Assembly: GCA_020432165.1 (NCBI GenBank)
Contig: JAGQGU010000040.1
Location: 1-59,841, forward strand
DNA length: 59,841 nucleotides
Source: Thermomicrobiales bacterium
GTDB lineage: Bacteria > Chloroflexota > Chloroflexia > Thermomicrobiales > UBA6265
Direction: 5' to 3'
Shown here: in pieces, positions 1 through 59,841 of the stretch
Position numbering within the stretch: the stretch's first letter is position 1
How the letters are laid out: the number at the start of each line of letters is the position of its first letter
Made by a program: the position numbers and the translations under genes
Notes under the pieces: model-generated
Database searches by the model: none
What the model saw: the letters and a program-made list of their open reading frames with translations, nothing else
What the model was told of the DNA's origin: nothing

Positions 1-23
1 ATCCTCACATGCGTGGGGACCAC
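1..23. CRISPR. Partial type I-E CRISPR repeat at the window edge
   Basis: The first 23 bases form a hairpin-capable element whose minus-strand reading begins GTGGTCCCCACGCATG, a typical type I-E repeat start. It lies 21 bp beyond the cas2 stop codon, where an array is expected. The rest of the repeat and array are outside the window. Orientation is unresolved: the 5' end looks like a minus-strand repeat, but the stem CCTCAC/GTGGGG pairs fully (one G-U) only when read on the plus strand. The short gap leaves no room for a leader beside cas2. Confidence 0.6.
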
Positions 24-44
24 ACTACCGATTTCCGCGCCGTT

Positions 45-419
45 TCAACCTTCTGCTACTTTACAGTCGTCTCTGCTTACGGGCAAGTCATGCACCGCCA
101 GTGCTCGTTCCTCCTTCGCCATTTTCACCTTGTCATTTGGGCTCAGTGGCTTACGAAAAAGCGCTAAACCTTCCCAGCTCACGAGTTCGGAGCTGGTTTC
201 TCCGTGTGTTCTGACTGCGTATCCCTGCTCGGTGTTGGAGTTATGGAGCATGATCGCACCGCCATTCGGCGCTTTATCGCAAATCTTCTCCCATACCAGG
301 TCTCGTACCAGGGCAGAAACATTACCGACAAATACACCGGTTTTCGGCTCTACGAACCAGCGCGTCAATTCTCCGCGAAGCGACGATGGCACGCTTTCCA
401 GCATGATGACAATCACCAC
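45..419 (-). CDS. cas2: CRISPR adaptation protein Cas2 (type I-E)
   Basis: This 124-aa protein is Cas2e, which forms the Cas1-Cas2 integrase complex that inserts new spacers. The N-terminus MVIVIMLESVPSSLRGELTR and the following GVFVGNVSALVRD are characteristic of Cas2e. Its start overlaps the cas1 stop by 7 bases (413-419), so the two are translationally coupled. It is slightly longer than the roughly 95-110 aa usual for the family because of a C-terminal tail. It is the last gene of the cas operon and is followed at once by a CRISPR repeat. Confidence 0.95.
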   Translation of the reverse strand: MVIVIMLESVPSSLRGELTRWFVEPKTGVFVGNVSALVRDLVWEKICDKAPNGGAIMLHNSNTEQGYAVRTHGETSSELVSWEGLALFRKPLSPNDKVKMAKEERALAVHDLPVSRDDCKVAEG

Positions 420-1438
420 ACCACCTCGTTTGGATCCCAGTCATCCTCGACCTTGGGTGGAGAAGGCAGGCTAATCCATGATTCCATAGCCTCAGAACCA
501 CGGAACTCAACATCAGCGGCGTAATTAACCCCACCTTCCACAACGCCAGTCTCTGGATCCCATAACCCTCCAGGCAAAGTGGCATCCTCAGCGAATGGAT
601 CGAGATCCTGTGGCGAGCCGATGACCGCATCGATATCTGTCACGATACGTTCCAGAATCTTGTGTTCCCGAAAAGCATCCCGACAGAACATACGTGCCTG
701 GCTTTCAGCATTGGCAGCATTCATAGCGACAGTCGCGAATGCGGCGGGAATGCTCACCTGGGTCTTGTAGAGATCAGCGATATCGTAGACAAACGAGAGT
801 TGTTTGCCCGTATGGATAAACCCAATCGCCGGAGAGTACCCGAGCGCGACGATCGCGGCATGGCAAATCCCATACAACGCAGCATTCGCAGATGAGAGTG
901 CCCGGTTCACAGGATCGGCTCGTTCCCAGTCGCCCTTGCCCACAGTGCGTCCGGTCCACGGAACCCCGGTTGCGCGGCTCATCTCGGCATAGGTATGCCG
1001 CATACGCGCGCCTTCCATACCCCGAAGTTGCTTGAGTGAGGTATGTGGTGTGATCGCATCCTTCGGGAAACGTAGCGCATAGAGCGCCCGCACTACCTGC
1101 AGACGCTGATCCTTGTCCGCCCAACGGCGAATCTGTCGATGCAGATTGGCGGCAGATCGGGTTTCCCCGGTGCCAAAGGCGTACATGCGCACCCCTTCTT
1201 CTCCGGTCCAGGCCACCATGCATCCATTATCTGCCAGTGCACGGATAGCCGCGTGGGTGATGGTGCTTCCCGGACCGAGAAGCAGAAGTGAGAGGCTGGA
1301 GCAGGGGACGGGAGTCTTCCCCTGCATATCCAGAATGGCGATGCTCTTGTCGTCCACTTCGATGCGGCAGCGATCCGCGTAGAGATAACTCCAGCTATCA
1401 CGCACCTTGGGAAGCGAACGAAGATCGTTATTCGCCAT
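413..1438 (-). CDS. cas1: CRISPR integrase Cas1 (type I-E)
   Basis: Cas1e is the metal-dependent catalytic subunit of the spacer-integration complex. The reading frame gives 341 aa from ATG at 1438. The expected metal ligands are visible: Glu142 in LRGMEGARMRH, His209 in GFIHTG, and Asp219/Asp222 in VYDIADLYK. A GTG three bases upstream is possible, but the ATG overlaps the cas6e stop as TGATG, the usual coupled arrangement, so I prefer it. The gene is intact, and the C-terminal tail ending in VEDDWDPNEVVW overlaps cas2. Confidence 0.96.
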   Translation of the reverse strand: MANNDLRSLPKVRDSWSYLYADRCRIEVDDKSIAILDMQGKTPVPCSSLSLLLLGPGSTITHAAIRALADNGCMVAWTGEEGVRMYAFGTGETRSAANLHRQIRRWADKDQRLQVVRALYALRFPKDAITPHTSLKQLRGMEGARMRHTYAEMSRATGVPWTGRTVGKGDWERADPVNRALSSANAALYGICHAAIVALGYSPAIGFIHTGKQLSFVYDIADLYKTQVSIPAAFATVAMNAANAESQARMFCRDAFREHKILERIVTDIDAVIGSPQDLDPFAEDATLPGGLWDPETGVVEGGVNYAADVEFRGSEAMESWISLPSPPKVEDDWDPNEVVW

Positions 1439-2286
1439 CACGCACCTCCGGCAGGCGCCAAACTCAAGAGGCCAAATCCATACGCTTTGGCAGGACCGAT
1501 TCCATGAACCAGAGCCTCACGAAAGGCCTCGACATCCGATACGCGCAACAGTCCTTCGAAGACCATGGCCTTATGCGAGAGTTGGATATCACCGCTCTTC
1601 CAGCCCGTTTGCATATCACCCGTAATCGGATCAGGCGACACACCTGGGCGGGCGATATCGAACCCGCAGCGTTGTCCCTGCTTCTCCAGCCATTGGAAGA
1701 GAAGATCCTCCGCCGAGAACGGGTGTCGAAACTCGTCCAGATCATTACCAGCTTGCACCCACTGCCTCTTTTCGAGCGACAAATCGGTGACTGGTACGCG
1801 GGGACCATCCATCCTGGCGGGATCGGCCACCCCGCTGGACCGTTCTCGACGCGCAAGTTTATCGCTAGCTTCCTTCGGAAACGTGGATGCCCAAACATTC
1901 CACGGTATGCGCTTGGTGGGATTGGCACGCAACCGAAATCGAAAAACGTCCCCGTTCTGCAGTCGATCCGGGAGCGAGCTGATGTTCTTGACCAGCCCAT
2001 CTCCGAAGAACTCGGACTCATGCAGCAGCATCCCCTCACGCCGCAGGTATGCCCAATCTGGCTCAACGGTCGACTGCACAATGACATCGATGAGCCCCTC
2101 ACGGCTCCCCTTCACCGGATCGAGCCGGAACAACACATTGTGCTCACTCCGATCACCGACCGGGAATCCACGCATAAGCAGCGCATGCATACACTGACTG
2201 TTGCTCAAGGAACGCATCACCTCACGGCTCACCGGATTGAGACGCAGCCGGGAGAGATAGAGTTGACCCTTCTCAGTTGCAATCAT
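1438..2286 (-). CDS. cas6e: crRNA-processing endoribonuclease Cas6e
   Basis: Cas6e (CasE/Cse3) cleaves the repeat hairpin of pre-crRNA and stays bound to the 3' handle as a Cascade subunit. The 282-aa protein has the RAMP layout: an N-terminal segment with LSRLRLNP, a likely catalytic His34 in SQCMHALLMRGFP, and a C-terminal glycine-rich loop GIGPAKAYGFGLL. Its start overlaps the cas5e stop by 14 bases. If the mini-array upstream of cas3 is transcribed, this enzyme would be expected to process its degenerate hairpins as well. Confidence 0.95.
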   Translation of the reverse strand: MIATEKGQLYLSRLRLNPVSREVMRSLSNSQCMHALLMRGFPVGDRSEHNVLFRLDPVKGSREGLIDVIVQSTVEPDWAYLRREGMLLHESEFFGDGLVKNISSLPDRLQNGDVFRFRLRANPTKRIPWNVWASTFPKEASDKLARRERSSGVADPARMDGPRVPVTDLSLEKRQWVQAGNDLDEFRHPFSAEDLLFQWLEKQGQRCGFDIARPGVSPDPITGDMQTGWKSGDIQLSHKAMVFEGLLRVSDVEAFREALVHGIGPAKAYGFGLLSLAPAGGA

Positions 2287-3070
2287 CGCTTAACTCCTTC
2301 TCTGGATACCTCGTGTCGACTTCGCAAAACACCACCCCACGCGGTCCAAACTGACGGGTAGCGAAGGCTGCACCGATCGGTTGATCCATACGGGTGGCAT
2401 GAGCGTCCGATCCAGATGTCTCAGTCACTGTCCGTAGCCGCTGTTGTCGACGACCAAACAAATTGCTGATGCGGAGATGTTCCTGTTCTGGCAACCAGGT
2501 CTCTGTCCTGAAAACCTCATCAATGCATCCTTCCTTCACGCCCTTATCTCTTGGCATAGCCACCGGAATGGAGGGCACATATCCTCGTCGACCGAGCCCG
2601 ATCGGATAAACAGGCTTTCGCAATGCACAATCAAGCTCTTCCAGCAATGCGACGTCATCGCCCTGAAGCGCCACCAGAAATGCGGCATCTTGCAGATGGT
2701 AACGATTGGAGATGGATGAGCCCTGACGCTCGATCTTCTTTGTACCCTCCAATCGTGCCCATTCATCCTTGAGTGATGGCACTTTGTCTGCGGCTTTAGC
2801 GATACCAGCCGAGGTATCGCCACCACCGGCGGTCTGGAAATCAACGCACGGAACGCCTTCCAGATCAACGCGGACGCCCATCTTGAGTGCAGCAAGGTCG
2901 TCGACTGATTCATCCCGACTGCGGCCTTGTGCCGCTGCCAGAATCCCGATAACACCGCTTTTCGATGGCTCAAGCAGGGTGTCGCGTTCGGACCACCGGC
3001 TACTGATGCCCCAACTCTGCATCGGTCCGAATAGCTGCATGATCAGGCAGTGAGGATTATCGTTGCTCAT
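2273..3070 (-). CDS. cas5e: Cascade subunit Cas5e
   Basis: Cas5e (CasD) caps the 5' handle of the crRNA in the Cascade complex. The 265-aa sequence begins with the family signature LIMQLFGPMQSWGISSRW, followed by TLLEPSKSGVIGILAAA, both typical of Cas5 RAMP proteins. It overlaps cas7e upstream by 14 bases and cas6e downstream by 14 bases, inside a tightly packed operon. No frame damage is visible. Confidence 0.95.
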   Translation of the reverse strand: MSNDNPHCLIMQLFGPMQSWGISSRWSERDTLLEPSKSGVIGILAAAQGRSRDESVDDLAALKMGVRVDLEGVPCVDFQTAGGGDTSAGIAKAADKVPSLKDEWARLEGTKKIERQGSSISNRYHLQDAAFLVALQGDDVALLEELDCALRKPVYPIGLGRRGYVPSIPVAMPRDKGVKEGCIDEVFRTETWLPEQEHLRISNLFGRRQQRLRTVTETSGSDAHATRMDQPIGAAFATRQFGPRGVVFCEVDTRYPEKELSDDCN

Positions 3071-4241
3071 GGCTGGCCTCCTGCGCCGCCACTACCGCAC
3101 TAATCCACCCATCGACTGATGTTTCGGATGTGATTTGGGTTCCATGGAGCGACTTGGCATAGTCACCCAAAGCGACAGCATGTAGTGCGGTGATGCCATC
3201 AGCACCATACATATCGGTCATCTCCGTCCAGTGCTTCAGCAACTCCAGGATCGATTTTCCCAGAATATCGCCCTTCCCTTTCTCAACCGGATTCACAAAC
3301 GCATTCGCCAGCGACCACCGACCAGCATCGCGGACAACGGCAAATGCGAAGGCGGGCAAATTCTGCGCCGCAAAACTATTCTGTTTTCCGGTCGGAATCG
3401 AACACATGAACGCTCGCAGATACGCTTTCAGCGCGTTGGCGGCGAGCTCGCTATCACCCCCAAGGTTTTCCGCAAGTTGTTCCATATCGATATTGGTATA
3501 GCGATACAACGTGGACGAGTCGAAATCCACCATACCCATCATGCCGGCTCCGGTATCTTCCTTAAGGTTAAGATCATCGACTGCGGTGAAGAAATCCCAC
3601 TCAATATCGACGGCGTGTGTGGAGATGGCATGAGCTACCTGGGTGGCGCCATCTACATTCTTGTCCGGCAGGTCGGCAAGCATACGACCGAACAAGGCGA
3701 GATCCACGGCCCTGCCACCATCAAGCACCGCCAGGGTCGCCCGCTGCACATCCTCGGGAACCGTTGCCTTAAGATCCTTCTTCTTCGAACCAGCAACGGC
3801 TTTTTCCACTGCACCAGCAAGCTCGTCCCAGTTATCCAGCGCAACCTGCACCAGGCCGTCGATCTCCTGCTGTCCGAGGAAGAGAAGGTATTGCGTGCGA
3901 GGCGCATCTTCCGGGCTCTTGCTATCGGGTGCAAACCCGAGCCCACTCAATAGTGCCTTGGCAACGTTGAGAGAAAGCTCCGCATCCTTGCCGGCAGCCT
4001 TAAATCTGGCCGCAAGACCATGATCCTTGTTGAACATCAACTGCCGGGTACGCACTGCACGTTGATCTTCCGACACCAGATCGGCATTCTCAAAAGCTTC
4101 CCGCACAGCCCGCTTCCAGCTTTGGCTGGAGACGCGTGCGCGGCGATATCCGCCGAACATCGCTTCCTTTGGCTGTCCCTGATCATCGCGATTGATATTG
4201 GAGGGTGCGAGATTCTGGAGAATGTGAACTTCAACAATCAT
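3057..4241 (-). CDS. cas7e: Cascade backbone subunit Cas7e
   Basis: Cas7e (CasC/Cse4) polymerises along the crRNA to form the Cascade backbone. The 394-aa protein starts with MIVEVHILQNLAPSNINRDD, a hallmark of the family, and continues with GYRRARVSSQSWKRAVR, which is also strongly conserved. The gene overlaps cas5e downstream and is separated from cse2 by 30 bases, the largest gap between the core cas genes. Confidence 0.96.
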   Translation of the reverse strand: MIVEVHILQNLAPSNINRDDQGQPKEAMFGGYRRARVSSQSWKRAVREAFENADLVSEDQRAVRTRQLMFNKDHGLAARFKAAGKDAELSLNVAKALLSGLGFAPDSKSPEDAPRTQYLLFLGQQEIDGLVQVALDNWDELAGAVEKAVAGSKKKDLKATVPEDVQRATLAVLDGGRAVDLALFGRMLADLPDKNVDGATQVAHAISTHAVDIEWDFFTAVDDLNLKEDTGAGMMGMVDFDSSTLYRYTNIDMEQLAENLGGDSELAANALKAYLRAFMCSIPTGKQNSFAAQNLPAFAFAVVRDAGRWSLANAFVNPVEKGKGDILGKSILELLKHWTEMTDMYGADGITALHAVALGDYAKSLHGTQITSETSVDGWISAVVAAQEASHEQR

Positions 4242-4271
4242 GACTGGTATTCCTTTCGAACGTTGATCGAG

Positions 4272-4931
4272 CTACGCTTCAGCAACCGACAATCCATCCC
4301 CTGATGGTGCCTCTTTATCTGTGGCCATAAACCTTTGACCACCGTACCAACCGCGGGACCAACGTAGCTTCACGGTCTCGTCCCAATCCCTCAAATCTCG
4401 GGCAAGCTGGATCCAGTCAACTGGCTGCTCGCTTTTGTTCATCAATGGCATCATCACTCGTGCGAGTCGACTGTAAATCTCATCCGGCCGTGCATCGAGC
4501 AGGAAGTTGATACGGCGATCATTCGCCTTCGTCTCGTCATCGCTTCCGCGGACACCACCGTGAGCCTGGAGAAACGCATGTGTAATCGGTCGACCATAAC
4601 GAAGCCCGTCTGGCATATAGGCGGTGTGTGGATGCGTGGTATAGAGCAATGCAGCCTGATACAGGGCCCGATACTCTGGCGAACGATCATCCCAGTTGTC
4701 CGGAATGCATGGTTCAATCACCCAGGCTACGGTCGCGACTGGCGTACCTGCTCCGATACGACCACGGCGCAGTGCGGCCATTTTTCCGGTGTCAACCAGC
4801 GTACGAAGGTATCTCCGATTGGCGGAATCTTCCGGTGCCGAGTTCAGCGCCTCCCCCGACCAGTTGCGAAGGTTCAGGAAGAGACTCTGGGCCTTCTTGT
4901 GAAACTCCTCTTCTGAGACATATCGTGTCAT
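4272..4931 (-). CDS. cse2: Cascade small subunit Cse2 (Cas11e)
   Basis: Cse2 (CasB, Cas11e) is the all-helical small subunit that stabilises the displaced strand in the Cascade R-loop. The 219-aa product begins MTRYVSEEEFHKKAQ and contains the family-like NRRYLRTLVDTGKMAALRRG. I chose ATG 4931 because its ATGA overlaps the cse1 stop. A longer frame upstream would run into cse1. The C-terminal region LARDLRDWDETVKLRWSRG fits the last helices of Cse2 proteins. Confidence 0.93.
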   Translation of the reverse strand: MTRYVSEEEFHKKAQSLFLNLRNWSGEALNSAPEDSANRRYLRTLVDTGKMAALRRGRIGAGTPVATVAWVIEPCIPDNWDDRSPEYRALYQAALLYTTHPHTAYMPDGLRYGRPITHAFLQAHGGVRGSDDETKANDRRINFLLDARPDEIYSRLARVMMPLMNKSEQPVDWIQLARDLRDWDETVKLRWSRGWYGGQRFMATDKEAPSGDGLSVAEA

Positions 4932-6493
4932 ACCGTGATCTCCTCTCGTTGCTCGATCAACCCAATTTTCTTCAGTTGCGAATAGAGATAGTTCGAACCG
5001 GTGCATTGCGCCTGATACCAACGATCACCGTACATGGTGAGCGATGCATCCCGGAAACAGGATTCACAGAGCCGTCTCAGTTGATCTTTCCAGGTCGCCA
5101 AAGCCTCAGTCGAGTCCTCCAACGCGCTCAGGTTTGTGACAAACTGCTGGAACTCACGATCAATGCGACTCCAATACCGTTGCTCGATAGCGATACGAGT
5201 GAGTATTGCTGCGATATCGCCGCTATCCGCGTTGCCGCCATCGCCCGCCAAACCGATATTGGCGAACCAGCGCGCGGCTGGACGTAGCGCATCACCCCAT
5301 GCGGACTCTGCGTACCTAATTGCTTCTTTAAGAATGTAGCGACGATCTTCATCTGAAAGAATCGTCAACGGCATCGCCATCCGATCCATCCTCCAAAGGG
5401 AGATTCGGGCCTGATTATTGACCAAACCAGTCGCAATCACCTTCGGCACCAGATCGGCCAGATCATCATCTTGAATCCGGTCTTGGAGATTGCTCACAAC
5501 CAAGGGTGGTTCGTTGTCTGCGCCCGATACAGTTGCGAACTCGATGATACCGTCAACATCTCGCCATAAAGCCCTATTCTCAAAGAAGTTCCTTGGCAGC
5601 CTGGGCCCATCTTTTTTCTGAGCAAGATATCGCTTGAAAGGATCGCGTAGAGTCTCACTGACACGATCGAGTGCTAGTCCTCGATCATAATTTACCTGTG
5701 ACACTAGGCCATCGGGATTCGGTAGCAGTCGTATGCGTCGACTTCGAAAGGTATAGAGATCGGTCAACCCTTTTGCTGCACGCTCGTCGTTATTTGGCAC
5801 ATTGATCTCATCTAGCTCCCAAAACGGACAGTCGTCGTCTATTCCGAGTGCTGGAGGAGTTCCTATGCCATACAGAACCAAGTTGAGCACCATCGTTTCA
5901 TAGAGAGTCTCACCTTCAAAGCTCACTGCATAGCCAGCAATCATCGGGGAGTTCGAGAAGTTGCCTCCTGTTCCTCCTGTTCCCGCAAATCCATACTGAT
6001 GGGCTACCAGAAGTGATCTAGCAGCAGCCCCGGGCGTCAAAGCGACCCCCAAATCGTCTCGGTTATGATCAAAAAGTGTCGTGTTACTGATACTTGCAAC
6101 TTCTGGCAATAAGCGACCCGCTGGATGCCTTTTGTCGCTCACTGCAAAGTCGGTGACCTGTCCGAACGGAGCAACGGGATCGAAGAGACTAAACCGATGC
6201 TGCCAGCGATCCAGATAAGCGTCGAACGACATGGGATCAAATCCCTGCTCCCGTTGCTGCCATAGCTCATACCAGGCATCGTCGGTTGCTGGACCTTGTA
6301 TGGTGCGATGGGCGATCGCGAGGAGAAAACGCAGGATCACGGTATACGCCAGAGGCGATGGTTCGTTCAGCCCGCGGGCCTCGTGTGCACGATGGAAGAA
6401 CTCTCGTATCCCCCATTCCTCATTCGATCCATCCAGTGTTGTCACTGGTAACCAGGGATCGCGAACGAGATTGAACTCCGGAACTTCACTCAT
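4928..6493 (-). CDS. cse1: Cascade large subunit Cse1 (Cas8e)
   Basis: Cse1 (CasA, Cas8e) recognises the PAM, opens target DNA and recruits Cas3. The 521-aa protein has the typical start FNLVRDPWLPV and the LAYTVILRFLLAIAHRT helix found in Cse1 proteins. It overlaps cas3 upstream and cse2 downstream by 4 bases each (ATGA junctions). Its PAM preference cannot be read from sequence, so the proposed TAG and AAG PAMs near the cas promoter rest on analogy with the E. coli system. Confidence 0.95.
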   Translation of the reverse strand: MSEVPEFNLVRDPWLPVTTLDGSNEEWGIREFFHRAHEARGLNEPSPLAYTVILRFLLAIAHRTIQGPATDDAWYELWQQREQGFDPMSFDAYLDRWQHRFSLFDPVAPFGQVTDFAVSDKRHPAGRLLPEVASISNTTLFDHNRDDLGVALTPGAAARSLLVAHQYGFAGTGGTGGNFSNSPMIAGYAVSFEGETLYETMVLNLVLYGIGTPPALGIDDDCPFWELDEINVPNNDERAAKGLTDLYTFRSRRIRLLPNPDGLVSQVNYDRGLALDRVSETLRDPFKRYLAQKKDGPRLPRNFFENRALWRDVDGIIEFATVSGADNEPPLVVSNLQDRIQDDDLADLVPKVIATGLVNNQARISLWRMDRMAMPLTILSDEDRRYILKEAIRYAESAWGDALRPAARWFANIGLAGDGGNADSGDIAAILTRIAIEQRYWSRIDREFQQFVTNLSALEDSTEALATWKDQLRRLCESCFRDASLTMYGDRWYQAQCTGSNYLYSQLKKIGLIEQREEITV

Positions 6494-9369
6494 TCCTCAC
6501 CTCCCGCGCCACTATTGGCGCTATTGCGAACAATCATCACGCCACAGCGATCATCCAGCCGAATCACAGTCTTCCCCAATACTGCTTCTCCATCCGCATT
6601 CAGCAGAATGAGCCGTCGATAACGCAGATGGGCTGATTGATCCCAGGCTGGAGGCACCTCCATGGCGATCGCAGCTCGTACCACGTCGTAACTGCTTACC
6701 GAAACCGAATGATGCAGCAGCGTCCGCACCTGGTCGTTGGTGAATGGATTTTCGAGATCACCCTCCGGATCAAACCCAAGCGAAGTCACCTCCGCTTCCG
6801 AAAGAATCACGAGCGAAACTGTTGGGTCCCCCAATCTGGTTAGTGCCAACCTGCTTTGATGAGCTTCTGGTGCTTCTTCTGGATCTTGTTTCATTTGCGT
6901 CAATCGTACCAGAACATCCGTTCGACTTTCTAGTCGTTCCCGATCAAGATCTGGAATCAGCACCGATTCCGACGTCTTCTGATCCATACGCGTGGCTTTT
7001 AACCAGGCTGCTTCGGCCTCCATGTAGCGCGGGCCTATGCCGTCTGGAACAATCGGGTCATCGCCATACGTCGCTTCGATCAGCGCCTCGACATCATCCG
7101 GAATGACAATCTGATCGCGACCAACCAATGCCAACCAGGATCGCAGCAATACATAATCGCCATAGACAATCTTCGAGCCATCAAAGAACTCAGGTCCGTC
7201 CCCTGCGTCGATATTGTCAATGCCGATCAACCACAGTCGCGGCTTGTGGAATGCAGCGGGACGTTGGTCATCCCATCGACGATGTCGCTGCAAGCGGCCG
7301 GCTCGTTGAAGCAACAAGTCAGTGGGCGCAAACATCGAGACCATAAGGTCAAAGTCCAGATCGAGGCTTTGCTCGATCACCTGCGTTGCCACCACGATAT
7401 GTCGCCACGGACGGTTTGGTTTGCCATCTTCCCCTGCATCCTTGCCAAACAGATCAAGCACGCGATTCTGGATCGCCGCTCGTTCTTTCTGCCGAAATCG
7501 GGCGTGGAACAGGGTTAGCTCATCCTCAGCAAAGGATTTTTGGAGGTGCGTGAAGCATTCCTGGGCACTGGCAACGGTGTTACAGATGATGGCCACGTTG
7601 CCACCATCCTGCAACTCATCTTCAAGTCGAATGGCGAGATCATCCCACATCGACTCGGGTGCGGATGGATACCACTCCAACTGCAGTGTGGTCGGTTCAT
7701 CATCGGCACTGCGTTCGACGTCGATCGACTGCATACGAGTGTCGTCAATAGCCGAAATTCGAGGATACGGTGCTAGTTCACCGGACGGCGCGTTCCATTT
7801 CGCTCCCCTGGCATAGGCTGCGAGCATCTCTTTCGTGCGATGTCGGGGAAGAGTCGCCGAAAGGATCACTACTGGCGAGCCCATGGCACCAAGGAACTCC
7901 AGTAGTCGATCAAAGAGCGAGCTCATGTAGACGTCGTACGAATGTACTTCATCGAAGATCACTGTTTTGCCACTGAGGCCAAACATCCGGACGAAGAGAT
8001 GGGGTGTCAGGAGTACGCTCATCAAGGCTTGATCGACTGTGCCGACGCCATACCGCGCCAGTAGACCATGCTTTTTACGCGTGAACCAGCGGGCGCGACG
8101 GACAACATTGTGGGCATCCACAACCTTATCTTTTGGATCGGCATCCGGATCCGTCAGTGCATCAATGCGTTCGGCCATCGCCTGGAGCGAATCTTCGGCA
8201 TCTCTCTGCTCCATCTCGTCCATGGCGCTGAATTCCGCCATACCGTGAAGGAGGTGCAGTGGCACAATCCGCGTCCGGCTGCCCTTATCAGCATGTGCTT
8301 TCAGATGCGCCCGTACCCGTTGGTATAGCTGATCCGATGTCGCCATGGTGGGAAGCGCGAAGTAGGTACCAGTGATATCGGCTGTTTCGGCGTAATAGGC
8401 GGCAATCCAGAGCGCGATCTCGGTCTTGCCCCATCCCATCGGGATCTCGACCACGGTCATCCCTGGTCTCGACATGGAGCGGGTGAGATCGACCGCCTGG
8501 CTCTGCGACCGTCGTGGCACAAAATCAGGAATGGTCAAAATCGTGCTTGCCAAATCTTCACTGGCAATAGTCAACGGAGGACTCGCCCAGCCGGTGAAGG
8601 TCAACGCCTTCTCGGCCGATTTTTGCGCGGTCACCAATGCCGCCGCATATGACTCGGCTGGTTCGAATCGAAACTCAAAATAGTGCTCATCGGAACCAAT
8701 CCAGTCGGCAACGGAGATGAGTCCGGCCAGCCAGAGCGAGTCCTCATATGTTGGAAAGTTAGAGTCACTGATAAGGTCGGCGTTGAGCTTTCCGACCATG
8801 GCATCGTCTATCGCGAACGCCTCTCGCAAGTGTCGGAAGATGTCGCGATGGAGCTCAGCCCAGGCCTTCTGACCAGTCCTCTTGACAGTATCCGGCCCCT
8901 TGAGCGCATCATACTCGCCACTCGTCCAAAACCGACCATGATGTGCAGCCGTGATCTCGGCGTAGCGCTTACTGATACGCGTTGTCCAGCCAAACTCCTG
9001 CTGGAAAAGCGGTACCAGCAGTCCCCAGGAGATAAGGCTGTGGCGCAATGCGGTCTTGTTGGCGTCGATGGGAAACTCCGCACCATAGAGCGATGACAGG
9101 CGTTTAGCCTGTTCCGGAGCCATGTTCTGGAATCGAGGACTCGCCTTACCAAGATCATGGAGCGACGCCAGGAAGCCGACGAATCGACCGGCTTCCTCTT
9201 CATTCAATCCAAGACGAATGCAGATGCGATCTTTACTCTGTTGTGGAAGGGCTTTCTGCCAAAGGAGTCCAGACACCGCCCCGACCTCAAGGAGGTGCCA
9301 AGGCAGAGCATGCCAATCGCTTGGATCCGCCTTTGAGGTCTTCGCCCAGAGCTGCCAGCTATCGATCAT
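6490..9369 (-). CDS. cas3: CRISPR helicase-nuclease Cas3
   Basis: Cas3 is the HD nuclease and superfamily 2 helicase that degrades DNA bound by Cascade. The 959-aa protein has an N-terminal HD domain with SLHDLGKASPRFQ (His71-Asp72), a Walker A motif PMGWGKTEIAL, a DEVH box in VIFDEVHSYD, and a helicase C region with QVIEQSLDLDFD. Its start codon lies inside the end of a 72-aa upstream ORF (11-base overlap), so translation is probably coupled. All motifs look intact. Confidence 0.97.
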   Translation of the reverse strand: MIDSWQLWAKTSKADPSDWHALPWHLLEVGAVSGLLWQKALPQQSKDRICIRLGLNEEEAGRFVGFLASLHDLGKASPRFQNMAPEQAKRLSSLYGAEFPIDANKTALRHSLISWGLLVPLFQQEFGWTTRISKRYAEITAAHHGRFWTSGEYDALKGPDTVKRTGQKAWAELHRDIFRHLREAFAIDDAMVGKLNADLISDSNFPTYEDSLWLAGLISVADWIGSDEHYFEFRFEPAESYAAALVTAQKSAEKALTFTGWASPPLTIASEDLASTILTIPDFVPRRSQSQAVDLTRSMSRPGMTVVEIPMGWGKTEIALWIAAYYAETADITGTYFALPTMATSDQLYQRVRAHLKAHADKGSRTRIVPLHLLHGMAEFSAMDEMEQRDAEDSLQAMAERIDALTDPDADPKDKVVDAHNVVRRARWFTRKKHGLLARYGVGTVDQALMSVLLTPHLFVRMFGLSGKTVIFDEVHSYDVYMSSLFDRLLEFLGAMGSPVVILSATLPRHRTKEMLAAYARGAKWNAPSGELAPYPRISAIDDTRMQSIDVERSADDEPTTLQLEWYPSAPESMWDDLAIRLEDELQDGGNVAIICNTVASAQECFTHLQKSFAEDELTLFHARFRQKERAAIQNRVLDLFGKDAGEDGKPNRPWRHIVVATQVIEQSLDLDFDLMVSMFAPTDLLLQRAGRLQRHRRWDDQRPAAFHKPRLWLIGIDNIDAGDGPEFFDGSKIVYGDYVLLRSWLALVGRDQIVIPDDVEALIEATYGDDPIVPDGIGPRYMEAEAAWLKATRMDQKTSESVLIPDLDRERLESRTDVLVRLTQMKQDPEEAPEAHQSRLALTRLGDPTVSLVILSEAEVTSLGFDPEGDLENPFTNDQVRTLLHHSVSVSSYDVVRAAIAMEVPPAWDQSAHLRYRRLILLNADGEAVLGKTVIRLDDRCGVMIVRNSANSGAGGEE

Positions 9370-9577
9370 CGCTCACCTCCGTCCGATTATCCCCCTTATG
9401 TCCATTATCGGACGCAGCAGGGGCAGGCGCATCGGTTGCCGGAGGTGATTGTGGCGGCGCGAAACCGATTGGAGGTTTTGGAATGGATCGCTCGGTAACG
9501 AGCTCCCCGATTCCGACTTGACCACCACCGACAATGCAGATAGATCCGAACTGGACGTGATATTGATACTTAGGCAT
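9359..9577 (-). CDS. Small 72-aa protein coupled to cas3, unknown function
   Basis: I do not recognise this protein. It starts at ATG 9577, five bases after a perfect Shine-Dalgarno AAGGAGG, and its stop codon lies 11 bases inside cas3, so ribosomes finishing it could re-initiate on cas3. The first half (MPKYQYHVQFGSICIVGGGQ onwards) looks like beta strands with a glycine turn. The second half is rich in Pro, Ala and Asp and probably disordered. It is the first gene of the cas operon and lies downstream of the promoter at 9747-9775. It could be a Cas3 accessory factor, a leader peptide for coupling, or a regulator; the sequence does not decide. Confidence 0.72.
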   Translation of the reverse strand: MPKYQYHVQFGSICIVGGGQVGIGELVTERSIPKPPIGFAPPQSPPATDAPAPAASDNGHKGDNRTEVSDDR

Positions 9578-9610
9578 AAACGCCTCCTTGAGTTGTGTAT
9601 CCCAAGGAAT

Positions 9611-9740
9611 CCGCGATGCGATATAATGGTTTTCGGTTCCAACGAGCCAAATGATCGCGTTCGCGCGATTCCCGCCGGGCGAGACGAATGGTAGTCGTCT
9701 CGCCCGGATTATGGGTTCTAACCAGCCACGCACGGCTGGT
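9611..9740 (-). promoter_or_regulatory. Structured 5' leader of the cas operon
   Basis: Between the predicted transcription start (about 9740) and the small ORF lies a 163-nt leader with three strong hairpins in the minus-strand RNA. These are ACCAGCC/GGCTGGT at 9721-9740, right at the 5' end; a perfect 13-bp stem at 9675-9687 with 9695-9707; and an ATCGCG/CGCGAT stem with a CGAA loop near 9655-9670. No long U-run follows the 13-bp stem, so it is not a standard intrinsic terminator. It may stabilise the mRNA or attenuate transcription. Confidence 0.55.
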
Positions 9741-9746
9741 CTGTTC

Positions 9747-9775
9747 AGTATATCGGCTGCAATTTGGATATGCAA
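9747..9775 (-). promoter_or_regulatory. Predicted sigma70-type promoter of the cas operon
   Basis: On the minus strand, TTGCAT (9775-9770) and TATACT (9752-9747) are separated by exactly 17 bases, a good housekeeping -35/-10 pair. Initiation would fall near 9740, giving a 163-nt leader before the small ORF and cas3. The -35 box is only 5 bases from the inverted repeat at 9781-9838. It would lie inside the 32-nt R-loop footprint (9773-9804) of a Cascade guided by the mini-array. Confidence 0.65.
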
Positions 9776-9780
9776 ATTGG

Positions 9781-9838
9781 TAACGAAATCCAACCTCATC
9801 AACTCTATGATGTAAGAGTTGTTGTGGTTGGATTTCGT
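9781..9838. promoter_or_regulatory. Inverted repeat: predicted self-target of the mini-CRISPR guide
   Basis: Two arms of about 23 bases (9783-9805 and 9816-9838) are inverted copies of one another with two differences. The spacer of the mini-array at 9895-9926 matches the left arm (minus strand) at positions 1-16 and 19-24. It matches the right arm (plus strand) at positions 1-5, 7-8, 10-16 and 19-22. The three bases 5' of the two protospacers are TAG and AAG, both accepted as PAMs by E. coli type I-E Cascade. The last 8 spacer positions do not match the left arm. The element could instead be an operator for a protein regulator. Confidence 0.75.
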
Positions 9839-9856
9839 CTATCTGCGTCATCTAGA
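9828..9856 (+). promoter_or_regulatory. Possible promoter of the mini-CRISPR
   Basis: TTGGAT (9828-9833) and TCTAGA (9851-9856) are spaced by 17 bases on the plus strand, and the start would fall a few bases before the first degenerate repeat at 9866. The -35 lies inside the right arm of the inverted repeat, so guide-directed Cascade binding there would also shut off the guide's own synthesis. The -10 is weak. Confidence 0.4.
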
Positions 9857-9865
9857 CTAGTTGGT

Positions 9866-9955
9866 GGAACTCCTCACGCATTGGGGATGAACCAAGTTGA
9901 TGAGGTTGGACCTCGTTAAGGGAGACTTGGTGTCCACGCAAGTGGATATGAAAGG
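9866..9955 (+). CRISPR. Degenerate mini-CRISPR (ψR1-spacer-ψR2), CreR-like guide RNA
   Basis: Two diverged type I-E repeats lie exactly 61 bp apart, the native I-E period. ψR1 (9866-9894) ends in GGGGATGAACCA, giving the 8-nt handle ATGAACCA (E. coli: ATAAACCG), and its stem is CCTCA/TGGGG. ψR2 (9927-9955) has a changed but still paired stem, TCCAC/GTGGA, and a GATATGAAAGG-like end in place of GGGGATGAACC. The single 32-nt spacer (9895-9926) partly matches both arms of the inverted repeat beside the cas promoter. Degenerate repeats, one spacer, a target in the cas promoter and partial complementarity are the defining traits of known Cas-regulating RNAs. I infer that Cascade loaded with this RNA represses the cas operon without triggering Cas3. 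Confidence 0.82.
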
Positions 9956-9957
9956 AG

Positions 9958-9992
9958 TGAGTCGTAGGCAGTGCTTACGACTCATCTTTGTT
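9958..9992 (+). terminator. Terminator of the mini-CRISPR transcript
   Basis: A 9-bp perfect stem TGAGTCGTA/TACGACTCA (9958-9966 with 9976-9984) is followed by TCTTTGTT. It begins three bases after ψR2, so it would end a short RNA of about 120 nt made from the mini-array. Confidence 0.6.
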
Positions 9993-10174
9993 CACAGAAT
10001 CGACAACGGCCTGTGATACTCTCTGGCTACTAGTAGGCATTCAAGATCGGATTCTCACGCGAATCTGTGTACTAATGAGAGGCATCGGTAACGTCGCTGG
10101 TTCCCTGAGCAAGTAGCTTGTCTGTGCTGGGTTAGGTGGTGATTCGAGATTGGATCGCATACAAGGGAGTAGGC

Positions 10175-10657
10175 ATGAGCGATACTGCAAAACTGGACTT
10201 CGCCTTTGTCGTCGATGAGGATAAGCGGTTCAATAGCGTTGTCGAACTCGCCGCAACGATACTGAATCAGGATCGATACATTCTGATGGAATTTCCAGAG
10301 GTTCGAGAGTCACATGTTATCGGCGCATTTTGCGATGATCAGGCTATTGGATTTCTCCGATTTCTCGTTCAGGACCTTGGCAAAGCCGAAGGTCGTCCAC
10401 CGGTATTGCGTTCGGGCAAGCCGATCACAGAGGCGTATATCGAAGCCTTTGGCGTGCATCCTGACTGGAGGCGACAAGGGATCGGATCATCACTCCAGCT
10501 TGTAGCCATTGACTATGCACTGCGTTGTGATTGCTATCAGGTAAGATCGCGAAGTCCCGTGACCTCCGAGGAGAATTACTCTCTGAAAATCGCCGCGGGG
10601 TATGCAATCCAGCCGAGCGAGCAGAACGATTCCTATTACTTCATCAAGAAACTATAG
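10175..10657 (+). CDS. GNAT family N-acetyltransferase
   Basis: This 160-aa protein has the acetyl-CoA binding signature VHPDWRRQGIGSSLQ (the R/Q-x-x-G-x-G loop) followed by a helix, the core of the GNAT fold. The early segment FCDDQAIGFLRFLVQ fits strands beta2-beta3. The substrate is unknown. I chose ATG 10175 because AAGGGAG sits 5 bases upstream; an in-frame start 39 bases earlier lacks a ribosome site. It lies 180 bases after the mini-CRISPR terminator and has its own terminator, so it is probably a separate unit. GNAT proteins can be toxins, but no target of the mini-CRISPR spacer is seen in front of it. Confidence 0.85.
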   Translation: MSDTAKLDFAFVVDEDKRFNSVVELAATILNQDRYILMEFPEVRESHVIGAFCDDQAIGFLRFLVQDLGKAEGRPPVLRSGKPITEAYIEAFGVHPDWRRQGIGSSLQLVAIDYALRCDCYQVRSRSPVTSEENYSLKIAAGYAIQPSEQNDSYYFIKKL

Positions 10658-10665
10658 AAAAAGAA

Positions 10666-10700
10666 GGGCGTTCACGATGTCGCGAACGCCCTCTCTTCGT
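10666..10700. terminator. Bidirectional terminator
   Basis: GGGCGTTC (10666-10673) pairs with GAACGCCC (10684-10691), with A-rich sequence before and TCTCTTCGT after. It separates the convergent GNAT gene and the oxidoreductase gene ending at 10719. Confidence 0.7.
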
Positions 10701-10718
10701 ATCTGGATACTAGATGGA

Positions 10719-12812
10719 CTAATCCGCCACAATCGCCAGATCGACGCTTTCCCGTGCCTCGGCCGGGGTCATGCGGAAGTGGTCCATGGTCAGGCACTCG
10801 GTCGGGCACCAGTCAACGCACAAGCCACAGCGGATGCAGCTGCGCTCGTCGATGATCATGGCGGCGGCATAGGGGCCGAGTTCGCCACGCGCCATCTGGG
10901 CGAGGCTGACATCGCCATCGATCGAGTAGATGCGCTCGGGCGAGATCATCTCAATACAGTTATGCGGGCAGACATCAGCGCAGCTATTGCAGAGAATGCA
11001 GCGGTTGCCATCAATGAAGATGTTCAGCTGACACTGCAAGCAGCGCTTGGCCTCCTCAAATCCGATGCTCTTGGTGTAACCCATTTCGGATTCGAGCGTG
11101 TTATCCATGGTGCCGATTCCACGCTGTGGCACGGGTAGCATCGGCATGTCCTGGCGACCAACACTGGTGTAGTCGTCACCCCAGACAAGGCGTCGGCTCA
11201 TCGCTGCCATGCTCCACTCGGCCACACCTTCGCTCAGCAGACTATTCGGGCTGCTGACGAACTCGGTGGGAATGCGGGTGATCTCCATATCCTTGACCTT
11301 CGGCTCGACACCGCGCATCTCGCGGTCGATGGCCTCGGCCACACGCTTGCCTTCGCCAATGGCGGAGATGAAGTTGGTTGGATTGATGACATAATCGCCA
11401 GCTGCCCAGACATTTGACAGCTCGGTCTTCAGGTTCTCATCAAGCAGCGGCACACCGCGGCGGTCGACGTGCTGGAAGAGGCCACCAAGGAAGCGATTAT
11501 CCTGCTTCTGGCCGATAGCAGCGATGACCATATCGCATTTGAGTTGGAACTCGCTACCAGGTACCGGCATCGGGCGACGACGTCCGGAAGCATCGGGTTC
11601 GCCGAGCTCATTCCGGACGCATTCGAGCGCCTTCACCTTGCCCTTGCGATCACCTATAACCTTGGTGGGCGTCACCATGAACTGGATATCCACGCCTTCG
11701 ATTTCGGCTTCCTCGAGCTCCAGTTCTTCCACCGGAATCTCGTGCACAGTACGACGATAAGTCATGATGCTGGATTCGGAACCGAGGCGAAGCACGGTAC
11801 GCACGCAGTCCATAGAGGTAAAACCACCACCAACGGTGACGACGTTGCGACCAACCCAAACATCGTCCTGACCCAGCGCGACATCGGCGAGGAAATCGAG
11901 ACCGCTCACCACGCCCTCAAGCTCTTCACCCTCAATACCAAGTCCCTGGGCAGTCTGGCAGCCAGCACAAAGCACCACCACATCGAACTGTTCGATCATG
12001 GCGGAGAGCTGGATATCCTTGCCGACTTCCATATTGTAGTGAATGCGCACGCCGAGATCGGTGATCTGAGCGACCTCTTCAGCAATCACATCGCGGGGGA
12101 GGCGCCATTCCGGCACGCCGGTCCACATCACACCACCGGGAACCGGGAAGCGCTCGTACACATCCACGGTGTAACCGCGGCGGGCGAGCTGGCGAGCGGT
12201 AGTGAGGCCAGAAACACCGGCACCCACAACACCAACGGTAAGGCCGTTGCTGGGGGCGGCGGAATCGCGGCGGGTTTCGCCGCGATAGTCGGCGGCCACG
12301 CGCTTCAGGTAGCAGATACCAATTGGCTCATCCACTTCCTTGCGGCGGCAGGCGGCCTCACAGGGGCGCGCGCACATACGTCCCAGACAGCCCGGGAAAA
12401 CATTGTGCTCGCGGTTAAGTTCGTAGCTATCGCTATAGCGGCCATCGGCGATCAGCGCGATATAGCGGCTGATATCGGTATGGCTGGGGCAGGCGGTCAT
12501 GCAGGGAATATTGTCGCTGAACCACTGGGCGTCGCCGGTGTAGAGCGGATACTGCTTGCCGCTGCGGATGGTAAACGGATTGAAGAAGGACGCGTCGATA
12601 AACGCGAGCAGGCGCAGACGTCGGCTATCTTCAACCAGAGCGGTATCGAAGCCCTGACCCACAATGCCGAGCGAGGCCAACTCGTTGGCGGTCAGGCCAA
12701 CTTCAGCCGAATCCATGGCACGGAAACGATCAGCCGGAGCGCCGCAGCTTGGGCAAGTGTCGGGCGGTGTCGCGCCTTCGTGGATCCAGCCACAGACTTT
12801 GCATCGAAACAT
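10719..12812 (-). CDS. Rubredoxin / GltD-like FAD oxidoreductase / ferredoxin fusion
   Basis: This 697-aa protein joins several redox modules. Residues 1-30 form a rubredoxin-like zinc or iron site (Cys4, 7, 20, 23). Residues about 100-175 carry the Cys cluster typical of the glutamate synthase small subunit (Cys104, 108, 142, 147, 151, 155). VGVVGAGVSG around residue 195 binds FAD, and VVTVGGGFTSMDC binds NAD(P)H. The C-terminus has two [4Fe-4S] motifs, CILCNSCADVCPHNC and CIRCGLCVDWCPTEC. It probably moves electrons between NAD(P)H and ferredoxin or a partner enzyme. ATG 12812 follows GGAGAGG and starts exactly at the rubredoxin motif. Confidence 0.88.
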   Translation of the reverse strand: MFRCKVCGWIHEGATPPDTCPSCGAPADRFRAMDSAEVGLTANELASLGIVGQGFDTALVEDSRRLRLLAFIDASFFNPFTIRSGKQYPLYTGDAQWFSDNIPCMTACPSHTDISRYIALIADGRYSDSYELNREHNVFPGCLGRMCARPCEAACRRKEVDEPIGICYLKRVAADYRGETRRDSAAPSNGLTVGVVGAGVSGLTTARQLARRGYTVDVYERFPVPGGVMWTGVPEWRLPRDVIAEEVAQITDLGVRIHYNMEVGKDIQLSAMIEQFDVVVLCAGCQTAQGLGIEGEELEGVVSGLDFLADVALGQDDVWVGRNVVTVGGGFTSMDCVRTVLRLGSESSIMTYRRTVHEIPVEELELEEAEIEGVDIQFMVTPTKVIGDRKGKVKALECVRNELGEPDASGRRRPMPVPGSEFQLKCDMVIAAIGQKQDNRFLGGLFQHVDRRGVPLLDENLKTELSNVWAAGDYVINPTNFISAIGEGKRVAEAIDREMRGVEPKVKDMEITRIPTEFVSSPNSLLSEGVAEWSMAAMSRRLVWGDDYTSVGRQDMPMLPVPQRGIGTMDNTLESEMGYTKSIGFEEAKRCLQCQLNIFIDGNRCILCNSCADVCPHNCIEMISPERIYSIDGDVSLAQMARGELGPYAAAMIIDERSCIRCGLCVDWCPTECLTMDHFRMTPAEARESVDLAIVAD

Positions 12813-13088
12813 GGTTGCCTCTCCGAGGTCATTGGCGCGCTCTCCCACGCACCACCTGTCGGTGCCTGCACTGCGGGCACGATATGTTCCCTAGTATACC
12901 GATATCTCTGCACCTGGGGCAGGGTAAGGAAGGGTTTTTGACGACGCTGCACGGTGGATTTGGACTGCTGTCACCCAAATTATCGCTAATACATCGTAAG
13001 TTGAACGGGAAAGGCCGTATAGTGAACGCATGCCGGAATCGGTAACAGATTGTCCGCTGCGAGCGCATATGCATATAGAGGTAGTTTC

Positions 13089-13760
13089 ATGAATGTTCAG
13101 GTTGTTTCCGATGTGGTTTGTCCCTGGTGCCGTATCGGCAAGAAGAATCTGCGGGCCGCGGCCGATCGTTTCACGCAGGAGACCGGTGAGGAGGTAAATA
13201 TCACCTTTCTCCCTTTCCTGCTCGATCCCATTAAGCCAGAGGAGGAAGGCGAGAGTTTCCGCGATCGCTTTGTAAAGCGCAAGGGACTCAGCGAAGAGCA
13301 AATGCAGCAGATGTTCCAGCGCGTGACCGAGGTTGGAGCCAGCTTTGGCCTGAACTTCGATTTCGGGAAGGTTGAATTGGCGGTGAATACCGTTCCGGCG
13401 CACGAATTGATGGAGCTTGCTCCCGCGGACAAGCGCGAGGCGCTGATGGATGCGCTCATGACGGCCTACTTCGAGCAGGGCCAGAACGTTGGCAATGTTG
13501 ATGTGTTGCTCGCCATCGCCCGAACTGTGCTCGGCGAGGCGGAAACCAATGCCATCGAGCAGCCATTACGCAACCACCGCGAGCGCGAGAATGTGCTTGG
13601 CATGATCGGCCAGGTGCAGCAATCCGGGATCAGCGGTGTGCCCTTCACGATCGTCGATGGCAAGTTCGCGGTCAGTGGCGGCCAGCCTCCGCAGGCGTTC
13701 TACGAGACACTACTGAAGGCGCAAGGAGTCAATCAGGAGATAGCTGCGCGGCAGGGGTAG
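13089..13760 (+). CDS. FrnE-like DsbA family thiol oxidoreductase
   Basis: The 223-aa protein has the thioredoxin-fold active site CPWC in VVSDVVCPWCRIGKKNL and the cis-Pro region SGVPFTIVDGKFAVSGGQ, which mark the cytoplasmic FrnE/2-hydroxychromene isomerase-like branch of the DsbA family. There is no signal peptide. It may act in thiol-disulfide exchange or stress response. The start is ATG 13089, preceded by an AGAGGTAG-type ribosome site. It stands alone and is divergent from the oxidoreductase gene, with a 276-bp gap. Confidence 0.9.
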   Translation: MNVQVVSDVVCPWCRIGKKNLRAAADRFTQETGEEVNITFLPFLLDPIKPEEEGESFRDRFVKRKGLSEEQMQQMFQRVTEVGASFGLNFDFGKVELAVNTVPAHELMELAPADKREALMDALMTAYFEQGQNVGNVDVLLAIARTVLGEAETNAIEQPLRNHRERENVLGMIGQVQQSGISGVPFTIVDGKFAVSGGQPPQAFYETLLKAQGVNQEIAARQG

Positions 13761-13876
13761 ACGTGCCCCAACCGGCTGGATGACCACTCCACCCAGACCA
13801 TAGCCACTACTGACCATCCCCAGGGCGCGGTACAATTCGCGGGTAACAAGACGTTCTCTCAAGCAAGGACAATGTC

Positions 13877-14914
13877 ATGAAAACCGCGGTGATGACGGCT
13901 ATCGGCGAGATGCAATGGGAGGATCGTCCGGCCCCAACTCCTGGTCCGCGTGATGTTCTCGTCCGGGTGGAGAAGGTTGGCATCTGCGGTAGCGATTTGC
14001 ACTATTTTGAATCCGGTCGTATCGGCGATTTCGTGGTGGAGCCGCCATTCGTGCTGGGTCACGAAGCCGCTGGCACGATCATCGAGATCGGCAGCGAGGT
14101 GACCAATCTGGCTGTCGGTGATCGCGTGGCGATGGAACCGAACATCACCTGCGGCGAGTGCGAGTTCTGTCGGAGCGGTCAGTACAATCTCTGCCCGGAT
14201 GTCGAATTCTTCGCCACGCCACCTATCGATGGCACCTTCCAGGAATATGTCACCCACCCGGCCCTACTCTGCTTCAAACTGCCGGATGGTATGAGCACCA
14301 TGGAAGGTGCGCTTATCGAGCCACTGGCCGTAGGATTCCACGCCGCCACGATGGGTGGTGCGAGGCTCGGGCAAACCGCGCTCGTCTTTGGCTGCGGCTG
14401 CATCGGCCTGGTGAGCATGATGGCGCTGAAAGCCCTGGGTGCCACTACCGTCTACATGGTCGATGTCATGGATGCGCGACTGCGCAAGGCGCAGGATCTT
14501 GATGCGACCGCTGTCCTCAATGGCATGACGCAAGACGTCATTGCCGAGGTGACCAGCCTCACACATGGACGCGGTGTAGATATCGTCATCGAAACCTCCG
14601 GTACCGATATCGCCATGAACCAGGCCATCAATCTCACCCGCAAAGGTGGGACAATCGTGCCGGTGGGCTACAGCAAATCTGGCATGATCACATTGCCAAT
14701 GAGTGTCGCCATTAATAAGGAACTGCGCTTCCAGACCGTTTTTCGGTACCGCCACAACTATCCGTTAGCGATCGCTGCGGTGGCGGGTGGCCGGGTCAAT
14801 CTCAGAGGCATCGTTACACACGAATACAGTTTCGATGACATTCAACGCGCGATGGACGAGAGCATTGCGGATAAAGCCACGGTTGTCAAAGCAGTGATGA
14901 GCATTTGCGATTGA
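13877..14914 (+). CDS. Zinc-dependent polyol (sorbitol/xylitol-type) dehydrogenase
   Basis: This 345-aa medium-chain dehydrogenase oxidises a secondary alcohol, probably a polyol, with NAD. It shows the catalytic zinc region GICGSDLHYFESG and GHEAAG, a structural zinc lobe with four cysteines (CGECEFCRSGQYNLC), and the Rossmann motif VFGCGCIGLVSM. The HYF-x-x-G context is typical of sorbitol and xylitol dehydrogenases. A plausible -10 (TACAAT) lies about 45 bases before the start, and a strong terminator follows. The exact substrate cannot be told. Confidence 0.9.
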   Translation: MKTAVMTAIGEMQWEDRPAPTPGPRDVLVRVEKVGICGSDLHYFESGRIGDFVVEPPFVLGHEAAGTIIEIGSEVTNLAVGDRVAMEPNITCGECEFCRSGQYNLCPDVEFFATPPIDGTFQEYVTHPALLCFKLPDGMSTMEGALIEPLAVGFHAATMGGARLGQTALVFGCGCIGLVSMMALKALGATTVYMVDVMDARLRKAQDLDATAVLNGMTQDVIAEVTSLTHGRGVDIVIETSGTDIAMNQAINLTRKGGTIVPVGYSKSGMITLPMSVAINKELRFQTVFRYRHNYPLAIAAVAGGRVNLRGIVTHEYSFDDIQRAMDESIADKATVVKAVMSICD

Positions 14915-14947
14915 GTATGCGTGGCACGCATACGTGTCTCAATGGCA

Positions 14948-14978
14948 GGGGTAGATGCATTCGCATCTACCCCGCTTT
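14948..14978 (+). terminator. Intrinsic terminator after the dehydrogenase gene
   Basis: A perfect 11-bp stem GGGGTAGATGC/GCATCTACCCC with an ATTC loop is followed by GCTTT. A second, smaller palindrome (14917-14935) precedes it. Confidence 0.75.
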
Positions 14979-15043
14979 AGCATGAGCTGGTGGTCAAGCT
15001 CCAGGGTGGCTGACGATGATGATGTAGAGTTTCTCTCGGGATC

Positions 15044-17125
15044 GTGGTGTGGATGCGACAGGGAGAGACTGTGGTCAGACTAAAATCTATCGCGCCCTAT
15101 CTTGCAATCGTCGCCGTTTATGCGGGTTTACGCCTCATCGATCTCAGCCACATTGCCCACAGCGACGAGCGCCTCTGGCTGGGACGATCCCTGAACTTCC
15201 TGCGTGCACTTCAGACCAGGGAGTTCGCGTACACCTATCAAATGCAGCATCCAGGTGTGATGACCATGTGGGCAGGTGCTATCGCCTATCTGGTGCGGTA
15301 TCCGGATGTTCTTTCGCATGTGACTGGTAATAACGATATCCCCAGCTCCTATGTTGCCCAAATGTGGTCCTGGGGCATGGAACCGCCGGAAGTTCTCATC
15401 GCACTGAGAGCTTCGAAGGTTATCATGCAGACCTTCTTCTTTGCTCTCGCGCTTCGATATCTGCATCCGCTGGTGGGGAGATCCATCACGATTCTGACTG
15501 GATCGCTCATCGCCGTGAGCGGCACGCTGGTTGGCTGGGATTCCTGGCTGCATCTGGATGGTCTCGCCGGGATAACCGCATTTGCCGGAATTGTGGCCAC
15601 CGTTTACGCCGCGGAAACGACCGATCTTCTCAAGTCATCCGGAAAGAGAACTCACTGGAACTGGTTTATCGCCGGGGCGATTTGTGCCACCAGTTGGCTG
15701 ACTCGCAGCACCAGCCTCCTATTGGTGATGGTGCCAGCGCTGGCACTCCTCCTGCTCCTGATATCACAGCACACTACCCAACCTGAGGTGAGTCTGAGGC
15801 ACCGATGCTCCGTCGCTGCTGGTCATGGCCTGACGTGGGCCGCTGGTGCCATGGTGAGCACCTTTCTGCTCTTTCCTGCACTCTGGGTCAATCCCGTTGA
15901 CACGATTCGCGCAGTTATTGGTATGCCGGTTTCCGGAGCGATGGGAAATGGACCAGAGAACTTCTTCCCGGAAGATCTCGCCGATCCAGGCTGGTCCTAC
16001 TACCCAAATGAGTTGATCCTGCGGACGACACCATTCGAATGGATCGGTATCGTGGCGCTCGTTCTCATCTCCTACCATGCCTGGAGAAGAAACCTCCTGG
16101 GCTCGTCCGCACTGCGGCTGAGTCTCTTGCTTATCGTGTTTGTCGTCATCTTTGTTGTGGCGATATCGTTCAGCCCGAAGAAGGGCGAACGATATGTGAT
16201 GACCGTCTATCCAATCCTCACTCTCCTCGCGAGCACAGGATTGGTAGCACTCTATCGCCTCCTTGCGGCTCGCTTCAGCGTCTACGGCCGCGTGCTTGGC
16301 ACTGCCATCTGTGTTGTCGCCATCTCCTATTCAGCTGTTACCACCCTACAATCGCTCCCTTACAAGTATGTTTACAATAATCCCATCACGCTTGCTGTAA
16401 CCGGAGAAGAGCGCAGCTATGCACCCGCGCCGGGATACGATCAGGTTGCGGACTATCTCCTTTCCCTTGACGAGAGCGAGGCAACGACCGTCGGTGTGAC
16501 GAGGAGCGCCTGGGCGAGTGTGCTCGGCTACTTCATCCCGCCGGAGGAACCGATCGAATTCGTGGTCAACTCAACGGTCGAAACACCAGCAGAGTGGGCC
16601 AAGATCGATTATCAGATGGTGGCGGTCAACTACGATGCAGATTCCGGTCAATCACCGTACTATCCAGCGGTACCGGTGCATAAGGTCAGCGTTGATGGCC
16701 AGGTTCTATGGGAGATCTACCATGGCATGGATATCCCGGTACCACGAACGGTCCTGACTCCCAGCGCCTGCACCTATAGTTTTGGCAAGTCGACCACACT
16801 CTATCAGGTCGAATCCGCAGATGATGCACTCCGACTCTACCTGATTGCCGATAGGGCCAAACCGGTCACCGTGGAAGTATTCGCGAATGTCGATGGGGAG
16901 CAGGTGCTTCTTGGTCGGCAGGATCTCGTGCCCATTAAGTCCAGAGTGATGATGATCGGCGAGTTTGATTCGCCAGGCGCTGCCAATACTCCGTACGAGA
17001 TCACGATCTACGTCTACGACACCGAGACTGGAGAAAAGCTGAGCGCGACCCCATATGAGGGCACCGAGTCGACCGACCATGCGACTGTCGAAACTGACTG
17101 CTACGACGCCTCGACCGGCGAGTGA
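15044..17125 (+). CDS. PMT/ArnT-type membrane glycosyltransferase (GT39-like)
   Basis: The protein is about 690 aa and rich in hydrophobic helices over its first two thirds, with a soluble C-terminal domain. Near the N-terminus, after the first helix, the loop ISxIAHSDERLWLGRS-like region carries the Asp-Glu pair typical of C-fold mannosyltransferases that use lipid-linked sugars. It probably transfers a sugar to an envelope acceptor. The start is uncertain: GTG 15044, ATG 15053, or GTG 15071, which has the best ribosome site (AGGGAGAG). Mannose-activating genes manA and manC lie about 10 kb away. Confidence 0.75.
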   Translation: MVWMRQGETVVRLKSIAPYLAIVAVYAGLRLIDLSHIAHSDERLWLGRSLNFLRALQTREFAYTYQMQHPGVMTMWAGAIAYLVRYPDVLSHVTGNNDIPSSYVAQMWSWGMEPPEVLIALRASKVIMQTFFFALALRYLHPLVGRSITILTGSLIAVSGTLVGWDSWLHLDGLAGITAFAGIVATVYAAETTDLLKSSGKRTHWNWFIAGAICATSWLTRSTSLLLVMVPALALLLLLISQHTTQPEVSLRHRCSVAAGHGLTWAAGAMVSTFLLFPALWVNPVDTIRAVIGMPVSGAMGNGPENFFPEDLADPGWSYYPNELILRTTPFEWIGIVALVLISYHAWRRNLLGSSALRLSLLLIVFVVIFVVAISFSPKKGERYVMTVYPILTLLASTGLVALYRLLAARFSVYGRVLGTAICVVAISYSAVTTLQSLPYKYVYNNPITLAVTGEERSYAPAPGYDQVADYLLSLDESEATTVGVTRSAWASVLGYFIPPEEPIEFVVNSTVETPAEWAKIDYQMVAVNYDADSGQSPYYPAVPVHKVSVDGQVLWEIYHGMDIPVPRTVLTPSACTYSFGKSTTLYQVESADDALRLYLIADRAKPVTVEVFANVDGEQVLLGRQDLVPIKSRVMMIGEFDSPGAANTPYEITIYVYDTETGEKLSATPYEGTESTDHATVETDCYDASTGE

Positions 17126-17148
17126 GCTCGTTGCTTCGGGTCTTTATG

Positions 17149-17238
17149 TGTCACGACAATCCAGACAGGTAGCAAGGGAAACCAACTCCTCCCTGGGGGC
17201 AGACAAGCTGCCCCATTACCGGTTCCAGGTATGGCAAC
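17149..17238. repeat. Dispersed structured repeat, copy 1
   Basis: This 90-bp stretch is clearly related to 23173-23261. Both share an 18-base identical core GGGGGCAGACAAGCTGCC, which folds as a GGCAG-ACAA-CTGCC-type hairpin. They also share GGTAG upstream and TACCG-TTCC downstream, which can pair as an outer stem. Both copies lie just after the end of a plus-strand gene. Confidence 0.65.
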
Positions 17239-17269
17239 TCATAGAGGGCATCACTTCGCAGAAACGAAG

Positions 17270-17296
17270 GCAATGACCCGGATGTCGGGTCATTGC
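17270..17296. terminator. Bidirectional terminator
   Basis: The 10-bp stem GCAATGACCC/GGGTCATTGC (17270-17279 with 17287-17296) lies between the convergent glycosyltransferase and peptidase genes. It is followed by TCTCTC on the plus strand and CTTCGTTTC on the minus strand. Confidence 0.7.
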
Positions 17297-17325
17297 TCTC
17301 TCAACTCCTGTCGCCTGCTTGTCCG

Positions 17326-19845
17326 TCAGGCAATCGTCAGCACATCAGCCTCGTAGCCTGCGCGGAGAATGGCATTGAAGAGCACGCGGTAGCTACCACG
17401 CGTCTGGGCACGGAAGTATGGTCGGAAACCAACCAGCACCACAGTCCCCTCTCCAAAACGCACATCAACCAACGCGCTCTTGCGCTCCAGATGTCGCGGA
17501 CCCAAAATCCAGCCGCTCAGCATCGGATCGGTGCTCGGGTACTGAGCCACACTCACCGCATCCTTACTGGCGGTGTCGAAGGCAACGCTATTCATAAAGA
17601 GCACCGGCAGATCACGCGGAAGTCCGTAGCCGAGCGGATGGTGATTATCCACCACAATCCGGACCAATGAACCCGGGCAGTAGAACTCATCGGCACTGTA
17701 TCGAGCCAGGGCGTTGCTGGCGGGCAAGGCGAGATCCTGAATCAGCGCCTCTGTACCAGCATCGATACCAATCAGTGTGCCACCGGCTATGACGAACTGA
17801 CGGAGCGAATCCATGCCAAGTTGACCGAGGCCACCAACATATTCCGGCACATTTTTGGCACCAGTACTATTCTTCGGCGGCTGCCCCTCACGCATTGATT
17901 TCGCGGCGATATGCGGCACCAGTATGCAATCGAACTGTTCGCGCAGGTTCCCCTGCTTCACATCGGTAGTCGTCAACGTGGTATAGGCAAAGCCATATTC
18001 TTCCAGCACCCAGCGGGCCCAACCCTCGTCCATACTCGAAACATTTGGACGATAGACGCCGAGTCGCACCGGCTCCTGTCGATGGACGGCAAGATCACGG
18101 ACATCGCTAACGGCGTGCGCCTCCGTGCCGGTTGCGGCCACGATTTCACGAATAGCTTCACCAGTCGCAGAGGTGAAGGGCACAATGATGGCACCCGTGT
18201 GGATATCCATCTCGGGTCGACCCTCGCGAGCACGGTAGATGGTGTGTCCGGCAGCGAGCAGCGACGTGATTGCCCGGGCGGAGGAGTTCTGGCGTTCGTT
18301 AAGCACCAACGCATTGCCGTCAGCCAGGGTGATATCCGTGGTAGTACCTTGGCTCGAAATCTTCTCGAGTGCCAGATCGTCTGCCAGAGGCTGCTCAATC
18401 GGGAAGACGCGCACGCCCATCTGCATTGGCAACGTGTGCCCAACAATGTCGTATGGGGGCAAGGGCGGACCACCCTTCCATTTCCGCAAATCCGGGTATT
18501 GCTGAATCTCAAGGAGTGTCTTGGCAAAATCGCCGGCTGGCTGCGAGAGCGAGATGACCCGCGTACCCGCTGGCCACACGACGCCGTCCAGGGTGATCTC
18601 GGCTGTAGCGACTTCGACATCAACCAGACCCCGTTGGAGAATCGCGATCAATTCCTCGGCAGCACCCGCATCGCGTTGATCCTGCGGGACCACGAAGCCA
18701 TAGGGCTTCTCCTCCGTCGTCAGGCGACCGCTGTTCACCTTCAGGTAATCACGCAACCATTGCTGCCGAAAAACACTCAGATGCTGGAAGAAGGCGCGAG
18801 CGGCGATGAGATCGTATTCCACGATCTCCGCAAGCGTCCATTCACCCGGCTCCCACACCAGTGGGTGATTCCAGGTACGCTTACGCGGATCGAAGTCGCT
18901 CCCGCCGACCAGCTCGGATTCCTTGATATCTACCGATGTGGCGAGTTTCACGCTGGCGGCTTCGCTGAGCAGATCGACACTGCCATGATAGTTACCATAG
19001 GCAAGCGAAGGTGAGAAATTATCGAAGATTGCGTTGGTGACCACGCCACCCTTGCCCGCTGACGTCAGGCGCTGGGCGATATGGGTACCAAGGCTGGCGA
19101 ATCCCTGCTGGATAATCGGATCCTGATTCGGATCAAGCGGATCGATAAACGGAGGCACCATGAAACGGGCGCCATTGCGCCCCATCTGATGCATGTCAAA
19201 GACAGCCTGAGGATGTTCGCGATTGTGCAAGTCTACGTAATTGCGTGTTTCGATCTGGGTCAGCATGAACCAGTCGCGATTGTTATCGTGACCGGTATAG
19301 GGATGATAGAGATAAGGCAGATCGGCATCATCGTATTCCGTGTCTTTGATGCGGTCATACCAGTCGTGAATGATATTGATACCATCCGGATTGTGGCTCG
19401 GTATCAGTACGGCAATCGTCTCGTCCAACTGTCGCAGTGTTTCAGCATCGGTGGCAGTGGCAAGCTCATAGGCAAGCTGCATGGTCATTAGTGCCGCGCC
19501 GATTTCCGTGGAGTGCTGGGTGGCGAGGATGAAACCGACCGCGCGTGCATTCTCCAACGCATCCTGCTGCTGTTCCGGGGTGCTCGTGCGCGCATCCCAA
19601 AGCGCCGCCAAATGCTCTCGATTCTTCTGCAGGGCGGCTTCCGCGAGATTCTCTGGCGAGGAAACACTCACTACAAGGTAGGGCAACCCGTTGGTACTGG
19701 TGCCCAGACGTTCGACCAGAACGCGATCGGAGGCCTCGGCCAACGCGTCGAAATACCCGACCATCTCTTCCCAGGTCGGGAGCCAACCAGCCTCACCAGG
19801 CACATGACCAAGAATATCTACCGGTGCCGGAATCGCATTTGCCAC
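17326..19845 (-). CDS. M14 family zinc carboxypeptidase
   Basis: The 839-aa protein is a long member of the M14 metallocarboxypeptidase family. An HxxE zinc motif is visible in ILATQHSTEIGAALM (about residue 110), followed by LIPSHNPDG and the region FDMHQMGRNGARF that should supply the further His. The C-terminal half contains a GATase-like segment (GGTLIGIDAGTEALIQ). No signal peptide is evident, so it may act in the cytoplasm. I chose GTG 19845, which follows GGAGAGG by 7 bases; the frame continues 33 bases upstream. It is probably monocistronic. Confidence 0.85.
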   Translation of the reverse strand: MANAIPAPVDILGHVPGEAGWLPTWEEMVGYFDALAEASDRVLVERLGTSTNGLPYLVVSVSSPENLAEAALQKNREHLAALWDARTSTPEQQQDALENARAVGFILATQHSTEIGAALMTMQLAYELATATDAETLRQLDETIAVLIPSHNPDGINIIHDWYDRIKDTEYDDADLPYLYHPYTGHDNNRDWFMLTQIETRNYVDLHNREHPQAVFDMHQMGRNGARFMVPPFIDPLDPNQDPIIQQGFASLGTHIAQRLTSAGKGGVVTNAIFDNFSPSLAYGNYHGSVDLLSEAASVKLATSVDIKESELVGGSDFDPRKRTWNHPLVWEPGEWTLAEIVEYDLIAARAFFQHLSVFRQQWLRDYLKVNSGRLTTEEKPYGFVVPQDQRDAGAAEELIAILQRGLVDVEVATAEITLDGVVWPAGTRVISLSQPAGDFAKTLLEIQQYPDLRKWKGGPPLPPYDIVGHTLPMQMGVRVFPIEQPLADDLALEKISSQGTTTDITLADGNALVLNERQNSSARAITSLLAAGHTIYRAREGRPEMDIHTGAIIVPFTSATGEAIREIVAATGTEAHAVSDVRDLAVHRQEPVRLGVYRPNVSSMDEGWARWVLEEYGFAYTTLTTTDVKQGNLREQFDCILVPHIAAKSMREGQPPKNSTGAKNVPEYVGGLGQLGMDSLRQFVIAGGTLIGIDAGTEALIQDLALPASNALARYSADEFYCPGSLVRIVVDNHHPLGYGLPRDLPVLFMNSVAFDTASKDAVSVAQYPSTDPMLSGWILGPRHLERKSALVDVRFGEGTVVLVGFRPYFRAQTRGSYRVLFNAILRAGYEADVLTIA

Positions 19846-19921
19846 AATCAGTCCTCTCCAGAAACCCGTCCAACGCAAAGCTCATCTTCCCGGCGAACGC
19901 GGGCGATGTCAACCAAATCCC

Positions 19922-20347
19922 CTACTCCGCTGCCCGATCGAGATCGCGCGGACCAAACGCGGAAGGTAACAGGATGTCGAGCGTTGTCTCCTGCCAGCCA
20001 TCACCTTCATCCAGAAGTACCAACATCGATTGGTCCTCTGGCTTGAACTCGTTCAATACCTGTCGACAGGCTCCACATGGTGTGGTTCCGGCCGCCCGGG
20101 GTGCGCTCACGGCCACTGCGTATATCGTTCTGTAGCCTTGAGACGCAGCGGTCACCACCGCACTACGCTCGCCACAAACCGTGAGTGGATAGCTGGCGTT
20201 CTCGATGTTAACGCCGCCGATGATAGTGCCATCCTCCACGAGAATGGCTGCACCAACCGGAAAGTGGGAATAGGGCACATAGGCCCGTGTGGCAAAATCA
20301 CGTGCAGTCTCGATCAATGCCTGCTTTTGTTCATCTGATATCTTCAT
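19922..20347 (-). CDS. cdd: Cytidine deaminase
   Basis: Cytidine deaminase converts cytidine or deoxycytidine to uridine for pyrimidine salvage. The 141-aa protein has the full zinc site: the Cys of YPLTVCGERSAVV with the catalytic Glu, and the PCGACRQVLNEF pair of cysteines. The AYVPYSHFPVGAA segment that binds the nucleoside is also present. Length is close to the 130-140 aa homotetrameric class. ATG 20347 is chosen; an upstream in-frame codon would add only 6 residues. Confidence 0.96.
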   Translation of the reverse strand: MKISDEQKQALIETARDFATRAYVPYSHFPVGAAILVEDGTIIGGVNIENASYPLTVCGERSAVVTAASQGYRTIYAVAVSAPRAAGTTPCGACRQVLNEFKPEDQSMLVLLDEGDGWQETTLDILLPSAFGPRDLDRAAE

Positions 20348-20438
20348 GCTACGTTCCGAAAACAAGCCACGGTGGGCGCGAAACTGGTATCCTCAGAATG
20401 TTATACGCCCGCAGACCCTCGTGCAGGAATCCTGATTC

Positions 20439-21167
20439 ATGACAACCTCCCCGCTCGATTCAGATGCGCTCATGCTCGCCACCGCTCAGTTTCTGGTGCA
20501 GGCGCTCGATCTTACCGATGCCCCGGATACGATTGCCAGTGATCTGAGTCCAATGAAGCGCGATGCCAATGCAGCCATCAGCAGCATCCAGCTCGATACC
20601 AGCATCGGTTTGGCCGGCTTCCTGGTCTATACCTATGTGCTCAATCGTGTTGGCGGCGAGGGCAAAACGGGGCTGGAACTCTACGAAGCAGGGCTGGAAA
20701 CGCTTCAGCTCGCGGCCAGCCGCAATACCCCGGGACCGCGACCGGTCGCCCATGCCTCGAATGAGGAATATGGCTTCATCCTCGCGACCGCACCGGGCAC
20801 CTGGCGGGCCCTGATGGGACATACGCCAACAGAGACCATCGAGGCGCAGCCCGATGATGCACTCACCAGCGCAAATACAGCCCAAATCCGTGAAGAAGCT
20901 GCTGGTGCGCTCTTCGATTTGCTGCAGAAAGCGAATGCACAGGCTGTCACCTGGTTGAGTGCGATTCAGGCAGCATCCCGGCAGGCACACGAAAGTGGTG
21001 ATGAATCGATGATCGCCTTCACCGATGCCGAAACCGAGCTGGCACTCTTCCTGCTCGATGAGGATTCGGTGGGGTCGTTGCTACGCACCATGAATTTGAT
21101 GGTTGCCACTGCCCAGGAGCAGGCGCAGCAAGCAATGGATCCCGAAGCGAACTGGCCCGCAGGTTAG
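20439..21167 (+). CDS. Hypothetical protein, mostly helical
   Basis: I do not recognise this 242-aa protein. It is acidic and rich in Ala, Leu, Glu and Gln, suggesting a soluble all-helical fold, and it has no signal peptide or membrane segment. It starts 91 bases from the divergent cytidine deaminase start. Its stop overlaps the convergent thioesterase stop by four bases, so the two transcripts may interfere. Confidence 0.7.
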   Translation: MTTSPLDSDALMLATAQFLVQALDLTDAPDTIASDLSPMKRDANAAISSIQLDTSIGLAGFLVYTYVLNRVGGEGKTGLELYEAGLETLQLAASRNTPGPRPVAHASNEEYGFILATAPGTWRALMGHTPTETIEAQPDDALTSANTAQIREEAAGALFDLLQKANAQAVTWLSAIQAASRQAHESGDESMIAFTDAETELALFLLDEDSVGSLLRTMNLMVATAQEQAQQAMDPEANWPAG

Positions 21168-21640
21168 CTACCGCTATCGATCAGGTACCGTTCTGTCCAG
21201 GCAGTGGCCTGATCCTCCGGCACCTTGATGAAGGTTGCGTCCGCCTCCGCGAGCAGCGTGTTATCCGCGACCAGCCGAATCTCACCATGCAATTCCAGAA
21301 TACGACCACGGGTGCGGACAACGGTACCGATCAGTCGCACCGGCTTGCCAATCTCCACTGGCTTGCGGAAACTCGTCTGCATTTTGGCGGTGACTGCCCA
21401 GATGCTGTGACTATAGAGCGCCCAGGTCATAATCTCGTCCAACAATGTGCAGATAATGCCGCCGTGGATCATACCGCCGTAGCCTTCAAAGCTGGCGGTT
21501 GGTGTCCATGGTGACCAGATCGTGTTTGGTTCGTCTGTCTTGTAGAACTGGAGGTGGAGTCCGGCCGGATTGAGCGCACCACAACCGAAGCAGTTGTGCT
21601 CGTTGACCGCGCGAATCGGTTGCTCCTGCAGAAATTCCAT
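21164..21640 (-). CDS. PaaI-family hotdog-fold thioesterase
   Basis: The 158-aa protein hydrolyses acyl-CoA-type thioesters by family. The signatures are NCFGCGALNPAGLHLQFY at the N-terminus and the hotdog helix region GYGGMIHGGIICTLLDEIM. It begins three bases after the sirtuin gene stop, and its ribosome site GGAGGAAAG lies inside the sirtuin 3' end, so the pair is one operon. The link between deacylation and thioesterase activity is suggestive but unproven. Confidence 0.88.
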   Translation of the reverse strand: MEFLQEQPIRAVNEHNCFGCGALNPAGLHLQFYKTDEPNTIWSPWTPTASFEGYGGMIHGGIICTLLDEIMTWALYSHSIWAVTAKMQTSFRKPVEIGKPVRLIGTVVRTRGRILELHGEIRLVADNTLLAEADATFIKVPEDQATAWTERYLIDSGS

Positions 21641-21643
21641 ATC

Positions 21644-22411
21644 CTAGCTTTCCTCCATGACGCCAGCCGCCAGGGTTGCCATGACGTGACCGGCCTCACC
21701 CCGAATGACGATATCTGCCAAATCATCCAACGCCGTCGGGGCGCGATCAATGATGATCAGCTTGCCACCACGCTCTTTGGTAATCTGTGGCAACTGCGCA
21801 GCTGGATAAACGACTAACGAACTCCCCACCACGATCATCAGATCTGCAGCGGCAGCGACACGCACCGCCATCTCGAGGGCGGCCTTCGGTAGCGACTCGC
21901 CAAAAAGGATTGTATTGCTCCGCAGCACTCCACCACATTCCGGACAGCGCGGATCAATCTCGCCAGCCTCCAGATGCTGCTGCACCCAGTCCCCACTAAC
22001 GACATGTCCGTGAGGTAGACACCGGAACGAGTGCGTGGAACCATGCAACTCTATCACCCGATCGTCTGGCAGCCCCGCCTTCTGATGCAATCCATCGATA
22101 TTCTGTGTAATCACCGCGAGCGCATGACCGCCACGAATGAGGCGGGTGATAGCCAGGTGGCCTTCGTTCGGCTGGCGCGAACGCATGAAGGGATACATCT
22201 CCTTACGCCGCTGCCACAGATCAATGCGCGCCTCGTCAGTCTTCGGCATCTCACCGATCGATGGAATTTTGCCAGTGGTCCAGACGCCATCGGGTCCACG
22301 ATAGTCCGGCAAGCCGCTCTCGGTACTGATGCCAGCACCGGTGAAAAATGCGATTCTCTCGGCTGCACGCATGAGGGTAATAGCTTCAGATTCCTGTGGT
22401 GTTAGCCTCAT
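21644..22411 (-). CDS. Sir2-family NAD-dependent protein deacylase
   Basis: The 255-aa sirtuin removes acyl groups from lysines using NAD. It has the NAD-binding motif FFTGAGISTESGLPDYRG, the TQNIDGLHQKAG motif and the catalytic HG in VIELHGSTHSF. The zinc-binding module is unusual: the first half reads CLPH in place of Cys-x-x-Cys, while the second is CPEC, so the site may be Cys3His. The start has GGAGG 8 bases upstream. It is co-transcribed with the hotdog thioesterase. Confidence 0.93.
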   Translation of the reverse strand: MRLTPQESEAITLMRAAERIAFFTGAGISTESGLPDYRGPDGVWTTGKIPSIGEMPKTDEARIDLWQRRKEMYPFMRSRQPNEGHLAITRLIRGGHALAVITQNIDGLHQKAGLPDDRVIELHGSTHSFRCLPHGHVVSGDWVQQHLEAGEIDPRCPECGGVLRSNTILFGESLPKAALEMAVRVAAAADLMIVVGSSLVVYPAAQLPQITKERGGKLIIIDRAPTALDDLADIVIRGEAGHVMATLAAGVMEES

Positions 22412-22461
22412 TCGTAGAGCCTCCAGCGTTGCTCAAAGACACATTTCCCTCAGCAATTTGC

Positions 22462-22531
22462 GTACGTACGTTTGTCATGCTAGCATCGACTACAAGTTTT
22501 GTGACAAATCGTCACATATCGGACGTACGTC
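22462..22531. promoter_or_regulatory. Palindrome-rich control region with repeated GTACGT motif
   Basis: Between the divergent sirtuin gene and the 22571 gene lie GTACGTACGTTTGT (22462-22475), an inverted repeat GTGAC-N5-GTCAC near 22500-22515, and the palindrome GACGTACGTC (22522-22531). The same 14-mer recurs at 30383-30396. These are likely operator sites, but the protein that binds them is unknown. Confidence 0.45.
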
Positions 22532-22570
22532 ATCTGCCATCGTCTGACTTCCCGGGGAGGGAGGTGTTCT

Positions 22571-23137
22571 ATGAGTATGTCACGTCAGCATTCCAAACCC
22601 ATGGTTATGCGCATGGCTGGCGCCATTGCCACCTTCATCGGGTTTGGCGAGGATGCGCGTCAGACTGCTCCGTTCACATCGACGGAAAAGCAGTCTCCAC
22701 GTGAGGTAGTGGTTCGTCCAGCCTTGCAGCTTGTCAAAACTGATATGGAAGACCAGCCGGAGTCGAATCACAAGTGGCGACGTCATCCTCAACTCCGGGC
22801 CTACACCCCACCGTTGACACCCGACGCGCGGGAAGCGCGCCGATATGCGGTGCGTGGACTCTATGCTGCTCGCGAAGGCGCACTGGAGATTGCAACCGAT
22901 CTCTTTACCCAGGCGGCGATGTGCAAGGATACCGATCTCACTGCTATTCCCGGATTCTGGGAATTGAGTCGCGGTCAGATGCAAACTGCGATCGATGCCT
23001 ACGAAAATGCTGAACGGTATCGTGAAGCCGCAGCCCTGGATGCACAGATCGCTTCGATCTATCGACCCAACATCGTTGGGTTTGAACCCTCCCCGGTCAC
23101 GCCGCAACTTCGCCGTCGCACTGCCGGCGGAGAGTAA
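22571..23137 (+). CDS. Hypothetical protein with TPR-like C-terminus
   Basis: I do not recognise this 188-aa protein. Its first 60 residues are basic and probably flexible. The second half is helical, with repeats resembling tetratricopeptide units (RGLYAAREGALEIATDLFTQ, then GQMQTAIDAYENAERYREAA), suggesting protein-protein contact. The start has a strong ribosome site, AGGGAGGT, 5 bases upstream. Palindromic sites precede it and the second copy of the dispersed repeat follows it. Confidence 0.72.
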   Translation: MSMSRQHSKPMVMRMAGAIATFIGFGEDARQTAPFTSTEKQSPREVVVRPALQLVKTDMEDQPESNHKWRRHPQLRAYTPPLTPDAREARRYAVRGLYAAREGALEIATDLFTQAAMCKDTDLTAIPGFWELSRGQMQTAIDAYENAERYREAAALDAQIASIYRPNIVGFEPSPVTPQLRRRTAGGE

Positions 23138-23172
23138 TAAACCGATTTTCATCCCTAACGCGGGGCCGGGTA

Positions 23173-23261
23173 TGTCGCCACAAGCTGGATAGGTAGAGGG
23201 GGACTGTCTCTCCTTTGGGGGCAGACAAGCTGCCTCGCTACCGATTCCTCCACATGACAAC
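23173..23261. repeat. Dispersed structured repeat, copy 2
   Basis: This is the homologue of 17149-17238. In this copy the outer stem GGTAG/CTACC pairs perfectly, whereas copy 1 has a G-U in the same place, which looks like conserved RNA structure. It lies 35 bases after a plus-strand gene end. Confidence 0.65.
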
Positions 23262-23791
23262 CTTCTGTAAGAGCAATCGCCTCGCCGCTTTCACAAGATT
23301 CCGAATCAGCATATGCCGAAAAACAGATGCGCCCGGTGCTTCTTCTGCACCGGGCGTCAACTTCTGTCGATCGCTGCCGAGGGATACCTGCCGTATCGCG
23401 ATCAGATACAGCGTCGGAGAGGAAAATTGAGAAGTGATGATCAGCATATATGCGCTAATCACACTAAAGAAGGAAGAAGAGGTTTATATATGCCTCGCGA
23501 CCGGCTAACGTCGCAATTGGCGGCGAATGTTTGGAACGGTGCATCGGCGGAAAGATCGTAATCAGAAGTGAATCCGATGCCTCGTGGGTGGCCCCGCGTC
23601 ACGCGCCTCTACGCATGGCGAGCCTGATCTGACTTGTAAAGGTACTGTCGCCCTTATCCCTGTGCGTTTGGCGACTCGATTTCTCGTTTCTGGCATTATC
23701 TTATCATCGCGATATCGCGTTGACAAGCCCTTTGCGGGAATTTTCACAATCTTTTTTCTGATGCCTGCAGAATCACGATCCGCTGGCGCAA
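23262..23791. other. Long intergenic stretch without a convincing gene
   Basis: These 530 bases hold a terminator hairpin (23330-23356) and a perfect palindrome CGCGATATCGCG (about 23707-23718) followed by TTGACA. I see no supported coding frame; the short open frames lack ribosome sites and protein-like composition. Confidence 0.6.
23330..23356 (+). terminator. Terminator-like hairpin
   Basis: CGCCCGGTGC (23330-23339) pairs with GCACCGGGCG (23347-23356) around a TTCTTCT loop and is followed by TCAACTTCTG. It could end transcription from the 22571 gene. Confidence 0.5.
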
Positions 23792-24922
23792 TTACTGCAC
23801 CCGATAGAGGATGCCTTCTGCTATTGAGCGCATGTGTTGACGGTCCAGCACGTAGTACTTGAGGCCTCGTCGTGGCTCCACGCGCACGATACCAGCGCGT
23901 TCCAACTGCGAAAGATGGCGGGATACAGCCGACTGGGCAATGCCGAGTCGCCCGACGATCTCCTGCGCATAGAGCTCACCGGTGCTAAGCAAATCGATGA
24001 TGCGCATGCGATTACCATCGCTGAGTGCACGCAGGCTCTCCATAAGATCGTTCGTCGCCATCGGTTGACCGTTCGCCACGAACTCGTCGGGCAGAATCTC
24101 GCCCTCGGCGTGTCCCTGCTCGTGCTCGAATTGGCTCCCGGTTACATGCTGCGCTGAGAAAAAGATGACCAACTCCGGTGGATAGCTGATGTAGCTGACG
24201 AAATCACCCAGGTGCCCGGACGGGATAAAGGTGACGCTACTGGCAGCATTGAGGGCGGCAGTGAGTGTAGCGGGCAAGCGGTTACCCGTCAGTTCGGCGA
24301 AGGCCATACCAAAGCCCTTGCCAGCGCTGTTCCGCGCTACCTGCTCGGCTTCGCGGAGGGAATCGAGATGTGTCTCGTACTCCTCGCGGTAGAACTCGCT
24401 CCAGATTCCGGAGAAAAGGCGGATGGTGCGTTCCTTGAGAAGCTCAGGATTGAGCATCATCTCCAGCACATCGTTGGCATCAGCAGTGGTGAGCACTGGC
24501 TCCAGATAACGACGCCACTCCGTCTCATCATCTCCCACCGGTGCGGAAAGCTCGGTGCCGAGATCGCGGTGAGCACGATCGATGGCGCGGATGGCCAAAT
24601 CACGGAACTCGATACCACTCAGACTCGCGAAGAAGGTCAGCAAGTCATCAATAGTGGCATCCTGCCGATCCTCTCGTAGCGGCTGGAAGGCCATGACCGG
24701 CTCTTCCATGTAGTAGAGCAAGCGACCAGAGAAGCCATGCAGCAGATCGAGATCCTCCTGCAGATCCCAACTGAGCGCACGGCGGACACCGATCAACCAT
24801 GGATCAAGACCACTTCCTGGCACCGCGCGATAGAGCAACGACATCATGCTCATCATATCCAGCGGTACGGAAAGTGCAGTACGTACCTGCAACGCTGGTC
24901 GCCCGACGACGAGCTCACCCAT
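23792..24922 (-). CDS. ArsR-type transcriptional regulator with large N-terminal domain
   Basis: The 376-aa protein carries a winged-helix DNA-binding domain at its C-terminus (about 290-376): NRMRIIDLLSTGELYAQEI, the recognition helix IAQSAVSRHLSQLERAG, and a wing VEPRRGLKYYVLD. The 290-residue N-terminal part is helical and unrecognised; it may sense a ligand. ArsR proteins are usually about 100 aa, so this is the large variety seen in Actinobacteria and Chloroflexota. ATG 24922 is preferred; GTG 24940 is possible. No metal-binding ELCVCDL motif is seen. Confidence 0.82.
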   Translation of the reverse strand: MGELVVGRPALQVRTALSVPLDMMSMMSLLYRAVPGSGLDPWLIGVRRALSWDLQEDLDLLHGFSGRLLYYMEEPVMAFQPLREDRQDATIDDLLTFFASLSGIEFRDLAIRAIDRAHRDLGTELSAPVGDDETEWRRYLEPVLTTADANDVLEMMLNPELLKERTIRLFSGIWSEFYREEYETHLDSLREAEQVARNSAGKGFGMAFAELTGNRLPATLTAALNAASSVTFIPSGHLGDFVSYISYPPELVIFFSAQHVTGSQFEHEQGHAEGEILPDEFVANGQPMATNDLMESLRALSDGNRMRIIDLLSTGELYAQEIVGRLGIAQSAVSRHLSQLERAGIVRVEPRRGLKYYVLDRQHMRSIAEGILYRVQ

Positions 24923-25147
24923 TTTGTCTATCCTGCCCACTCACTGACGGTGAACGATGTGCGAAATTGCGAGTTCCGTCAGTCTCTCGAGGCTCGTTCA
25001 GAGCCTAGCCTGTTATCACCATATTAGCATAACCCCCGAGTTTTCCCAGTGAATTGGCACATTATCGTGCGTGTGGGGGACACAATTCCTCTGCGTTGGG
25101 TATGCTGAATACAGCGGAACGTGCATTCGTACGCAATGAGGGAATCT

Positions 25148-26089
25148 GTGACCAGGCAACGCACTTCATCAAACGATCTCGTGCAGCAGCTCTCGCTTTT
25201 CAGTGCAGAGCTGCCTTCGGCACCTCCGATCTCCGAGCCAGAGGCGATACCGGTCACGCCTTTTTCACTGCTTTCTGTGGCGAGGGTCTGGTTCCGACAG
25301 CATCTGATTGATGCGGCTCGGCCAGCCAACACAGTGGAGAGCTACACCTACGATCTGGTGGTGATGGAGCAACGCATAACCGATAAGGCGGTCAAGGATA
25401 TTACCGAAACCGATATCGCCCTCTATCTGGCCGAGGCAAGCAGCAAGGTCACGCGAAAGCGGCGGCTCACCAGCGCCAAGGCATTCTTCGCTTGGTTGAA
25501 TAACGATCTGAAGGTACTCAAGGCTGATCCGACCGCGAGCTTCGCACCGCACCCTCTGGAACATCATCTTCCCAACGTGCTCACGGCGAACGAGCAAGTC
25601 GCACTCATGCGCGCAGCCATGGACGATGAAGCCTGGAGTGCGCCAGCGATATTGCTGATGATGCGCCTGGGATTGGGGCGAACAGAACTCCTGGCGCTGC
25701 GGCGCGATCACATTGATCGCACGACCACGGCCGGAGCCGAGGTGATGATTGCCTATGACTCTCCGGGGAAACGCGGAAAACAGCGGACACTCGTGGCCGA
25801 TGCAGAGTTTGCGAACAGCTATGCGCAGTATCTTGAAGAGAAGAATCCAGCCGATCTGCTCTTCCCCTTTGGTCCGCAGGCAGTGAACGGCATGGTCGAT
25901 CGCGTCGCCGGGAATGCCGGTATCAAACGCAAAATCACACCCCAACTCCTGCGTCATACCGCTGCCGTAGCGATGGCGCGGGATGATACCGAGGTCAACT
26001 CGTTACTACATAAACTTGGACTGGTGAATGATGCCCGCAATCGCGAGACCGTGCGTCTCTATATCGCAGCCGCGGAGGATGAGGCGTAA
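25148..26089 (+). CDS. Tyrosine recombinase-like protein with altered active site
   Basis: The protein of about 313 aa has the SAM-like N-terminal DNA-binding domain and C-terminal catalytic fold of XerC/XerD recombinases. The first Arg (GLGRTELLALR), the beta-hairpin Lys (GKRGK), the second Arg in TPQLLRHT and a candidate Tyr in ETVRLYIAA are present. The His of the H-x-x-R box is Gln, and the usual LGH/W is LGL, so activity is uncertain. No phage genes or attachment sites are seen nearby. GTG 25148 has GAGGG upstream; earlier starts at 25121 and 25136 are possible. Confidence 0.8.
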   Translation: MTRQRTSSNDLVQQLSLFSAELPSAPPISEPEAIPVTPFSLLSVARVWFRQHLIDAARPANTVESYTYDLVVMEQRITDKAVKDITETDIALYLAEASSKVTRKRRLTSAKAFFAWLNNDLKVLKADPTASFAPHPLEHHLPNVLTANEQVALMRAAMDDEAWSAPAILLMMRLGLGRTELLALRRDHIDRTTTAGAEVMIAYDSPGKRGKQRTLVADAEFANSYAQYLEEKNPADLLFPFGPQAVNGMVDRVAGNAGIKRKITPQLLRHTAAVAMARDDTEVNSLLHKLGLVNDARNRETVRLYIAAAEDEA

Positions 26090-26093
26090 CGCC

Positions 26094-27170
26094 TTACGAT
26101 CCCGTCAGTGCTGCCGCGACATCGCCGGTCATGCCACCGAGAGCCGCGATATCGCTTTCACCTGCGCCGGCATCACGTGCTGGTGCGATGACATCGCGCT
26201 GTAAATTCGGCACCCAGCTGCGCAAAGCGATGGTATCGGCGTTCGCGGTACAAGCCACCGGTTCATCACCGGGCCAAATCACAGCCGATTCACCAGCCAC
26301 CAAGGCATGACCGGAGAGCGTCAACTGTCCTGCAAGAACCGTAACGACGTTCGGCGTGGTTGCCTGTCCGATCAGCACGCTCGTCATCTCGGCTAACTCC
26401 AGCCGTTCCAGAGCAAAATACCGGCAAGCAGTCAGAAGAGTACGACTCCCTTCTACGTCCAGCCTGATGCCTGGTATCTCTCGCGGACGCAACGCCGGTC
26501 GCAGCGCGATCTCGCCCTGCTCCAGATGCATCTCTCGCGGATTACCCTGCGCATCAACACGTCCCCAGTCATCGAGGCGGAAGGTGACATCGCTCGGTTG
26601 TTGAATCTCGTAAACCATAACTCCGGCACCAAGCGCGTGCACCGTGCCAGCAGGGATCAGAAAAGTCTCACCAGAAATCGCCTGCACCTTGCGGAGATCT
26701 GCGGCGGATGTGCCATCTAGCAGGTGCGCATGCTCCATAAAGAGTGCTGTATCGACATCCTGCTTCAGACCGATGTAGATACTACCTTCGCCCTCGCTGG
26801 CAAGGATGTGCCAGGCTTCGGTCTTGCCCAGCTTATTCAGGGGTTGCGCCAGCACATCATCCGGATGAACCTGAATGCTCAGGTTCTCGGCGGCGTCAAT
26901 CAGTTTCACCAGCAGAGGGAATATGTGTTTGCCACTCACGGCAGCCGCGGCATCGGCACCCAGGCGAATATCCGGGGCTTCCTGAACGAGATCACCGAGC
27001 GTGCGGCCGACACCAACACCGGCCGTGATGACAGCATCATCGGCAGTGACCAACGCCTCACCGATGGCTTCGCCTTCCGGCAATGGCAGCCCAAACCGGG
27101 TCAGCTTTCGCCCACCCCACGGCTTGGTATCCAATCTCGGTGAGACTATCGAAACATCACAGCTACCCAC
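26094..27170 (-). CDS. manA: Mannose-6-phosphate isomerase, class I
   Basis: The 358-aa protein interconverts fructose-6-phosphate and mannose-6-phosphate. The zinc-site motif FPLLVKLIDAAENLSIQVHP is diagnostic of type I phosphomannose isomerases, with the following TEAWHIL and GSIYIGLK also typical. The cupin barrel continues to the C-terminus. I chose GTG 27170, five bases after GGGGAGAG; the frame extends 39 bases upstream without such a site. It is divergent from manC, and together they supply GDP-mannose. Confidence 0.9.
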   Translation of the reverse strand: MGSCDVSIVSPRLDTKPWGGRKLTRFGLPLPEGEAIGEALVTADDAVITAGVGVGRTLGDLVQEAPDIRLGADAAAAVSGKHIFPLLVKLIDAAENLSIQVHPDDVLAQPLNKLGKTEAWHILASEGEGSIYIGLKQDVDTALFMEHAHLLDGTSAADLRKVQAISGETFLIPAGTVHALGAGVMVYEIQQPSDVTFRLDDWGRVDAQGNPREMHLEQGEIALRPALRPREIPGIRLDVEGSRTLLTACRYFALERLELAEMTSVLIGQATTPNVVTVLAGQLTLSGHALVAGESAVIWPGDEPVACTANADTIALRSWVPNLQRDVIAPARDAGAGESDIAALGGMTGDVAAALTGS

Positions 27171-27188
27171 GTGTACTCTCCCCGCTCG

Positions 27189-27216
27189 CTGGCATTCCTT
27201 GTACAGCACCTATAAT
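27189..27216 (+). promoter_or_regulatory. Predicted promoter of manC
   Basis: CTGGCA (27189-27194) and a consensus TATAAT (27211-27216) are 16 bases apart, placing initiation about 30 bases before the manC ATG. Confidence 0.55.
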
Positions 27217-27255
27217 GGATGCCAAACGAACTGCCTGCAATACGGAGTTGTCCAG

Positions 27256-28359
27256 ATGCGTGAGGAACATACATATATCGATCATCTCTGGGCAGTTATC
27301 CCTGCTGGGGGCTCCGGCACGCGCCTCTGGCCATTGAGCCGGGCGGCACGTCCCAAGTTTCTCCTGCCGCTGCTGGGGAGTCGTTCACTCATCCAGCAAA
27401 CCTTTGATCGTGTCTCCACACTCACACCACCGGATCAGATCGTGGTCGTGTGCGGCCCCGCCCATGCCGCAGCAATCGCCCGGCAGCTCCCGGAGTTGCC
27501 GGAAGGCAATATCATCATCGAACCGACACCGAACGGCACGGGACCCGCTCTGGCACTGGCGAACGCGCTTATCCAGAAAGCCGATCCGCTCGCGATTATG
27601 GCCAGTTTCCATGCCGATCACGATATCAGCGACCTGGGGGCATTTCAAAGAGCCACCCGGACAGCTGTGGCTGCCGCAAGGTTGGGTGATCTGGTCACGA
27701 TAGGGCTCACACCCACACGCCCTGAAACCGGATATGGCTACATTGAGAGAACCGACGATCTGCGGACCGAGACCTCCGAAGGAGCAGCCTACCGTGCCGC
27801 CCGTTTCGTGGAGAAACCGGACGAGGCCACCGCGAAGGAATACATCTCCAGCGGTCGATTTCTCTGGAACGCGGGAATGTTCATCTGGCGCGTAGACTCA
27901 CTTACCTCCGAGCTGCGACAACTGCAGCCTCTCATCCTCGCCGGTGTGACCGATATCGCCGATTCCTGGGGCAAGCGAGAACGCGAACGCGTGCTGGCGC
28001 AGACCTGGAGCACATTGCCCAATATCACCATTGATGTCGGGGTGATGGAGCATGCCCAGCGGGTGGCGGTGGTGCCATCGGAGATGGGTTGGAGCGATGT
28101 CGGCGACTGGCACGGACTCGGTGAACTCCTGGCGCAGGATGCCCAGGGTAATGCGATCAACGGCGACCTCGTGCAAATTGACACCACCAATAGTGTGGTT
28201 TGGTCATCCGGGCATCGCAAGATCGCCACCATCGGCATCGACAACGTCGTGATTGTGGATACACCGGATGCCCTGCTGGTCGTGGATCGCAATCGGGGTC
28301 AGGATGTGAAGCTGGTAGTAGACCGGCTGAAGGGTGAGGCTGATCCACGCTTGCTGTAG
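27256..28359 (+). CDS. manC: Mannose-1-phosphate guanylyltransferase
   Basis: The 367-aa enzyme makes GDP-mannose from mannose-1-phosphate and GTP. It opens with the nucleotide-binding signature VIPAGGSGTRLWPLSR followed by ARPKFLLPLLG, and contains FVEKPDEATAKEY and the LWNAGMFIWR motif of the family. It is the monofunctional form, lacking the C-terminal isomerase domain, which is encoded separately by divergent manA. A likely role is precursor supply for envelope glycans. Confidence 0.94.
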   Translation: MREEHTYIDHLWAVIPAGGSGTRLWPLSRAARPKFLLPLLGSRSLIQQTFDRVSTLTPPDQIVVVCGPAHAAAIARQLPELPEGNIIIEPTPNGTGPALALANALIQKADPLAIMASFHADHDISDLGAFQRATRTAVAAARLGDLVTIGLTPTRPETGYGYIERTDDLRTETSEGAAYRAARFVEKPDEATAKEYISSGRFLWNAGMFIWRVDSLTSELRQLQPLILAGVTDIADSWGKRERERVLAQTWSTLPNITIDVGVMEHAQRVAVVPSEMGWSDVGDWHGLGELLAQDAQGNAINGDLVQIDTTNSVVWSSGHRKIATIGIDNVVIVDTPDALLVVDRNRGQDVKLVVDRLKGEADPRLL

Positions 28360-28385
28360 CGGATCGAGACCTGACCAGATCTCGC

Positions 28386-30290
28386 TTACATTACCAACGT
28401 CCACATACAGACCAGGATAATCTTGGCCGTATCGGCGATGGCACCCAGGCTGAAGTTCGCCGGGGTATCGTTGGCGGTGTGATGAAACTCGCTCTGTTGA
28501 TAGAGTTCGCGCGCAATCATGACCGCAGGAATACCCTGTTCTCGCAACATATTGTCGTCGGCCACGATCGTGCTCGACTGATAGTGGATCAGATTCTCGC
28601 CAAGACCATATTCATTATTGACTTGGGTCATCAGCGTCTGGAGAGAGGTACTTGTACCGGTTGCATTCGTCATGAGTGTGGGACGATTGCGCACTGAAGC
28701 GACGGAATCGATGTTGTAGACACCAGCTATCGGTGTCCCTTCGCGCGCAACCTGGCGCGCCCAGGCATCCGAACCCAAAATACCTACTTCCTCAGCATTC
28801 ACGAACACCACGCGTACCGGATGTGTGAGATCGTAGGATGCCAGGATACGCGTGATCTCCAATGTAACAGCGATGCCAGACGCATTATCATCAGCGCCCG
28901 GTGCTATGCGCGAGTTTTCCAGATTGATCGTATCGAGATGAGCCATCATCGCATAGATTTTGCTATCGTCTGATCCGGGAATCTCGCCGACAACGTTCAC
29001 CAGCAGATAGCCATCCCAGGTGATGAAGTCCTCGTACCACACGGTTAGCCCGTAGGATTCCAGTTCCTGATAGAGATAGTCCGCAGCAATCTGGTTGCCG
29101 GGATAGGTGTAATATCGCGTTCCCCATCCACTATTATCCAGCTCACCCATGTGAACGAGATCGTTGGTGACATCCTCAATATTGTCCTGATTGACTTCTT
29201 CCAACAGCTGCCAACCGGTGGTATCGCTGGCAGCACCGTTCGTGCCCAGTGTGGAGACATAGGTCGGTTGAGCCGGTGCGAGTTTGTAGACAGCGTAACC
29301 CCAATCGGTTACCTCTTTGACGATGGCTGGCACCTGGTTCCAGCGTACGAGGTAGTACCGCCCGGTTTGATCAATGATCTCGCCATGTGGAGAAACGACG
29401 GACTCCTGATTATGATCCTCCGCCGATTCGACCGCATAGAGATTGTAGGTAACGGGATTGTTCTCGATGAGCGTGAGTGTGAGTGACTCACTCAGAATCT
29501 GTGCCTGTTCGGGAGTGACCACAACCCAACTGAGATCACCATCCGCCCAGGATGCGCGGGCTGAGGCATCGGTATATGCATCTTCCTGATTATCGCCTTC
29601 GGCCCGAATAAGACATTGCCCGGAACAAGCCCGGGCAACCTCATTGGTGATCTGGATAGTGGCCTGAGGTGTCTGCACCTCGTGACCTTCCCCGCGCTGG
29701 TTGTCACCTCCACGCGGGATTGTCGGCTCCGGTGTCTCCACCGGTGGTTGGGTTGGGATTGGCGTAGGTGTGGTGGGAGCAATGATCGTACCCGTTGGTG
29801 TGGGTGTGACATCGCCACCATCCCCCTTGCCATCACCACCGAAGAGGTTAAGCAAACCCCAGATGATAAGTACGACCAACAAGAGCGCGAGGATAGCCGC
29901 AATAATGCGATTCCTCCCGCCATCATCGCCGTTGAAGAGGTGATTTACCGTATCGCTGAATCCGCCTCCGCCACCATTGCCAAACTCATTGGCGTCGTGA
30001 AAAGCGTCGCTATCATCGGCGAGGTAGCGGTTCTTGCGGGTTCGCGTGGTGGTCGCTGGCGGCAACTCATCGTCATCAAGCTCTGTCGGTACACCTACAT
30101 CCGCCGCGCGTTTGCGCCAGTAGCTACCATCGCGAGCACGCTCAATCGTCCGATCGCCATCGCCCCGCGCAGTCGAGGTTGGCTCACCTTTCAGCAGATC
30201 GGAGGTGCGCTGAACATTGCTTTCGACAAAGGCACCGAAATCGATATTGTCGTTTCCGGTACTTTTGGGTTTGTCATCTCGTGATGGCAT
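28386..30290 (-). CDS. Membrane-anchored M28 family zinc peptidase
   Basis: The 634-aa protein has a disordered cytoplasmic N-terminus (1-128), one transmembrane helix (about 129-150), a Thr/Pro-rich linker, a middle domain and a C-terminal M28 aminopeptidase-like domain outside the cell. The co-catalytic zinc ligands are visible: AHLDT, GADDNASG, VNAEEVG, YNIDS and EFHHT. It probably trims peptides at the cell surface. The start is ATG 30290. The frame continues 21 bases upstream. Confidence 0.87.
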   Translation of the reverse strand: MPSRDDKPKSTGNDNIDFGAFVESNVQRTSDLLKGEPTSTARGDGDRTIERARDGSYWRKRAADVGVPTELDDDELPPATTTRTRKNRYLADDSDAFHDANEFGNGGGGGFSDTVNHLFNGDDGGRNRIIAAILALLLVVLIIWGLLNLFGGDGKGDGGDVTPTPTGTIIAPTTPTPIPTQPPVETPEPTIPRGGDNQRGEGHEVQTPQATIQITNEVARACSGQCLIRAEGDNQEDAYTDASARASWADGDLSWVVVTPEQAQILSESLTLTLIENNPVTYNLYAVESAEDHNQESVVSPHGEIIDQTGRYYLVRWNQVPAIVKEVTDWGYAVYKLAPAQPTYVSTLGTNGAASDTTGWQLLEEVNQDNIEDVTNDLVHMGELDNSGWGTRYYTYPGNQIAADYLYQELESYGLTVWYEDFITWDGYLLVNVVGEIPGSDDSKIYAMMAHLDTINLENSRIAPGADDNASGIAVTLEITRILASYDLTHPVRVVFVNAEEVGILGSDAWARQVAREGTPIAGVYNIDSVASVRNRPTLMTNATGTSTSLQTLMTQVNNEYGLGENLIHYQSSTIVADDNMLREQGIPAVMIARELYQQSEFHHTANDTPANFSLGAIADTAKIILVCMWTLVM

Positions 30291-30382
30291 CTCCACCCAA
30301 CCTTGGTGCAATTGCGCGCAAACTGCGGCAATTCATCGGTAATGAATTGAGCCTACCAAACCCAAAGGACATTCCGCCAGAT

Positions 30383-30396
30383 GTACGTACGTTTGT
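30383..30396. promoter_or_regulatory. Second copy of the GTACGTACGTTTGT motif
   Basis: This 14-mer is identical to 22462-22475. It lies about 95 bases upstream of the M28 peptidase gene, between it and the creatininase-family gene. A partial relative, ATGTACGTAGG, is at about 31889. Confidence 0.4.
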
Positions 30397-30415
30397 TCGT
30401 ACACTCTTTACAATA

Positions 30416-31207
30416 CTACAACAAGGCCAGGTCCAGCTCGAGCAACTCCTGACAGATCGCTGTGAGGGCGCTCACGGCCTGTCCGATGATTTCGCTCCCC
30501 TGCTCAGCACTGGCCTTACTGGCATCACCCGTCGCACCGGAAGCACTGCGTTTGTGCATCGCTACCGGCAGCGATCCTCCGGCCGCAGTGACAATGGTTT
30601 GGACACGTTGGAGATCAGGCTGCATGACTGCATTCTTCAGCTCGGATGTCGTCACCAGGTCGGGTCGGATCGCCAATACCGCAGCGGCCTCGTCACCGCC
30701 GGCGTGACCGATGGACTCGGGGCCAATCACCTCCCGCGCGGCATTCGCAAGGAGCGTATAACCGAAGAGCGAGACTACCAGCGGCACACCCAGATCACGC
30801 TTGGCACGCTCGGCCGCCAGCGCCAAAGCTGCGTTGTTCCCGCCGTGTGTATTCATCAGCATGAAGCGTTTCACTCCCTGACGATAGAGCGAATCGATCT
30901 GATCAATGACGATGCTGATTAACGTTTCCGGCTTGAGAGAGATGGTGCCGGGACGGCCAAAATGATGCCAGCTCACACCCCAGGGAATGGTGGGTGCAAT
31001 CGCAACTTTGGGCGCAAGCAGGGCACCGGTCATTTGAGCCATTACCGTGGCCGTAAGGTTGTCCGTGCTCACTGGCAGGGCTGGTCCATGCTGCTCCAAC
31101 GCACCGACTGGAATGATCACCATCTCGATCTTCTGCAGCGCTTCGCCAGCCTGAGGCGAGGTGAGATTCTCCAGCAAAAGTGGCTGCGGTGTGGGGAAAT
31201 CGGACAT
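30416..31207 (-). CDS. Creatininase family amidohydrolase
   Basis: The 263-aa protein belongs to the creatininase/MftE-like metal-dependent amidohydrolase family. The core motifs VIIPVGALEQHGPALPVSTD (with the Glu and His ligands), WGVSWHHFG and the LMNTHGGNN segment are all present. Substrates of the family vary, from creatinine to formamide-type intermediates, and cannot be assigned here. The ribosome site AAGGAG lies 8 bases before ATG 31207. The upstream neighbour, uspA-like, is divergent. Confidence 0.92.
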   Translation of the reverse strand: MSDFPTPQPLLLENLTSPQAGEALQKIEMVIIPVGALEQHGPALPVSTDNLTATVMAQMTGALLAPKVAIAPTIPWGVSWHHFGRPGTISLKPETLISIVIDQIDSLYRQGVKRFMLMNTHGGNNAALALAAERAKRDLGVPLVVSLFGYTLLANAAREVIGPESIGHAGGDEAAAVLAIRPDLVTTSELKNAVMQPDLQRVQTIVTAAGGSLPVAMHKRSASGATGDASKASAEQGSEIIGQAVSALTAICQELLELDLALL

Positions 31208-31229
31208 GGATGAAACTCCTTACACGAGG

Positions 31230-31257
31230 TTAAGTGACTGCATATTGGGAGTATACT
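31230..31257 (+). promoter_or_regulatory. Predicted promoter of the uspA-like gene
   Basis: TTAAGT (31230-31235) and TATACT (31252-31257) are 16 bases apart and 65 bases upstream of the gene start. Confidence 0.45.
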
Positions 31258-31321
31258 AAGGGTACAGGATGCTGGCGCATATGCCGATTTTCGGCATAAC
31301 CAAGGCAGAAAGGCGGTAGAA

Positions 31322-31780
31322 ATGTTCAATCACATTATTGTTCCCCTGGACGGTAGCGCACTCGCGGAAGAGGCTTTGGAAGAAGCCAAGAAGCTGAGCA
31401 AATCGACGGGTTCGCCACTGAAACTGATTCGGGTTGTGGATACCTATCGCACCCAGTCGCTCCCGGCAACCGGTATGGCACTCGATTACTCGATGCTCAG
31501 CGAACTGGCTGAGGAAGAGATCGAAGACGCCAAAACCTATCTGACGGCTGTTGTCGAAAAGGTGAAGGCCGAAGGCTACGATGTAACAGGCGATGTGCTG
31601 CACGGACCAATCGCGCGACAGATTTGCGCCACAGCAGGCCCGGAAGACGTCATCGTCATGTCCTCCCACGGTCGCACGGGCATCAAGCGTTGGTTCCTCG
31701 GTTCGGTGGCAGAGGAAGTCATGCGCAACGCCAATTGCAATGTGCTGCTGCACAAGAGTCAGAACCTCAAAGAGGCATAA
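31322..31780 (+). CDS. Universal stress protein (UspA family)
   Basis: The 152-aa protein begins with the UspA strand MFNHIIVPLDGSALAEEAL and ends with the ATP-binding signature MSSHGRTGIKRWFLGSVAEE, which is the G-x2-G-x9-G(S/T) nucleotide loop. It is probably an ATP-binding stress protein. It has its own predicted promoter and a hairpin terminator. Confidence 0.94.
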   Translation: MFNHIIVPLDGSALAEEALEEAKKLSKSTGSPLKLIRVVDTYRTQSLPATGMALDYSMLSELAEEEIEDAKTYLTAVVEKVKAEGYDVTGDVLHGPIARQICATAGPEDVIVMSSHGRTGIKRWFLGSVAEEVMRNANCNVLLHKSQNLKEA

Positions 31781-31818
31781 CACCTTCGCTGTAAAAGCGG
31801 ATAACGCCTGAACAGAAA

Positions 31819-31855
31819 GAGAACCGTCGGGATGCATTGACGCCCGGCGGTTCTC
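31819..31855 (+). terminator. Terminator-like hairpin after the uspA-like gene
   Basis: GAGAACCGTCGGG (31819-31831) pairs with CCCGGCGGTTCTC (31843-31855), a 13-bp stem with one T-G. No U-run follows. Confidence 0.55.
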
Positions 31856-31923
31856 CGGTTAAGAAGAGCATACATAATCATCGAGTTTATGTACGTAGGT
31901 AACTCCGTTCCGTGGATTTGGGT

Positions 31924-33240
31924 ATGTCTGGTCAAAGCGACAATCTAGTGGCGGATGATCTGTCAGCCGAAGATTTGGCAAGGCTGGAGGAAAGCTCCCG
32001 TGGATTCGGTGTACTCAAGTTTCGCAACTATCGCCTCTTCTTCGTGGGACAGTTCGTATCTACCACTGGTGGCTGGATGCAGAGTCTGGCGCAAAGCTGG
32101 TTGGTCGTTGAGACACTAGACGCCTCACCCTTCCAGCTCGGACTGGTACCGATTTTTCAGTTTGGTCCATCACTCATCTTCGGTATTCCGGCAGGCACAC
32201 TGGTCGATCGATTCTCCCGGAGATATCTCCTGGTGGCTACCCAGATCCTCTATATGCTCCTCGCTCTGGTACTTGCCTTTCTGACGTGGACCGGGCAGAT
32301 CCAACTCTGGCATGTCTATGCGACCGGGTTCATCTTTGGTATCACCAGCGCCGTCGATATGCCAGCCAGACATGCCTTCGTCTCTGAACTTGTACCCAGA
32401 TATGCACTCAAAAACGCGATCGCCATCAACGCTGCCACGTTCAATATGGGCCGTATTCTCGGTCCGGCGGTTGCGGGTGTCATCCTGGCATGGGTTGGTC
32501 CTGCCTGGTGCTTCCTTCTGAACGGTGTCAGCTATATCGGTCCGATCGCGGCCATGTTCATGATGCAACTCCTCCCCTTCGTGAAATCCACGGCCGGCTC
32601 AGGTTGGGCGCAGATCAAGGAAGGTTTGGCCTATATCCGCGCCCATGACGATATCCGCCGACCAATGCTCCTGGTGCTCGTGGTGGGTAGCTTTGGTATG
32701 GTCTACACCGTCTGGATTCCATTGATCGCCACCGAGAGCTTCCACACCAGCGAAGGTATGTTTGGTGTGATGTTCAGTTCGATGGGCTTAGGCTCACTTC
32801 TCGGTGCCCTCTCGGTCGCCTATATGCGTACCGGCAAGGGTCGTACGCGCATGATCATCACCGGCATTCTGCAAGGCGCGGCAACACTCTCGATTGGGTT
32901 GATCGCGGTGGTTCCGCTTAGCCCCTGGATCGCGACAATCGCGATCACCTGGAGTGGTATCTGTGCCGCCAACACGATGTCGTTGGCCAATGCTATTGTC
33001 CAAACCTCCGCACCAGATGAATTGCGTGGGCGCGTGATGGCAGTCTATAGCACCGTCTTTACCGGCACCCTGCCGATAGGTGGTCTTTTGGCGGGAACCA
33101 TCTCAAATCGGTGGAATGTAGAGACATCCATGATATTCGGGGGTGGCGTGGTGGTCATCGCAGCCACGACAATGTTCGTGCGACACCTGATGTCGCAGCG
33201 ACAAGAAGATAACGATCCTGCGCCGATCCCGGTCGGCTAG
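31924..33240 (+). CDS. MFS transporter, EntS-like exporter
   Basis: The 438-aa membrane protein resembles the MFS_3/EntS group of small-molecule exporters. FRNYRLFFVGQFVSTTGGWMQ is the first helix, typical of this group, and PDELRGRVMAVYSTVFTGTLP near the end is also diagnostic. Twelve hydrophobic helices fit the length. The substrate is unknown. ATG 31924 is chosen; GTG 31912 is possible. It is followed after about 20 bases by an M50-like peptidase gene, probably in one operon. Confidence 0.88.
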   Translation: MSGQSDNLVADDLSAEDLARLEESSRGFGVLKFRNYRLFFVGQFVSTTGGWMQSLAQSWLVVETLDASPFQLGLVPIFQFGPSLIFGIPAGTLVDRFSRRYLLVATQILYMLLALVLAFLTWTGQIQLWHVYATGFIFGITSAVDMPARHAFVSELVPRYALKNAIAINAATFNMGRILGPAVAGVILAWVGPAWCFLLNGVSYIGPIAAMFMMQLLPFVKSTAGSGWAQIKEGLAYIRAHDDIRRPMLLVLVVGSFGMVYTVWIPLIATESFHTSEGMFGVMFSSMGLGSLLGALSVAYMRTGKGRTRMIITGILQGAATLSIGLIAVVPLSPWIATIAITWSGICAANTMSLANAIVQTSAPDELRGRVMAVYSTVFTGTLPIGGLLAGTISNRWNVETSMIFGGGVVVIAATTMFVRHLMSQRQEDNDPAPIPVG

Positions 33241-33263
33241 CCCTCGCTGAACGGACATTGCCC

Positions 33264-34268
33264 ATGGGTGGATTCTCGATACTTAGCCTGATCTATGTTG
33301 TGCTTGGCGTTCGCGTTGTCTGGCAGATCGTGCAAAACTGGAGCGCGGTGTGGGACAGAAACTTCACCCAGCAGGATCGCATGCTGGTAAACCAGGCCAG
33401 TTTCTTCTTTCTCATCCCTCTCTCGGTGATCCTGCATGAGCTTGGTCACGCGGTGATGGTGTGGAGCTTCGGCAAAGAGGTCCTCGATTACGGCTTCTAT
33501 GGCTTTGCCGGGTATGTTTCCTACTCCCCCTATGGACTCAGCGATGTTCAGCAGACCTTGATCGCAGCCGCCGGTACTGCAGTGAACCTGATTCTCTGCC
33601 TGCTGGCATTGGCGGTTGTCTTACTCTGGAAGCCACCGCTACGCGCCGCCATCAACGAGCTCCTCATCGGGTTCATCTTTATCTCGGGTGCGAACGCCTT
33701 CATCGTCTATCCGCTGCTCGATATGGTCAGCAATATGAATGGTGACTGGCGACAAATGTACGACAGCGGTGTGCCGTGGCTAACCGCGATCATTGTCGCG
33801 ATTCAGATCGCCGTGCTCGTCGGTGGGTATTGGCTCTTCACCAATGAGGGAATGAAGGCGCGCTTCGCCAAACTCACCGATGTACCACCAGGATTCGAGC
33901 GCGGCATTTTTGGCGGCATTCAGCCCGCCAAGATCAAGACAATGAATATGGATCCGAACGAGATTCATATGCGCGATGCCGTGAATCGCGTATCCGCAGG
34001 TTGGCATACGCGCGTGGAATCACAGATTCAGCGTTTCACCGGCGGATCGGCAATGCTGATGCAATGGACAACGAATCGCGATCTGCATGTGATGGCATTG
34101 CGATCGTTACCGAACGATGTCTTCGATATCGTGGAGATTCCCACAAATCAGCAGGGTGCCCAAGAGGGGCGACCGCGTACACTGCAGCGCTGGAACCGGA
34201 AGCCAGGGATTGAAGAGTTGACGATGGCGCTGCGCGTCGCGATGGAACGAGTCGATACAGGGAATTAG
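33264..34268 (+). CDS. M50-like membrane metalloprotease
   Basis: The 334-aa protein has several membrane helices and an HExxH zinc motif within a hydrophobic segment (SVILHELGHAVMVW, about residue 57), followed by AAAGTAVNLIL and YPLLDMVSNMNGDWR, where the third Asp ligand would lie. This is the layout of site-2-type proteases. The last 110 residues are soluble and unrecognised. It may cleave a membrane-bound regulator, but no partner is apparent. Confidence 0.75.
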   Translation: MGGFSILSLIYVVLGVRVVWQIVQNWSAVWDRNFTQQDRMLVNQASFFFLIPLSVILHELGHAVMVWSFGKEVLDYGFYGFAGYVSYSPYGLSDVQQTLIAAAGTAVNLILCLLALAVVLLWKPPLRAAINELLIGFIFISGANAFIVYPLLDMVSNMNGDWRQMYDSGVPWLTAIIVAIQIAVLVGGYWLFTNEGMKARFAKLTDVPPGFERGIFGGIQPAKIKTMNMDPNEIHMRDAVNRVSAGWHTRVESQIQRFTGGSAMLMQWTTNRDLHVMALRSLPNDVFDIVEIPTNQQGAQEGRPRTLQRWNRKPGIEELTMALRVAMERVDTGN

Positions 34269-34294
34269 CGGCGGCGATCAGTCCGGTACTGCAG

Positions 34295-35167
34295 TCATCC
34301 CTGCGGAGTAGCAGTTGCATCCGGCACCGGAGATGGCGGACCAACGGCAATGGCATCGTTCCCCTGGGCAGCGATAACTTCCAGGAAGCGATCCCACTTC
34401 GTCTTCCATTGCCACGGGCGATCCCAATTGGTGGATGTCGGGCCAAGAGGATCGCGGATGATGACCTCATCCTCATTGAAACCCATCACGATCAATGCGT
34501 GATCGTTCGTTAGCACAATCGGCCAATCTTCACCCGTGTTGCTGTGCCACACCGCTGGTCGCCATGGCATCATATCCACCGTCGACTTAAAGAAAATCGG
34601 TTCGCCCTGAAGCAAGCGTGCCTGGATCGATTCACGATCCGGCGTGACCGTGATGGTCAGGCCTCTGGCTTCGAATACCTTGCGCATCGCATTACAACGC
34701 GCACGGGCGAGGATGTTCTCGTTGATGTGGCCACAGTAGTAGTTGTTGACATCGCCGCCCCATACCTCGAAACCGTTCGCGGTCTCCTCGTAGTAGGGTT
34801 CAAGCGACTCGTCTTTGCCCACAATTGCCAGTTGCTCGTCCAGCGAGATATCGATTCCGTACGATTGCAGCACGATCCAGGCGGAATCGAATTCACACGT
34901 ATAGTGGAAATCCTGCCCTTCCTTGATCGGCATTTGGATGTAGGCATCCCAGTACCACCCTTGATCGGCAACTGTGCCGTCCATGGGTGTTCCGGCAGGT
35001 GTACCGATTTCTGGCTTGGCGATCATCGCCTCGATGTAATCCCACGGATTGTAGCTTTGGGCCGAGGCTCGGTTCAGTTGCGCGTACGCAGCCAACACGG
35101 CAGCTCCGGTAAGGAGGGTACGCCTCGAGAATGCTGGCACTGGGTAACGTGTGCTGGATGCGGTCAT
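34295..35167 (-). CDS. Secreted C39-like cysteine peptidase
   Basis: The 290-aa protein starts with a twin-arginine-like signal (SRRTLLTGAAVLAA, cleavage probably after RASA) and is likely exported by Tat. A papain-like fold of the C39_2 type is indicated by the Cys in FHYTCEFDSAWIVLQSYG, the His in LTNDHALIVMGF and an Asp in VIIRDPLG. It may be a cell-surface peptidase or peptide-binding relative. ATG 35167 is chosen because it starts just before the signal. It is convergent with the M50-like gene. Confidence 0.78.
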   Translation of the reverse strand: MTASSTRYPVPAFSRRTLLTGAAVLAAYAQLNRASAQSYNPWDYIEAMIAKPEIGTPAGTPMDGTVADQGWYWDAYIQMPIKEGQDFHYTCEFDSAWIVLQSYGIDISLDEQLAIVGKDESLEPYYEETANGFEVWGGDVNNYYCGHINENILARARCNAMRKVFEARGLTITVTPDRESIQARLLQGEPIFFKSTVDMMPWRPAVWHSNTGEDWPIVLTNDHALIVMGFNEDEVIIRDPLGPTSTNWDRPWQWKTKWDRFLEVIAAQGNDAIAVGPPSPVPDATATPQG

Positions 35168-35269
35168 GTGAAGAGAATTCCCCCGGGGAATGTACTGATA
35201 GAACGAACGGGGACGACACGACATAGTTTACCATGATGCACAGACCGATCCGCATACAGGAGCCCGCAC

Positions 35270-36073
35270 ATGATTCATGGTATCGATCACATCGTCATCA
35301 TCTCGGCCAATCTGGACGATGCTATTACCAATGCCCGTGAGGCCGGATTCACCGTCATACCAGGCGGTACCCACGCTGATGGCGCCACCCACAATGCACT
35401 GATCGCGTTTACCGATGGTGCCTATATCGAACTCATTGCGCCGACAAATGGTATCGAAGGCAAGGATCATCGTTGGTTCCCGCGACTCGCCAGCGGTGGT
35501 GGTTTGGTTGATATGTGTCTTTTCTCCGATGATCTTGCAACAGACGTGAATCGCATCGGAGAAAAGGGTTGCACCTATATTGGTCCGGTCGACAATGGTC
35601 GGGCACGTCTGGATGGCGTCGAGCTGAAGTGGAGAGGAGCGTTCCCCGGCGGTGCCGTCGGCGAAAGCGGTCAGCCATTCCTGATTGAGGATGTGACTCC
35701 GCGCCGTCTGCGTGTCTCCGATGATCCAGCCCAAACGACACATGCGAATGGGGCGACCGGGATCGCGGGTGTTACGGTACTGACCAGTGACCTTGCTGCA
35801 TCGACACGAGATTACGAAGCGATCACCGGACTGACCGCGCAGACAATGTCCTCCCCGCTCGAGGATACGCCGATCGCGGCATTCATCACGTTTGCCAGGA
35901 GTTGGATCATGCTGACCCGGCCAACCGCTGGCGAAGCGCTTCACGCGCTCGAGAGAAATGGTCGGGGGCCGTACGCGGTGACACTACGCACGCATGACGG
36001 CCCGATCACACCCGGGGAGGGTCGAAAGATTCCCGCCGAGTTGATGTCCGGCACAGTGATGGAACTGGACTAA
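35270..36073 (+). CDS. VOC (glyoxalase-like) family protein
   Basis: The 267-aa protein has the two tandem beta-alpha modules of the vicinal oxygen chelate fold. It begins IHGIDHIVIISANLDDAI, a typical first strand with a His ligand. The second module starts near GVTVLTSDLAASTRDYEAI. It resembles glyoxalase_3-like proteins, and the chemistry cannot be assigned. AGGAG lies upstream of the ATG. It ends 17 bases from the convergent Asp/His-rich repeat gene. Confidence 0.85.
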   Translation: MIHGIDHIVIISANLDDAITNAREAGFTVIPGGTHADGATHNALIAFTDGAYIELIAPTNGIEGKDHRWFPRLASGGGLVDMCLFSDDLATDVNRIGEKGCTYIGPVDNGRARLDGVELKWRGAFPGGAVGESGQPFLIEDVTPRRLRVSDDPAQTTHANGATGIAGVTVLTSDLAASTRDYEAITGLTAQTMSSPLEDTPIAAFITFARSWIMLTRPTAGEALHALERNGRGPYAVTLRTHDGPITPGEGRKIPAELMSGTVMELD

Positions 36074-36089
36074 CTCAGAGGCCGAACGA

Positions 36090-36491
36090 TTACTCGTTGT
36101 CGATCGTGTCTGGCACATCACGATAATGCGCCTTGGCATGATCGTCATGGTCCGGATCGTCCTCTGGATGAACGACGGTATCGGCAACATCGCGATAGTG
36201 GATGTGTCCGTGATCGTCATGATCGGGATCGTCTTCCGGATGCACCATTGTGTCCGCAACATCGCGATAATGAACGTGCCCATGATCATCGTGATCGGGA
36301 TCATCCTCGGGATGGATCACGGTATCACTCACATCGCGGAATGCCACGACTTCTTCCTCGTCCACCTGTGCATCGCTCTTGTCGAACATGTCCTTCACAA
36401 CCTTTATCACTATCCGTACAACCCAATTGATCGTGCTACCAAGCACCATCAGGATTTGTCCGATCTTCCTCATCAGGGAGCTTTCGTTCAT
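36090..36491 (-). CDS. Small membrane-associated protein with Asp/His-rich tandem repeats
   Basis: I do not recognise this 133-aa protein. Residues about 10-33 form a hydrophobic helix. Residues 52-123 are three near-identical 24-residue repeats of the type RDVADTxxHPEDDPDHDDHG, followed by a partial fourth. Each repeat holds five His and eight Asp/Glu, strongly suggesting metal binding, perhaps zinc, nickel or copper, on one side of the membrane. GGAGAA lies upstream of ATG 36491. No metal transporter is adjacent. Confidence 0.78.
   Translation of the reverse strand: MNESSLMRKIGQILMVLGSTINWVVRIVIKVVKDMFDKSDAQVDEEEVVAFRDVSDTVIHPEDDPDHDDHGHVHYRDVADTMVHPEDDPDHDDHGHIHYRDVADTVVHPEDDPDHDDHAKAHYRDVPDTIDNE
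36123..36338 (-). repeat. Three tandem 72-bp coding repeats
   Basis: Three 72-bp units (36338-36267, 36266-36195, 36194-36123) encode the Asp/His-rich 24-residue repeats. The high similarity between units suggests recent expansion and copy-number variation. Confidence 0.85.
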
Positions 36492-36562
36492 GGCTCATTC
36501 TCCGCAGTTACGTTCGCTCCTGTGATGTGAATTGAACAAGCCAACCCGGCTCATTTCCACAT

Positions 36563-37648
36563 CTATCTGGCAACGCTGCCAGCTTTTGTTACTATCTCGC
36601 CACGTTTCACCAGAATTGCCAGAAGCATGGTGTCATCGTTGGTGCGAACGCCCAAATCCTGCGGATGGCGAATCAAGGCGAGCCGGGTATCCGGCACGTT
36701 CACGCCATCAATATCGATGTTGCCCGCAACAACGTACAGAAATGCGTCGTGCTCCGCCAATTGAGGGATGGCCAGATCCGTTTGGGCCGGAGCCATCATC
36801 GCCCAAACTGCAACACCGGTACCAGCAGTCTCCTCATCCAGAATCTGGAACCAGCCGTCATGATCGGCTACATCCGAATTGGACATAGAGGGATCGCCAC
36901 CCAACTCCGGTTGACGCAGATAGAGCGAAACCAGCACGCCATCGCTCGCCGGTATACGGCCGATCTCCTTGCCTGTGCCAGCATGGACAATTACCGGACT
37001 CCAGGGGTCGAGGGTGAGCGAGGTATCGTCGCTGCTCCAGGTCATCGCGGTGCTGGCGATATCGACGACGGTCTCGTTGGAGTAGCGCATGGTCTTCAGT
37101 GCTACATCGCTCTGCAGGGCGCGCTCATCAATCGCGCCGAAGGCGTAATAACCCTTGTCACCGAATCCTGGTACCAACGTGCCTGGTCGGATGGCACCGG
37201 GGAGTGGGTCTTTATCATCCTGCTCGTTACCGGCAGAGAGGAAGAGCTCCACGGCCGGGACTGGTGGCAAAGTCTGCATCAGCGCTCCGTGCGCCAGCAT
37301 AATCGCCGGATCCTCGTTGCGTGCCTCATCGTAGTGCTGCTGAAAGGCGGTGAGTGAACCACTCGGGGTAACGAGTGCCCGAATACGGGTGCCGATCAGA
37401 CGCAGACTCTGTGGGGCGATACCGTGGCGATTGAGGCGAACTTCATCGAGATGCACCATTTCGCCGCTGAGCGCTCGCAACCATGCGAACTGGGGATCCT
37501 CCATGGCCAGGTTCAGGAGCTGATAAGGATTCTCCAGCCGACCGTAGGTCTTCTCGTAGATGCGCTTCTCATGATCAAGCAGGAGCTTGTGCAGCGAGCG
37601 CAAGCTGGAGGCGATGCTATCAAGCCGGGTTCTGAGTTCAGATGTCAA
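36563..37648 (-). CDS. Cupin-like C-terminal domain protein of unknown function
   Basis: The 361-aa protein has a helical N-terminal third (SLHKLLLDHEKRIYEKTYGR and following) and, in the last 100 residues, a strand-rich segment (AEHDAFLYVVAGNIDIDG, then PDTRLALIRHPQDLG) like a cupin barrel. The middle part is unassigned. The start appears to be TTG 37648, seven bases after AAGGA. It is divergent from a small cupin gene 42 bases away. Confidence 0.68.
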   Translation of the reverse strand: MTSELRTRLDSIASSLRSLHKLLLDHEKRIYEKTYGRLENPYQLLNLAMEDPQFAWLRALSGEMVHLDEVRLNRHGIAPQSLRLIGTRIRALVTPSGSLTAFQQHYDEARNEDPAIMLAHGALMQTLPPVPAVELFLSAGNEQDDKDPLPGAIRPGTLVPGFGDKGYYAFGAIDERALQSDVALKTMRYSNETVVDIASTAMTWSSDDTSLTLDPWSPVIVHAGTGKEIGRIPASDGVLVSLYLRQPELGGDPSMSNSDVADHDGWFQILDEETAGTGVAVWAMMAPAQTDLAIPQLAEHDAFLYVVAGNIDIDGVNVPDTRLALIRHPQDLGVRTNDDTMLLAILVKRGEIVTKAGSVAR

Positions 37649-37690
37649 TGACTATTCCTTCTGCTATCGTGATGATGTCGTTCTCTATGC

Positions 37691-38113
37691 ATGATACGGG
37701 AGATGTCTGTGCTCTATTCGCCACTCCGTGACCATCCTCTAAAGGCCACCACGACCGATTTGGTTGCGGTAGAGGGTGATATCGATCCAGCCGAGGCCGG
37801 TTCCAGACTGCTCATCGCACCCTACCACGTCCATCACACAGACGACGAGGTCTTCTACGTTCGTCGCGGTCAGATCGCATTCGAGATCGGTGATGAAGAG
37901 ATCATTGCCCAGACCGGTGATGCCGTGCTCATACCTGCGGGAACCATCCATACCTGGTGGAATCCTGGTTCGGAGCCTGCGACCTACCTCATCATCATGC
38001 CCCACAAGTTGGACGACCTTATCAATGCCATCCATGAACGGTATCGCACACCGGAGGAAATGGCTGAACTCTTTACCCAATACGACTCCACGTATATCGG
38101 CTGGACACGTTAA
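37691..38113 (+). CDS. Small cupin domain protein
   Basis: The 140-aa protein is a single cupin barrel. The metal-binding motif HVHHTDDEVFYVRRG and the second motif PAGTIHTWWNPG are clear, so it probably binds a metal ion. Function is unassigned; such proteins are often sugar- or small-molecule-sensing or enzymatic. An alternative start is ATG 37703. The stop overlaps that of the convergent MFS gene by four bases. Confidence 0.87.
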   Translation: MIREMSVLYSPLRDHPLKATTTDLVAVEGDIDPAEAGSRLLIAPYHVHHTDDEVFYVRRGQIAFEIGDEEIIAQTGDAVLIPAGTIHTWWNPGSEPATYLIIMPHKLDDLINAIHERYRTPEEMAELFTQYDSTYIGWTR

Positions 38114-39369
38114 TCGAGCCCACGCATGCGACGATTGGCAATGCGCAGGACATGATCCAGTTTGAGCATACGGGCACCGATCAGGAAGATCACCAGGGTA
38201 ACAACAAGCAACCCGGATGCGATCAGAAAAAGATTCGCTGTCCCCACCACATCCAGCAGCGCACCGCCTCCAACCGAACCCACAATATTGCCGAAACCAA
38301 ACGACGTTGTCGTAAGCAGAGCCTGCGTCGTGGCAGGGTGTTGTCCGCCATCCAGCTTGTGCGCCATCGGCACGCTGATCACCAGGAAGAGAGCGAATGT
38401 AACCATGTGCAATGTTTGCACCGGAATCACCCAGGCAGCTGTCGGAACCGCAGCCAGGATCAGGAAACGCAGCGCGTACATCGCGATCACGAATGTGATC
38501 AGTTTGGTTTCACCAAACTTGCGGATCAGACGATTACCGTATACGAAGGCCGGGAGCTCGAAGGCTGCACCCACCGCGAAGGCGATACCAACCTGATTCG
38601 CGCTGCCGCCAAGCGTATCTTTCATGTGGATACCAAGGGCGAGATAGATCGTCGCGTAGGCGATCATGAGCAGGAACGCGACGACATAGAGCAGGACCAG
38701 CGGCTTGTTGGTGGAGACATCCTTCAAACCACCAATGATGTTGGAAGGCTGACGGGGAGCCAGATCTGGCAAACCCCACATGGAGACAAACGTCAGAATC
38801 AGGAAACCGGCATAGGCATAGAGGAAGAGATTCGAAACATCCTTGCCCATGAGTTCGCCGAGCCCGAGCACGGCGACAAAGTAACCGACAGAACCCCATG
38901 AACGGATGGTACCGAAACTGGACTGGGTACGATTCGCCACCGACATCGCGTAACTATCCAGCAAGGCCCGCAGTGGCACAAAACTGAAGGCTAACGCCGT
39001 CACGAAGACGAAGACCGTGGTGAATCCGGATACATTCGCGACCGCGATAGCAAAGAGGGCGGTGAGGATAAGCGCCAACCGCAGTACCAGGCGGTGGATA
39101 CCCATAGCATCCATGATCGATCCCCAGAAGGGACCGCTCATCGCCAGACCAACCGCAGGCATCGCGGTGAGGATACCCACCTGCAAACCACTGAATCCCA
39201 GGGACCGATAGTACATCGCGATGTAGGGATTGAACGCGGCAATAGCACCGAAGAACCAGAGATATCCGAATCCAGACATGCGCATCGCCGATCTCCACCG
39301 TGGTTTGGGAAGATCGGCGACAGTTGGTTTCGTGGAGGTTTGCTCGTCAGTCAGTACGGCCGCAGCCAT
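38110..39369 (-). CDS. MFS transporter, paralogue A of three
   Basis: The 419-aa protein has about 12 membrane helices and resembles the MFS_1-like (LacY/nucleoside-type) group. The first helix region GAIAAFNPYIAMYYRSLGFS and the following LQVGILTAMPAVGLAMSGP are shared with the next two genes. The substrate is unknown. It is the last of three same-strand paralogues (38110-41965). Confidence 0.88.
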   Translation of the reverse strand: MAAAVLTDEQTSTKPTVADLPKPRWRSAMRMSGFGYLWFFGAIAAFNPYIAMYYRSLGFSGLQVGILTAMPAVGLAMSGPFWGSIMDAMGIHRLVLRLALILTALFAIAVANVSGFTTVFVFVTALAFSFVPLRALLDSYAMSVANRTQSSFGTIRSWGSVGYFVAVLGLGELMGKDVSNLFLYAYAGFLILTFVSMWGLPDLAPRQPSNIIGGLKDVSTNKPLVLLYVVAFLLMIAYATIYLALGIHMKDTLGGSANQVGIAFAVGAAFELPAFVYGNRLIRKFGETKLITFVIAMYALRFLILAAVPTAAWVIPVQTLHMVTFALFLVISVPMAHKLDGGQHPATTQALLTTTSFGFGNIVGSVGGGALLDVVGTANLFLIASGLLVVTLVIFLIGARMLKLDHVLRIANRRMRGLD

Positions 39370-39419
39370 GTCTGCACATCCTCAGCCTCGCGGTCTGGGC
39401 GAGGTATCCGTGGTCGGCG

Positions 39420-39442
39420 ACCCGCCGTGTCACCCGGCGGGT
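39420..39442. terminator. Hairpin between MFS paralogues
   Basis: ACCCGCC (39420-39426) pairs with GGCGGGT (39436-39442). No U-run is seen on either side, so termination is possible but weak. Confidence 0.35.
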
Positions 39443-39490
39443 ACGAGGATCACTCGACACCAATATTGTGCAGAAAATCACAATCCGAAT

Positions 39491-40699
39491 TCAATGGCTG
39501 GATGTTACAGTCTCATGCCATGCAAACCGCTTCAAACCAATCATGTAGGTGATTAGCACTACAAGCATGAGAAGACTCGTCACGAAATACATGGCATGGG
39601 TGTCATCCAGCAGCGCACCGCCAAGGAACGAGCCGAGCACATTACCGAGTCCGAAACCAGCGGTGGTGATCATGGCCTGAACAGTAGCGGGATACCGGGT
39701 GCCACCAAACTGATGGGCACGAGGCACGCTGACAACGAGGAATCCGCCAAAGGTGAGTCCATGCAGCGCTTGCAACAGAATCACCTGTTGTGGCGCATCG
39801 GCGAGACCCAACAATGCCATCCGCACAGCGTAACAGACAAGAATTACGGCGATGAGTTTATCGGCACCGAATCGCCGTACGAACCAGGCACCGGCCATGA
39901 AGAAGGGGAGCTCGCTCACCGCGGCGACCGCGAAGGCGGCACCGACCTGACTACCGCTCCCACCCATGGATTTGATGTGATATCCCAATGAGGCCACGAT
40001 CATGAATGCTGCCACTGCCTGGGCAAACGCGACAAACAGCAGGAGCATAAGTGACCTGTTGTGAACGAGCTCCCCTACCCCTTCAAAGAGCGGTCGGCGT
40101 GCCTGTGCAGGCAGATTCGGGAGATTCCATGTGGCAACGCAAGCGAGTAGCAAGCTGATCCCATAGGCGACGAGAAAGAGCGAAGTGACGTGCTGATTCA
40201 TCATCCGCCCGAGCGTGAGCGCAAAGACCGAGTAGCCAAACGCACCCCAGAGGCGGATACGGCCAAATGGCAGATCCACCTTGTTGCCGATGAGTACCGC
40301 GAAGTGATCCATCAGGCTGCGTAAGGGCACAATGCTGAATGAGAGCAAGGTGATCCAGACGAACATGAGGGCGAAGCCCTCAGACCGGCTTGCCAGGAAC
40401 GCCAAGGCAGCTCCGGCCAGAAAGGCGATGCGCAACATCACCCGATGCGCCGCTATTGTATCCGCCACTGCTCCCCAATAGGCACCAGTGAGCGAGAGCG
40501 CGATCGCGGGCATGGCGGCGAGGATTCCTACCTGGAAGCCGTTGAATCCGAGCCCCCGATAGTAGATCGCGGCGAAGGGGGTGAATGCCGCAATACCAGC
40601 AAAGAACCAGACGTAGCCAAAGGAAATCATCCAGTGTGCGGCCGACCAGTTAGCGGAAAGTGGCTGCGCCTGATCGCGCGCAGAAACGTGCGTACTCAT
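39491..40699 (-). CDS. MFS transporter, paralogue B of three
   Basis: The 402-aa membrane protein is a sister of its neighbours: FAGIAAFTPFAAIYYRGLGF and FQVGILAAMPAIALSLTG match the same region of paralogues A and C. ATG 40699 follows GAGGA; a longer frame would add four residues. About 120 bases separate it from the gene downstream, so internal promoters are possible. Confidence 0.88.
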   Translation of the reverse strand: MSTHVSARDQAQPLSANWSAAHWMISFGYVWFFAGIAAFTPFAAIYYRGLGFNGFQVGILAAMPAIALSLTGAYWGAVADTIAAHRVMLRIAFLAGAALAFLASRSEGFALMFVWITLLSFSIVPLRSLMDHFAVLIGNKVDLPFGRIRLWGAFGYSVFALTLGRMMNQHVTSLFLVAYGISLLLACVATWNLPNLPAQARRPLFEGVGELVHNRSLMLLLFVAFAQAVAAFMIVASLGYHIKSMGGSGSQVGAAFAVAAVSELPFFMAGAWFVRRFGADKLIAVILVCYAVRMALLGLADAPQQVILLQALHGLTFGGFLVVSVPRAHQFGGTRYPATVQAMITTAGFGLGNVLGSFLGGALLDDTHAMYFVTSLLMLVVLITYMIGLKRFAWHETVTSSH

Positions 40700-40726
40700 C
40701 TGTATCCTCAACTCTGAAGATCATCC

Positions 40727-40748
40727 GATCACGCGCCATTGCGTGATC
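40727..40748. terminator. Hairpin between MFS paralogues B and C
   Basis: GATCACGC (40727-40734) and GCGTGATC (40741-40748) form an 8-bp stem in the short gap between the two genes. It may be a weak terminator or an operator. Confidence 0.35.
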
Positions 40749-40750
40749 AT

Positions 40751-41965
40751 CTATGCCGATTGATAGTCCGGATCGAATGCATCCCTCCCGACCAAACGCG
40801 AACCGATAACGAAAACTCCCATTGTTACGATCATGAGCAGCATCACGCAGCGGTACATGATGCTGGTTGTGGTGAGATCGATCATCACGCCGCCAAGCAG
40901 TGAACCGACGATGTTGCCCAAACCCACCCCCATCATCGCCAGCATGGCCTGGGCGGTGGCGGCATTCTCGCGTCCTACCAACCGGTATGCGAGCGTGACC
41001 GAGGCGATGAGGAACATGCCGAACGATGCGCCATGCAGTGTCTGGGCCGCAATCACACCGATGGTGGATCCGCTGAATCCCAGTAGCGCAAATCTCACGG
41101 TGTACATGCAGATGGAGACCATGATGACATTACGCGCACCCAGGCGTCGCAGGATGCGCGAACCAAAGCCGATAATCGGCAACTCGCTCATGGCGCTGAT
41201 GGCGTAGGCAATGCCCGCGACGCTGGTGCTGCCACCAAGGGAAGCAACGTGAACAGAGAGATACATACCCAGCATTGAGTAGCCAATGGCAATCAGGAAA
41301 GCGGTGAAGAGTACCAGCAGAAAACTGCGCTTCTGCAACACCAGACTGATACCATCCCAGAAGCGACGGCTGACACGATCACCCAGCGGGGGTAATCGAA
41401 AACTAACCAGACAAGCAATGACGTGGCTGGTGGCATAGGCAAAGAAGATGAGATTGGAAACACCACCAACCAGCAATCGCCCCATAATCGTGACGAAGAC
41501 GGTATAGCCCGCCGAACCAAAGATCCGGAGGACTCCGTATGGTGCCCCTCCCCGCTCGACCGCGGACACGGCGTAGCTATCCCACAGACTCGGTACCGGC
41601 ACCAGAGCCAGCGCCATCAATGCCATCACCAGAAGAAATGGACCGAATGAGGTGATCTGCGAGAGCGTCAGCGACATCACCGCGGCGATCAGGAGAACAA
41701 CGCGGAGAATCTGGCGGTGGATACCAAAAGAGTCGGCAAAGATGCCCCAAATGGGACCAGTGAGGGCAATGCCGATAGCTGGCATGGCGGTGAGGAGTCC
41801 GAGCTGGATACCTTCAAAACCGAGGTGGCGGTAGTAGATGGCGGCGAAGGGCGAGAAGGTGCCAACACCACCGTAGTACCAGAAATAGCCAGCCGCAATC
41901 GATACACTCTCAGATCGTGCCTGGGCAATGGTAGCGGGGGAAACACGAGCCCTGGTGAACCGCAT
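40751..41965 (-). CDS. MFS transporter, paralogue C of three
   Basis: The 404-aa membrane protein shares the GGVGTFSPFAAIYYRHLGFE and LGLLTAMPAIGIALTGP region with paralogues A and B, showing tandem duplication. ATG 41965 is preferred, with AGGA upstream; GTG 42001 would add 12 residues. It is the first gene of the three-gene run. Confidence 0.87.
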   Translation of the reverse strand: MRFTRARVSPATIAQARSESVSIAAGYFWYYGGVGTFSPFAAIYYRHLGFEGIQLGLLTAMPAIGIALTGPIWGIFADSFGIHRQILRVVLLIAAVMSLTLSQITSFGPFLLVMALMALALVPVPSLWDSYAVSAVERGGAPYGVLRIFGSAGYTVFVTIMGRLLVGGVSNLIFFAYATSHVIACLVSFRLPPLGDRVSRRFWDGISLVLQKRSFLLVLFTAFLIAIGYSMLGMYLSVHVASLGGSTSVAGIAYAISAMSELPIIGFGSRILRRLGARNVIMVSICMYTVRFALLGFSGSTIGVIAAQTLHGASFGMFLIASVTLAYRLVGRENAATAQAMLAMMGVGLGNIVGSLLGGVMIDLTTTSIMYRCVMLLMIVTMGVFVIGSRLVGRDAFDPDYQSA

Positions 41966-42147
41966 GCGTTCGGATCCTGCATCGAGAGGTGATCGTGCCA
42001 CGGATGGTCACGATTCAAGCATCATACAGCGGAATAGTCCCTGCAGTCAGGGGGGATTTCTCCGTTGTCATGGTATTGATACGGTTGGACAGTGCATGCA
42101 TGATCGCCGCTATATATCTGCCCAAACCGGTAGCTGGCGTAATGGAT

Positions 42148-43407
42148 CTAGGCTGCCGCGAGGCGCACAGTCAACCACTCCCGCACCACAATCACACTGA
42201 GAACAACGACGACGCTGGCGGCAATGAGGTTGAGCATGGCATACGAGCCTATGCCGACGATGATGCCGCTCACAACACCCGCGGTCGCACCACAGATGCC
42301 CATCGCCAGATCGGCAGCACCCTGAGTACGCGGGCGCGTCTCGACCGGAATCGATTCGGTTAAGAGCGTGCTGCCTGCGATCATGGTGCAACTCCAGCCA
42401 AGGCCAAGCAGGAAGAGGCCGATTGCCAACTGCACATGATCGTGGCCAGTGGCCTGGCCAGCCAGCGCGAACGACGCAAGCAGAATCAGCACACCGGTCA
42501 TGATGACGGGTCGACGACCGATCCGATCCGTCGCGATACCAATCAACGGCGAGGCAATATACATACCAGTAATGTGACCACTGATAATCGCACCAACGAC
42601 GCCCAGCGAAGCATCGGCATGCTGCAGATGCACGGGGGTCATGCTCATCACTGAGACCATGACTGCCTGCCCGAGCGCCATACTCGCGAGCCCGGCAGTA
42701 GCGGAGCGAATCGTGAAGATCAGAGCAAGCGCTTCCTTCAGCGGCAGCGGCTTCTGCTTGCGTAAAGCAGGATTGATGCCGTCCACCTCTTCAGCAACGT
42801 GGAGGGGATCCGGCCGTAACGCAAACTGCAAAAGAATCAGCGCGGCGGCAAAGACGACAATAGTCATCAGATAGGAGCCGGAAAGGCGGGCCAGATTGAA
42901 CTTCTCCGCTACATCGCCCATTGTTTCGGCGAGATTGGGACCGATAACCGAACCAATGGTCGTCGCCCAGACGACGATGGAGAGATCGCGACCCCGATTC
43001 TTCGGTTCCGCCAGATCAGTGGCGGCGTACCGGCTTTGCAAACCAGCTGCACTACCGCCGCCCATCAGGAACATGCCGGGCCAGGCGATAGCAAACTGAT
43101 CGAGGGCAGCACCGAGCACGATCAGAATCGCACCGATAATGCCGATGACATACGCCAGCACCAAACCCGGTCGGCGACCAGACTCCGTCATCACCTTGGT
43201 CACCGGAATGGCGATGAGTGCACCACCGATGACATTGCTGGCGGAGCTAAGGCCACTAAAGGCATCGCCGGCAAGATCGGCAGCCAACAGCGCACCCACA
43301 GCGGCACCACTGGCCACACCGATTCCGCCCAGAATCTGGGCACCGGCGAGCGTGAAGACTGTGCGCTTCTGAAGTTGCTGCACCTCCGGTGCGGCTCGAT
43401 CTGTCAC
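42148..43407 (-). CDS. MFS transporter
   Basis: The 419-aa membrane protein is a general MFS exporter, not closely similar to the three downstream paralogues. ESGRRPGLVLAYVIGIIGA follows the motif A loop of the first half, and IATDRIGRRPVIMTGVLIL is the matching loop in the second half. The start is probably GTG 43407 after AGAGGGAAG; the open frame extends far upstream without a ribosome site. Confidence 0.88.
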   Translation of the reverse strand: MTDRAAPEVQQLQKRTVFTLAGAQILGGIGVASGAAVGALLAADLAGDAFSGLSSASNVIGGALIAIPVTKVMTESGRRPGLVLAYVIGIIGAILIVLGAALDQFAIAWPGMFLMGGGSAAGLQSRYAATDLAEPKNRGRDLSIVVWATTIGSVIGPNLAETMGDVAEKFNLARLSGSYLMTIVVFAAALILLQFALRPDPLHVAEEVDGINPALRKQKPLPLKEALALIFTIRSATAGLASMALGQAVMVSVMSMTPVHLQHADASLGVVGAIISGHITGMYIASPLIGIATDRIGRRPVIMTGVLILLASFALAGQATGHDHVQLAIGLFLLGLGWSCTMIAGSTLLTESIPVETRPRTQGAADLAMGICGATAGVVSGIIVGIGSYAMLNLIAASVVVVLSVIVVREWLTVRLAAA

Positions 43408-43480
43408 AGTGTCTTCCCTCTCATACCAATACCGATCATGTGCTGCTCGATTGTTACAGAGGTTTGCGTATACGAAAAGA

Positions 43481-43501
43481 GGGTGACCAAAATGGCCACC
43501 C
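43481..43501 (-). terminator. Intrinsic terminator of the PPOX flavin protein gene
   Basis: On the minus strand GGGTGGCCA and TGGTCACCC form a 9-bp stem with one mismatch, followed by TCTTTTCG. It lies 29 bases after the gene ending at 43530. Confidence 0.65.
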
Positions 43502-43529
43502 TGGATGCGTATTTTGATGACGGTTGAGA

Positions 43530-43922
43530 TTAGCCAGTGACCACACGTGTTGGTTCGATGTGGAAGGTGACGCGACGATCGGCATCGTTGTGCCAGGGGT
43601 AACCGTCGCCACCGACATAGTCGCGTGCCAGCTTGTCGATCACCGCACGATCGTCGCCTTCGGACTCCCACACGACCTTGCCGCGCACTTCCATCCAGCG
43701 CATCGGGTTCTCCGGATCAATCGCAAGCACGGTCGCCATCGGTCGCTCGCGCAGATTCTTGTCCTTCTGGCGACCAGCGGCGGTGTTGACTCGCACATAT
43801 CCGTCGATGGTGTCCGCCCAGACAGGGGTAGCCTGCGGCTGACCATCCGGCATGACGGTTACCAGCGTGACGACGATCGGGCGGGTGAGCAGATCGATGT
43901 GACTTTCGGGAATCTGAACCAT
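43530..43922 (-). CDS. PPOX-class flavin/F420-dependent oxidoreductase
   Basis: The 130-aa split-barrel protein belongs to the pyridoxamine-5'-phosphate-oxidase-like family. Its LVTVMPDGQPQATPVWADTI strand pair and KDKNLRERPMATVLAIDP region are typical of the F420-dependent or FMN-binding Rv1155-like group. The cofactor cannot be decided from sequence. ATG 43922 follows AGGAG. The longer open frame upstream has no support. Confidence 0.88.
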   Translation of the reverse strand: MVQIPESHIDLLTRPIVVTLVTVMPDGQPQATPVWADTIDGYVRVNTAAGRQKDKNLRERPMATVLAIDPENPMRWMEVRGKVVWESEGDDRAVIDKLARDYVGGDGYPWHNDADRRVTFHIEPTRVVTG

Positions 43923-44091
43923 GATATCTCCTGATGTGCGCGGAAGCGGCACATGAATCTTCCGGTTATCCGGTATAGTGGCGCGCGCCACCCTGACTAT
44001 AGTTGGTACCAGAAGGATCTCTTCCACGACCAAGCGCGATCGGCGCTTACATAGTGTAAGGGAATCACCAGGAACTTGGGAAGGAGCAACA

Positions 44092-44841
44092 ATGGGCAGG
44101 AAGAAACCGGAAAAGACCCCGCAGGAGAAGCGGGTTGATTCGATGAAGGATTTCATCCAGCATCTGATGGCTTTTGTGATCGTCATCGGTTCGCTCATGA
44201 TCCTGAACCTCGTCACCAGCCCAAGCGATCCCTGGTTCCTGTGGGTGGCATTCTTCTGGGGTATCGGTCTGGCTTTCCACGCGGTGGATGTCTTCATGGG
44301 CGATAGCTCCCGGCTGGCTCGCAAGATCGTGAATCGGCTGGAAGGCAACCAGGAGGTATCCTCAGTCGATCCGACACCGACTCATCCCACAGTTTCGGCT
44401 CCGGAACGCGCACCCAGCACCAGCGAGATATCCGCCATCATTCGCGAAGGTCAAAAGGTGGTAGATGGTATGCGCACCGATGTACGCATTCTTCCGCAAA
44501 ACCGCGCTCGTCGTGATGCCCTGTCCATGGTGACTCGGGCCGACGAAATCCTGCTGGCGATTGAGGAGCAGCCGAGCGAAGTGTTGTTGGCACGGGATTT
44601 CCTGAACGGATTGCTTAAGCCAATCGGCAAGCTCCTCGGTGATTACAGTCGACTTGCGGTACGAGATATCCCTTCGGCCCAACCCACACTCCGCGAAGTG
44701 GAAGAGAAAGACTTTCCGGCCCTGATCAAACGTCTGGATGCTGTTTATGATCGTCTTCATCGCGGCAGCCTGATCGATCTGGAAGTAGCCAGGGAAATGA
44801 TGGCGCTGGACACACCGCTCCAGACCGCAAAGGTGGACTAA
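44092..44841 (+). CDS. Two-TM domain protein, XpaC-like, copy 1
   Basis: The 249-aa protein has two membrane helices near the N-terminus (about 20-65) with a short turn, then a linker and a helical C-terminal domain. RDIPSAQPTLREVEEKDFPA and HRGSLIDLEVAREMMA in that domain recur in the next gene. The pattern is that of 2TM-domain proteins with an XpaC-like tail of unknown function. GGAAGGAG lies upstream of ATG 44092. It is followed 3 bases later by its paralogue. Confidence 0.75.
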   Translation: MGRKKPEKTPQEKRVDSMKDFIQHLMAFVIVIGSLMILNLVTSPSDPWFLWVAFFWGIGLAFHAVDVFMGDSSRLARKIVNRLEGNQEVSSVDPTPTHPTVSAPERAPSTSEISAIIREGQKVVDGMRTDVRILPQNRARRDALSMVTRADEILLAIEEQPSEVLLARDFLNGLLKPIGKLLGDYSRLAVRDIPSAQPTLREVEEKDFPALIKRLDAVYDRLHRGSLIDLEVAREMMALDTPLQTAKVD

Positions 44842-44844
44842 AGT

Positions 44845-45660
44845 ATGGCAACGAGCTCATCCGTGACCAGGTATCAGGAACATATGATGGATAACGAACC
44901 CCGCTGGTCAGTACGAATCGAACGACGCAAACCAACCGAGCGTGACCGCAGCCGCTGGTCGCAGCGGCGACAGCAGCGCTTTCACGGTTTCCGTGTCTTT
45001 GTCATGAGCACTTTCCTGCTCCATGCCATGTTCTATGGCATCGTCATGATCATGCTGTTCATGATCAATTTGCTTACCTGGGACGGATTCTTCTGGTTCC
45101 CGTTCCCGGCAATGGGTTGGGGCATATTCCTGGCCATGCATGGCGGCGTTGCCTGGCTGACCTCCAACGCGGGAGTTTCCGACCGGGCTATTGCCAAGGC
45201 ACAGCAAATCCAGCCACCATCCGCCAGGAAGGAGCCGGGTGAGAATGAACTCTTCCAGATCATCACGCGCGATCTAAAGATGGTCGATGAGATGCGAGGT
45301 ATTGCCCGCCAGATGCAAACACCCAGCGCCCGTCGGAATGGCCTGGAAGCGGTCAACTCCATCGAAAATACGCTGATCGCCCTGGAAGGGCAGACGGACG
45401 AGCTCCCATTGGCTCGAGAATTTTCCGGAGCGTTTGTCGAACCTGCCTACCGCATCTTTGTGGAATACGACCGCCTGAGCCGTCGCGATATCCAGAGCGC
45501 CAAATCGGTGCTCCAACAGGTGGAGATGGAGGATTTGCCACGCATCACCGAACGCGCGGCGCAGGTACATGAACGTGTTCACCGGGGCACACTGATTGAT
45601 CTCGAGGTCGCCCGGGAGATGCTGAATCTCAGCGATAACAATCGGGTACCGACGGTATAA
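44845..45660 (+). CDS. Two-TM domain protein, XpaC-like, copy 2
   Basis: The 271-aa paralogue of the preceding gene has a basic N-terminus, two helices (about 50-110) and the shared tail with RDIQSAKSVLQQVEMEDLPR and HRGTLIDLEVAREMLN. The tight 3-base gap implies one transcript and possibly a heteromeric membrane complex. An internal ATG (MMDNEPRW) is a possible start. Confidence 0.75.
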   Translation: MATSSSVTRYQEHMMDNEPRWSVRIERRKPTERDRSRWSQRRQQRFHGFRVFVMSTFLLHAMFYGIVMIMLFMINLLTWDGFFWFPFPAMGWGIFLAMHGGVAWLTSNAGVSDRAIAKAQQIQPPSARKEPGENELFQIITRDLKMVDEMRGIARQMQTPSARRNGLEAVNSIENTLIALEGQTDELPLAREFSGAFVEPAYRIFVEYDRLSRRDIQSAKSVLQQVEMEDLPRITERAAQVHERVHRGTLIDLEVAREMLNLSDNNRVPTV

Positions 45661-45736
45661 CCAGGGGTTGCTGGAATCCGGCCAGTTTCCTGCGAGAATA
45701 GAACGAGGATCGTTCTCTGTACCGCAGGAGGCAGCC

Positions 45737-46465
45737 ATGTCCATCGCTCAGGTCGAGTTCTACAGCCCCGCACAGAATCAGCACGTCACCTATAGCATCT
45801 ATCTACCGGATGTTGGCGAGGGTCCCTACCCGGTCCTGTTACAGCTCCATGGCCTCTCCGATAGCCACCGCGCCTGGATCAGCAATAGCAATATCGTTCG
45901 TCACGCCGCGGGATATCCAATGGCTATCGTCTTCCCGGATGGCGGTACCGGCTGCTATGTGAACTGGAAGAGCCCCAAGTACATCGGCAAACGCAGCTAC
46001 GAAGACCTCATCATCACCGATATCACCAATCATCTGCGCGCGAACTTCAATGTGAATGATGGCCCTTGGGCGATCGGGGGACTCAGCATGGGTGGTGGCG
46101 GTTCCATGCGCCTGGGACTCAAGTATCCGGATCGCTTTGCCAGCATCTGGAGCCATTCCTCCAAGTTTGATTGGGACGATGTGGAGGGATCTGTCGATTT
46201 CGAGGATGAAGGGTGTAGCGCCTATGCCCGAAGGCTTGCAGTCACCAATGGTCCACATCCGGTGATCACCTTCGATTGCGGCGCCGATGATTTCCTCATC
46301 GACGAGAATCGCGCTTTCCATGCATTAATGACCGAACTCGATATCGAACATACATACAACGAGCATCCAGGCGAGCACACCTGGGATTACTGGGATGAGC
46401 ATGTGGTAGCCGCTCTGGCGCAACATGCGCGTGTGTTGGGTATCGAGCGGATAGTACCCGAGTAA
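45737..46465 (+). CDS. Alpha/beta hydrolase, esterase D-like
   Basis: The 242-aa enzyme has the nucleophile elbow GGLSMGGGGSMRLGL with its catalytic Ser, the oxyanion region LLQLHGLSDSHRAW, and a C-terminal His in HPGEHTWDYWDEH. It resembles tributyrin esterase and S-formylglutathione hydrolase-type proteins. The substrate is unknown. CAGGAGG lies just before ATG 45737. It is followed by the epimerase gene with a 34-base gap, so they are likely co-transcribed. Confidence 0.9.
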   Translation: MSIAQVEFYSPAQNQHVTYSIYLPDVGEGPYPVLLQLHGLSDSHRAWISNSNIVRHAAGYPMAIVFPDGGTGCYVNWKSPKYIGKRSYEDLIITDITNHLRANFNVNDGPWAIGGLSMGGGGSMRLGLKYPDRFASIWSHSSKFDWDDVEGSVDFEDEGCSAYARRLAVTNGPHPVITFDCGADDFLIDENRAFHALMTELDIEHTYNEHPGEHTWDYWDEHVVAALAQHARVLGIERIVPE

Positions 46466-46499
46466 CGCCCGGATACCGCTGAAGAGAGGATGCCCACGT

Positions 46500-47405
46500 A
46501 TGGTCAGTTCACCCAAGAGCATTGCGGTTACAGGAGCCAGTGGTAAAGCGGGATTCTGGATTACCAACTATCTTACCGAGAAGGGATTCGATGTATTGGC
46601 AACCGACGTCTTGCCGCGTCGAGAAGGGCTAATGTCGAAGTTCCTGCGCGCGGACCTTACCGAATACGGAGACGCGATAGAGATCCTGAACGGACAGGAT
46701 GCGGTCGTGCACATGGCCAATATCCCGGCGAGTGGTATCTATACGGAATCACACACGTTCAACACCAATATCGTGATGAATGAGAACGTCTTTCAGGCGG
46801 CAGGTGCGGTCGGACTGAAGCGGGTTGTCTGGGCCAGTAGCGAAACCACCCTGGGATTGCCGTTCGATCCCCCACTCTACGCACCGGTTGATGAGGAACA
46901 CTATCCGCATCCCACGAGCACGTATGCATTGAGCAAGGTGTTGACCGAAGAGATGGCTCGGCATCATTCGCGTTGGTGGGGAATACCATTTGTCGGATTG
47001 CGCTTCACCAACATCTTTGCGCCAGAGGATTACGCACCCATCGCTGACTATCACCGTGATCCTGTCAGCCGCAGCTGGAACCTGTTTGGCTATGTGGATG
47101 TTCGTGATTGTGCCCAGGCATGCGAGTTGGCACTGCAAGCGGATATCGAAGGAGCGGATTCGATGATCATTGCCGCAGCCGATACGATCATCGACGAACC
47201 GTCGCAATCGCTGGCGGAACGTATCTTTCCGGGGCTGGAATTCCGACGCGATATCCCTGGGTACGAAACCTTACTCTCGATCGAGAAAGCAAAACGAGTG
47301 CTGGGATATGCTCCCGCCTACAGTTGGCGAAACCAAGTGGAGCCCAACACCCACCGGCTGATAACAGAAGCGATTGGTGCCCGCCGGACCTATCCGCGCA
47401 GCTAG
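46500..47405 (+). CDS. NAD-dependent epimerase/dehydratase
   Basis: The 301-aa extended short-chain dehydrogenase has the Rossmann motif VTGASGKAGFWITNYL and the catalytic pair in STYALSKVL (Tyr-x3-Lys). It probably acts on a nucleotide sugar or related substrate. Its last third, KAKRVLGYAPAYSWR, has a decayed relative 4.5 kb away at about 51785-51840. It borders the accessory island at 47421. Confidence 0.9.
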   Translation: MVSSPKSIAVTGASGKAGFWITNYLTEKGFDVLATDVLPRREGLMSKFLRADLTEYGDAIEILNGQDAVVHMANIPASGIYTESHTFNTNIVMNENVFQAAGAVGLKRVVWASSETTLGLPFDPPLYAPVDEEHYPHPTSTYALSKVLTEEMARHHSRWWGIPFVGLRFTNIFAPEDYAPIADYHRDPVSRSWNLFGYVDVRDCAQACELALQADIEGADSMIIAAADTIIDEPSQSLAERIFPGLEFRRDIPGYETLLSIEKAKRVLGYAPAYSWRNQVEPNTHRLITEAIGARRTYPRS

Positions 47406-47420
47406 AGTAAGAACCTTTGA

Positions 47421-48632
47421 TTAGTTGTAGCCAATCAAGGCGATTGTGACCCACTCGCCGCCATCATAGTCGCTTATGTGACCGACCCTCGCTTCTCTGG
47501 CCTGAGCAGGATTCAGGATGTCGAACCTAACCACTGAGGCGTTGATGGGTTGGCCAGCGCTTTGCGCTAAGGAATCCTTGGGAACGAACATCAGTAGTGA
47601 TCCTGCCGCAATCGCAGTTGAAGTGACAGCCTTGGCAGCCAGAGGCGATAGGCGAATGACGGTAGCTCCCGCGGACGCAATTACGGGAGCCTTCACTGCT
47701 CCGATTGTGGCGGGTATCATCACATATTCGCCAACGGCGGCGATAGCGGCACCTATAGTGCCGCCTACCCAAATCGTTCCGAGCATTAGGGAAATGGTAG
47801 TGGTTCGCTTGACGGCATCGGGAAAAACCCTTGTATTAGCCTTGAGTTGACGAATACGATCCTCACCTGCCGATCTTGACGCGGCATTCACGACTTTATC
47901 AAAAATCGCCCTTTCCACAGAGATCTGATAAGCTCCGCCTTCGACGTAACGAGGGAGCGACACCGCGCCGGCTGCAAGGAGCCGATCTGCAAGAGGTGCA
48001 AACGCCGGATGTCCATCGTCCATTCGAGGCGTTAGCAAGCCCGTATCAATCTGCGGGCCGTTGGGGTCATTCGCCCTTACCGGTATGGAGCGAGCTGGAA
48101 AGTATGTTTCGGCTATGGTCCGCCGCGCCCAGAAGAGTTCGTATGCACTTAACTCCTGCTTTTTTCGCCCTCGCATTCGCCAGGCGTAGAGTACTGCTCC
48201 CGCACCCCCCGGCCCTTCCGGCTGCCAAGCATACAACTCGGCACAGACGCCACCTATCTTGGGAGTTTGGAAGACTACGTTGGGATCATCCTTATACCTG
48301 CCTGCCGGTTGGTATTTCATCCCAGCTTTCCAACCGAGTCCACACACCGCCCTCGCTTTCTCAACGTAGAACTTGGCTTCCTTCACTGCATCGGCGGCCA
48401 GATGTGCTGGCTTGATTTCCCATATGTACTGCGTGGTCAGCGCGACGATGTCTGCGTACCCATCATTAGCAGGGTTCTTGCCAGCGGCAGGGATACTGTA
48501 TTCCACACGAGGTCGGAGCGACACCTGAGTCAGGAAATCCGCCTGAACACAGAGGTGTTCCATAACACCATGAAAGGGAGTCTCTCGAAAGTGCGGAATC
48601 CGAAATCCTGGAAGGTAATCTCCACATCCCAT
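47421..48632 (-). CDS. PD-(D/E)XK-like protein with hydrophobic helical segment
   Basis: This 403-aa protein is not a known family to me. Residues 40-75 look like a PD-(D/E)XK nuclease core: Asp61 in NDGYADIVALTT and the E-x-K pair Glu72/Lys74 in QYIWEIKPAHL, followed by a helix. Residues about 277-345 are strongly hydrophobic and could form one or two membrane helices. The gene begins 12 bases after the 906-aa gene ends, so they form an operon. Nuclease activity and membrane location are inferences; an effector or toxin role is possible. Confidence 0.7.
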   Translation of the reverse strand: MGCGDYLPGFRIPHFRETPFHGVMEHLCVQADFLTQVSLRPRVEYSIPAAGKNPANDGYADIVALTTQYIWEIKPAHLAADAVKEAKFYVEKARAVCGLGWKAGMKYQPAGRYKDDPNVVFQTPKIGGVCAELYAWQPEGPGGAGAVLYAWRMRGRKKQELSAYELFWARRTIAETYFPARSIPVRANDPNGPQIDTGLLTPRMDDGHPAFAPLADRLLAAGAVSLPRYVEGGAYQISVERAIFDKVVNAASRSAGEDRIRQLKANTRVFPDAVKRTTTISLMLGTIWVGGTIGAAIAAVGEYVMIPATIGAVKAPVIASAGATVIRLSPLAAKAVTSTAIAAGSLLMFVPKDSLAQSAGQPINASVVRFDILNPAQAREARVGHISDYDGGEWVTIALIGYN

Positions 48633-48644
48633 ATCATTTCTCAG

Positions 48645-51365
48645 CTAAGCGTCTAACGCGTTGGACGGAACATATTCAGTAGCCACGATCTGATCGGTTG
48701 GGAGAACCGTGATCCACTGACTGAAAACTGATGTGGCTGGTAGGCCCGCATCGAAGGCTTTAGCCAATGGATCGAAGCCGCCCTCGAACACCCTATCGGC
48801 CGCTAGAGTGGTGGCGATATTCGAGTTCGCGGAAGCGAGTTTCTCGGCAATCTTTTCAAGGACATGGCCAAGGAGAGGCGGATTTCCGTCGGCTAATACC
48901 TCCTGTAGGAGTGCCTCATCTTCCGGAGTCGATGCGATGAAGGTTGCATCCCAACCATCGTTCTGATGGCCTTCCATTGCCCGCAACCAGTTCAGTGCAG
49001 CTGATTCACGCCCCTCCCGAATGGGAATAACGGCCTTGACCCACGGAGAGTTGAGAAATGCATTGCGGAGATTGTCCCCGTCGTGCTGAATAAGCCACCC
49101 GAGCGAGGAACCCAACGGAGCAGGCTGTGACTGTTCCGTGATGCTGTAGTTATCTTCGCGGATCGGCGTATCTTTCCAACGAACCTGATTCTCTTCAGAG
49201 AGGTTCACTACCTGGTCTGGTGTGGAGACGTCTGCATTGAAGGTGTGCGAAGTATGGTGTAAGCGTGGGACCCACCACTCAGGTGCGACGAAGTAGAGCA
49301 TGGCATCGACGTCAAAAATCGATCGTATTATCTCGGAACGGACGTGATTCAGACGCCGTTGACTGCCGTTATCTATCATGCTCTGATCTTGCATCAACCG
49401 GCGTAGGAGCTCACGATAAATAACAGTTCGCTCTTCCTCACGAAGATCCCACGATGGTCTCGACACTGTCGCCCGAGCTGCGTTGATGCGGTCGCGAACA
49501 CTGTCCGTATAAGATTGGCGCACCAGCCGATAAACTTCCGCGTCATATGCGTCCTCTGCCTTCTTCTTACGTGTCTCATAGTCTGTGAAGGCCTTCGTAG
49601 TAGGAGTGAATACCGCCTCGATATCGAGTTGAACCTGCTTTTGGTTGCTAAACTGCAGCTGATTCATCACTATCGCGAACGATCCGCCGCTCGCACTGGG
49701 GGCTATCTCTACGCTTCTCACAACGCCAATCTGTCCGCTCTGCGTACTCACGGGTCGTACTTCTGCAAGCAAATAATCCGGGTGGGGGATCTGCACGTTG
49801 AACGTGAATGGCCCCATCGCTATGCGCTTGTCTTGTTCATCTTCATCTTGCGTATTCATTCGGTTGCCGTAGTTGACGCCGTCGCTGCCCAAGCCGCGCC
49901 ACTCATAGAGAGCCCCAGCATTGTCATCCGTATTTATTCCCCGAAACTCGATCGGCACAGTGAGCTTGGTCACTATCGGCGCAGGATATGGCAGAGGATC
50001 CGGTTCTTTGATCGAAGTCATATCTGGCGATTCAGCGTAGTGTACGAGTTCGGCCAGACCGAGAGCTGCGCCAGGATCGTCTACAAACACCTGCCAACAC
50101 AACTGCGTACCCAGATCCTGGAGTTGTACGCCCACTCGACGCATTTTGCGTCGAAGCTCAATATTCACAAGTTTTTTCTCTGGGTTCGTCAGTACGTATC
50201 GTTTAGTGCGACTGTCGGTGGTCTCTGTCACTGATCGGAAGACTGACTTAAAGCTTCTCTTGATCTCAGAGGAAAGCTTCTCTGCCTGTTCGCGACTCTG
50301 CTTGTGGACATTCTCCCGGGCTTCCTTACGGGCGCTGTCCACATTGACGGATGCCGTCGCCGTTCCCTGATAGACACCGAACTTTACCGAGTTGGTCGTT
50401 GATACCCCCAACTTCGTGCTTGAGTCATTTTCGGATCGGATCGCGTCGCTAAGCTCATCCTTCACCGAGTTTGACCTTTCAACCTTCTCATTCGATTCAA
50501 GCAGATTTTCTTCCGTGCGCTCAATGAGATAGCGCCGGGTACTCACCTCGACAACTTCAGTCGTTGCACCGGGTGTTAACCAAATGTGTTCGACCGGTTC
50601 ACCGAGAAATGTCCCGAGATCAAAGAAGTACTGACGGAAAAGATGGATGAATCCCACCGGCGAGAGAACGCCGCTGCGATCATTCGGGTCGATACTTGCT
50701 AACGGATCTGTGGAGATGAATATGGAATCTAGATCCGGCGCTGTTGACACGGCAAAAAGCTTGGCCAACATGTCCGGCTTATATTGATGCTGACCTTCAG
50801 CATAGAACAGCAATGCCGCCGCAATCTGCGACTCGTACTGCATAATGGCTAGATGCTCGGTTTCTGCCGCCTCAAGAACTCCTGCTGAGGGAGAACCATT
50901 GTGCTCCATGTATACGCGGTTTAGGATCTGCTCTCGATGATGATCGTTAACGACTCGCAGGGGACCTACTGGATCCATCAAATTATTGATCTCGATGATC
51001 TGGTTCCATTGATTGCCGACAGGTAGTTTGCCATCGTGAGAATCCACAAAACTCTGCACAGCGTCTCGCAGAACGCTGAGGAACTCGCTCCGGAGATCTT
51101 TCGTTACCGAGACGCGCCAGGGGGACTTACCAGTACCAGGCTGGAGCGGAGCCGCGATAAAGTCATCCGAATGAGTCGGCCCCGGGGAGATCCGACCGTT
51201 GAGAATCCGACTTATCCTCGGATCCTGCATATGGGCACCTGTTCTTATCCATTCCTGCGTGAGACGGGAGTTCCAGCCCAAGAGCGGTTGGTAAATGCCG
51301 TAGTGTTCACTCGCGTACGGCGGGATACCTCCATATCGATCGAGATCCTTGGTTAAGTCAAACAT
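48645..51365 (-). CDS. Large 906-aa protein of unknown function, operon partner of the PD-(D/E)XK-like gene
   Basis: I do not recognise this protein. It has no signal peptide. Residues about 275-375 are highly charged and rich in Glu, Lys, Ser and Asn (RRYLIERTEENLLESNEK, then KSQ/EQAEKLSSEIKRSF-like stretches), suggesting a coiled coil. Strand-rich regions flank it, and the C-terminal third is mixed. The start ATG 51365 has an excellent ribosome site (GAGGAGG). The size, the charged middle and the partner gene suggest an assembly or delivery protein, but no function can be shown. Confidence 0.75.
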   Translation of the reverse strand: MFDLTKDLDRYGGIPPYASEHYGIYQPLLGWNSRLTQEWIRTGAHMQDPRISRILNGRISPGPTHSDDFIAAPLQPGTGKSPWRVSVTKDLRSEFLSVLRDAVQSFVDSHDGKLPVGNQWNQIIEINNLMDPVGPLRVVNDHHREQILNRVYMEHNGSPSAGVLEAAETEHLAIMQYESQIAAALLFYAEGQHQYKPDMLAKLFAVSTAPDLDSIFISTDPLASIDPNDRSGVLSPVGFIHLFRQYFFDLGTFLGEPVEHIWLTPGATTEVVEVSTRRYLIERTEENLLESNEKVERSNSVKDELSDAIRSENDSSTKLGVSTTNSVKFGVYQGTATASVNVDSARKEARENVHKQSREQAEKLSSEIKRSFKSVFRSVTETTDSRTKRYVLTNPEKKLVNIELRRKMRRVGVQLQDLGTQLCWQVFVDDPGAALGLAELVHYAESPDMTSIKEPDPLPYPAPIVTKLTVPIEFRGINTDDNAGALYEWRGLGSDGVNYGNRMNTQDEDEQDKRIAMGPFTFNVQIPHPDYLLAEVRPVSTQSGQIGVVRSVEIAPSASGGSFAIVMNQLQFSNQKQVQLDIEAVFTPTTKAFTDYETRKKKAEDAYDAEVYRLVRQSYTDSVRDRINAARATVSRPSWDLREEERTVIYRELLRRLMQDQSMIDNGSQRRLNHVRSEIIRSIFDVDAMLYFVAPEWWVPRLHHTSHTFNADVSTPDQVVNLSEENQVRWKDTPIREDNYSITEQSQPAPLGSSLGWLIQHDGDNLRNAFLNSPWVKAVIPIREGRESAALNWLRAMEGHQNDGWDATFIASTPEDEALLQEVLADGNPPLLGHVLEKIAEKLASANSNIATTLAADRVFEGGFDPLAKAFDAGLPATSVFSQWITVLPTDQIVATEYVPSNALDA

Positions 51366-51529
51366 ATTGCCTCCTCTCCTGAAACTTTGACCATGACTGT
51401 AAAGATATCTAGCATGAGACTGCTTTTCATTCGTCACTTGGTAATTGGTGTTCTCTTTTCGCAAATCGGTCACTTTAAGTGCATAATTCGACTTCATGGT
51501 GCTTTATCTATGAGCGGGTGAACATGAAC

Positions 51530-51551
51530 ATTACCCACGCATTACCCACGC
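51530..51551. repeat. Tandem 11-bp direct repeats ATTACCCACGC
   Basis: Two identical 11-bp units lie head to tail and are followed by AATC. A closely similar pair precedes the NB-ARC regulator gene at 52722-52740. Repeats with an 11-bp period are bound by SARP/AfsR-type regulators, so this may be an operator, here about 165 bases before the 906-aa gene, or a relic of a copied promoter. Confidence 0.55.
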
Positions 51552-51622
51552 AATCAGAAACGTCACACCCACATTCCAGTTAAACGGCCAGAGTCATATT
51601 CGTCGTCATCCAGGTGCCTGCC

Positions 51623-51857
51623 ATGTTGACCCTCATCAGCATCTCGAAGCGTTTCGGCTGTACGGTTGCGCTGGATAGCGTGAGCTTCGCGCTTCAGTGG
51701 GCCACTTACCCGGTTGTGGTCGGGGGCATCCGGCAGCAGTAAAAGTACGCTGCCGCGTGCGCAGGCTGGGCTGATTGAGATCGACAAGGCGAAACGAGTG
51801 CTGGGGTATGTTCCTTCCTACAGTTGGCGAGATGTGGTTGAGGTGCAGGCGACATGA
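51623..51857 (+). pseudogene. Decayed chimera: ABC ATPase start joined to epimerase end
   Basis: The first part encodes VALDSVSFALQWATYPVVVGG after a 17-residue start, matching the N-terminus of the ABC ATPase at 55147, but it stops at TAA 51740. The DNA then continues to match that gene (GGCTGGGCTGATTGAGATCGA) and switches to the end of the epimerase: KAKRVLGYVPSYSWR and a TGA at 51855. Both parts differ from the intact copies, so this is old debris of paralogous genes. Confidence 0.75.
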
Positions 51858-51910
51858 TGAAGACCCGCCTGGCTTCGGCCAGACGAGCCTAAAATGCATG
51901 ACAGGATTAG

Positions 51911-52636
51911 CTACGGAGCCGGTGTGGCCATCTGATCGAAGAGTGTTGTTGGCGGAACGACATCAATGATATATGTCTGGGCACCATGAGCAGGATCGGT
52001 GAACTCTATCACGATGGTGTATTGACCGGGTTCCGGCGGCAGGATGAGGAATGTGATGTTATCCACCACGGCTAATCCGACGCCCGGGTTAAGACCATTT
52101 CCATTACCGGCCCAAGCCTGGATAGTAAACATCTCGGTCTGACGGCGATACTGCATCGGATTCTCGACTTCAACACCATTAATGGTGACGCGAACATCCC
52201 TCACCCAGTCCTGCGCTTCCTTGGCACAGGCTCGCATATCCTCTTCGTTGGCGGCGTAGAACTCGGACGCATCGATAGTGCTGCACACCATCTGATTTAT
52301 CACAACATGAATCGCGAGGCCTTCCGGAATAAAACACCTCATAGTGGGCGGGTTATCGCGGGAATCATGGAAGTTCTCGGGAAGATTGAAAACCGGTCCA
52401 GACTGGCCGAGACCGCAGAGAGCTCCTGTGGGATCGAAACCTGGCTCCATTCCCACTGGCCAGGTCAACAGTTGCTGTATGGATCTTGCGTCCCACTCCG
52501 CCATGGAAACTCCAGCATACTCCCCGTCCGTCGGCAGAATCTCCACCGGTAGTTGATCCTGCGCAGCCAGGGTGGCACCACATGTGCCGGTGAGTACAAA
52601 CAGGAGTGCAAACACCAATCTATGAAAAGGTTTCAT
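51911..52636 (-). CDS. Secreted protein of unknown function
   Basis: The 241-aa protein begins with a Sec-type signal (MKPFHRLVFALLFVLTGTCG, with probable cleavage after TLAA near residue 25). The mature part has several Cys residues and a C-terminal strand-rich stretch (PPEPGQYTIVIEFTDPAHGA) that could be an Ig-like or beta-sandwich domain. I do not recognise the family. ATG 52636 is chosen because it begins the signal. Confidence 0.72.
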   Translation of the reverse strand: MKPFHRLVFALLFVLTGTCGATLAAQDQLPVEILPTDGEYAGVSMAEWDARSIQQLLTWPVGMEPGFDPTGALCGLGQSGPVFNLPENFHDSRDNPPTMRCFIPEGLAIHVVINQMVCSTIDASEFYAANEEDMRACAKEAQDWVRDVRVTINGVEVENPMQYRRQTEMFTIQAWAGNGNGLNPGVGLAVVDNITFLILPPEPGQYTIVIEFTDPAHGAQTYIIDVVPPTTLFDQMATPAP

Positions 52637-52721
52637 ATCCCTACTCCCTGTATACGATCCGACTCGCAAGATTGCGGGCTGGTACGATGGTGCAGTGCTT
52701 GCAGCTGACAGAACAGACCGT

Positions 52722-52758
52722 TAACCCACCGCTAACCCACGCAATTCGAACCTATAAT
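52722..52758 (+). promoter_or_regulatory. Promoter region of the NB-ARC regulator with 11-bp direct repeats
   Basis: TAACCCAC occurs at 52722-52729 and again at 52733-52740, 11 bases apart, and a consensus TATAAT follows at 52753-52758. The -35 region is weak, which fits activator dependence. A close relative of the repeats is at 51530-51551, so the regulator may control its own gene. Confidence 0.5.
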
Positions 52759-52795
52759 GAATTCAACTGGTGATCGAGAATACTCGGAGAGTGGG

Positions 52796-55084
52796 ATGAA
52801 CAACGGTCAGGTGCCGGCTTTTGGTGCAACCCTCCGGAAATTGCGATTACAGGCTGGTTACTCTCAGGAAACGCTCGCAGAGCGCGCGGGTGTGAGTGCA
52901 CGGGCAATCAGCGATCTGGAGAGAGGAGTCCGTGCCAATGCCCGGTTGGAGACCATACGCATGCTTGCGCAGGGACTCGGGCTAGATCAAGAGGGTTTTG
53001 AGCGCCTCTTGGTGGCACATAACGGCACCAATGGTATAGATCAGCACTCCGTGATACTTCCCGTCGCCCAGACCTCGTTCATCGGTCGGGAAGCGACGCT
53101 CAACCACATCATCGCCCTTTTCGACGATGAGAACGTTAGGCTGGTAACACTGACCGGCACAGGAGGAGTTGGCAAAACGCGCATCGCCATCCAGGTGGCA
53201 CAGGCAGTTGCCACCAGATTCCAGGATGGTGCGGTTTTCGTAAACCTGGCTCCGGTCACGGCTGTATCAGACGTGATACCGACCATCGCATCTATACTTA
53301 ACATCCCCAGTCAGCCCAATCTGCGGGACATAGACGTATTGACCGCCGCCCTCGAACAAAAGCGTCTCTTGCTGATTCTCGACAACCTGGAGCAAGTGAT
53401 CGGCTGCGCAACCGATATTGGTCGGCTCTTATCCGCCTGTCCGCAGCTCATGGTCCTGGCCACCAGTCGGGTTGTGCTCAAGCTCGCTGCCGAGCATGTG
53501 GTTCGCATAGAACCGATGCGTCTTCCCTCAGACCATGACATTTCCAGTGAGGCGATGAGGCTATTCATGGCCCGGGCGTCCGCCAGTGATTCGACCTTTG
53601 AGCCGATGTTTGCCGAGGACGCTGCGATTGTCCAGAAGTTGGAGGGAGTGCCACTCAGCATTGAGTTAGCCGCAAGTCGAGTGAAATACACATCCCGTCT
53701 CGATCTCCTGAACCAACTCGATGCCCAACTACCAGTACTGGTCAGTCGCGTTGTTGATCTGCCATCGCGACATCGGTCTGTTCGCGATACCGTCTCATGG
53801 AGCTATCACCTGCTCTCCAGCGAGGCCCAGCGAGTCATGCGCTGGCTCTCCGCCTTCCCGGCGGGATGCACGCCCGAAACCGCACACCAGCTGTTTGGCC
53901 AGTTGGCGGTGTTGGATCCTCTGGAAGAACTCATGGATAGCAGTCTCGTCCGGCAACGGATTGGCACCGATGGCGTGGCCCGGTACACCATGTTGCAGGT
54001 GATCCTGGAATACGCGTTCGAGCAACTCCAACTCTCGGGTGAGGAAGATCGTGTTCGAAGCTGCATCCACACGATCTGGGCGATGCCACTGGCAAAATCG
54101 GCGGAATATCGAATTTGGTACCCGGATGCATCTGAGTTCTTTCGCATGCTAGACATCGAAGCACCGAATCTCGCGTCGCATATGCGCTGGCTGATGGAGA
54201 GTGAGCACATAGAGGACGCGATGTTGATCACCAGATGGCTTACCGCCTGGAGCTTCAACGCTGGTCGACAGGCATCCGTTCGTCGTGAGCTGGAATGTCT
54301 GCTTGGCCACCAGGCCGGACCACACAGTTCCCCCGGTCGCGTGGCGGCCCTAACATCTCTGGGGATCGCCCTGTTTGATCTGGGAGAAGCCTCGGCGTCG
54401 ATCGGCGTCTTTGAGCAAGCGGCGGAGATGGCCGAAGCTATTGGGGATCGAATCTACCTGGCGGATGCATTGGCGTCACAAGGAAAACCGCTGTGGCAAC
54501 TGGGTTATCTGGACGCGGCGGAGCAACGAATCCGCGAAGGGATCATCGTCGCCGAGGAGAATGAGGAGCAGACACTGGTCGCGATTTGCATTGCCGACCT
54601 CGGTCGCATCGCAATGGAGCGTGAACAGTGGGATCTGGCTCGGAAATACTGCGAGCAAAGCCTGGAAAGACATTACAAAAGCGAGGCCCTGTGGGGCATG
54701 GCACGAACCAATATGACCCTGGCGGAAATCGCACTGGCTCTTGACGAAGTAGATGAAGCTGAACGCCGGGCAACGTCTGCGTTGGCGTATTTTGAACAGA
54801 TCAACAGTCGACCGGGGCTACCAGTGGTCTATCTTCTGCTGGCGGCTATCGCCCGACATCGAGACCAGAATGCCGATGCGCTTTCCTGGCTGACATCTGC
54901 ACTCCAGATCGCGCAAGAAATGGGTGACATGAGACGGATGGCGGATGTCCATCTGGAGATGGCCCGGCTAACCGCGTCCCGTGAACACTATCAGCTGGCA
55001 TTCCACTGGTATGAACGCTGTGGCAACACCAAAGGAATGCGGCAAGCCCAGGCAGGTATGCAACGGATCGATACCCCGACGTGA
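52796..55084 (+). CDS. XRE-HTH, NB-ARC ATPase, TPR transcriptional regulator (AfsR-like)
   Basis: The 762-aa protein is a large signal-integrating regulator. Residues 8-65 are an XRE helix-turn-helix (YSQETLAERAGVSARAISDL). An NB-ARC-type ATPase follows with Walker A GTGGVGKTR (121-129) and Walker B LLILDNLEQV. The C-terminal half is built of TPR-like repeats (YLADALASQGKPLWQLGYLD and others). ATG 52796 has GGAGAG close upstream; ATG 52757 would start at the -10. Its end adjoins the ABC ATPase gene, so both may share a transcript. Confidence 0.9.
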   Translation: MNNGQVPAFGATLRKLRLQAGYSQETLAERAGVSARAISDLERGVRANARLETIRMLAQGLGLDQEGFERLLVAHNGTNGIDQHSVILPVAQTSFIGREATLNHIIALFDDENVRLVTLTGTGGVGKTRIAIQVAQAVATRFQDGAVFVNLAPVTAVSDVIPTIASILNIPSQPNLRDIDVLTAALEQKRLLLILDNLEQVIGCATDIGRLLSACPQLMVLATSRVVLKLAAEHVVRIEPMRLPSDHDISSEAMRLFMARASASDSTFEPMFAEDAAIVQKLEGVPLSIELAASRVKYTSRLDLLNQLDAQLPVLVSRVVDLPSRHRSVRDTVSWSYHLLSSEAQRVMRWLSAFPAGCTPETAHQLFGQLAVLDPLEELMDSSLVRQRIGTDGVARYTMLQVILEYAFEQLQLSGEEDRVRSCIHTIWAMPLAKSAEYRIWYPDASEFFRMLDIEAPNLASHMRWLMESEHIEDAMLITRWLTAWSFNAGRQASVRRELECLLGHQAGPHSSPGRVAALTSLGIALFDLGEASASIGVFEQAAEMAEAIGDRIYLADALASQGKPLWQLGYLDAAEQRIREGIIVAEENEEQTLVAICIADLGRIAMEREQWDLARKYCEQSLERHYKSEALWGMARTNMTLAEIALALDEVDEAERRATSALAYFEQINSRPGLPVVYLLLAAIARHRDQNADALSWLTSALQIAQEMGDMRRMADVHLEMARLTASREHYQLAFHWYERCGNTKGMRQAQAGMQRIDTPT

Positions 55085-55146
55085 CCAACAAGCACGCTGG
55101 CAACTATGCTGGTGGGAATATCTTTGCCTCGCACCTGGTGGATTCG

Positions 55147-56091
55147 ATGCTGCGTGTAGATGCCCTCAAAAAGCGATACTCCTCAGTCACTGCGCTGGAT
55201 AGCGTGAGTTTCGCGCTTCCACAGGCCACTTACGCTGTTGTGGTTGGGGCTTCCGGGAGCGGCAAAAGCACGCTGCTGCGTGCGCTGGCTGGGCTGATTG
55301 AGATCGATGGTGGCGAGATATGGCTGGGCGAACGAAATCTCACCCCGCTATCGCCGCACCAACGCCCCGTGAGTACCGTCTTCCAAAGCTATGCCCTCTT
55401 CCCCCACATGTCGGTGGCGAACAATATCGCCTTCGGGCTGGAGCAGCAACACCGATCAGCAAAGGAAATCAGGGAGCGGACAGACGAAATGCTGACTCTA
55501 CTCCGGCTGAACGACCTGGCGCAGGCATCGCCGCCCAGGCTCAGTGGGGGGCAACAGCAACGGGTTGCTCTGGCAAGGGCACTCGCGGTGAAACCGGAGA
55601 TCGTGCTTCTGGATGAGCCGCTGGGTGCACTCGATCCGGCATTGCGGCATGCTGTTCGCCACGACCTCAAACGGATCCAGCAGGAGAGCGGAGTCACCTT
55701 TGTGCATGTCACCCATGATCGCGAAGAGGCGTGGGTGTTGGCAGACCATCTCCTCGTGATGGAACAAGGAAGCCTGATTGGGAATGGCACATTAGCAAAT
55801 CTCCACGCTGAGCCACACAATCTGCTAACCGCGAGTTATCTCGGTCTTGATAACGCGATTCCGGATGGTGAGGAGTGGATCGTCTTCGCCCCGGAACATG
55901 TGGTGTTGAAGCGAGACAGTGGTCGATGGAACGGCAGAATCGTAGGAGTGCATCAACTTGGTGCGGTGACTGAACGCGAAATCGCGTTGAACGATGGCAC
56001 GCGCATCCGTCAACGATCGATCGATAATGATTGGGATGTTGATGATCGTGTCTGGCTGGACGTTCTGGAAATCAGACGCGTAACGTCGTGA
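55147..56091 (+). CDS. ABC transporter ATP-binding protein, PotA/CysA-like
   Basis: The 314-aa ATPase has Walker A GASGSGKST, the signature LSGGQQQRVALARAL, Walker B IVLLDEPLGALDP and the H-loop HVTHDREEA. The C-terminal 80 residues resemble the TOBE-like regulatory domain of importers for polyamines, sulfate or iron. No permease or binding protein is nearby, so it is an orphan. ATG 55147 matches the start of the debris copy at 51623; GTG 55081, which overlaps the regulator stop, is an alternative. Confidence 0.9.
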   Translation: MLRVDALKKRYSSVTALDSVSFALPQATYAVVVGASGSGKSTLLRALAGLIEIDGGEIWLGERNLTPLSPHQRPVSTVFQSYALFPHMSVANNIAFGLEQQHRSAKEIRERTDEMLTLLRLNDLAQASPPRLSGGQQQRVALARALAVKPEIVLLDEPLGALDPALRHAVRHDLKRIQQESGVTFVHVTHDREEAWVLADHLLVMEQGSLIGNGTLANLHAEPHNLLTASYLGLDNAIPDGEEWIVFAPEHVVLKRDSGRWNGRIVGVHQLGAVTEREIALNDGTRIRQRSIDNDWDVDDRVWLDVLEIRRVTS

Positions 56092-56115
56092 CTAACGATG
56101 TCGAGGAAAAAGCAT

Positions 56116-56267
56116 AAACCCGGCAGGTGCCAGTTTCGCGATCAGGTCGTGGGTAGAGGCAGAAGTGACCTGATGCAAACGGGAGGCGGCACCCGTCGGG
56201 TTTGTGCGAGATTCCCGGGAAGTTTTGGCGATGTGTACGCGTGTGGGTGGGAGAGGGTACACATCGC
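56116..56267. other. Structured intergenic element with nested inverted repeats
   Basis: An outer 16-bp stem (56116-56131 with 56188-56203, two mismatches) encloses a perfect 8-bp stem ATCAGGTC/GACCTGAT (56141-56148 with 56167-56174). A separate perfect 11-bp stem GCGATGTGTAC/GTACACATCGC follows (56228-56238 with 56257-56267). On the minus strand the outer stem is followed by GCTTTTTCC, so it may terminate the MFS transcript; a functional RNA is also possible. Confidence 0.5.
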
Positions 56268-56377
56268 AACAGCGGGAATCGAGTTGTCATATCCGACCCA
56301 ACAAATCGGATAAGCAAAGCCTACCAGTATCATCGGAATAATGCAAGCGTTCCAGGCAGATGATTTTGAGATTCCGA

Positions 56378-57625
56378 TTACGCCTGCGCAGCCACACGGG
56401 CGGTACCCTCTTCCGCATGCTTTTCGGCTGTCTTCTGCGCGCCCACATCCAGCTTCCGCGTCACGAAAACGGTGATGCAGGCAAAGCCACTCGCCACCAG
56501 GAACGGGATCTGATAGCCAACAAAGTTCAGCACAAACCCTGTTACCACTGGAATCACGATTGCAGCGGCGTGCTGCATGGTCACGCCCATTGCCAGCGAT
56601 GGTGCAACATCTCGCGTTGGTGCAATCTTGCGTAAATACACACTTGCGCCCATGGCACTGAGAGGCATGATCAGACTGTAGATCACATAACAACCAACGG
56701 CGACCACCGTGTTATCGATCAGTCCATATCCGAGCAGCGCCACGATATAGGCGATATTCACCACACTCAGCATCTGTCGCTCGCCATGCTTGTCCAGCAT
56801 GCGTCCGATCCAGGGACCACTCGTCATCGCCAGTGCCGAGGTTGCCAACATGACTAGCGAGATCGCCGGCACACTCAACTTGAAGTGATCGACAAGTACC
56901 CAGAGACCAAAACTGAAGAAGATTTGCTGGCGCGCACCATCCAGCAAGCTCAGCTTGTAGTAGAGATCGTAATCGCGCTTCAGCACCATGCGTTCGCGCT
57001 CCGGCTTCACCTCCAGGCGCTGACCATTGTGCATATTAGGGAAGCGCACTACCAATGCGGCCGCAACTAATGCCAGCAGACCACAGATGATGAACATGCC
57101 CTTGAAATCGATCCACTCGAAGTGGAAGACCACAAAGACGAACGTCATCGCAGCGAGCGCACCAGCCTGATAAACAGCGGTAAGCTGCCCCAGTACCGAA
57201 CCGGATTTCTTCTCTTCCGTCAGACTCATCCCCAGGGCTGTCTGCGTTTGCAACCAGGTGTGATACCCCATGCTGGAGATAACGACCCATGGGGCAACGG
57301 TCCAAAAACTGGTGGCGAAGCCAAAGAAGCCAAAACCAATGGCAAGCAGAACCATGGCAATAGCGGTGAGATGCGGCAGCGAGAGACGGTACAACATTGC
57401 GGTGAGGAAGATCAGCAGAAACCCGGGAATCTCCCGAATGGCAGTGATATAGCCGAATTGCGGACCTTTCAGACCAAGCTCATTCTCAAAGAAGTTGCTG
57501 ACAATGTTCTGCTGGGCGGCCATCGAGAACCCAAAGGCGACGGTGGCCGACGCCAACAGGAGAAAGGCCTTCTGCGCGTGCGCCGAATGACCATCTCCGG
57601 CGGGCTTCAAACTGTATTTGGACAT
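56378..57625 (-). CDS. MFS transporter
   Basis: The 415-aa membrane protein has about 12 helices. A first-half loop is seen in REIPGFLLIFLTAMLYRLSL and a second-half loop in GPWIGRMLDKHGERQMLSVV. It is a distant relative of the other MFS proteins of the window. The substrate is unknown. ATG 57625 is chosen; the frame runs 42 bases further upstream. It is divergent from the SLC13-type gene, with about 160 bases between. Confidence 0.86.
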   Translation of the reverse strand: MSKYSLKPAGDGHSAHAQKAFLLLASATVAFGFSMAAQQNIVSNFFENELGLKGPQFGYITAIREIPGFLLIFLTAMLYRLSLPHLTAIAMVLLAIGFGFFGFATSFWTVAPWVVISSMGYHTWLQTQTALGMSLTEEKKSGSVLGQLTAVYQAGALAAMTFVFVVFHFEWIDFKGMFIICGLLALVAAALVVRFPNMHNGQRLEVKPERERMVLKRDYDLYYKLSLLDGARQQIFFSFGLWVLVDHFKLSVPAISLVMLATSALAMTSGPWIGRMLDKHGERQMLSVVNIAYIVALLGYGLIDNTVVAVGCYVIYSLIMPLSAMGASVYLRKIAPTRDVAPSLAMGVTMQHAAAIVIPVVTGFVLNFVGYQIPFLVASGFACITVFVTRKLDVGAQKTAEKHAEEGTARVAAQA

Positions 57626-57786
57626 GTATGCGGAATCTCCAACCCTGGGACCAACTCGATTATGCACTTGAGTATATGAGGAATTTCAGGAACGGGGAAC
57701 CATATTTCCTCCCCGACCTTACAGCCTTACGGCTGGGTCGATGATATGGTGGAAATAGCCGTAGTTGTTTCCTGGGGAGGAATACG

Positions 57787-59292
57787 ATGACCGAAACCTC
57801 GACACAGGCCTCGCCATCCTCATGGCGATCGACCTTTGAGATTAAGTATCTCTGGCTTGCACTGGCATTGGCAGCACTGGCAACCGTCTGGCTCATACCC
57901 ACACCGGATGGATTGAGCGTCGCCGGGCAACGCGCAGTGGGGATTCTCGCCTTTGCCGTCATCGTCTGGGTCACAGAGGCCGTCAGCTATCCGGTCTCTG
58001 CCCTCATGATCGTCTGTTTCATCTCGTTCGGACTCGGCTACGCCCCACCCGCAGATGGCTCCACCACCGACTTCATTGGCACGAGCAAGGCGCTCGGTCA
58101 GGCAATGGGTGGACTCAGTTCCACAGCCAACACCCTCGTTCTGGCAGCGCTTTTTCTCGCCGCCGCCATGCAGGCGACGAATTTGCACAAGCGCCTTGCA
58201 TTGTGGGTATTACGGCTGGTTGGCGAGAGCACAAATGCGGTGCTCATCGGCTCCATACTCGTCTCAACACTACTTGCGTTCTTCGTACCATCAGCCACCG
58301 CACGCGCCGGTGCCGTGATTCCAATTTTGCTCGGCATGGTGGCAGCATTTGGATTGCCCGCAAACAGCAAGCTCGGGGCGCTCATGGTCATCACCGCGGT
58401 GCAATCCGTGAGTATCTGGAACATTGGCATCAAAACCGCTGCCGCCCAAAATCTGGTCGGCGTCGGGTTTATCCAGGATACCTTTGGCGAGACGATTGCC
58501 TGGGGCCGCTGGTTCACCATCGCCGCGCCATGGAGCGTGATCATGTGCGTGGTGCTTTTCTTTGTCATGAAGATGGTGCTGAAACCAGAGGTGGACCGGA
58601 TCGATGGCGGTCGTGAGATCGTGGACAAGCAACTCCAGGAACTGGGACCACTGACCCTCGCCGAGAAGAAGCTGATTGCCGTCTCGATTGCTCTGCTCGC
58701 ATTCTGGAGCACCGAGGACAAACTTCATGAGATCGATTCATCAACGATTACCGTTGTCGCCATCACGCTTCTGCTCCTGCCTGGTATCGGCGTCTTTAGC
58801 TGGAAGCAGGCGGAGCCGCTGATCAATTGGGGAACGGTGATCGTCTTTGGTATCGGGATCTCGCTCGGTACAGTCTTGCTCAATACCGGCGGGGCAGCAT
58901 GGTTGAGCGATTCCACGTTCGGCAAGATGGGTCTGGATGATTACCCGATCGTGGTTGTCATCGCGATTGTTGGCCTCTTCAATATCCTCATCCATCTTGG
59001 TTTCGCCTCAGCCACATCGCTCGCCTCGGCCTTGATGCCCGTCTTTATCGCCCTGACGTTCACGCTCAACATGAGTCACGATCAATCGATTGGATTTGCC
59101 CTGATTCAACAGTTCATCATCAGCTTTGGGTTCTTGCTGCCGATCTCGGCGCCACAGGGCATGCTCGGCTACGGCACAGGCACCTTCACAATCAAGGACT
59201 ACTTCAAGGCCGGTCTGCCGCTGACGGTGATTGGTTATCTGCTGATCCTGCTCTTCAGCGCAACCTATTGGCAGTGGATTGGTCTGATCTGA
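57787..59292 (+). CDS. SLC13/DASS family sodium-anion symporter
   Basis: The 501-aa membrane protein belongs to the divalent anion:Na+ symporter family, which imports C4-dicarboxylates, sulfate or phosphate. Helices begin at about residue 20. VIVWVTEAVSYPVSALMIV is the characteristic early motif, FVPSATARAGAVIPIL matches the first SNT-like re-entrant hairpin, and FGFLLPISAPQGMLGYGTG the second. GAGGAATACG precedes ATG 57787, and a strong terminator follows the gene. Confidence 0.9.
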   Translation: MTETSTQASPSSWRSTFEIKYLWLALALAALATVWLIPTPDGLSVAGQRAVGILAFAVIVWVTEAVSYPVSALMIVCFISFGLGYAPPADGSTTDFIGTSKALGQAMGGLSSTANTLVLAALFLAAAMQATNLHKRLALWVLRLVGESTNAVLIGSILVSTLLAFFVPSATARAGAVIPILLGMVAAFGLPANSKLGALMVITAVQSVSIWNIGIKTAAAQNLVGVGFIQDTFGETIAWGRWFTIAAPWSVIMCVVLFFVMKMVLKPEVDRIDGGREIVDKQLQELGPLTLAEKKLIAVSIALLAFWSTEDKLHEIDSSTITVVAITLLLLPGIGVFSWKQAEPLINWGTVIVFGIGISLGTVLLNTGGAAWLSDSTFGKMGLDDYPIVVVIAIVGLFNILIHLGFASATSLASALMPVFIALTFTLNMSHDQSIGFALIQQFIISFGFLLPISAPQGMLGYGTGTFTIKDYFKAGLPLTVIGYLLILLFSATYWQWIGLI

Positions 59293-59314
59293 GCCTCGCG
59301 AAACGGAAGCAAAT

Positions 59315-59353
59315 GACGAAGGGATCGACTTTTTCTCAGTCGATCCCTTCGTC
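59315..59353. terminator. Strong bidirectional terminator
   Basis: A perfect 16-bp stem (59315-59330 with 59338-59353) has a TTTTCTC loop. It lies between the convergent SLC13-type and Ig-like repeat genes. Confidence 0.8.
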
Positions 59354-59397
59354 GATCAGACATCTATCTCCAGCCATGCGATAGACGCCAGATGGAT

Positions 59398-59841
59398 TTA
59401 CGCCGCGGTTTCGTCCCTCCAGATCGGGAGGTATGCCAATGCCGTGACGCTGTAGGTGGTACTGGCAGTTTGTCCGCTGGCGCTACTTACATAGATTTGG
59501 TAGGTACCCAACACAGCAGTCTTCGGCACTGTGATATTCGCGGTGAACTTGCCCGTGGTGCCAGCGTTGAACGTGCGCAGCACAGTGCCTGAACTTCCTC
59601 CCCAACGCACCGTGATCGCCTCACCCGGTTGGAATCCACTACCACTCAGTTTGGTGACAGTTCCCGCCTTCCCCGATGTCACACTCAGTGAAACCGTGGC
59701 GGACACCACTTGCGTCACGGTGTACGTGGCACTCGCTGTCTGGCCACTCGGCGCGCTCACGTAAACCAGATACGCTTGCTTCGCCGAATTCGCCGGCACC
59801 GTGATGTTTGCCGTGAACTTGCCCGTGGTGCCAGCGTTGAA
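59398..59841 (-). CDS. Ig-like repeat surface protein, 3' end only
   Basis: The last 147 residues of a longer protein are in the window; the frame is open to the edge. Two repeats of about 90 residues are seen, each with the strand pattern NAGTTGKFTANITVP, then YxVYVSxxSGQTASxTY. The linker VSLSVTSGKAGTVTKLSGSG with FQPGEAITVRW resembles IPT/TIG or Ig-like folds. It is probably a secreted or surface protein. The 27 bases at 59815-59841 recur at 59538-59564. Confidence 0.75.
   Translation of the reverse strand, partial: FNAGTTGKFTANITVPANSAKQAYLVYVSAPSGQTASATYTVTQVVSATVSLSVTSGKAGTVTKLSGSGFQPGEAITVRWGGSSGTVLRTFNAGTTGKFTANITVPKTAVLGTYQIYVSSASGQTASTTYSVTALAYLPIWRDETAA

Follow-up and report, generated by a model that had tools for sequence, protein, structure and literature searches.

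The locus described here raises the question of whether an inverted repeat, lying between a type I-E cas operon and a divergent mini-array, provides two Cascade targets at which a single guide would control both the cas promoter and its own. The window, i.e. the whole stretch of DNA analysed (59,841 nucleotides; Thermomicrobiales bacterium, GCA_020432165.1, contig JAGQGU010000040.1), is one contig of a 3.2-Mb draft genome. The anatomy of the locus, the guide/target matches, their uniqueness in the genome and the recurrence of the arrangement elsewhere are directly established by the present analysis.

The cas operon and its divergent mini-array

The cas operon on the minus strand of the window is of type I-E and complete, comprising cas3 (helicase and HD nuclease; 6490-9369), cse1/cas8e (4928-6493), cse2/cas11e (4272-5021), cas7e (3057-4241), cas5e (2273-3070), cas6e (1438-2286), cas1e (413-1441) and cas2e (45-419). 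The first gene of the operon is a 72-aa ORF (9359-9578, minus strand), which has a strong Shine-Dalgarno sequence (AAGGAGG), overlaps the cas3 start and is without a Pfam or NCBIfam match. The presumed 5' leader of the operon includes a GC-rich hairpin with a perfect 13-bp stem (9675-9707), flanked by T-runs on neither side. At the other end, the contig boundary cuts a canonical array repeat after its first 23 nt (1-23, minus strand); the repeat begins 21 nt past the cas2 stop codon (window 1-47), leaving no space for the usual leader, and the array may be transcribed from the cas promoter or from inside cas2. Another contig (C8, L052), 9105 bp long, consists of nothing but array; its 148 repeats measure 29 nt, its spacers as a rule 32 nt, and the repeats come in two variants, i.e. 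the consensus GTGGTCCCCACGCATGTGAGGATGAACCG and one with ...CCGTGGGG...

Upstream of the cas operon and divergent from it lies a plus-strand mini-array (9864-9955) with one spacer and degenerate repeats. Compared with the consensus of the 148 repeats of C8, repeat 1 (9864-9894) reads GTGG-AAC-TCCTCACGCAT-TGGGGATGAACCA, and repeat 2 (9930-9955), which reads GTGTCCACGCAAGTGGATATGAAAGG, likewise resembles the array repeat; the hairpins of both are retained in an RNA fold of the mini-array (z -4.8). The guide transcript would end at an intrinsic-terminator-like hairpin (9957-9985, plus strand), detected by a terminator scan and as an inverted repeat. The spacer spans 9895-9929, of which positions 1-24 form the targeting part, and the 29-nt register of the array repeat places spacer position 1 at 9895, precisely where homology to the left arm of the inverted repeat starts.

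An ordinary CRISPR array has several identical repeats and spacers from foreign DNA, whereas the mini-array has two diverged repeats and one spacer; a search of its guide against phage and plasmid sequences gave no match. Its properties are those of a Cas-regulating RNA (CreR; Liu et al. 2023, Cell Host Microbe 31:1481, as summarised in passages of the reviews PMC13131331, PMC12737573 and PMC12948488), i.e. a single spacer flanked by repeat-like sequences, near cas and apart from the main array, a partial match to the cas promoter in which PAM and seed are present and PAM-distal pairing is absent (0/8 at the left arm), and a complete cognate I-E effector operon. CreRs autorepress cas in types I-B, I-E and V-A through partial promoter complementarity (PMC13131331, review), and the repression is lifted by competing crRNAs or Acr proteins (PMC12737573, review). 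The basic mechanism is already known, and the inverted two-target operator makes the guide of the window a variant of it. With CreRs, as those review passages present them, the guide shares a mini-CRISPR beside cas, partial cas-promoter complementarity and a type I-E effector; on the same comparison, via reviews only, it differs in having two targets that face each other within an inverted repeat, at the cas promoter and at the presumed guide promoter respectively.

Two facing targets and the predicted promoters at them

The arms of the inverted repeat (9783-9806 and 9815-9838) are 24 nt long and 92% complementary, and the targeting part of the spacer (9895-9918) matches the left arm (9781-9804) over 24 nt, also at 92%. 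The left, protospacer-like target (positions 1-24; 9781-9804, minus strand) has a TAG PAM (9807-9805) and pairs at 22 of 24 positions, with mismatches at 17 and 18 only and no pairing (0/8) over positions 25-32. Our re-alignment thus reproduced the original prediction for this arm, including its clean seed. Elsewhere in the window the spacer matched at no more than 16/24, and 300 shuffled spacers gave at most 16/24 against the target region, so the match is not a matter of chance. The right target (positions 1-22; 9817-9838, plus strand) has an AAG PAM (9814-9816) and pairs at 18 of 22 positions, with one further pair (1/8) over positions 25-32; its mismatches lie at 6, as originally predicted within the seed, at 17 and 18, and at 9, which is just beyond the 8-nt seed and had been passed over.

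A search of the 3.2-Mb genome with NAG plus spacer positions 1-5, 7-8, 10-11 and 13-16 returned the two arms as the only zero-mismatch sites; all other matches contain 2 mismatches, and a reversed control pattern gave roughly the same number. Both PAM-like triplets are present as claimed, but the 'AG' of each PAM is itself part of the arm, so that the PAM and seed of the second site do not count as independent evidence; if an inverted copy differed at two of 24 positions, its PAM 'AG' and the greater part of its seed would come through unchanged in about 4 of 10 cases. The left arm differs from the right arm at 6 and 9 and from the spacer at 17 and 18, and the right arm differs from the spacer at all four. 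Since it differs least from both others, the left arm appears to be the centre of the three copies, the simplest reading being that spacer and right arm may each have been copied from it, or selected to match it. At positions 17-18 the spacer has CC where both arms have TT; CC permits a self-fold of the spacer (GAGG/CCUC) in the predicted RNA, which may be coincidental. Rfam matches to the inverted repeat were to miRNA hairpin models, far below the gathering score, and were rejected. A search for close relatives whose DNA would allow footprinting of the arms gave none among 300 related genomes, and a single-protein scan of GTDB contigs likewise found nothing.

The strongest predicted promoter in the region sits at the left target. 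With an approximate E. coli sigma-70 matrix taken from general knowledge, applied to a host not closely related to E. coli, the predicted cas operon promoter (9747-9775, minus strand) scores within the best 1e-5 of all hexamer pairs of the window, with TTGCAT as -35 box (9775-9770), a 17-nt spacing and TATACT as -10 box (9752-9747). The left footprint had been said to cover the -35 box; the full 32-nt protospacer footprint (9804-9773) does touch it, but with its unpaired end only, the pairing stopping 5 bp short, on the upstream side. A near-perfect 20-bp dyad (CAATTTGGAT/ATGCAAATTG, 9760-9779) also overlaps this box and is possible as a protein operator. On the plus strand, the best promoter between the arms and the guide (9828-9858) is weak (top 4e-4 with the same approximate matrix), with TTGGAT or TGGATT (9828/9829) as -35 box and TAGACT (9853-9858) as -10 box; its -35 box lies within the right arm, which bears out the proposal that the right footprint covers a possible promoter of the guide. 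A rival plus-strand promoter, with its -10 box (TATGAT) in the loop between the arms, scores similarly, and the left arm alone might therefore also affect guide transcription.

Findings in E. coli bear on how Cascade might use such sites. A PAM and a 5-nt seed permit Cascade binding there, in agreement with the premise of the original prediction, position 6 is less important, TAG is among the PAMs proposed as optimal by earlier studies, and more than 18 bp are required for interference and priming (PMC5904413); as cited in a passage of the same paper, just 6 unpaired PAM-distal bases steeply cut promoter repression by Cascade. The 24-nt pairing at the left arm, with its open distal end, therefore predicts stable, probably non-cutting binding, with a repression strength that is uncertain. 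The PAM ends of the two protospacers face each other, 12 bp apart, so that two Cascade bindings may exclude each other, as judged from the size of the complex.

CreR-like loci upstream of other cas3 genes

We surveyed 113 upstream regions of I-E cas3 genes, a set that includes a few loci twice. First, strict thresholds (19 loci) missed true guides and were revised for the survey; loose handle thresholds gave hundreds of false, array-derived matches, which were discarded. Beyond the window, five surveyed loci have a degenerate mini-array and an AAG-flanked target upstream of cas3. The target precedes a regulator-like gene, itself upstream of cas3, in L072 (Herpetosiphonaceae); in L085 (Acidobacteria) a single target lies just upstream of TTGACA and adjoins a promoter reading into the mini-array and onward to cas3. 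L117 (Thermomicrobiales) shares the divergent layout of the window, as does L164, from the same class as the window, both with the target downstream of the -10 box. L078 (Chloroflexi) has two targets, namely a strong one with an AAG PAM over the -35 box of a promoter ahead of the mini-array, and a second, with an ATG PAM and of 9 nt, over the -35 box of a promoter ahead of cas3, both promoter predictions being weak.

The targets in the surveyed CreR-like loci lie over or adjoin predicted promoters, and the five loci, unrelated in sequence, follow the same guide/target logic. Four of the five have a single target; a facing pair is found in the window only, and none of the five has an inverted pair. 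One-spacer mini-arrays with a degenerate second repeat also precede cas3 in L136 and L149, where no target at 12/14 or better was found; they are probably CreRs whose complementarity is shorter or whose target lies far away. A match in L069 was not counted, as it sits in an ordinary array and has a poor PAM.

Type I-E Cascade flips out bases 6 and 12 of the target. We compiled, blind to position, the spacer-target pairs that match at at least 12 of the first 14 positions with any PAM, 12 pairs in all. Seven of them have a good PAM; these are precisely the mini-array cases, and 8 of their 11 mismatches within positions 1-14 fall at bases 6 or 12, compared with one of ten in the five bad-PAM control pairs (Fisher p 0.006; binomial 2e-5 for 8/11, 3e-5 without the right arm; the numbers are small and the PAM set was chosen). 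The concentration of mismatches at flipped-out bases therefore points to an evolutionary signature of Cascade pairing rather than to mere repeats; the left arm of the window, with mismatches at 17 and 18, does not fully follow the pattern. The survey yields a signature by which CreRs may be found, i.e. an AAG PAM, flipped-base mismatches and absent distal pairing, and which allows single and double wiring to be compared among them.

Proposed mechanism and competing readings

We consider it very likely that the mini-array encodes a CreR. Such a crRNA-like RNA would be processed by Cas6e and loaded into the type I-E Cascade of its own operon; Cascade-CreR would bind the left arm via the TAG PAM and about 24 nt, adjoining and partly covering the cas -35 box, and would thereby repress cas. 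With positions 25-32 unpaired, the R-loop would remain incomplete and Cas3 would not cut, and diversion of Cascade by ordinary crRNAs or anti-CRISPRs would relieve the repression. The right arm, with its AAG PAM and weaker pairing, would most likely be a second operator of lower affinity over the guide's own promoter, such that Cascade-CreR bound there would also limit CreR supply. The role of the right arm, in particular, is what we infer from the sequence, as are transcription, loading, binding and repression. The explanation as a whole, with a CreR at the left arm and a second operator at the right, appears probable; that the right arm functions at all is an evenly poised question. For the strongest form of the proposal, in which one CreR guide, acting at two facing and mutually exclusive Cascade sites between divergent promoters, sets both the Cas level and its own, the chances seem somewhat below even.

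The original prediction of dual control at two divergent promoters accordingly holds in part. Repression of the cas promoter by the guide is well supported by the anatomy and by five parallels, and L078 has one target at each of two promoters; that the guides of L078 and L085 seem to be directed at their own promoters supports dual control. The right-arm PAM and seed are, however, largely inherited, its mismatches at 9 and 17 are real, its promoter is weak and its role is predicted only. A serious contender, if one we would not quite back, is a CreR for which only the left arm matters, the right one being a by-product of inverted duplication or mere guide promoter sequence. This reading would fit the better pairing of the left arm, the single target in 4/5 other CreR loci, and the ease with which inverted copying explains the right-arm PAM 'AG' and most of its seed; it accounts less readily for the retention of an optimal AAG PAM and a full seed save position 6, for the position of the right arm over the best guide promoter, and for the independent occurrence in L078 of two targets at two promoters.

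A dyad placed between divergent promoters is a classic form of operator, and the separate dyad at 9760-9779 lies on the -35 box, so the inverted repeat could be the operator of a protein regulator serving both promoters, with an incidental resemblance to the spacer. We regard this as unlikely, given that a protein half-site would seldom be as long as these 24-nt arms, that the arms begin at the PAM and the spacer homology at spacer position 1, that the interval between cas3 and the mini-array contains no regulator gene (one encoded elsewhere might act in trans), and that five loci unrelated in sequence show the same guide/target logic. Nor does decay of an ordinary array with a chromosome-derived spacer, i.e. 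accidental self-targeting, seem at all credible: I-E systems do acquire self spacers and the repeats are degenerate, but the target lies exactly at the cas promoter, PAM-distal pairing is absent, the guide has its own terminator, and there are five independent parallels with AAG PAMs. A CreTA or CrePA module, in which the guide represses an RNA or protein toxin instead of or besides cas, is improbable too. CreA of the type I-B CreTA has the same anatomy of two degenerate repeats, one spacer-like segment and a partial promoter match, and directs Cascade-guided repression (PMC9458426), and the transcript from the left promoter would begin with a structured leader, followed by the 72-aa ORF without a family; against this, the target of CreA is a toxin promoter and that of the window the cas promoter, no toxin was found, the promoter runs directly into cas3, the start of which the small ORF overlaps, toxin families are absent from that ORF (protein families were covered; a small RNA toxin might still be present) and the transcript is that of the cas operon, and only about 25 nt separate the right arm from the mini-array. 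Autoregulation of type II-A Cas9 by tracr-L, reported in PMC11417352, is similar in that an effector represses its own operon via a limited guide match, but involves another effector and RNA, and no crRNA-like mini-array.

If a CreR acts at both arms, the CRISPR effector would serve as a dual autoregulator, acting on its own operon as well as on the guide that controls it, and both the steady state and the response to anti-CRISPRs would be set in ways beyond the one-target CreR model. The facing sites would then be an RNA-guided counterpart of the classical divergent-operator switch, with a tandem version in L078. The two targets of L078 lie in the same sense, within a stretch about 292 to 94 bases ahead of the cas3 match, as a tandem analogue of the inverted pair of the window.

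Follow-up and report, generated by a model that had tools for sequence, protein, structure and literature searches.

What does a mini-CRISPR of two degenerate repeats do when it lies beside an intact type I-E cas operon and its spacer matches DNA at the promoter of that operon? The question is raised by a locus of a Thermomicrobiales bacterium, contained in a stretch of 59,841 nucleotides (the window) that makes up contig C29 in a draft genome of 3.2 Mb, which groups with Chloroflexota. From the analysis of its sequence, we regard the element as very probably a creR gene, i.e., a gene of CRISPR origin for a guide RNA by which the neighboring type I-E operon represses itself.

Anatomy of the mini-CRISPR

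The element occupies positions 9866–9955 of the plus strand and consists of two degenerate type I-E repeats, whose starts are exactly 61 bp apart, with a 32-nt spacer between them. The first repeat, ψR1 (9866–9894, or 9864–9894 with GTGG and a 3-nt insertion included), ends in ATGAACCA, which would give the 5′ handle of a guide RNA; array repeats of the same genome end in ATGAACCG. In a gapped alignment, ψR1 reads GTGG[AAC]TCCTCACGCAT-TGGGGATGAACCA against the majority array repeat GTGGTCCCCACGCATGTGAGGATGAACCG, retaining the handle and a 6-bp stem. The spacer, AGTTGATGAGGTTGGACCTCGTTAAGGGAGAC, spans 9895–9926 and is followed by ψR2 (9927–9955), whose stem-loop TCCAC-GCAA-GTGGA (hairpin z −5.4) would give the 3′ hairpin. 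ψR2 is identical to the genome's own repeat at 20 of 29 positions, the top ungapped match in the whole window (the runner-up reaches 18/29). Immediately downstream lies a terminator-like hairpin with an imperfect T tail (9957–9985). The earlier note on this DNA had described the two diverged repeats at this spacing, the intact handle of ψR1, the TCCAC/GTGGA stem of ψR2, and a terminator hairpin directly after it, all of which we recovered. Upstream, a weak creR promoter is predicted by consensus match only at 9829–9858(+), with TGGATT (9829–9834) and TAGACT (9853–9858) separated by 18 bp and a start near 9865. Just past the terminator is a GNAT acetyltransferase gene (10136–10657, +), and no creR target was found at its promoter.

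The ψ repeats belong to the same repeat family as the genome's own I-E array on contig C8 (L011), which has about 148 repeats with a 61-bp period in two variants, 117 copies of GTGGTCCCCACGCATGTGAGGATGAACCG and 30 copies of GTGGTCCCCACGCCCGTGGGGATGAACCG.

The cas operon and the two target sites

The type I-E operon is intact and runs on the minus strand, opposite to creR, in the order cas3 (6490–9369), cas8e (cse1; 4928–6493), cas11e (cse2; 4272–5021, true start probably further downstream), cas7e (cse4; 3057–4241), cas5e (2273–3070), cas6e, the predicted processing nuclease (1438–2286), cas1e (413–1441), and cas2e (45–419). Its promoter is predicted, again by consensus match only, at 9747–9775(−), where TTGCAT (9775–9770) and TATACT (9752–9747) flank a 17-bp gap and would set the start near 9740.

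The spacer matches two sites, both located between creR and cas. Site A (9773–9804, −) is identical to the spacer at 22 of 32 positions, namely 1–16, an exact 16-nt seed match, and 19–24; it carries the PAM TAG at 9805–9807 and at its far end extends into the −35 box predicted for the cas promoter. The earlier note was thus right to place a spacer match beside the cas promoter, and it overlooked a second, inverted one. This site B (9817–9848, +), on the creR side, matches at 19/32 with mismatches at positions 6 and 9 within the first 16, and at 17 and 18 as well within the first 18; its PAM is AAG (9814–9816), and it overlaps the weak predicted −35 box of creR. Either site may be the main target: site A pairs better but has an exceptional PAM, TAG, where eight of eight related elements (described below) have AAG, while site B has the usual AAG and a seed-region mismatch at position 9. 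Across the 3.2-Mb genome, the combined site pattern was found only at sites A and B, at the spacer itself, and at one further place with two mismatches, a number of matches not above that of a reversed-pattern control.

Sites A and B are inverted copies of each other, with PAMs 6 bp apart, and form head to head a 56-bp dyad (9783–9838; self-match E 9e-9, fold z −8.7). A long inverted repeat that folds this strongly between divergent predicted promoters could also serve a regulatory protein as operator, or be a structural hairpin, its resemblance to the spacer being incidental. We consider this unlikely, because the symmetry spans from the AG of both PAMs to protospacer position 22, as expected of a duplicated Cascade target, and arms of 22 nt would be long for an operator bound by a protein.

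Spacer origin and chance tests

The earlier note had also stated that the spacer matches the cas-promoter region instead of a mobile element, and a search of IMG/VR bears this out: the first 20 nt of the spacer have no exact match there, and we rejected a mobile-element origin on this ground. Two viral contigs (L150 and L151) did match a less stringent site pattern, at about the rate expected by chance. Both contain one identical sequence, a 23-nt stretch with one mismatch to site A and the PAM ACA, which is not AAG-like; this, too, is compatible with chance.

In a canonical immune mini-array, the repeats are intact and the spacer derives from a mobile element; here, the repeats have diverged and the spacer matches the promoter of the genome's own cas genes. 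The element might instead be dead, a two-repeat CRISPR remnant whose spacer was acquired from the chromosome by mistake and is now inert, as the diverged repeats and the unmatched PAM-distal part of the guide would allow. Such a remnant, or an immune mini-array, is scarcely probable given that the handle, both stems, and the 16-nt seed were retained while other parts decayed, that the spacer lacks an exact virus match over its first 20 nt, and that the same geometry is kept with different sequences in the eight relatives.

The chance occurrence of such a locus was assessed with a composite score of four parts: the ψ-repeat stem, the handle, a second stem 61 bp further on, and a seed match with a PAM within 800 bp. 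The creR locus scored 28.5, compared to 23.75 for the highest-scoring 1.6-kb segment elsewhere in the window and 22.75 for the top of 74 control segments taken from within cas3 genes. Dinucleotide shuffles (n = 60) gave nothing in 59 cases and 19.75 in one.

Relatives at other type I-E operons

The same scoring scan, run on the DNA upstream of other type I-E cas3 genes, found eight independent elements with scores of 25.2–30. They are L023, L024 (= L074, a Herpetosiphonaceae MAG), L028 (= L097, Thermomicrobiales), L035, L043 (= L124), L044, L120 (Ktedonobacterales), and L141 (Thermaceae), so that all hosts belong to Chloroflexota except for one Thermaceae. Most of the scanned I-E loci have no such element, which is recurrent, not universal. 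The spacers of the relatives are mutually unrelated, and each matches the DNA upstream of its own operon with the PAM AAG (8/8). Thus, the comparison across related genomes that the earlier note had suggested shows spacer and target covarying in a conserved ψR/spacer geometry. No DNA homologue of the window element was found in 158 genomes of the class (one 26-bp match, E 0.009, was disregarded), and Rfam returned only microRNA-like hairpin matches on the dyad, below threshold and judged meaningless. A scan by geometry plus target can find CreR units that have no close relatives.

A recognizable promoter lies at the target site in five of the eight. In L023, L028, and L035, the target or its PAM is at or just past the start predicted for a well-defined promoter, TTGACA-17-TAxxxT, and the targets of L120 and L141 touch a −35 or −10 box; at those of L024, L043, and L044, we recognized no promoter of similar quality. 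In L043 and L044, creR is downstream of the target and points in the same direction as cas; these two may lie within the cas leader and share the promoter that creR represses.

The mismatches of the relatives are distributed unevenly along the guide. Positions 6 and 12 do not pair in Cascade. Each of them is mismatched in seven of the eight relatives, about the frequency of an unconstrained base, and positions 1–5 and 7–11 are mismatched in only 4 of 80 cells, a low rate that is partly ascertainment, as the scan rewards matches at positions other than 6 and 12. The pattern agrees in direction with a mutational test of H. hubeiense CreA, in which nucleotides 1–5 and 7–11 were essential and 6 and 12 dispensable (PMC8501985). 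As positions 6 and 12 are apparently unconstrained across the nine loci now available for comparison, CreR targets should be predictable from sequence alone.

Two long target matches occur in the window only. L044 has a second seed match of 9 nt on the cas side of its creR (1378–1409, cas orientation; PAM ATG), and it is the only relative with even a short second match; we therefore rejected a second target site as a general trait.

Relation to known guide RNAs

The closest known counterparts are CreR RNAs, described in the papers that cite or review the original work as RNAs that regulate cas genes in systems of types I-B, I-E, and V-A (Liu et al. 2023 Cell Host Microbe 31:1481, cited in PMC13131331; reviewed in PMC12737573). 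In the same accounts, their repression is lifted by crRNA competition or by loss of Cascade to anti-CRISPRs (PMC12737573, PMC13131331). Like CreR, the window element is a mini-CRISPR adjoining cas genes, with limited complementarity between the spacer and a cas promoter, in a type I-E setting with no evident toxin gene. It combines a degenerate ψR-spacer-ψR unit beside cas, a spacer of partial complementarity whose seed, next to a PAM, matches at the predicted cas promoter, and covariation in eight relatives, three of them with no recognized promoter. Every CreR feature that can be examined at the sequence level is present, and on this basis the element is filed as CreR. Unlike CreR as presented in the citing papers, it resides in a Chloroflexota (Thermomicrobiales) host and has two head-to-head target sites. 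The double mirrored target, with its putative function, is the sole unusual part. The earlier suggestion of a possibly undescribed member appears fair for this particular element; it does not extend to the family, as CreR including type I-E is already described. RNA-guided cas autorepression would be extended to the type I-E systems of Chloroflexota.

Similarities extend to CreA of the CreTA modules (PMC8501985, PMC9458426, PMC10097628), which shares the two degenerate repeats, the 8-nt 5′ handle, and a seed of positions 1–5 and 7–11 with 6 and 12 free. The difference is that the genes controlled here would be the cas genes and that no toxin was found. CreA of H. hubeiense, a haloarchaeon, also represses the promoter of its own creTA operon (PMC8501985), a precedent for a guide that represses its own promoter. 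Solitary repeat units and RNA anti-CRISPRs (Racr; PMC10651486) are likewise repeat mimics outside arrays; Racr, however, are viral and inhibit host Cas proteins, whereas the window element comprises two repeats with a complete guide, and its target is chromosomal.

The likeness to CreA suggests an alternative of the CreTA/CrePA type, in which the element would act as an antitoxin guide. What it represses would then be a toxin, either an RNA or a small protein, with its gene in the cas leader or in the first ORF of the predicted cas transcript, and the cell would depend on Cascade. The anatomy is indeed identical to that of creA, and the leader has strong hairpins. The first ORF, between the cas promoter and cas3 (9359–9577, −), is an orphan: it encodes 72 residues rich in proline and alanine behind a strong ribosome-binding site (AGGAGG), and has no Pfam match, no PADLOC match, and no convincing relative at class level. 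We nevertheless hold this alternative to be highly unlikely. From the predicted start to the 72-aa ORF, the sequence contains no ATG, a toxin ORF that overlaps cas3 would be co-expressed with the operon, and cas3 follows directly on the target promoter in some relatives, e.g., L023 and L035.

A model for autorepression of the cas operon

The complete crRNA-like anatomy, the promoter seed match with its PAM, and the eight covarying relatives together make the CreR-type reading well supported; the intact Cascade and Cas6e genes complete the case for the autorepressor guide that the earlier note had postulated. In this model, the creR RNA would start near 9865 and end at the 9957–9985 hairpin. 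Cas6e would cut it into a 61-nt crRNA-like RNA made up of the 8-nt handle, the 32-nt spacer, and the ψR2 hairpin, which would then be loaded on Cascade. The seed would pair with site A over the cas −35 box, and possibly also with its mirror copy, site B. Cascade bound at the cas promoter would block RNA polymerase and not trigger Cas3 cleavage. Binding of this kind is expected because the PAM-distal quarter of the guide is mismatched: in type I-E systems, where the R-loop has to lock, a mismatched PAM-distal end should allow binding without cleavage by Cas3. Spare Cascade would in this way shut off its own cas genes, and repression would end when crRNAs are abundant or anti-CRISPRs are present.

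The mirrored sites allow a further, tentative proposal, which we think possible though doubtful, that one guide serves two operators: at site A it would block the cas promoter and at site B its own, making creR self-limiting. With PAMs only 6 bp apart, two Cascades probably cannot bind at once, and the pair would then act as an either/or switch between the divergent promoters. We found no duplicated inverted Cascade operator between divergent promoters in the literature examined. If functional, the mirrored sites would amount to a natural Cascade operator of compact form, tuning effector and guide alike.

Folding of the guide and of the cas leader

Self-pairing of the creR spacer is possible (10 bp, z −3.25) and might hamper its loading, though array spacers reach similar energies. 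Hairpins of 10–11 bp are possible in the guides of the window (9895–9926) and L024, with p = 0.002 for each against shuffles. Self-folding was rejected as a conserved CreR trait, as it is strong only in these two, weak or absent in five other loci, and similar in energy in array spacers.

The predicted cas mRNA leader forms strong hairpins at 9640–9750(−), among them a stem of 13 bp (CCGGGCGAGACGA/TCGTCTCGCCCGG; fold z −4.9) without a T tail, and these are possibly a second layer of cas control.
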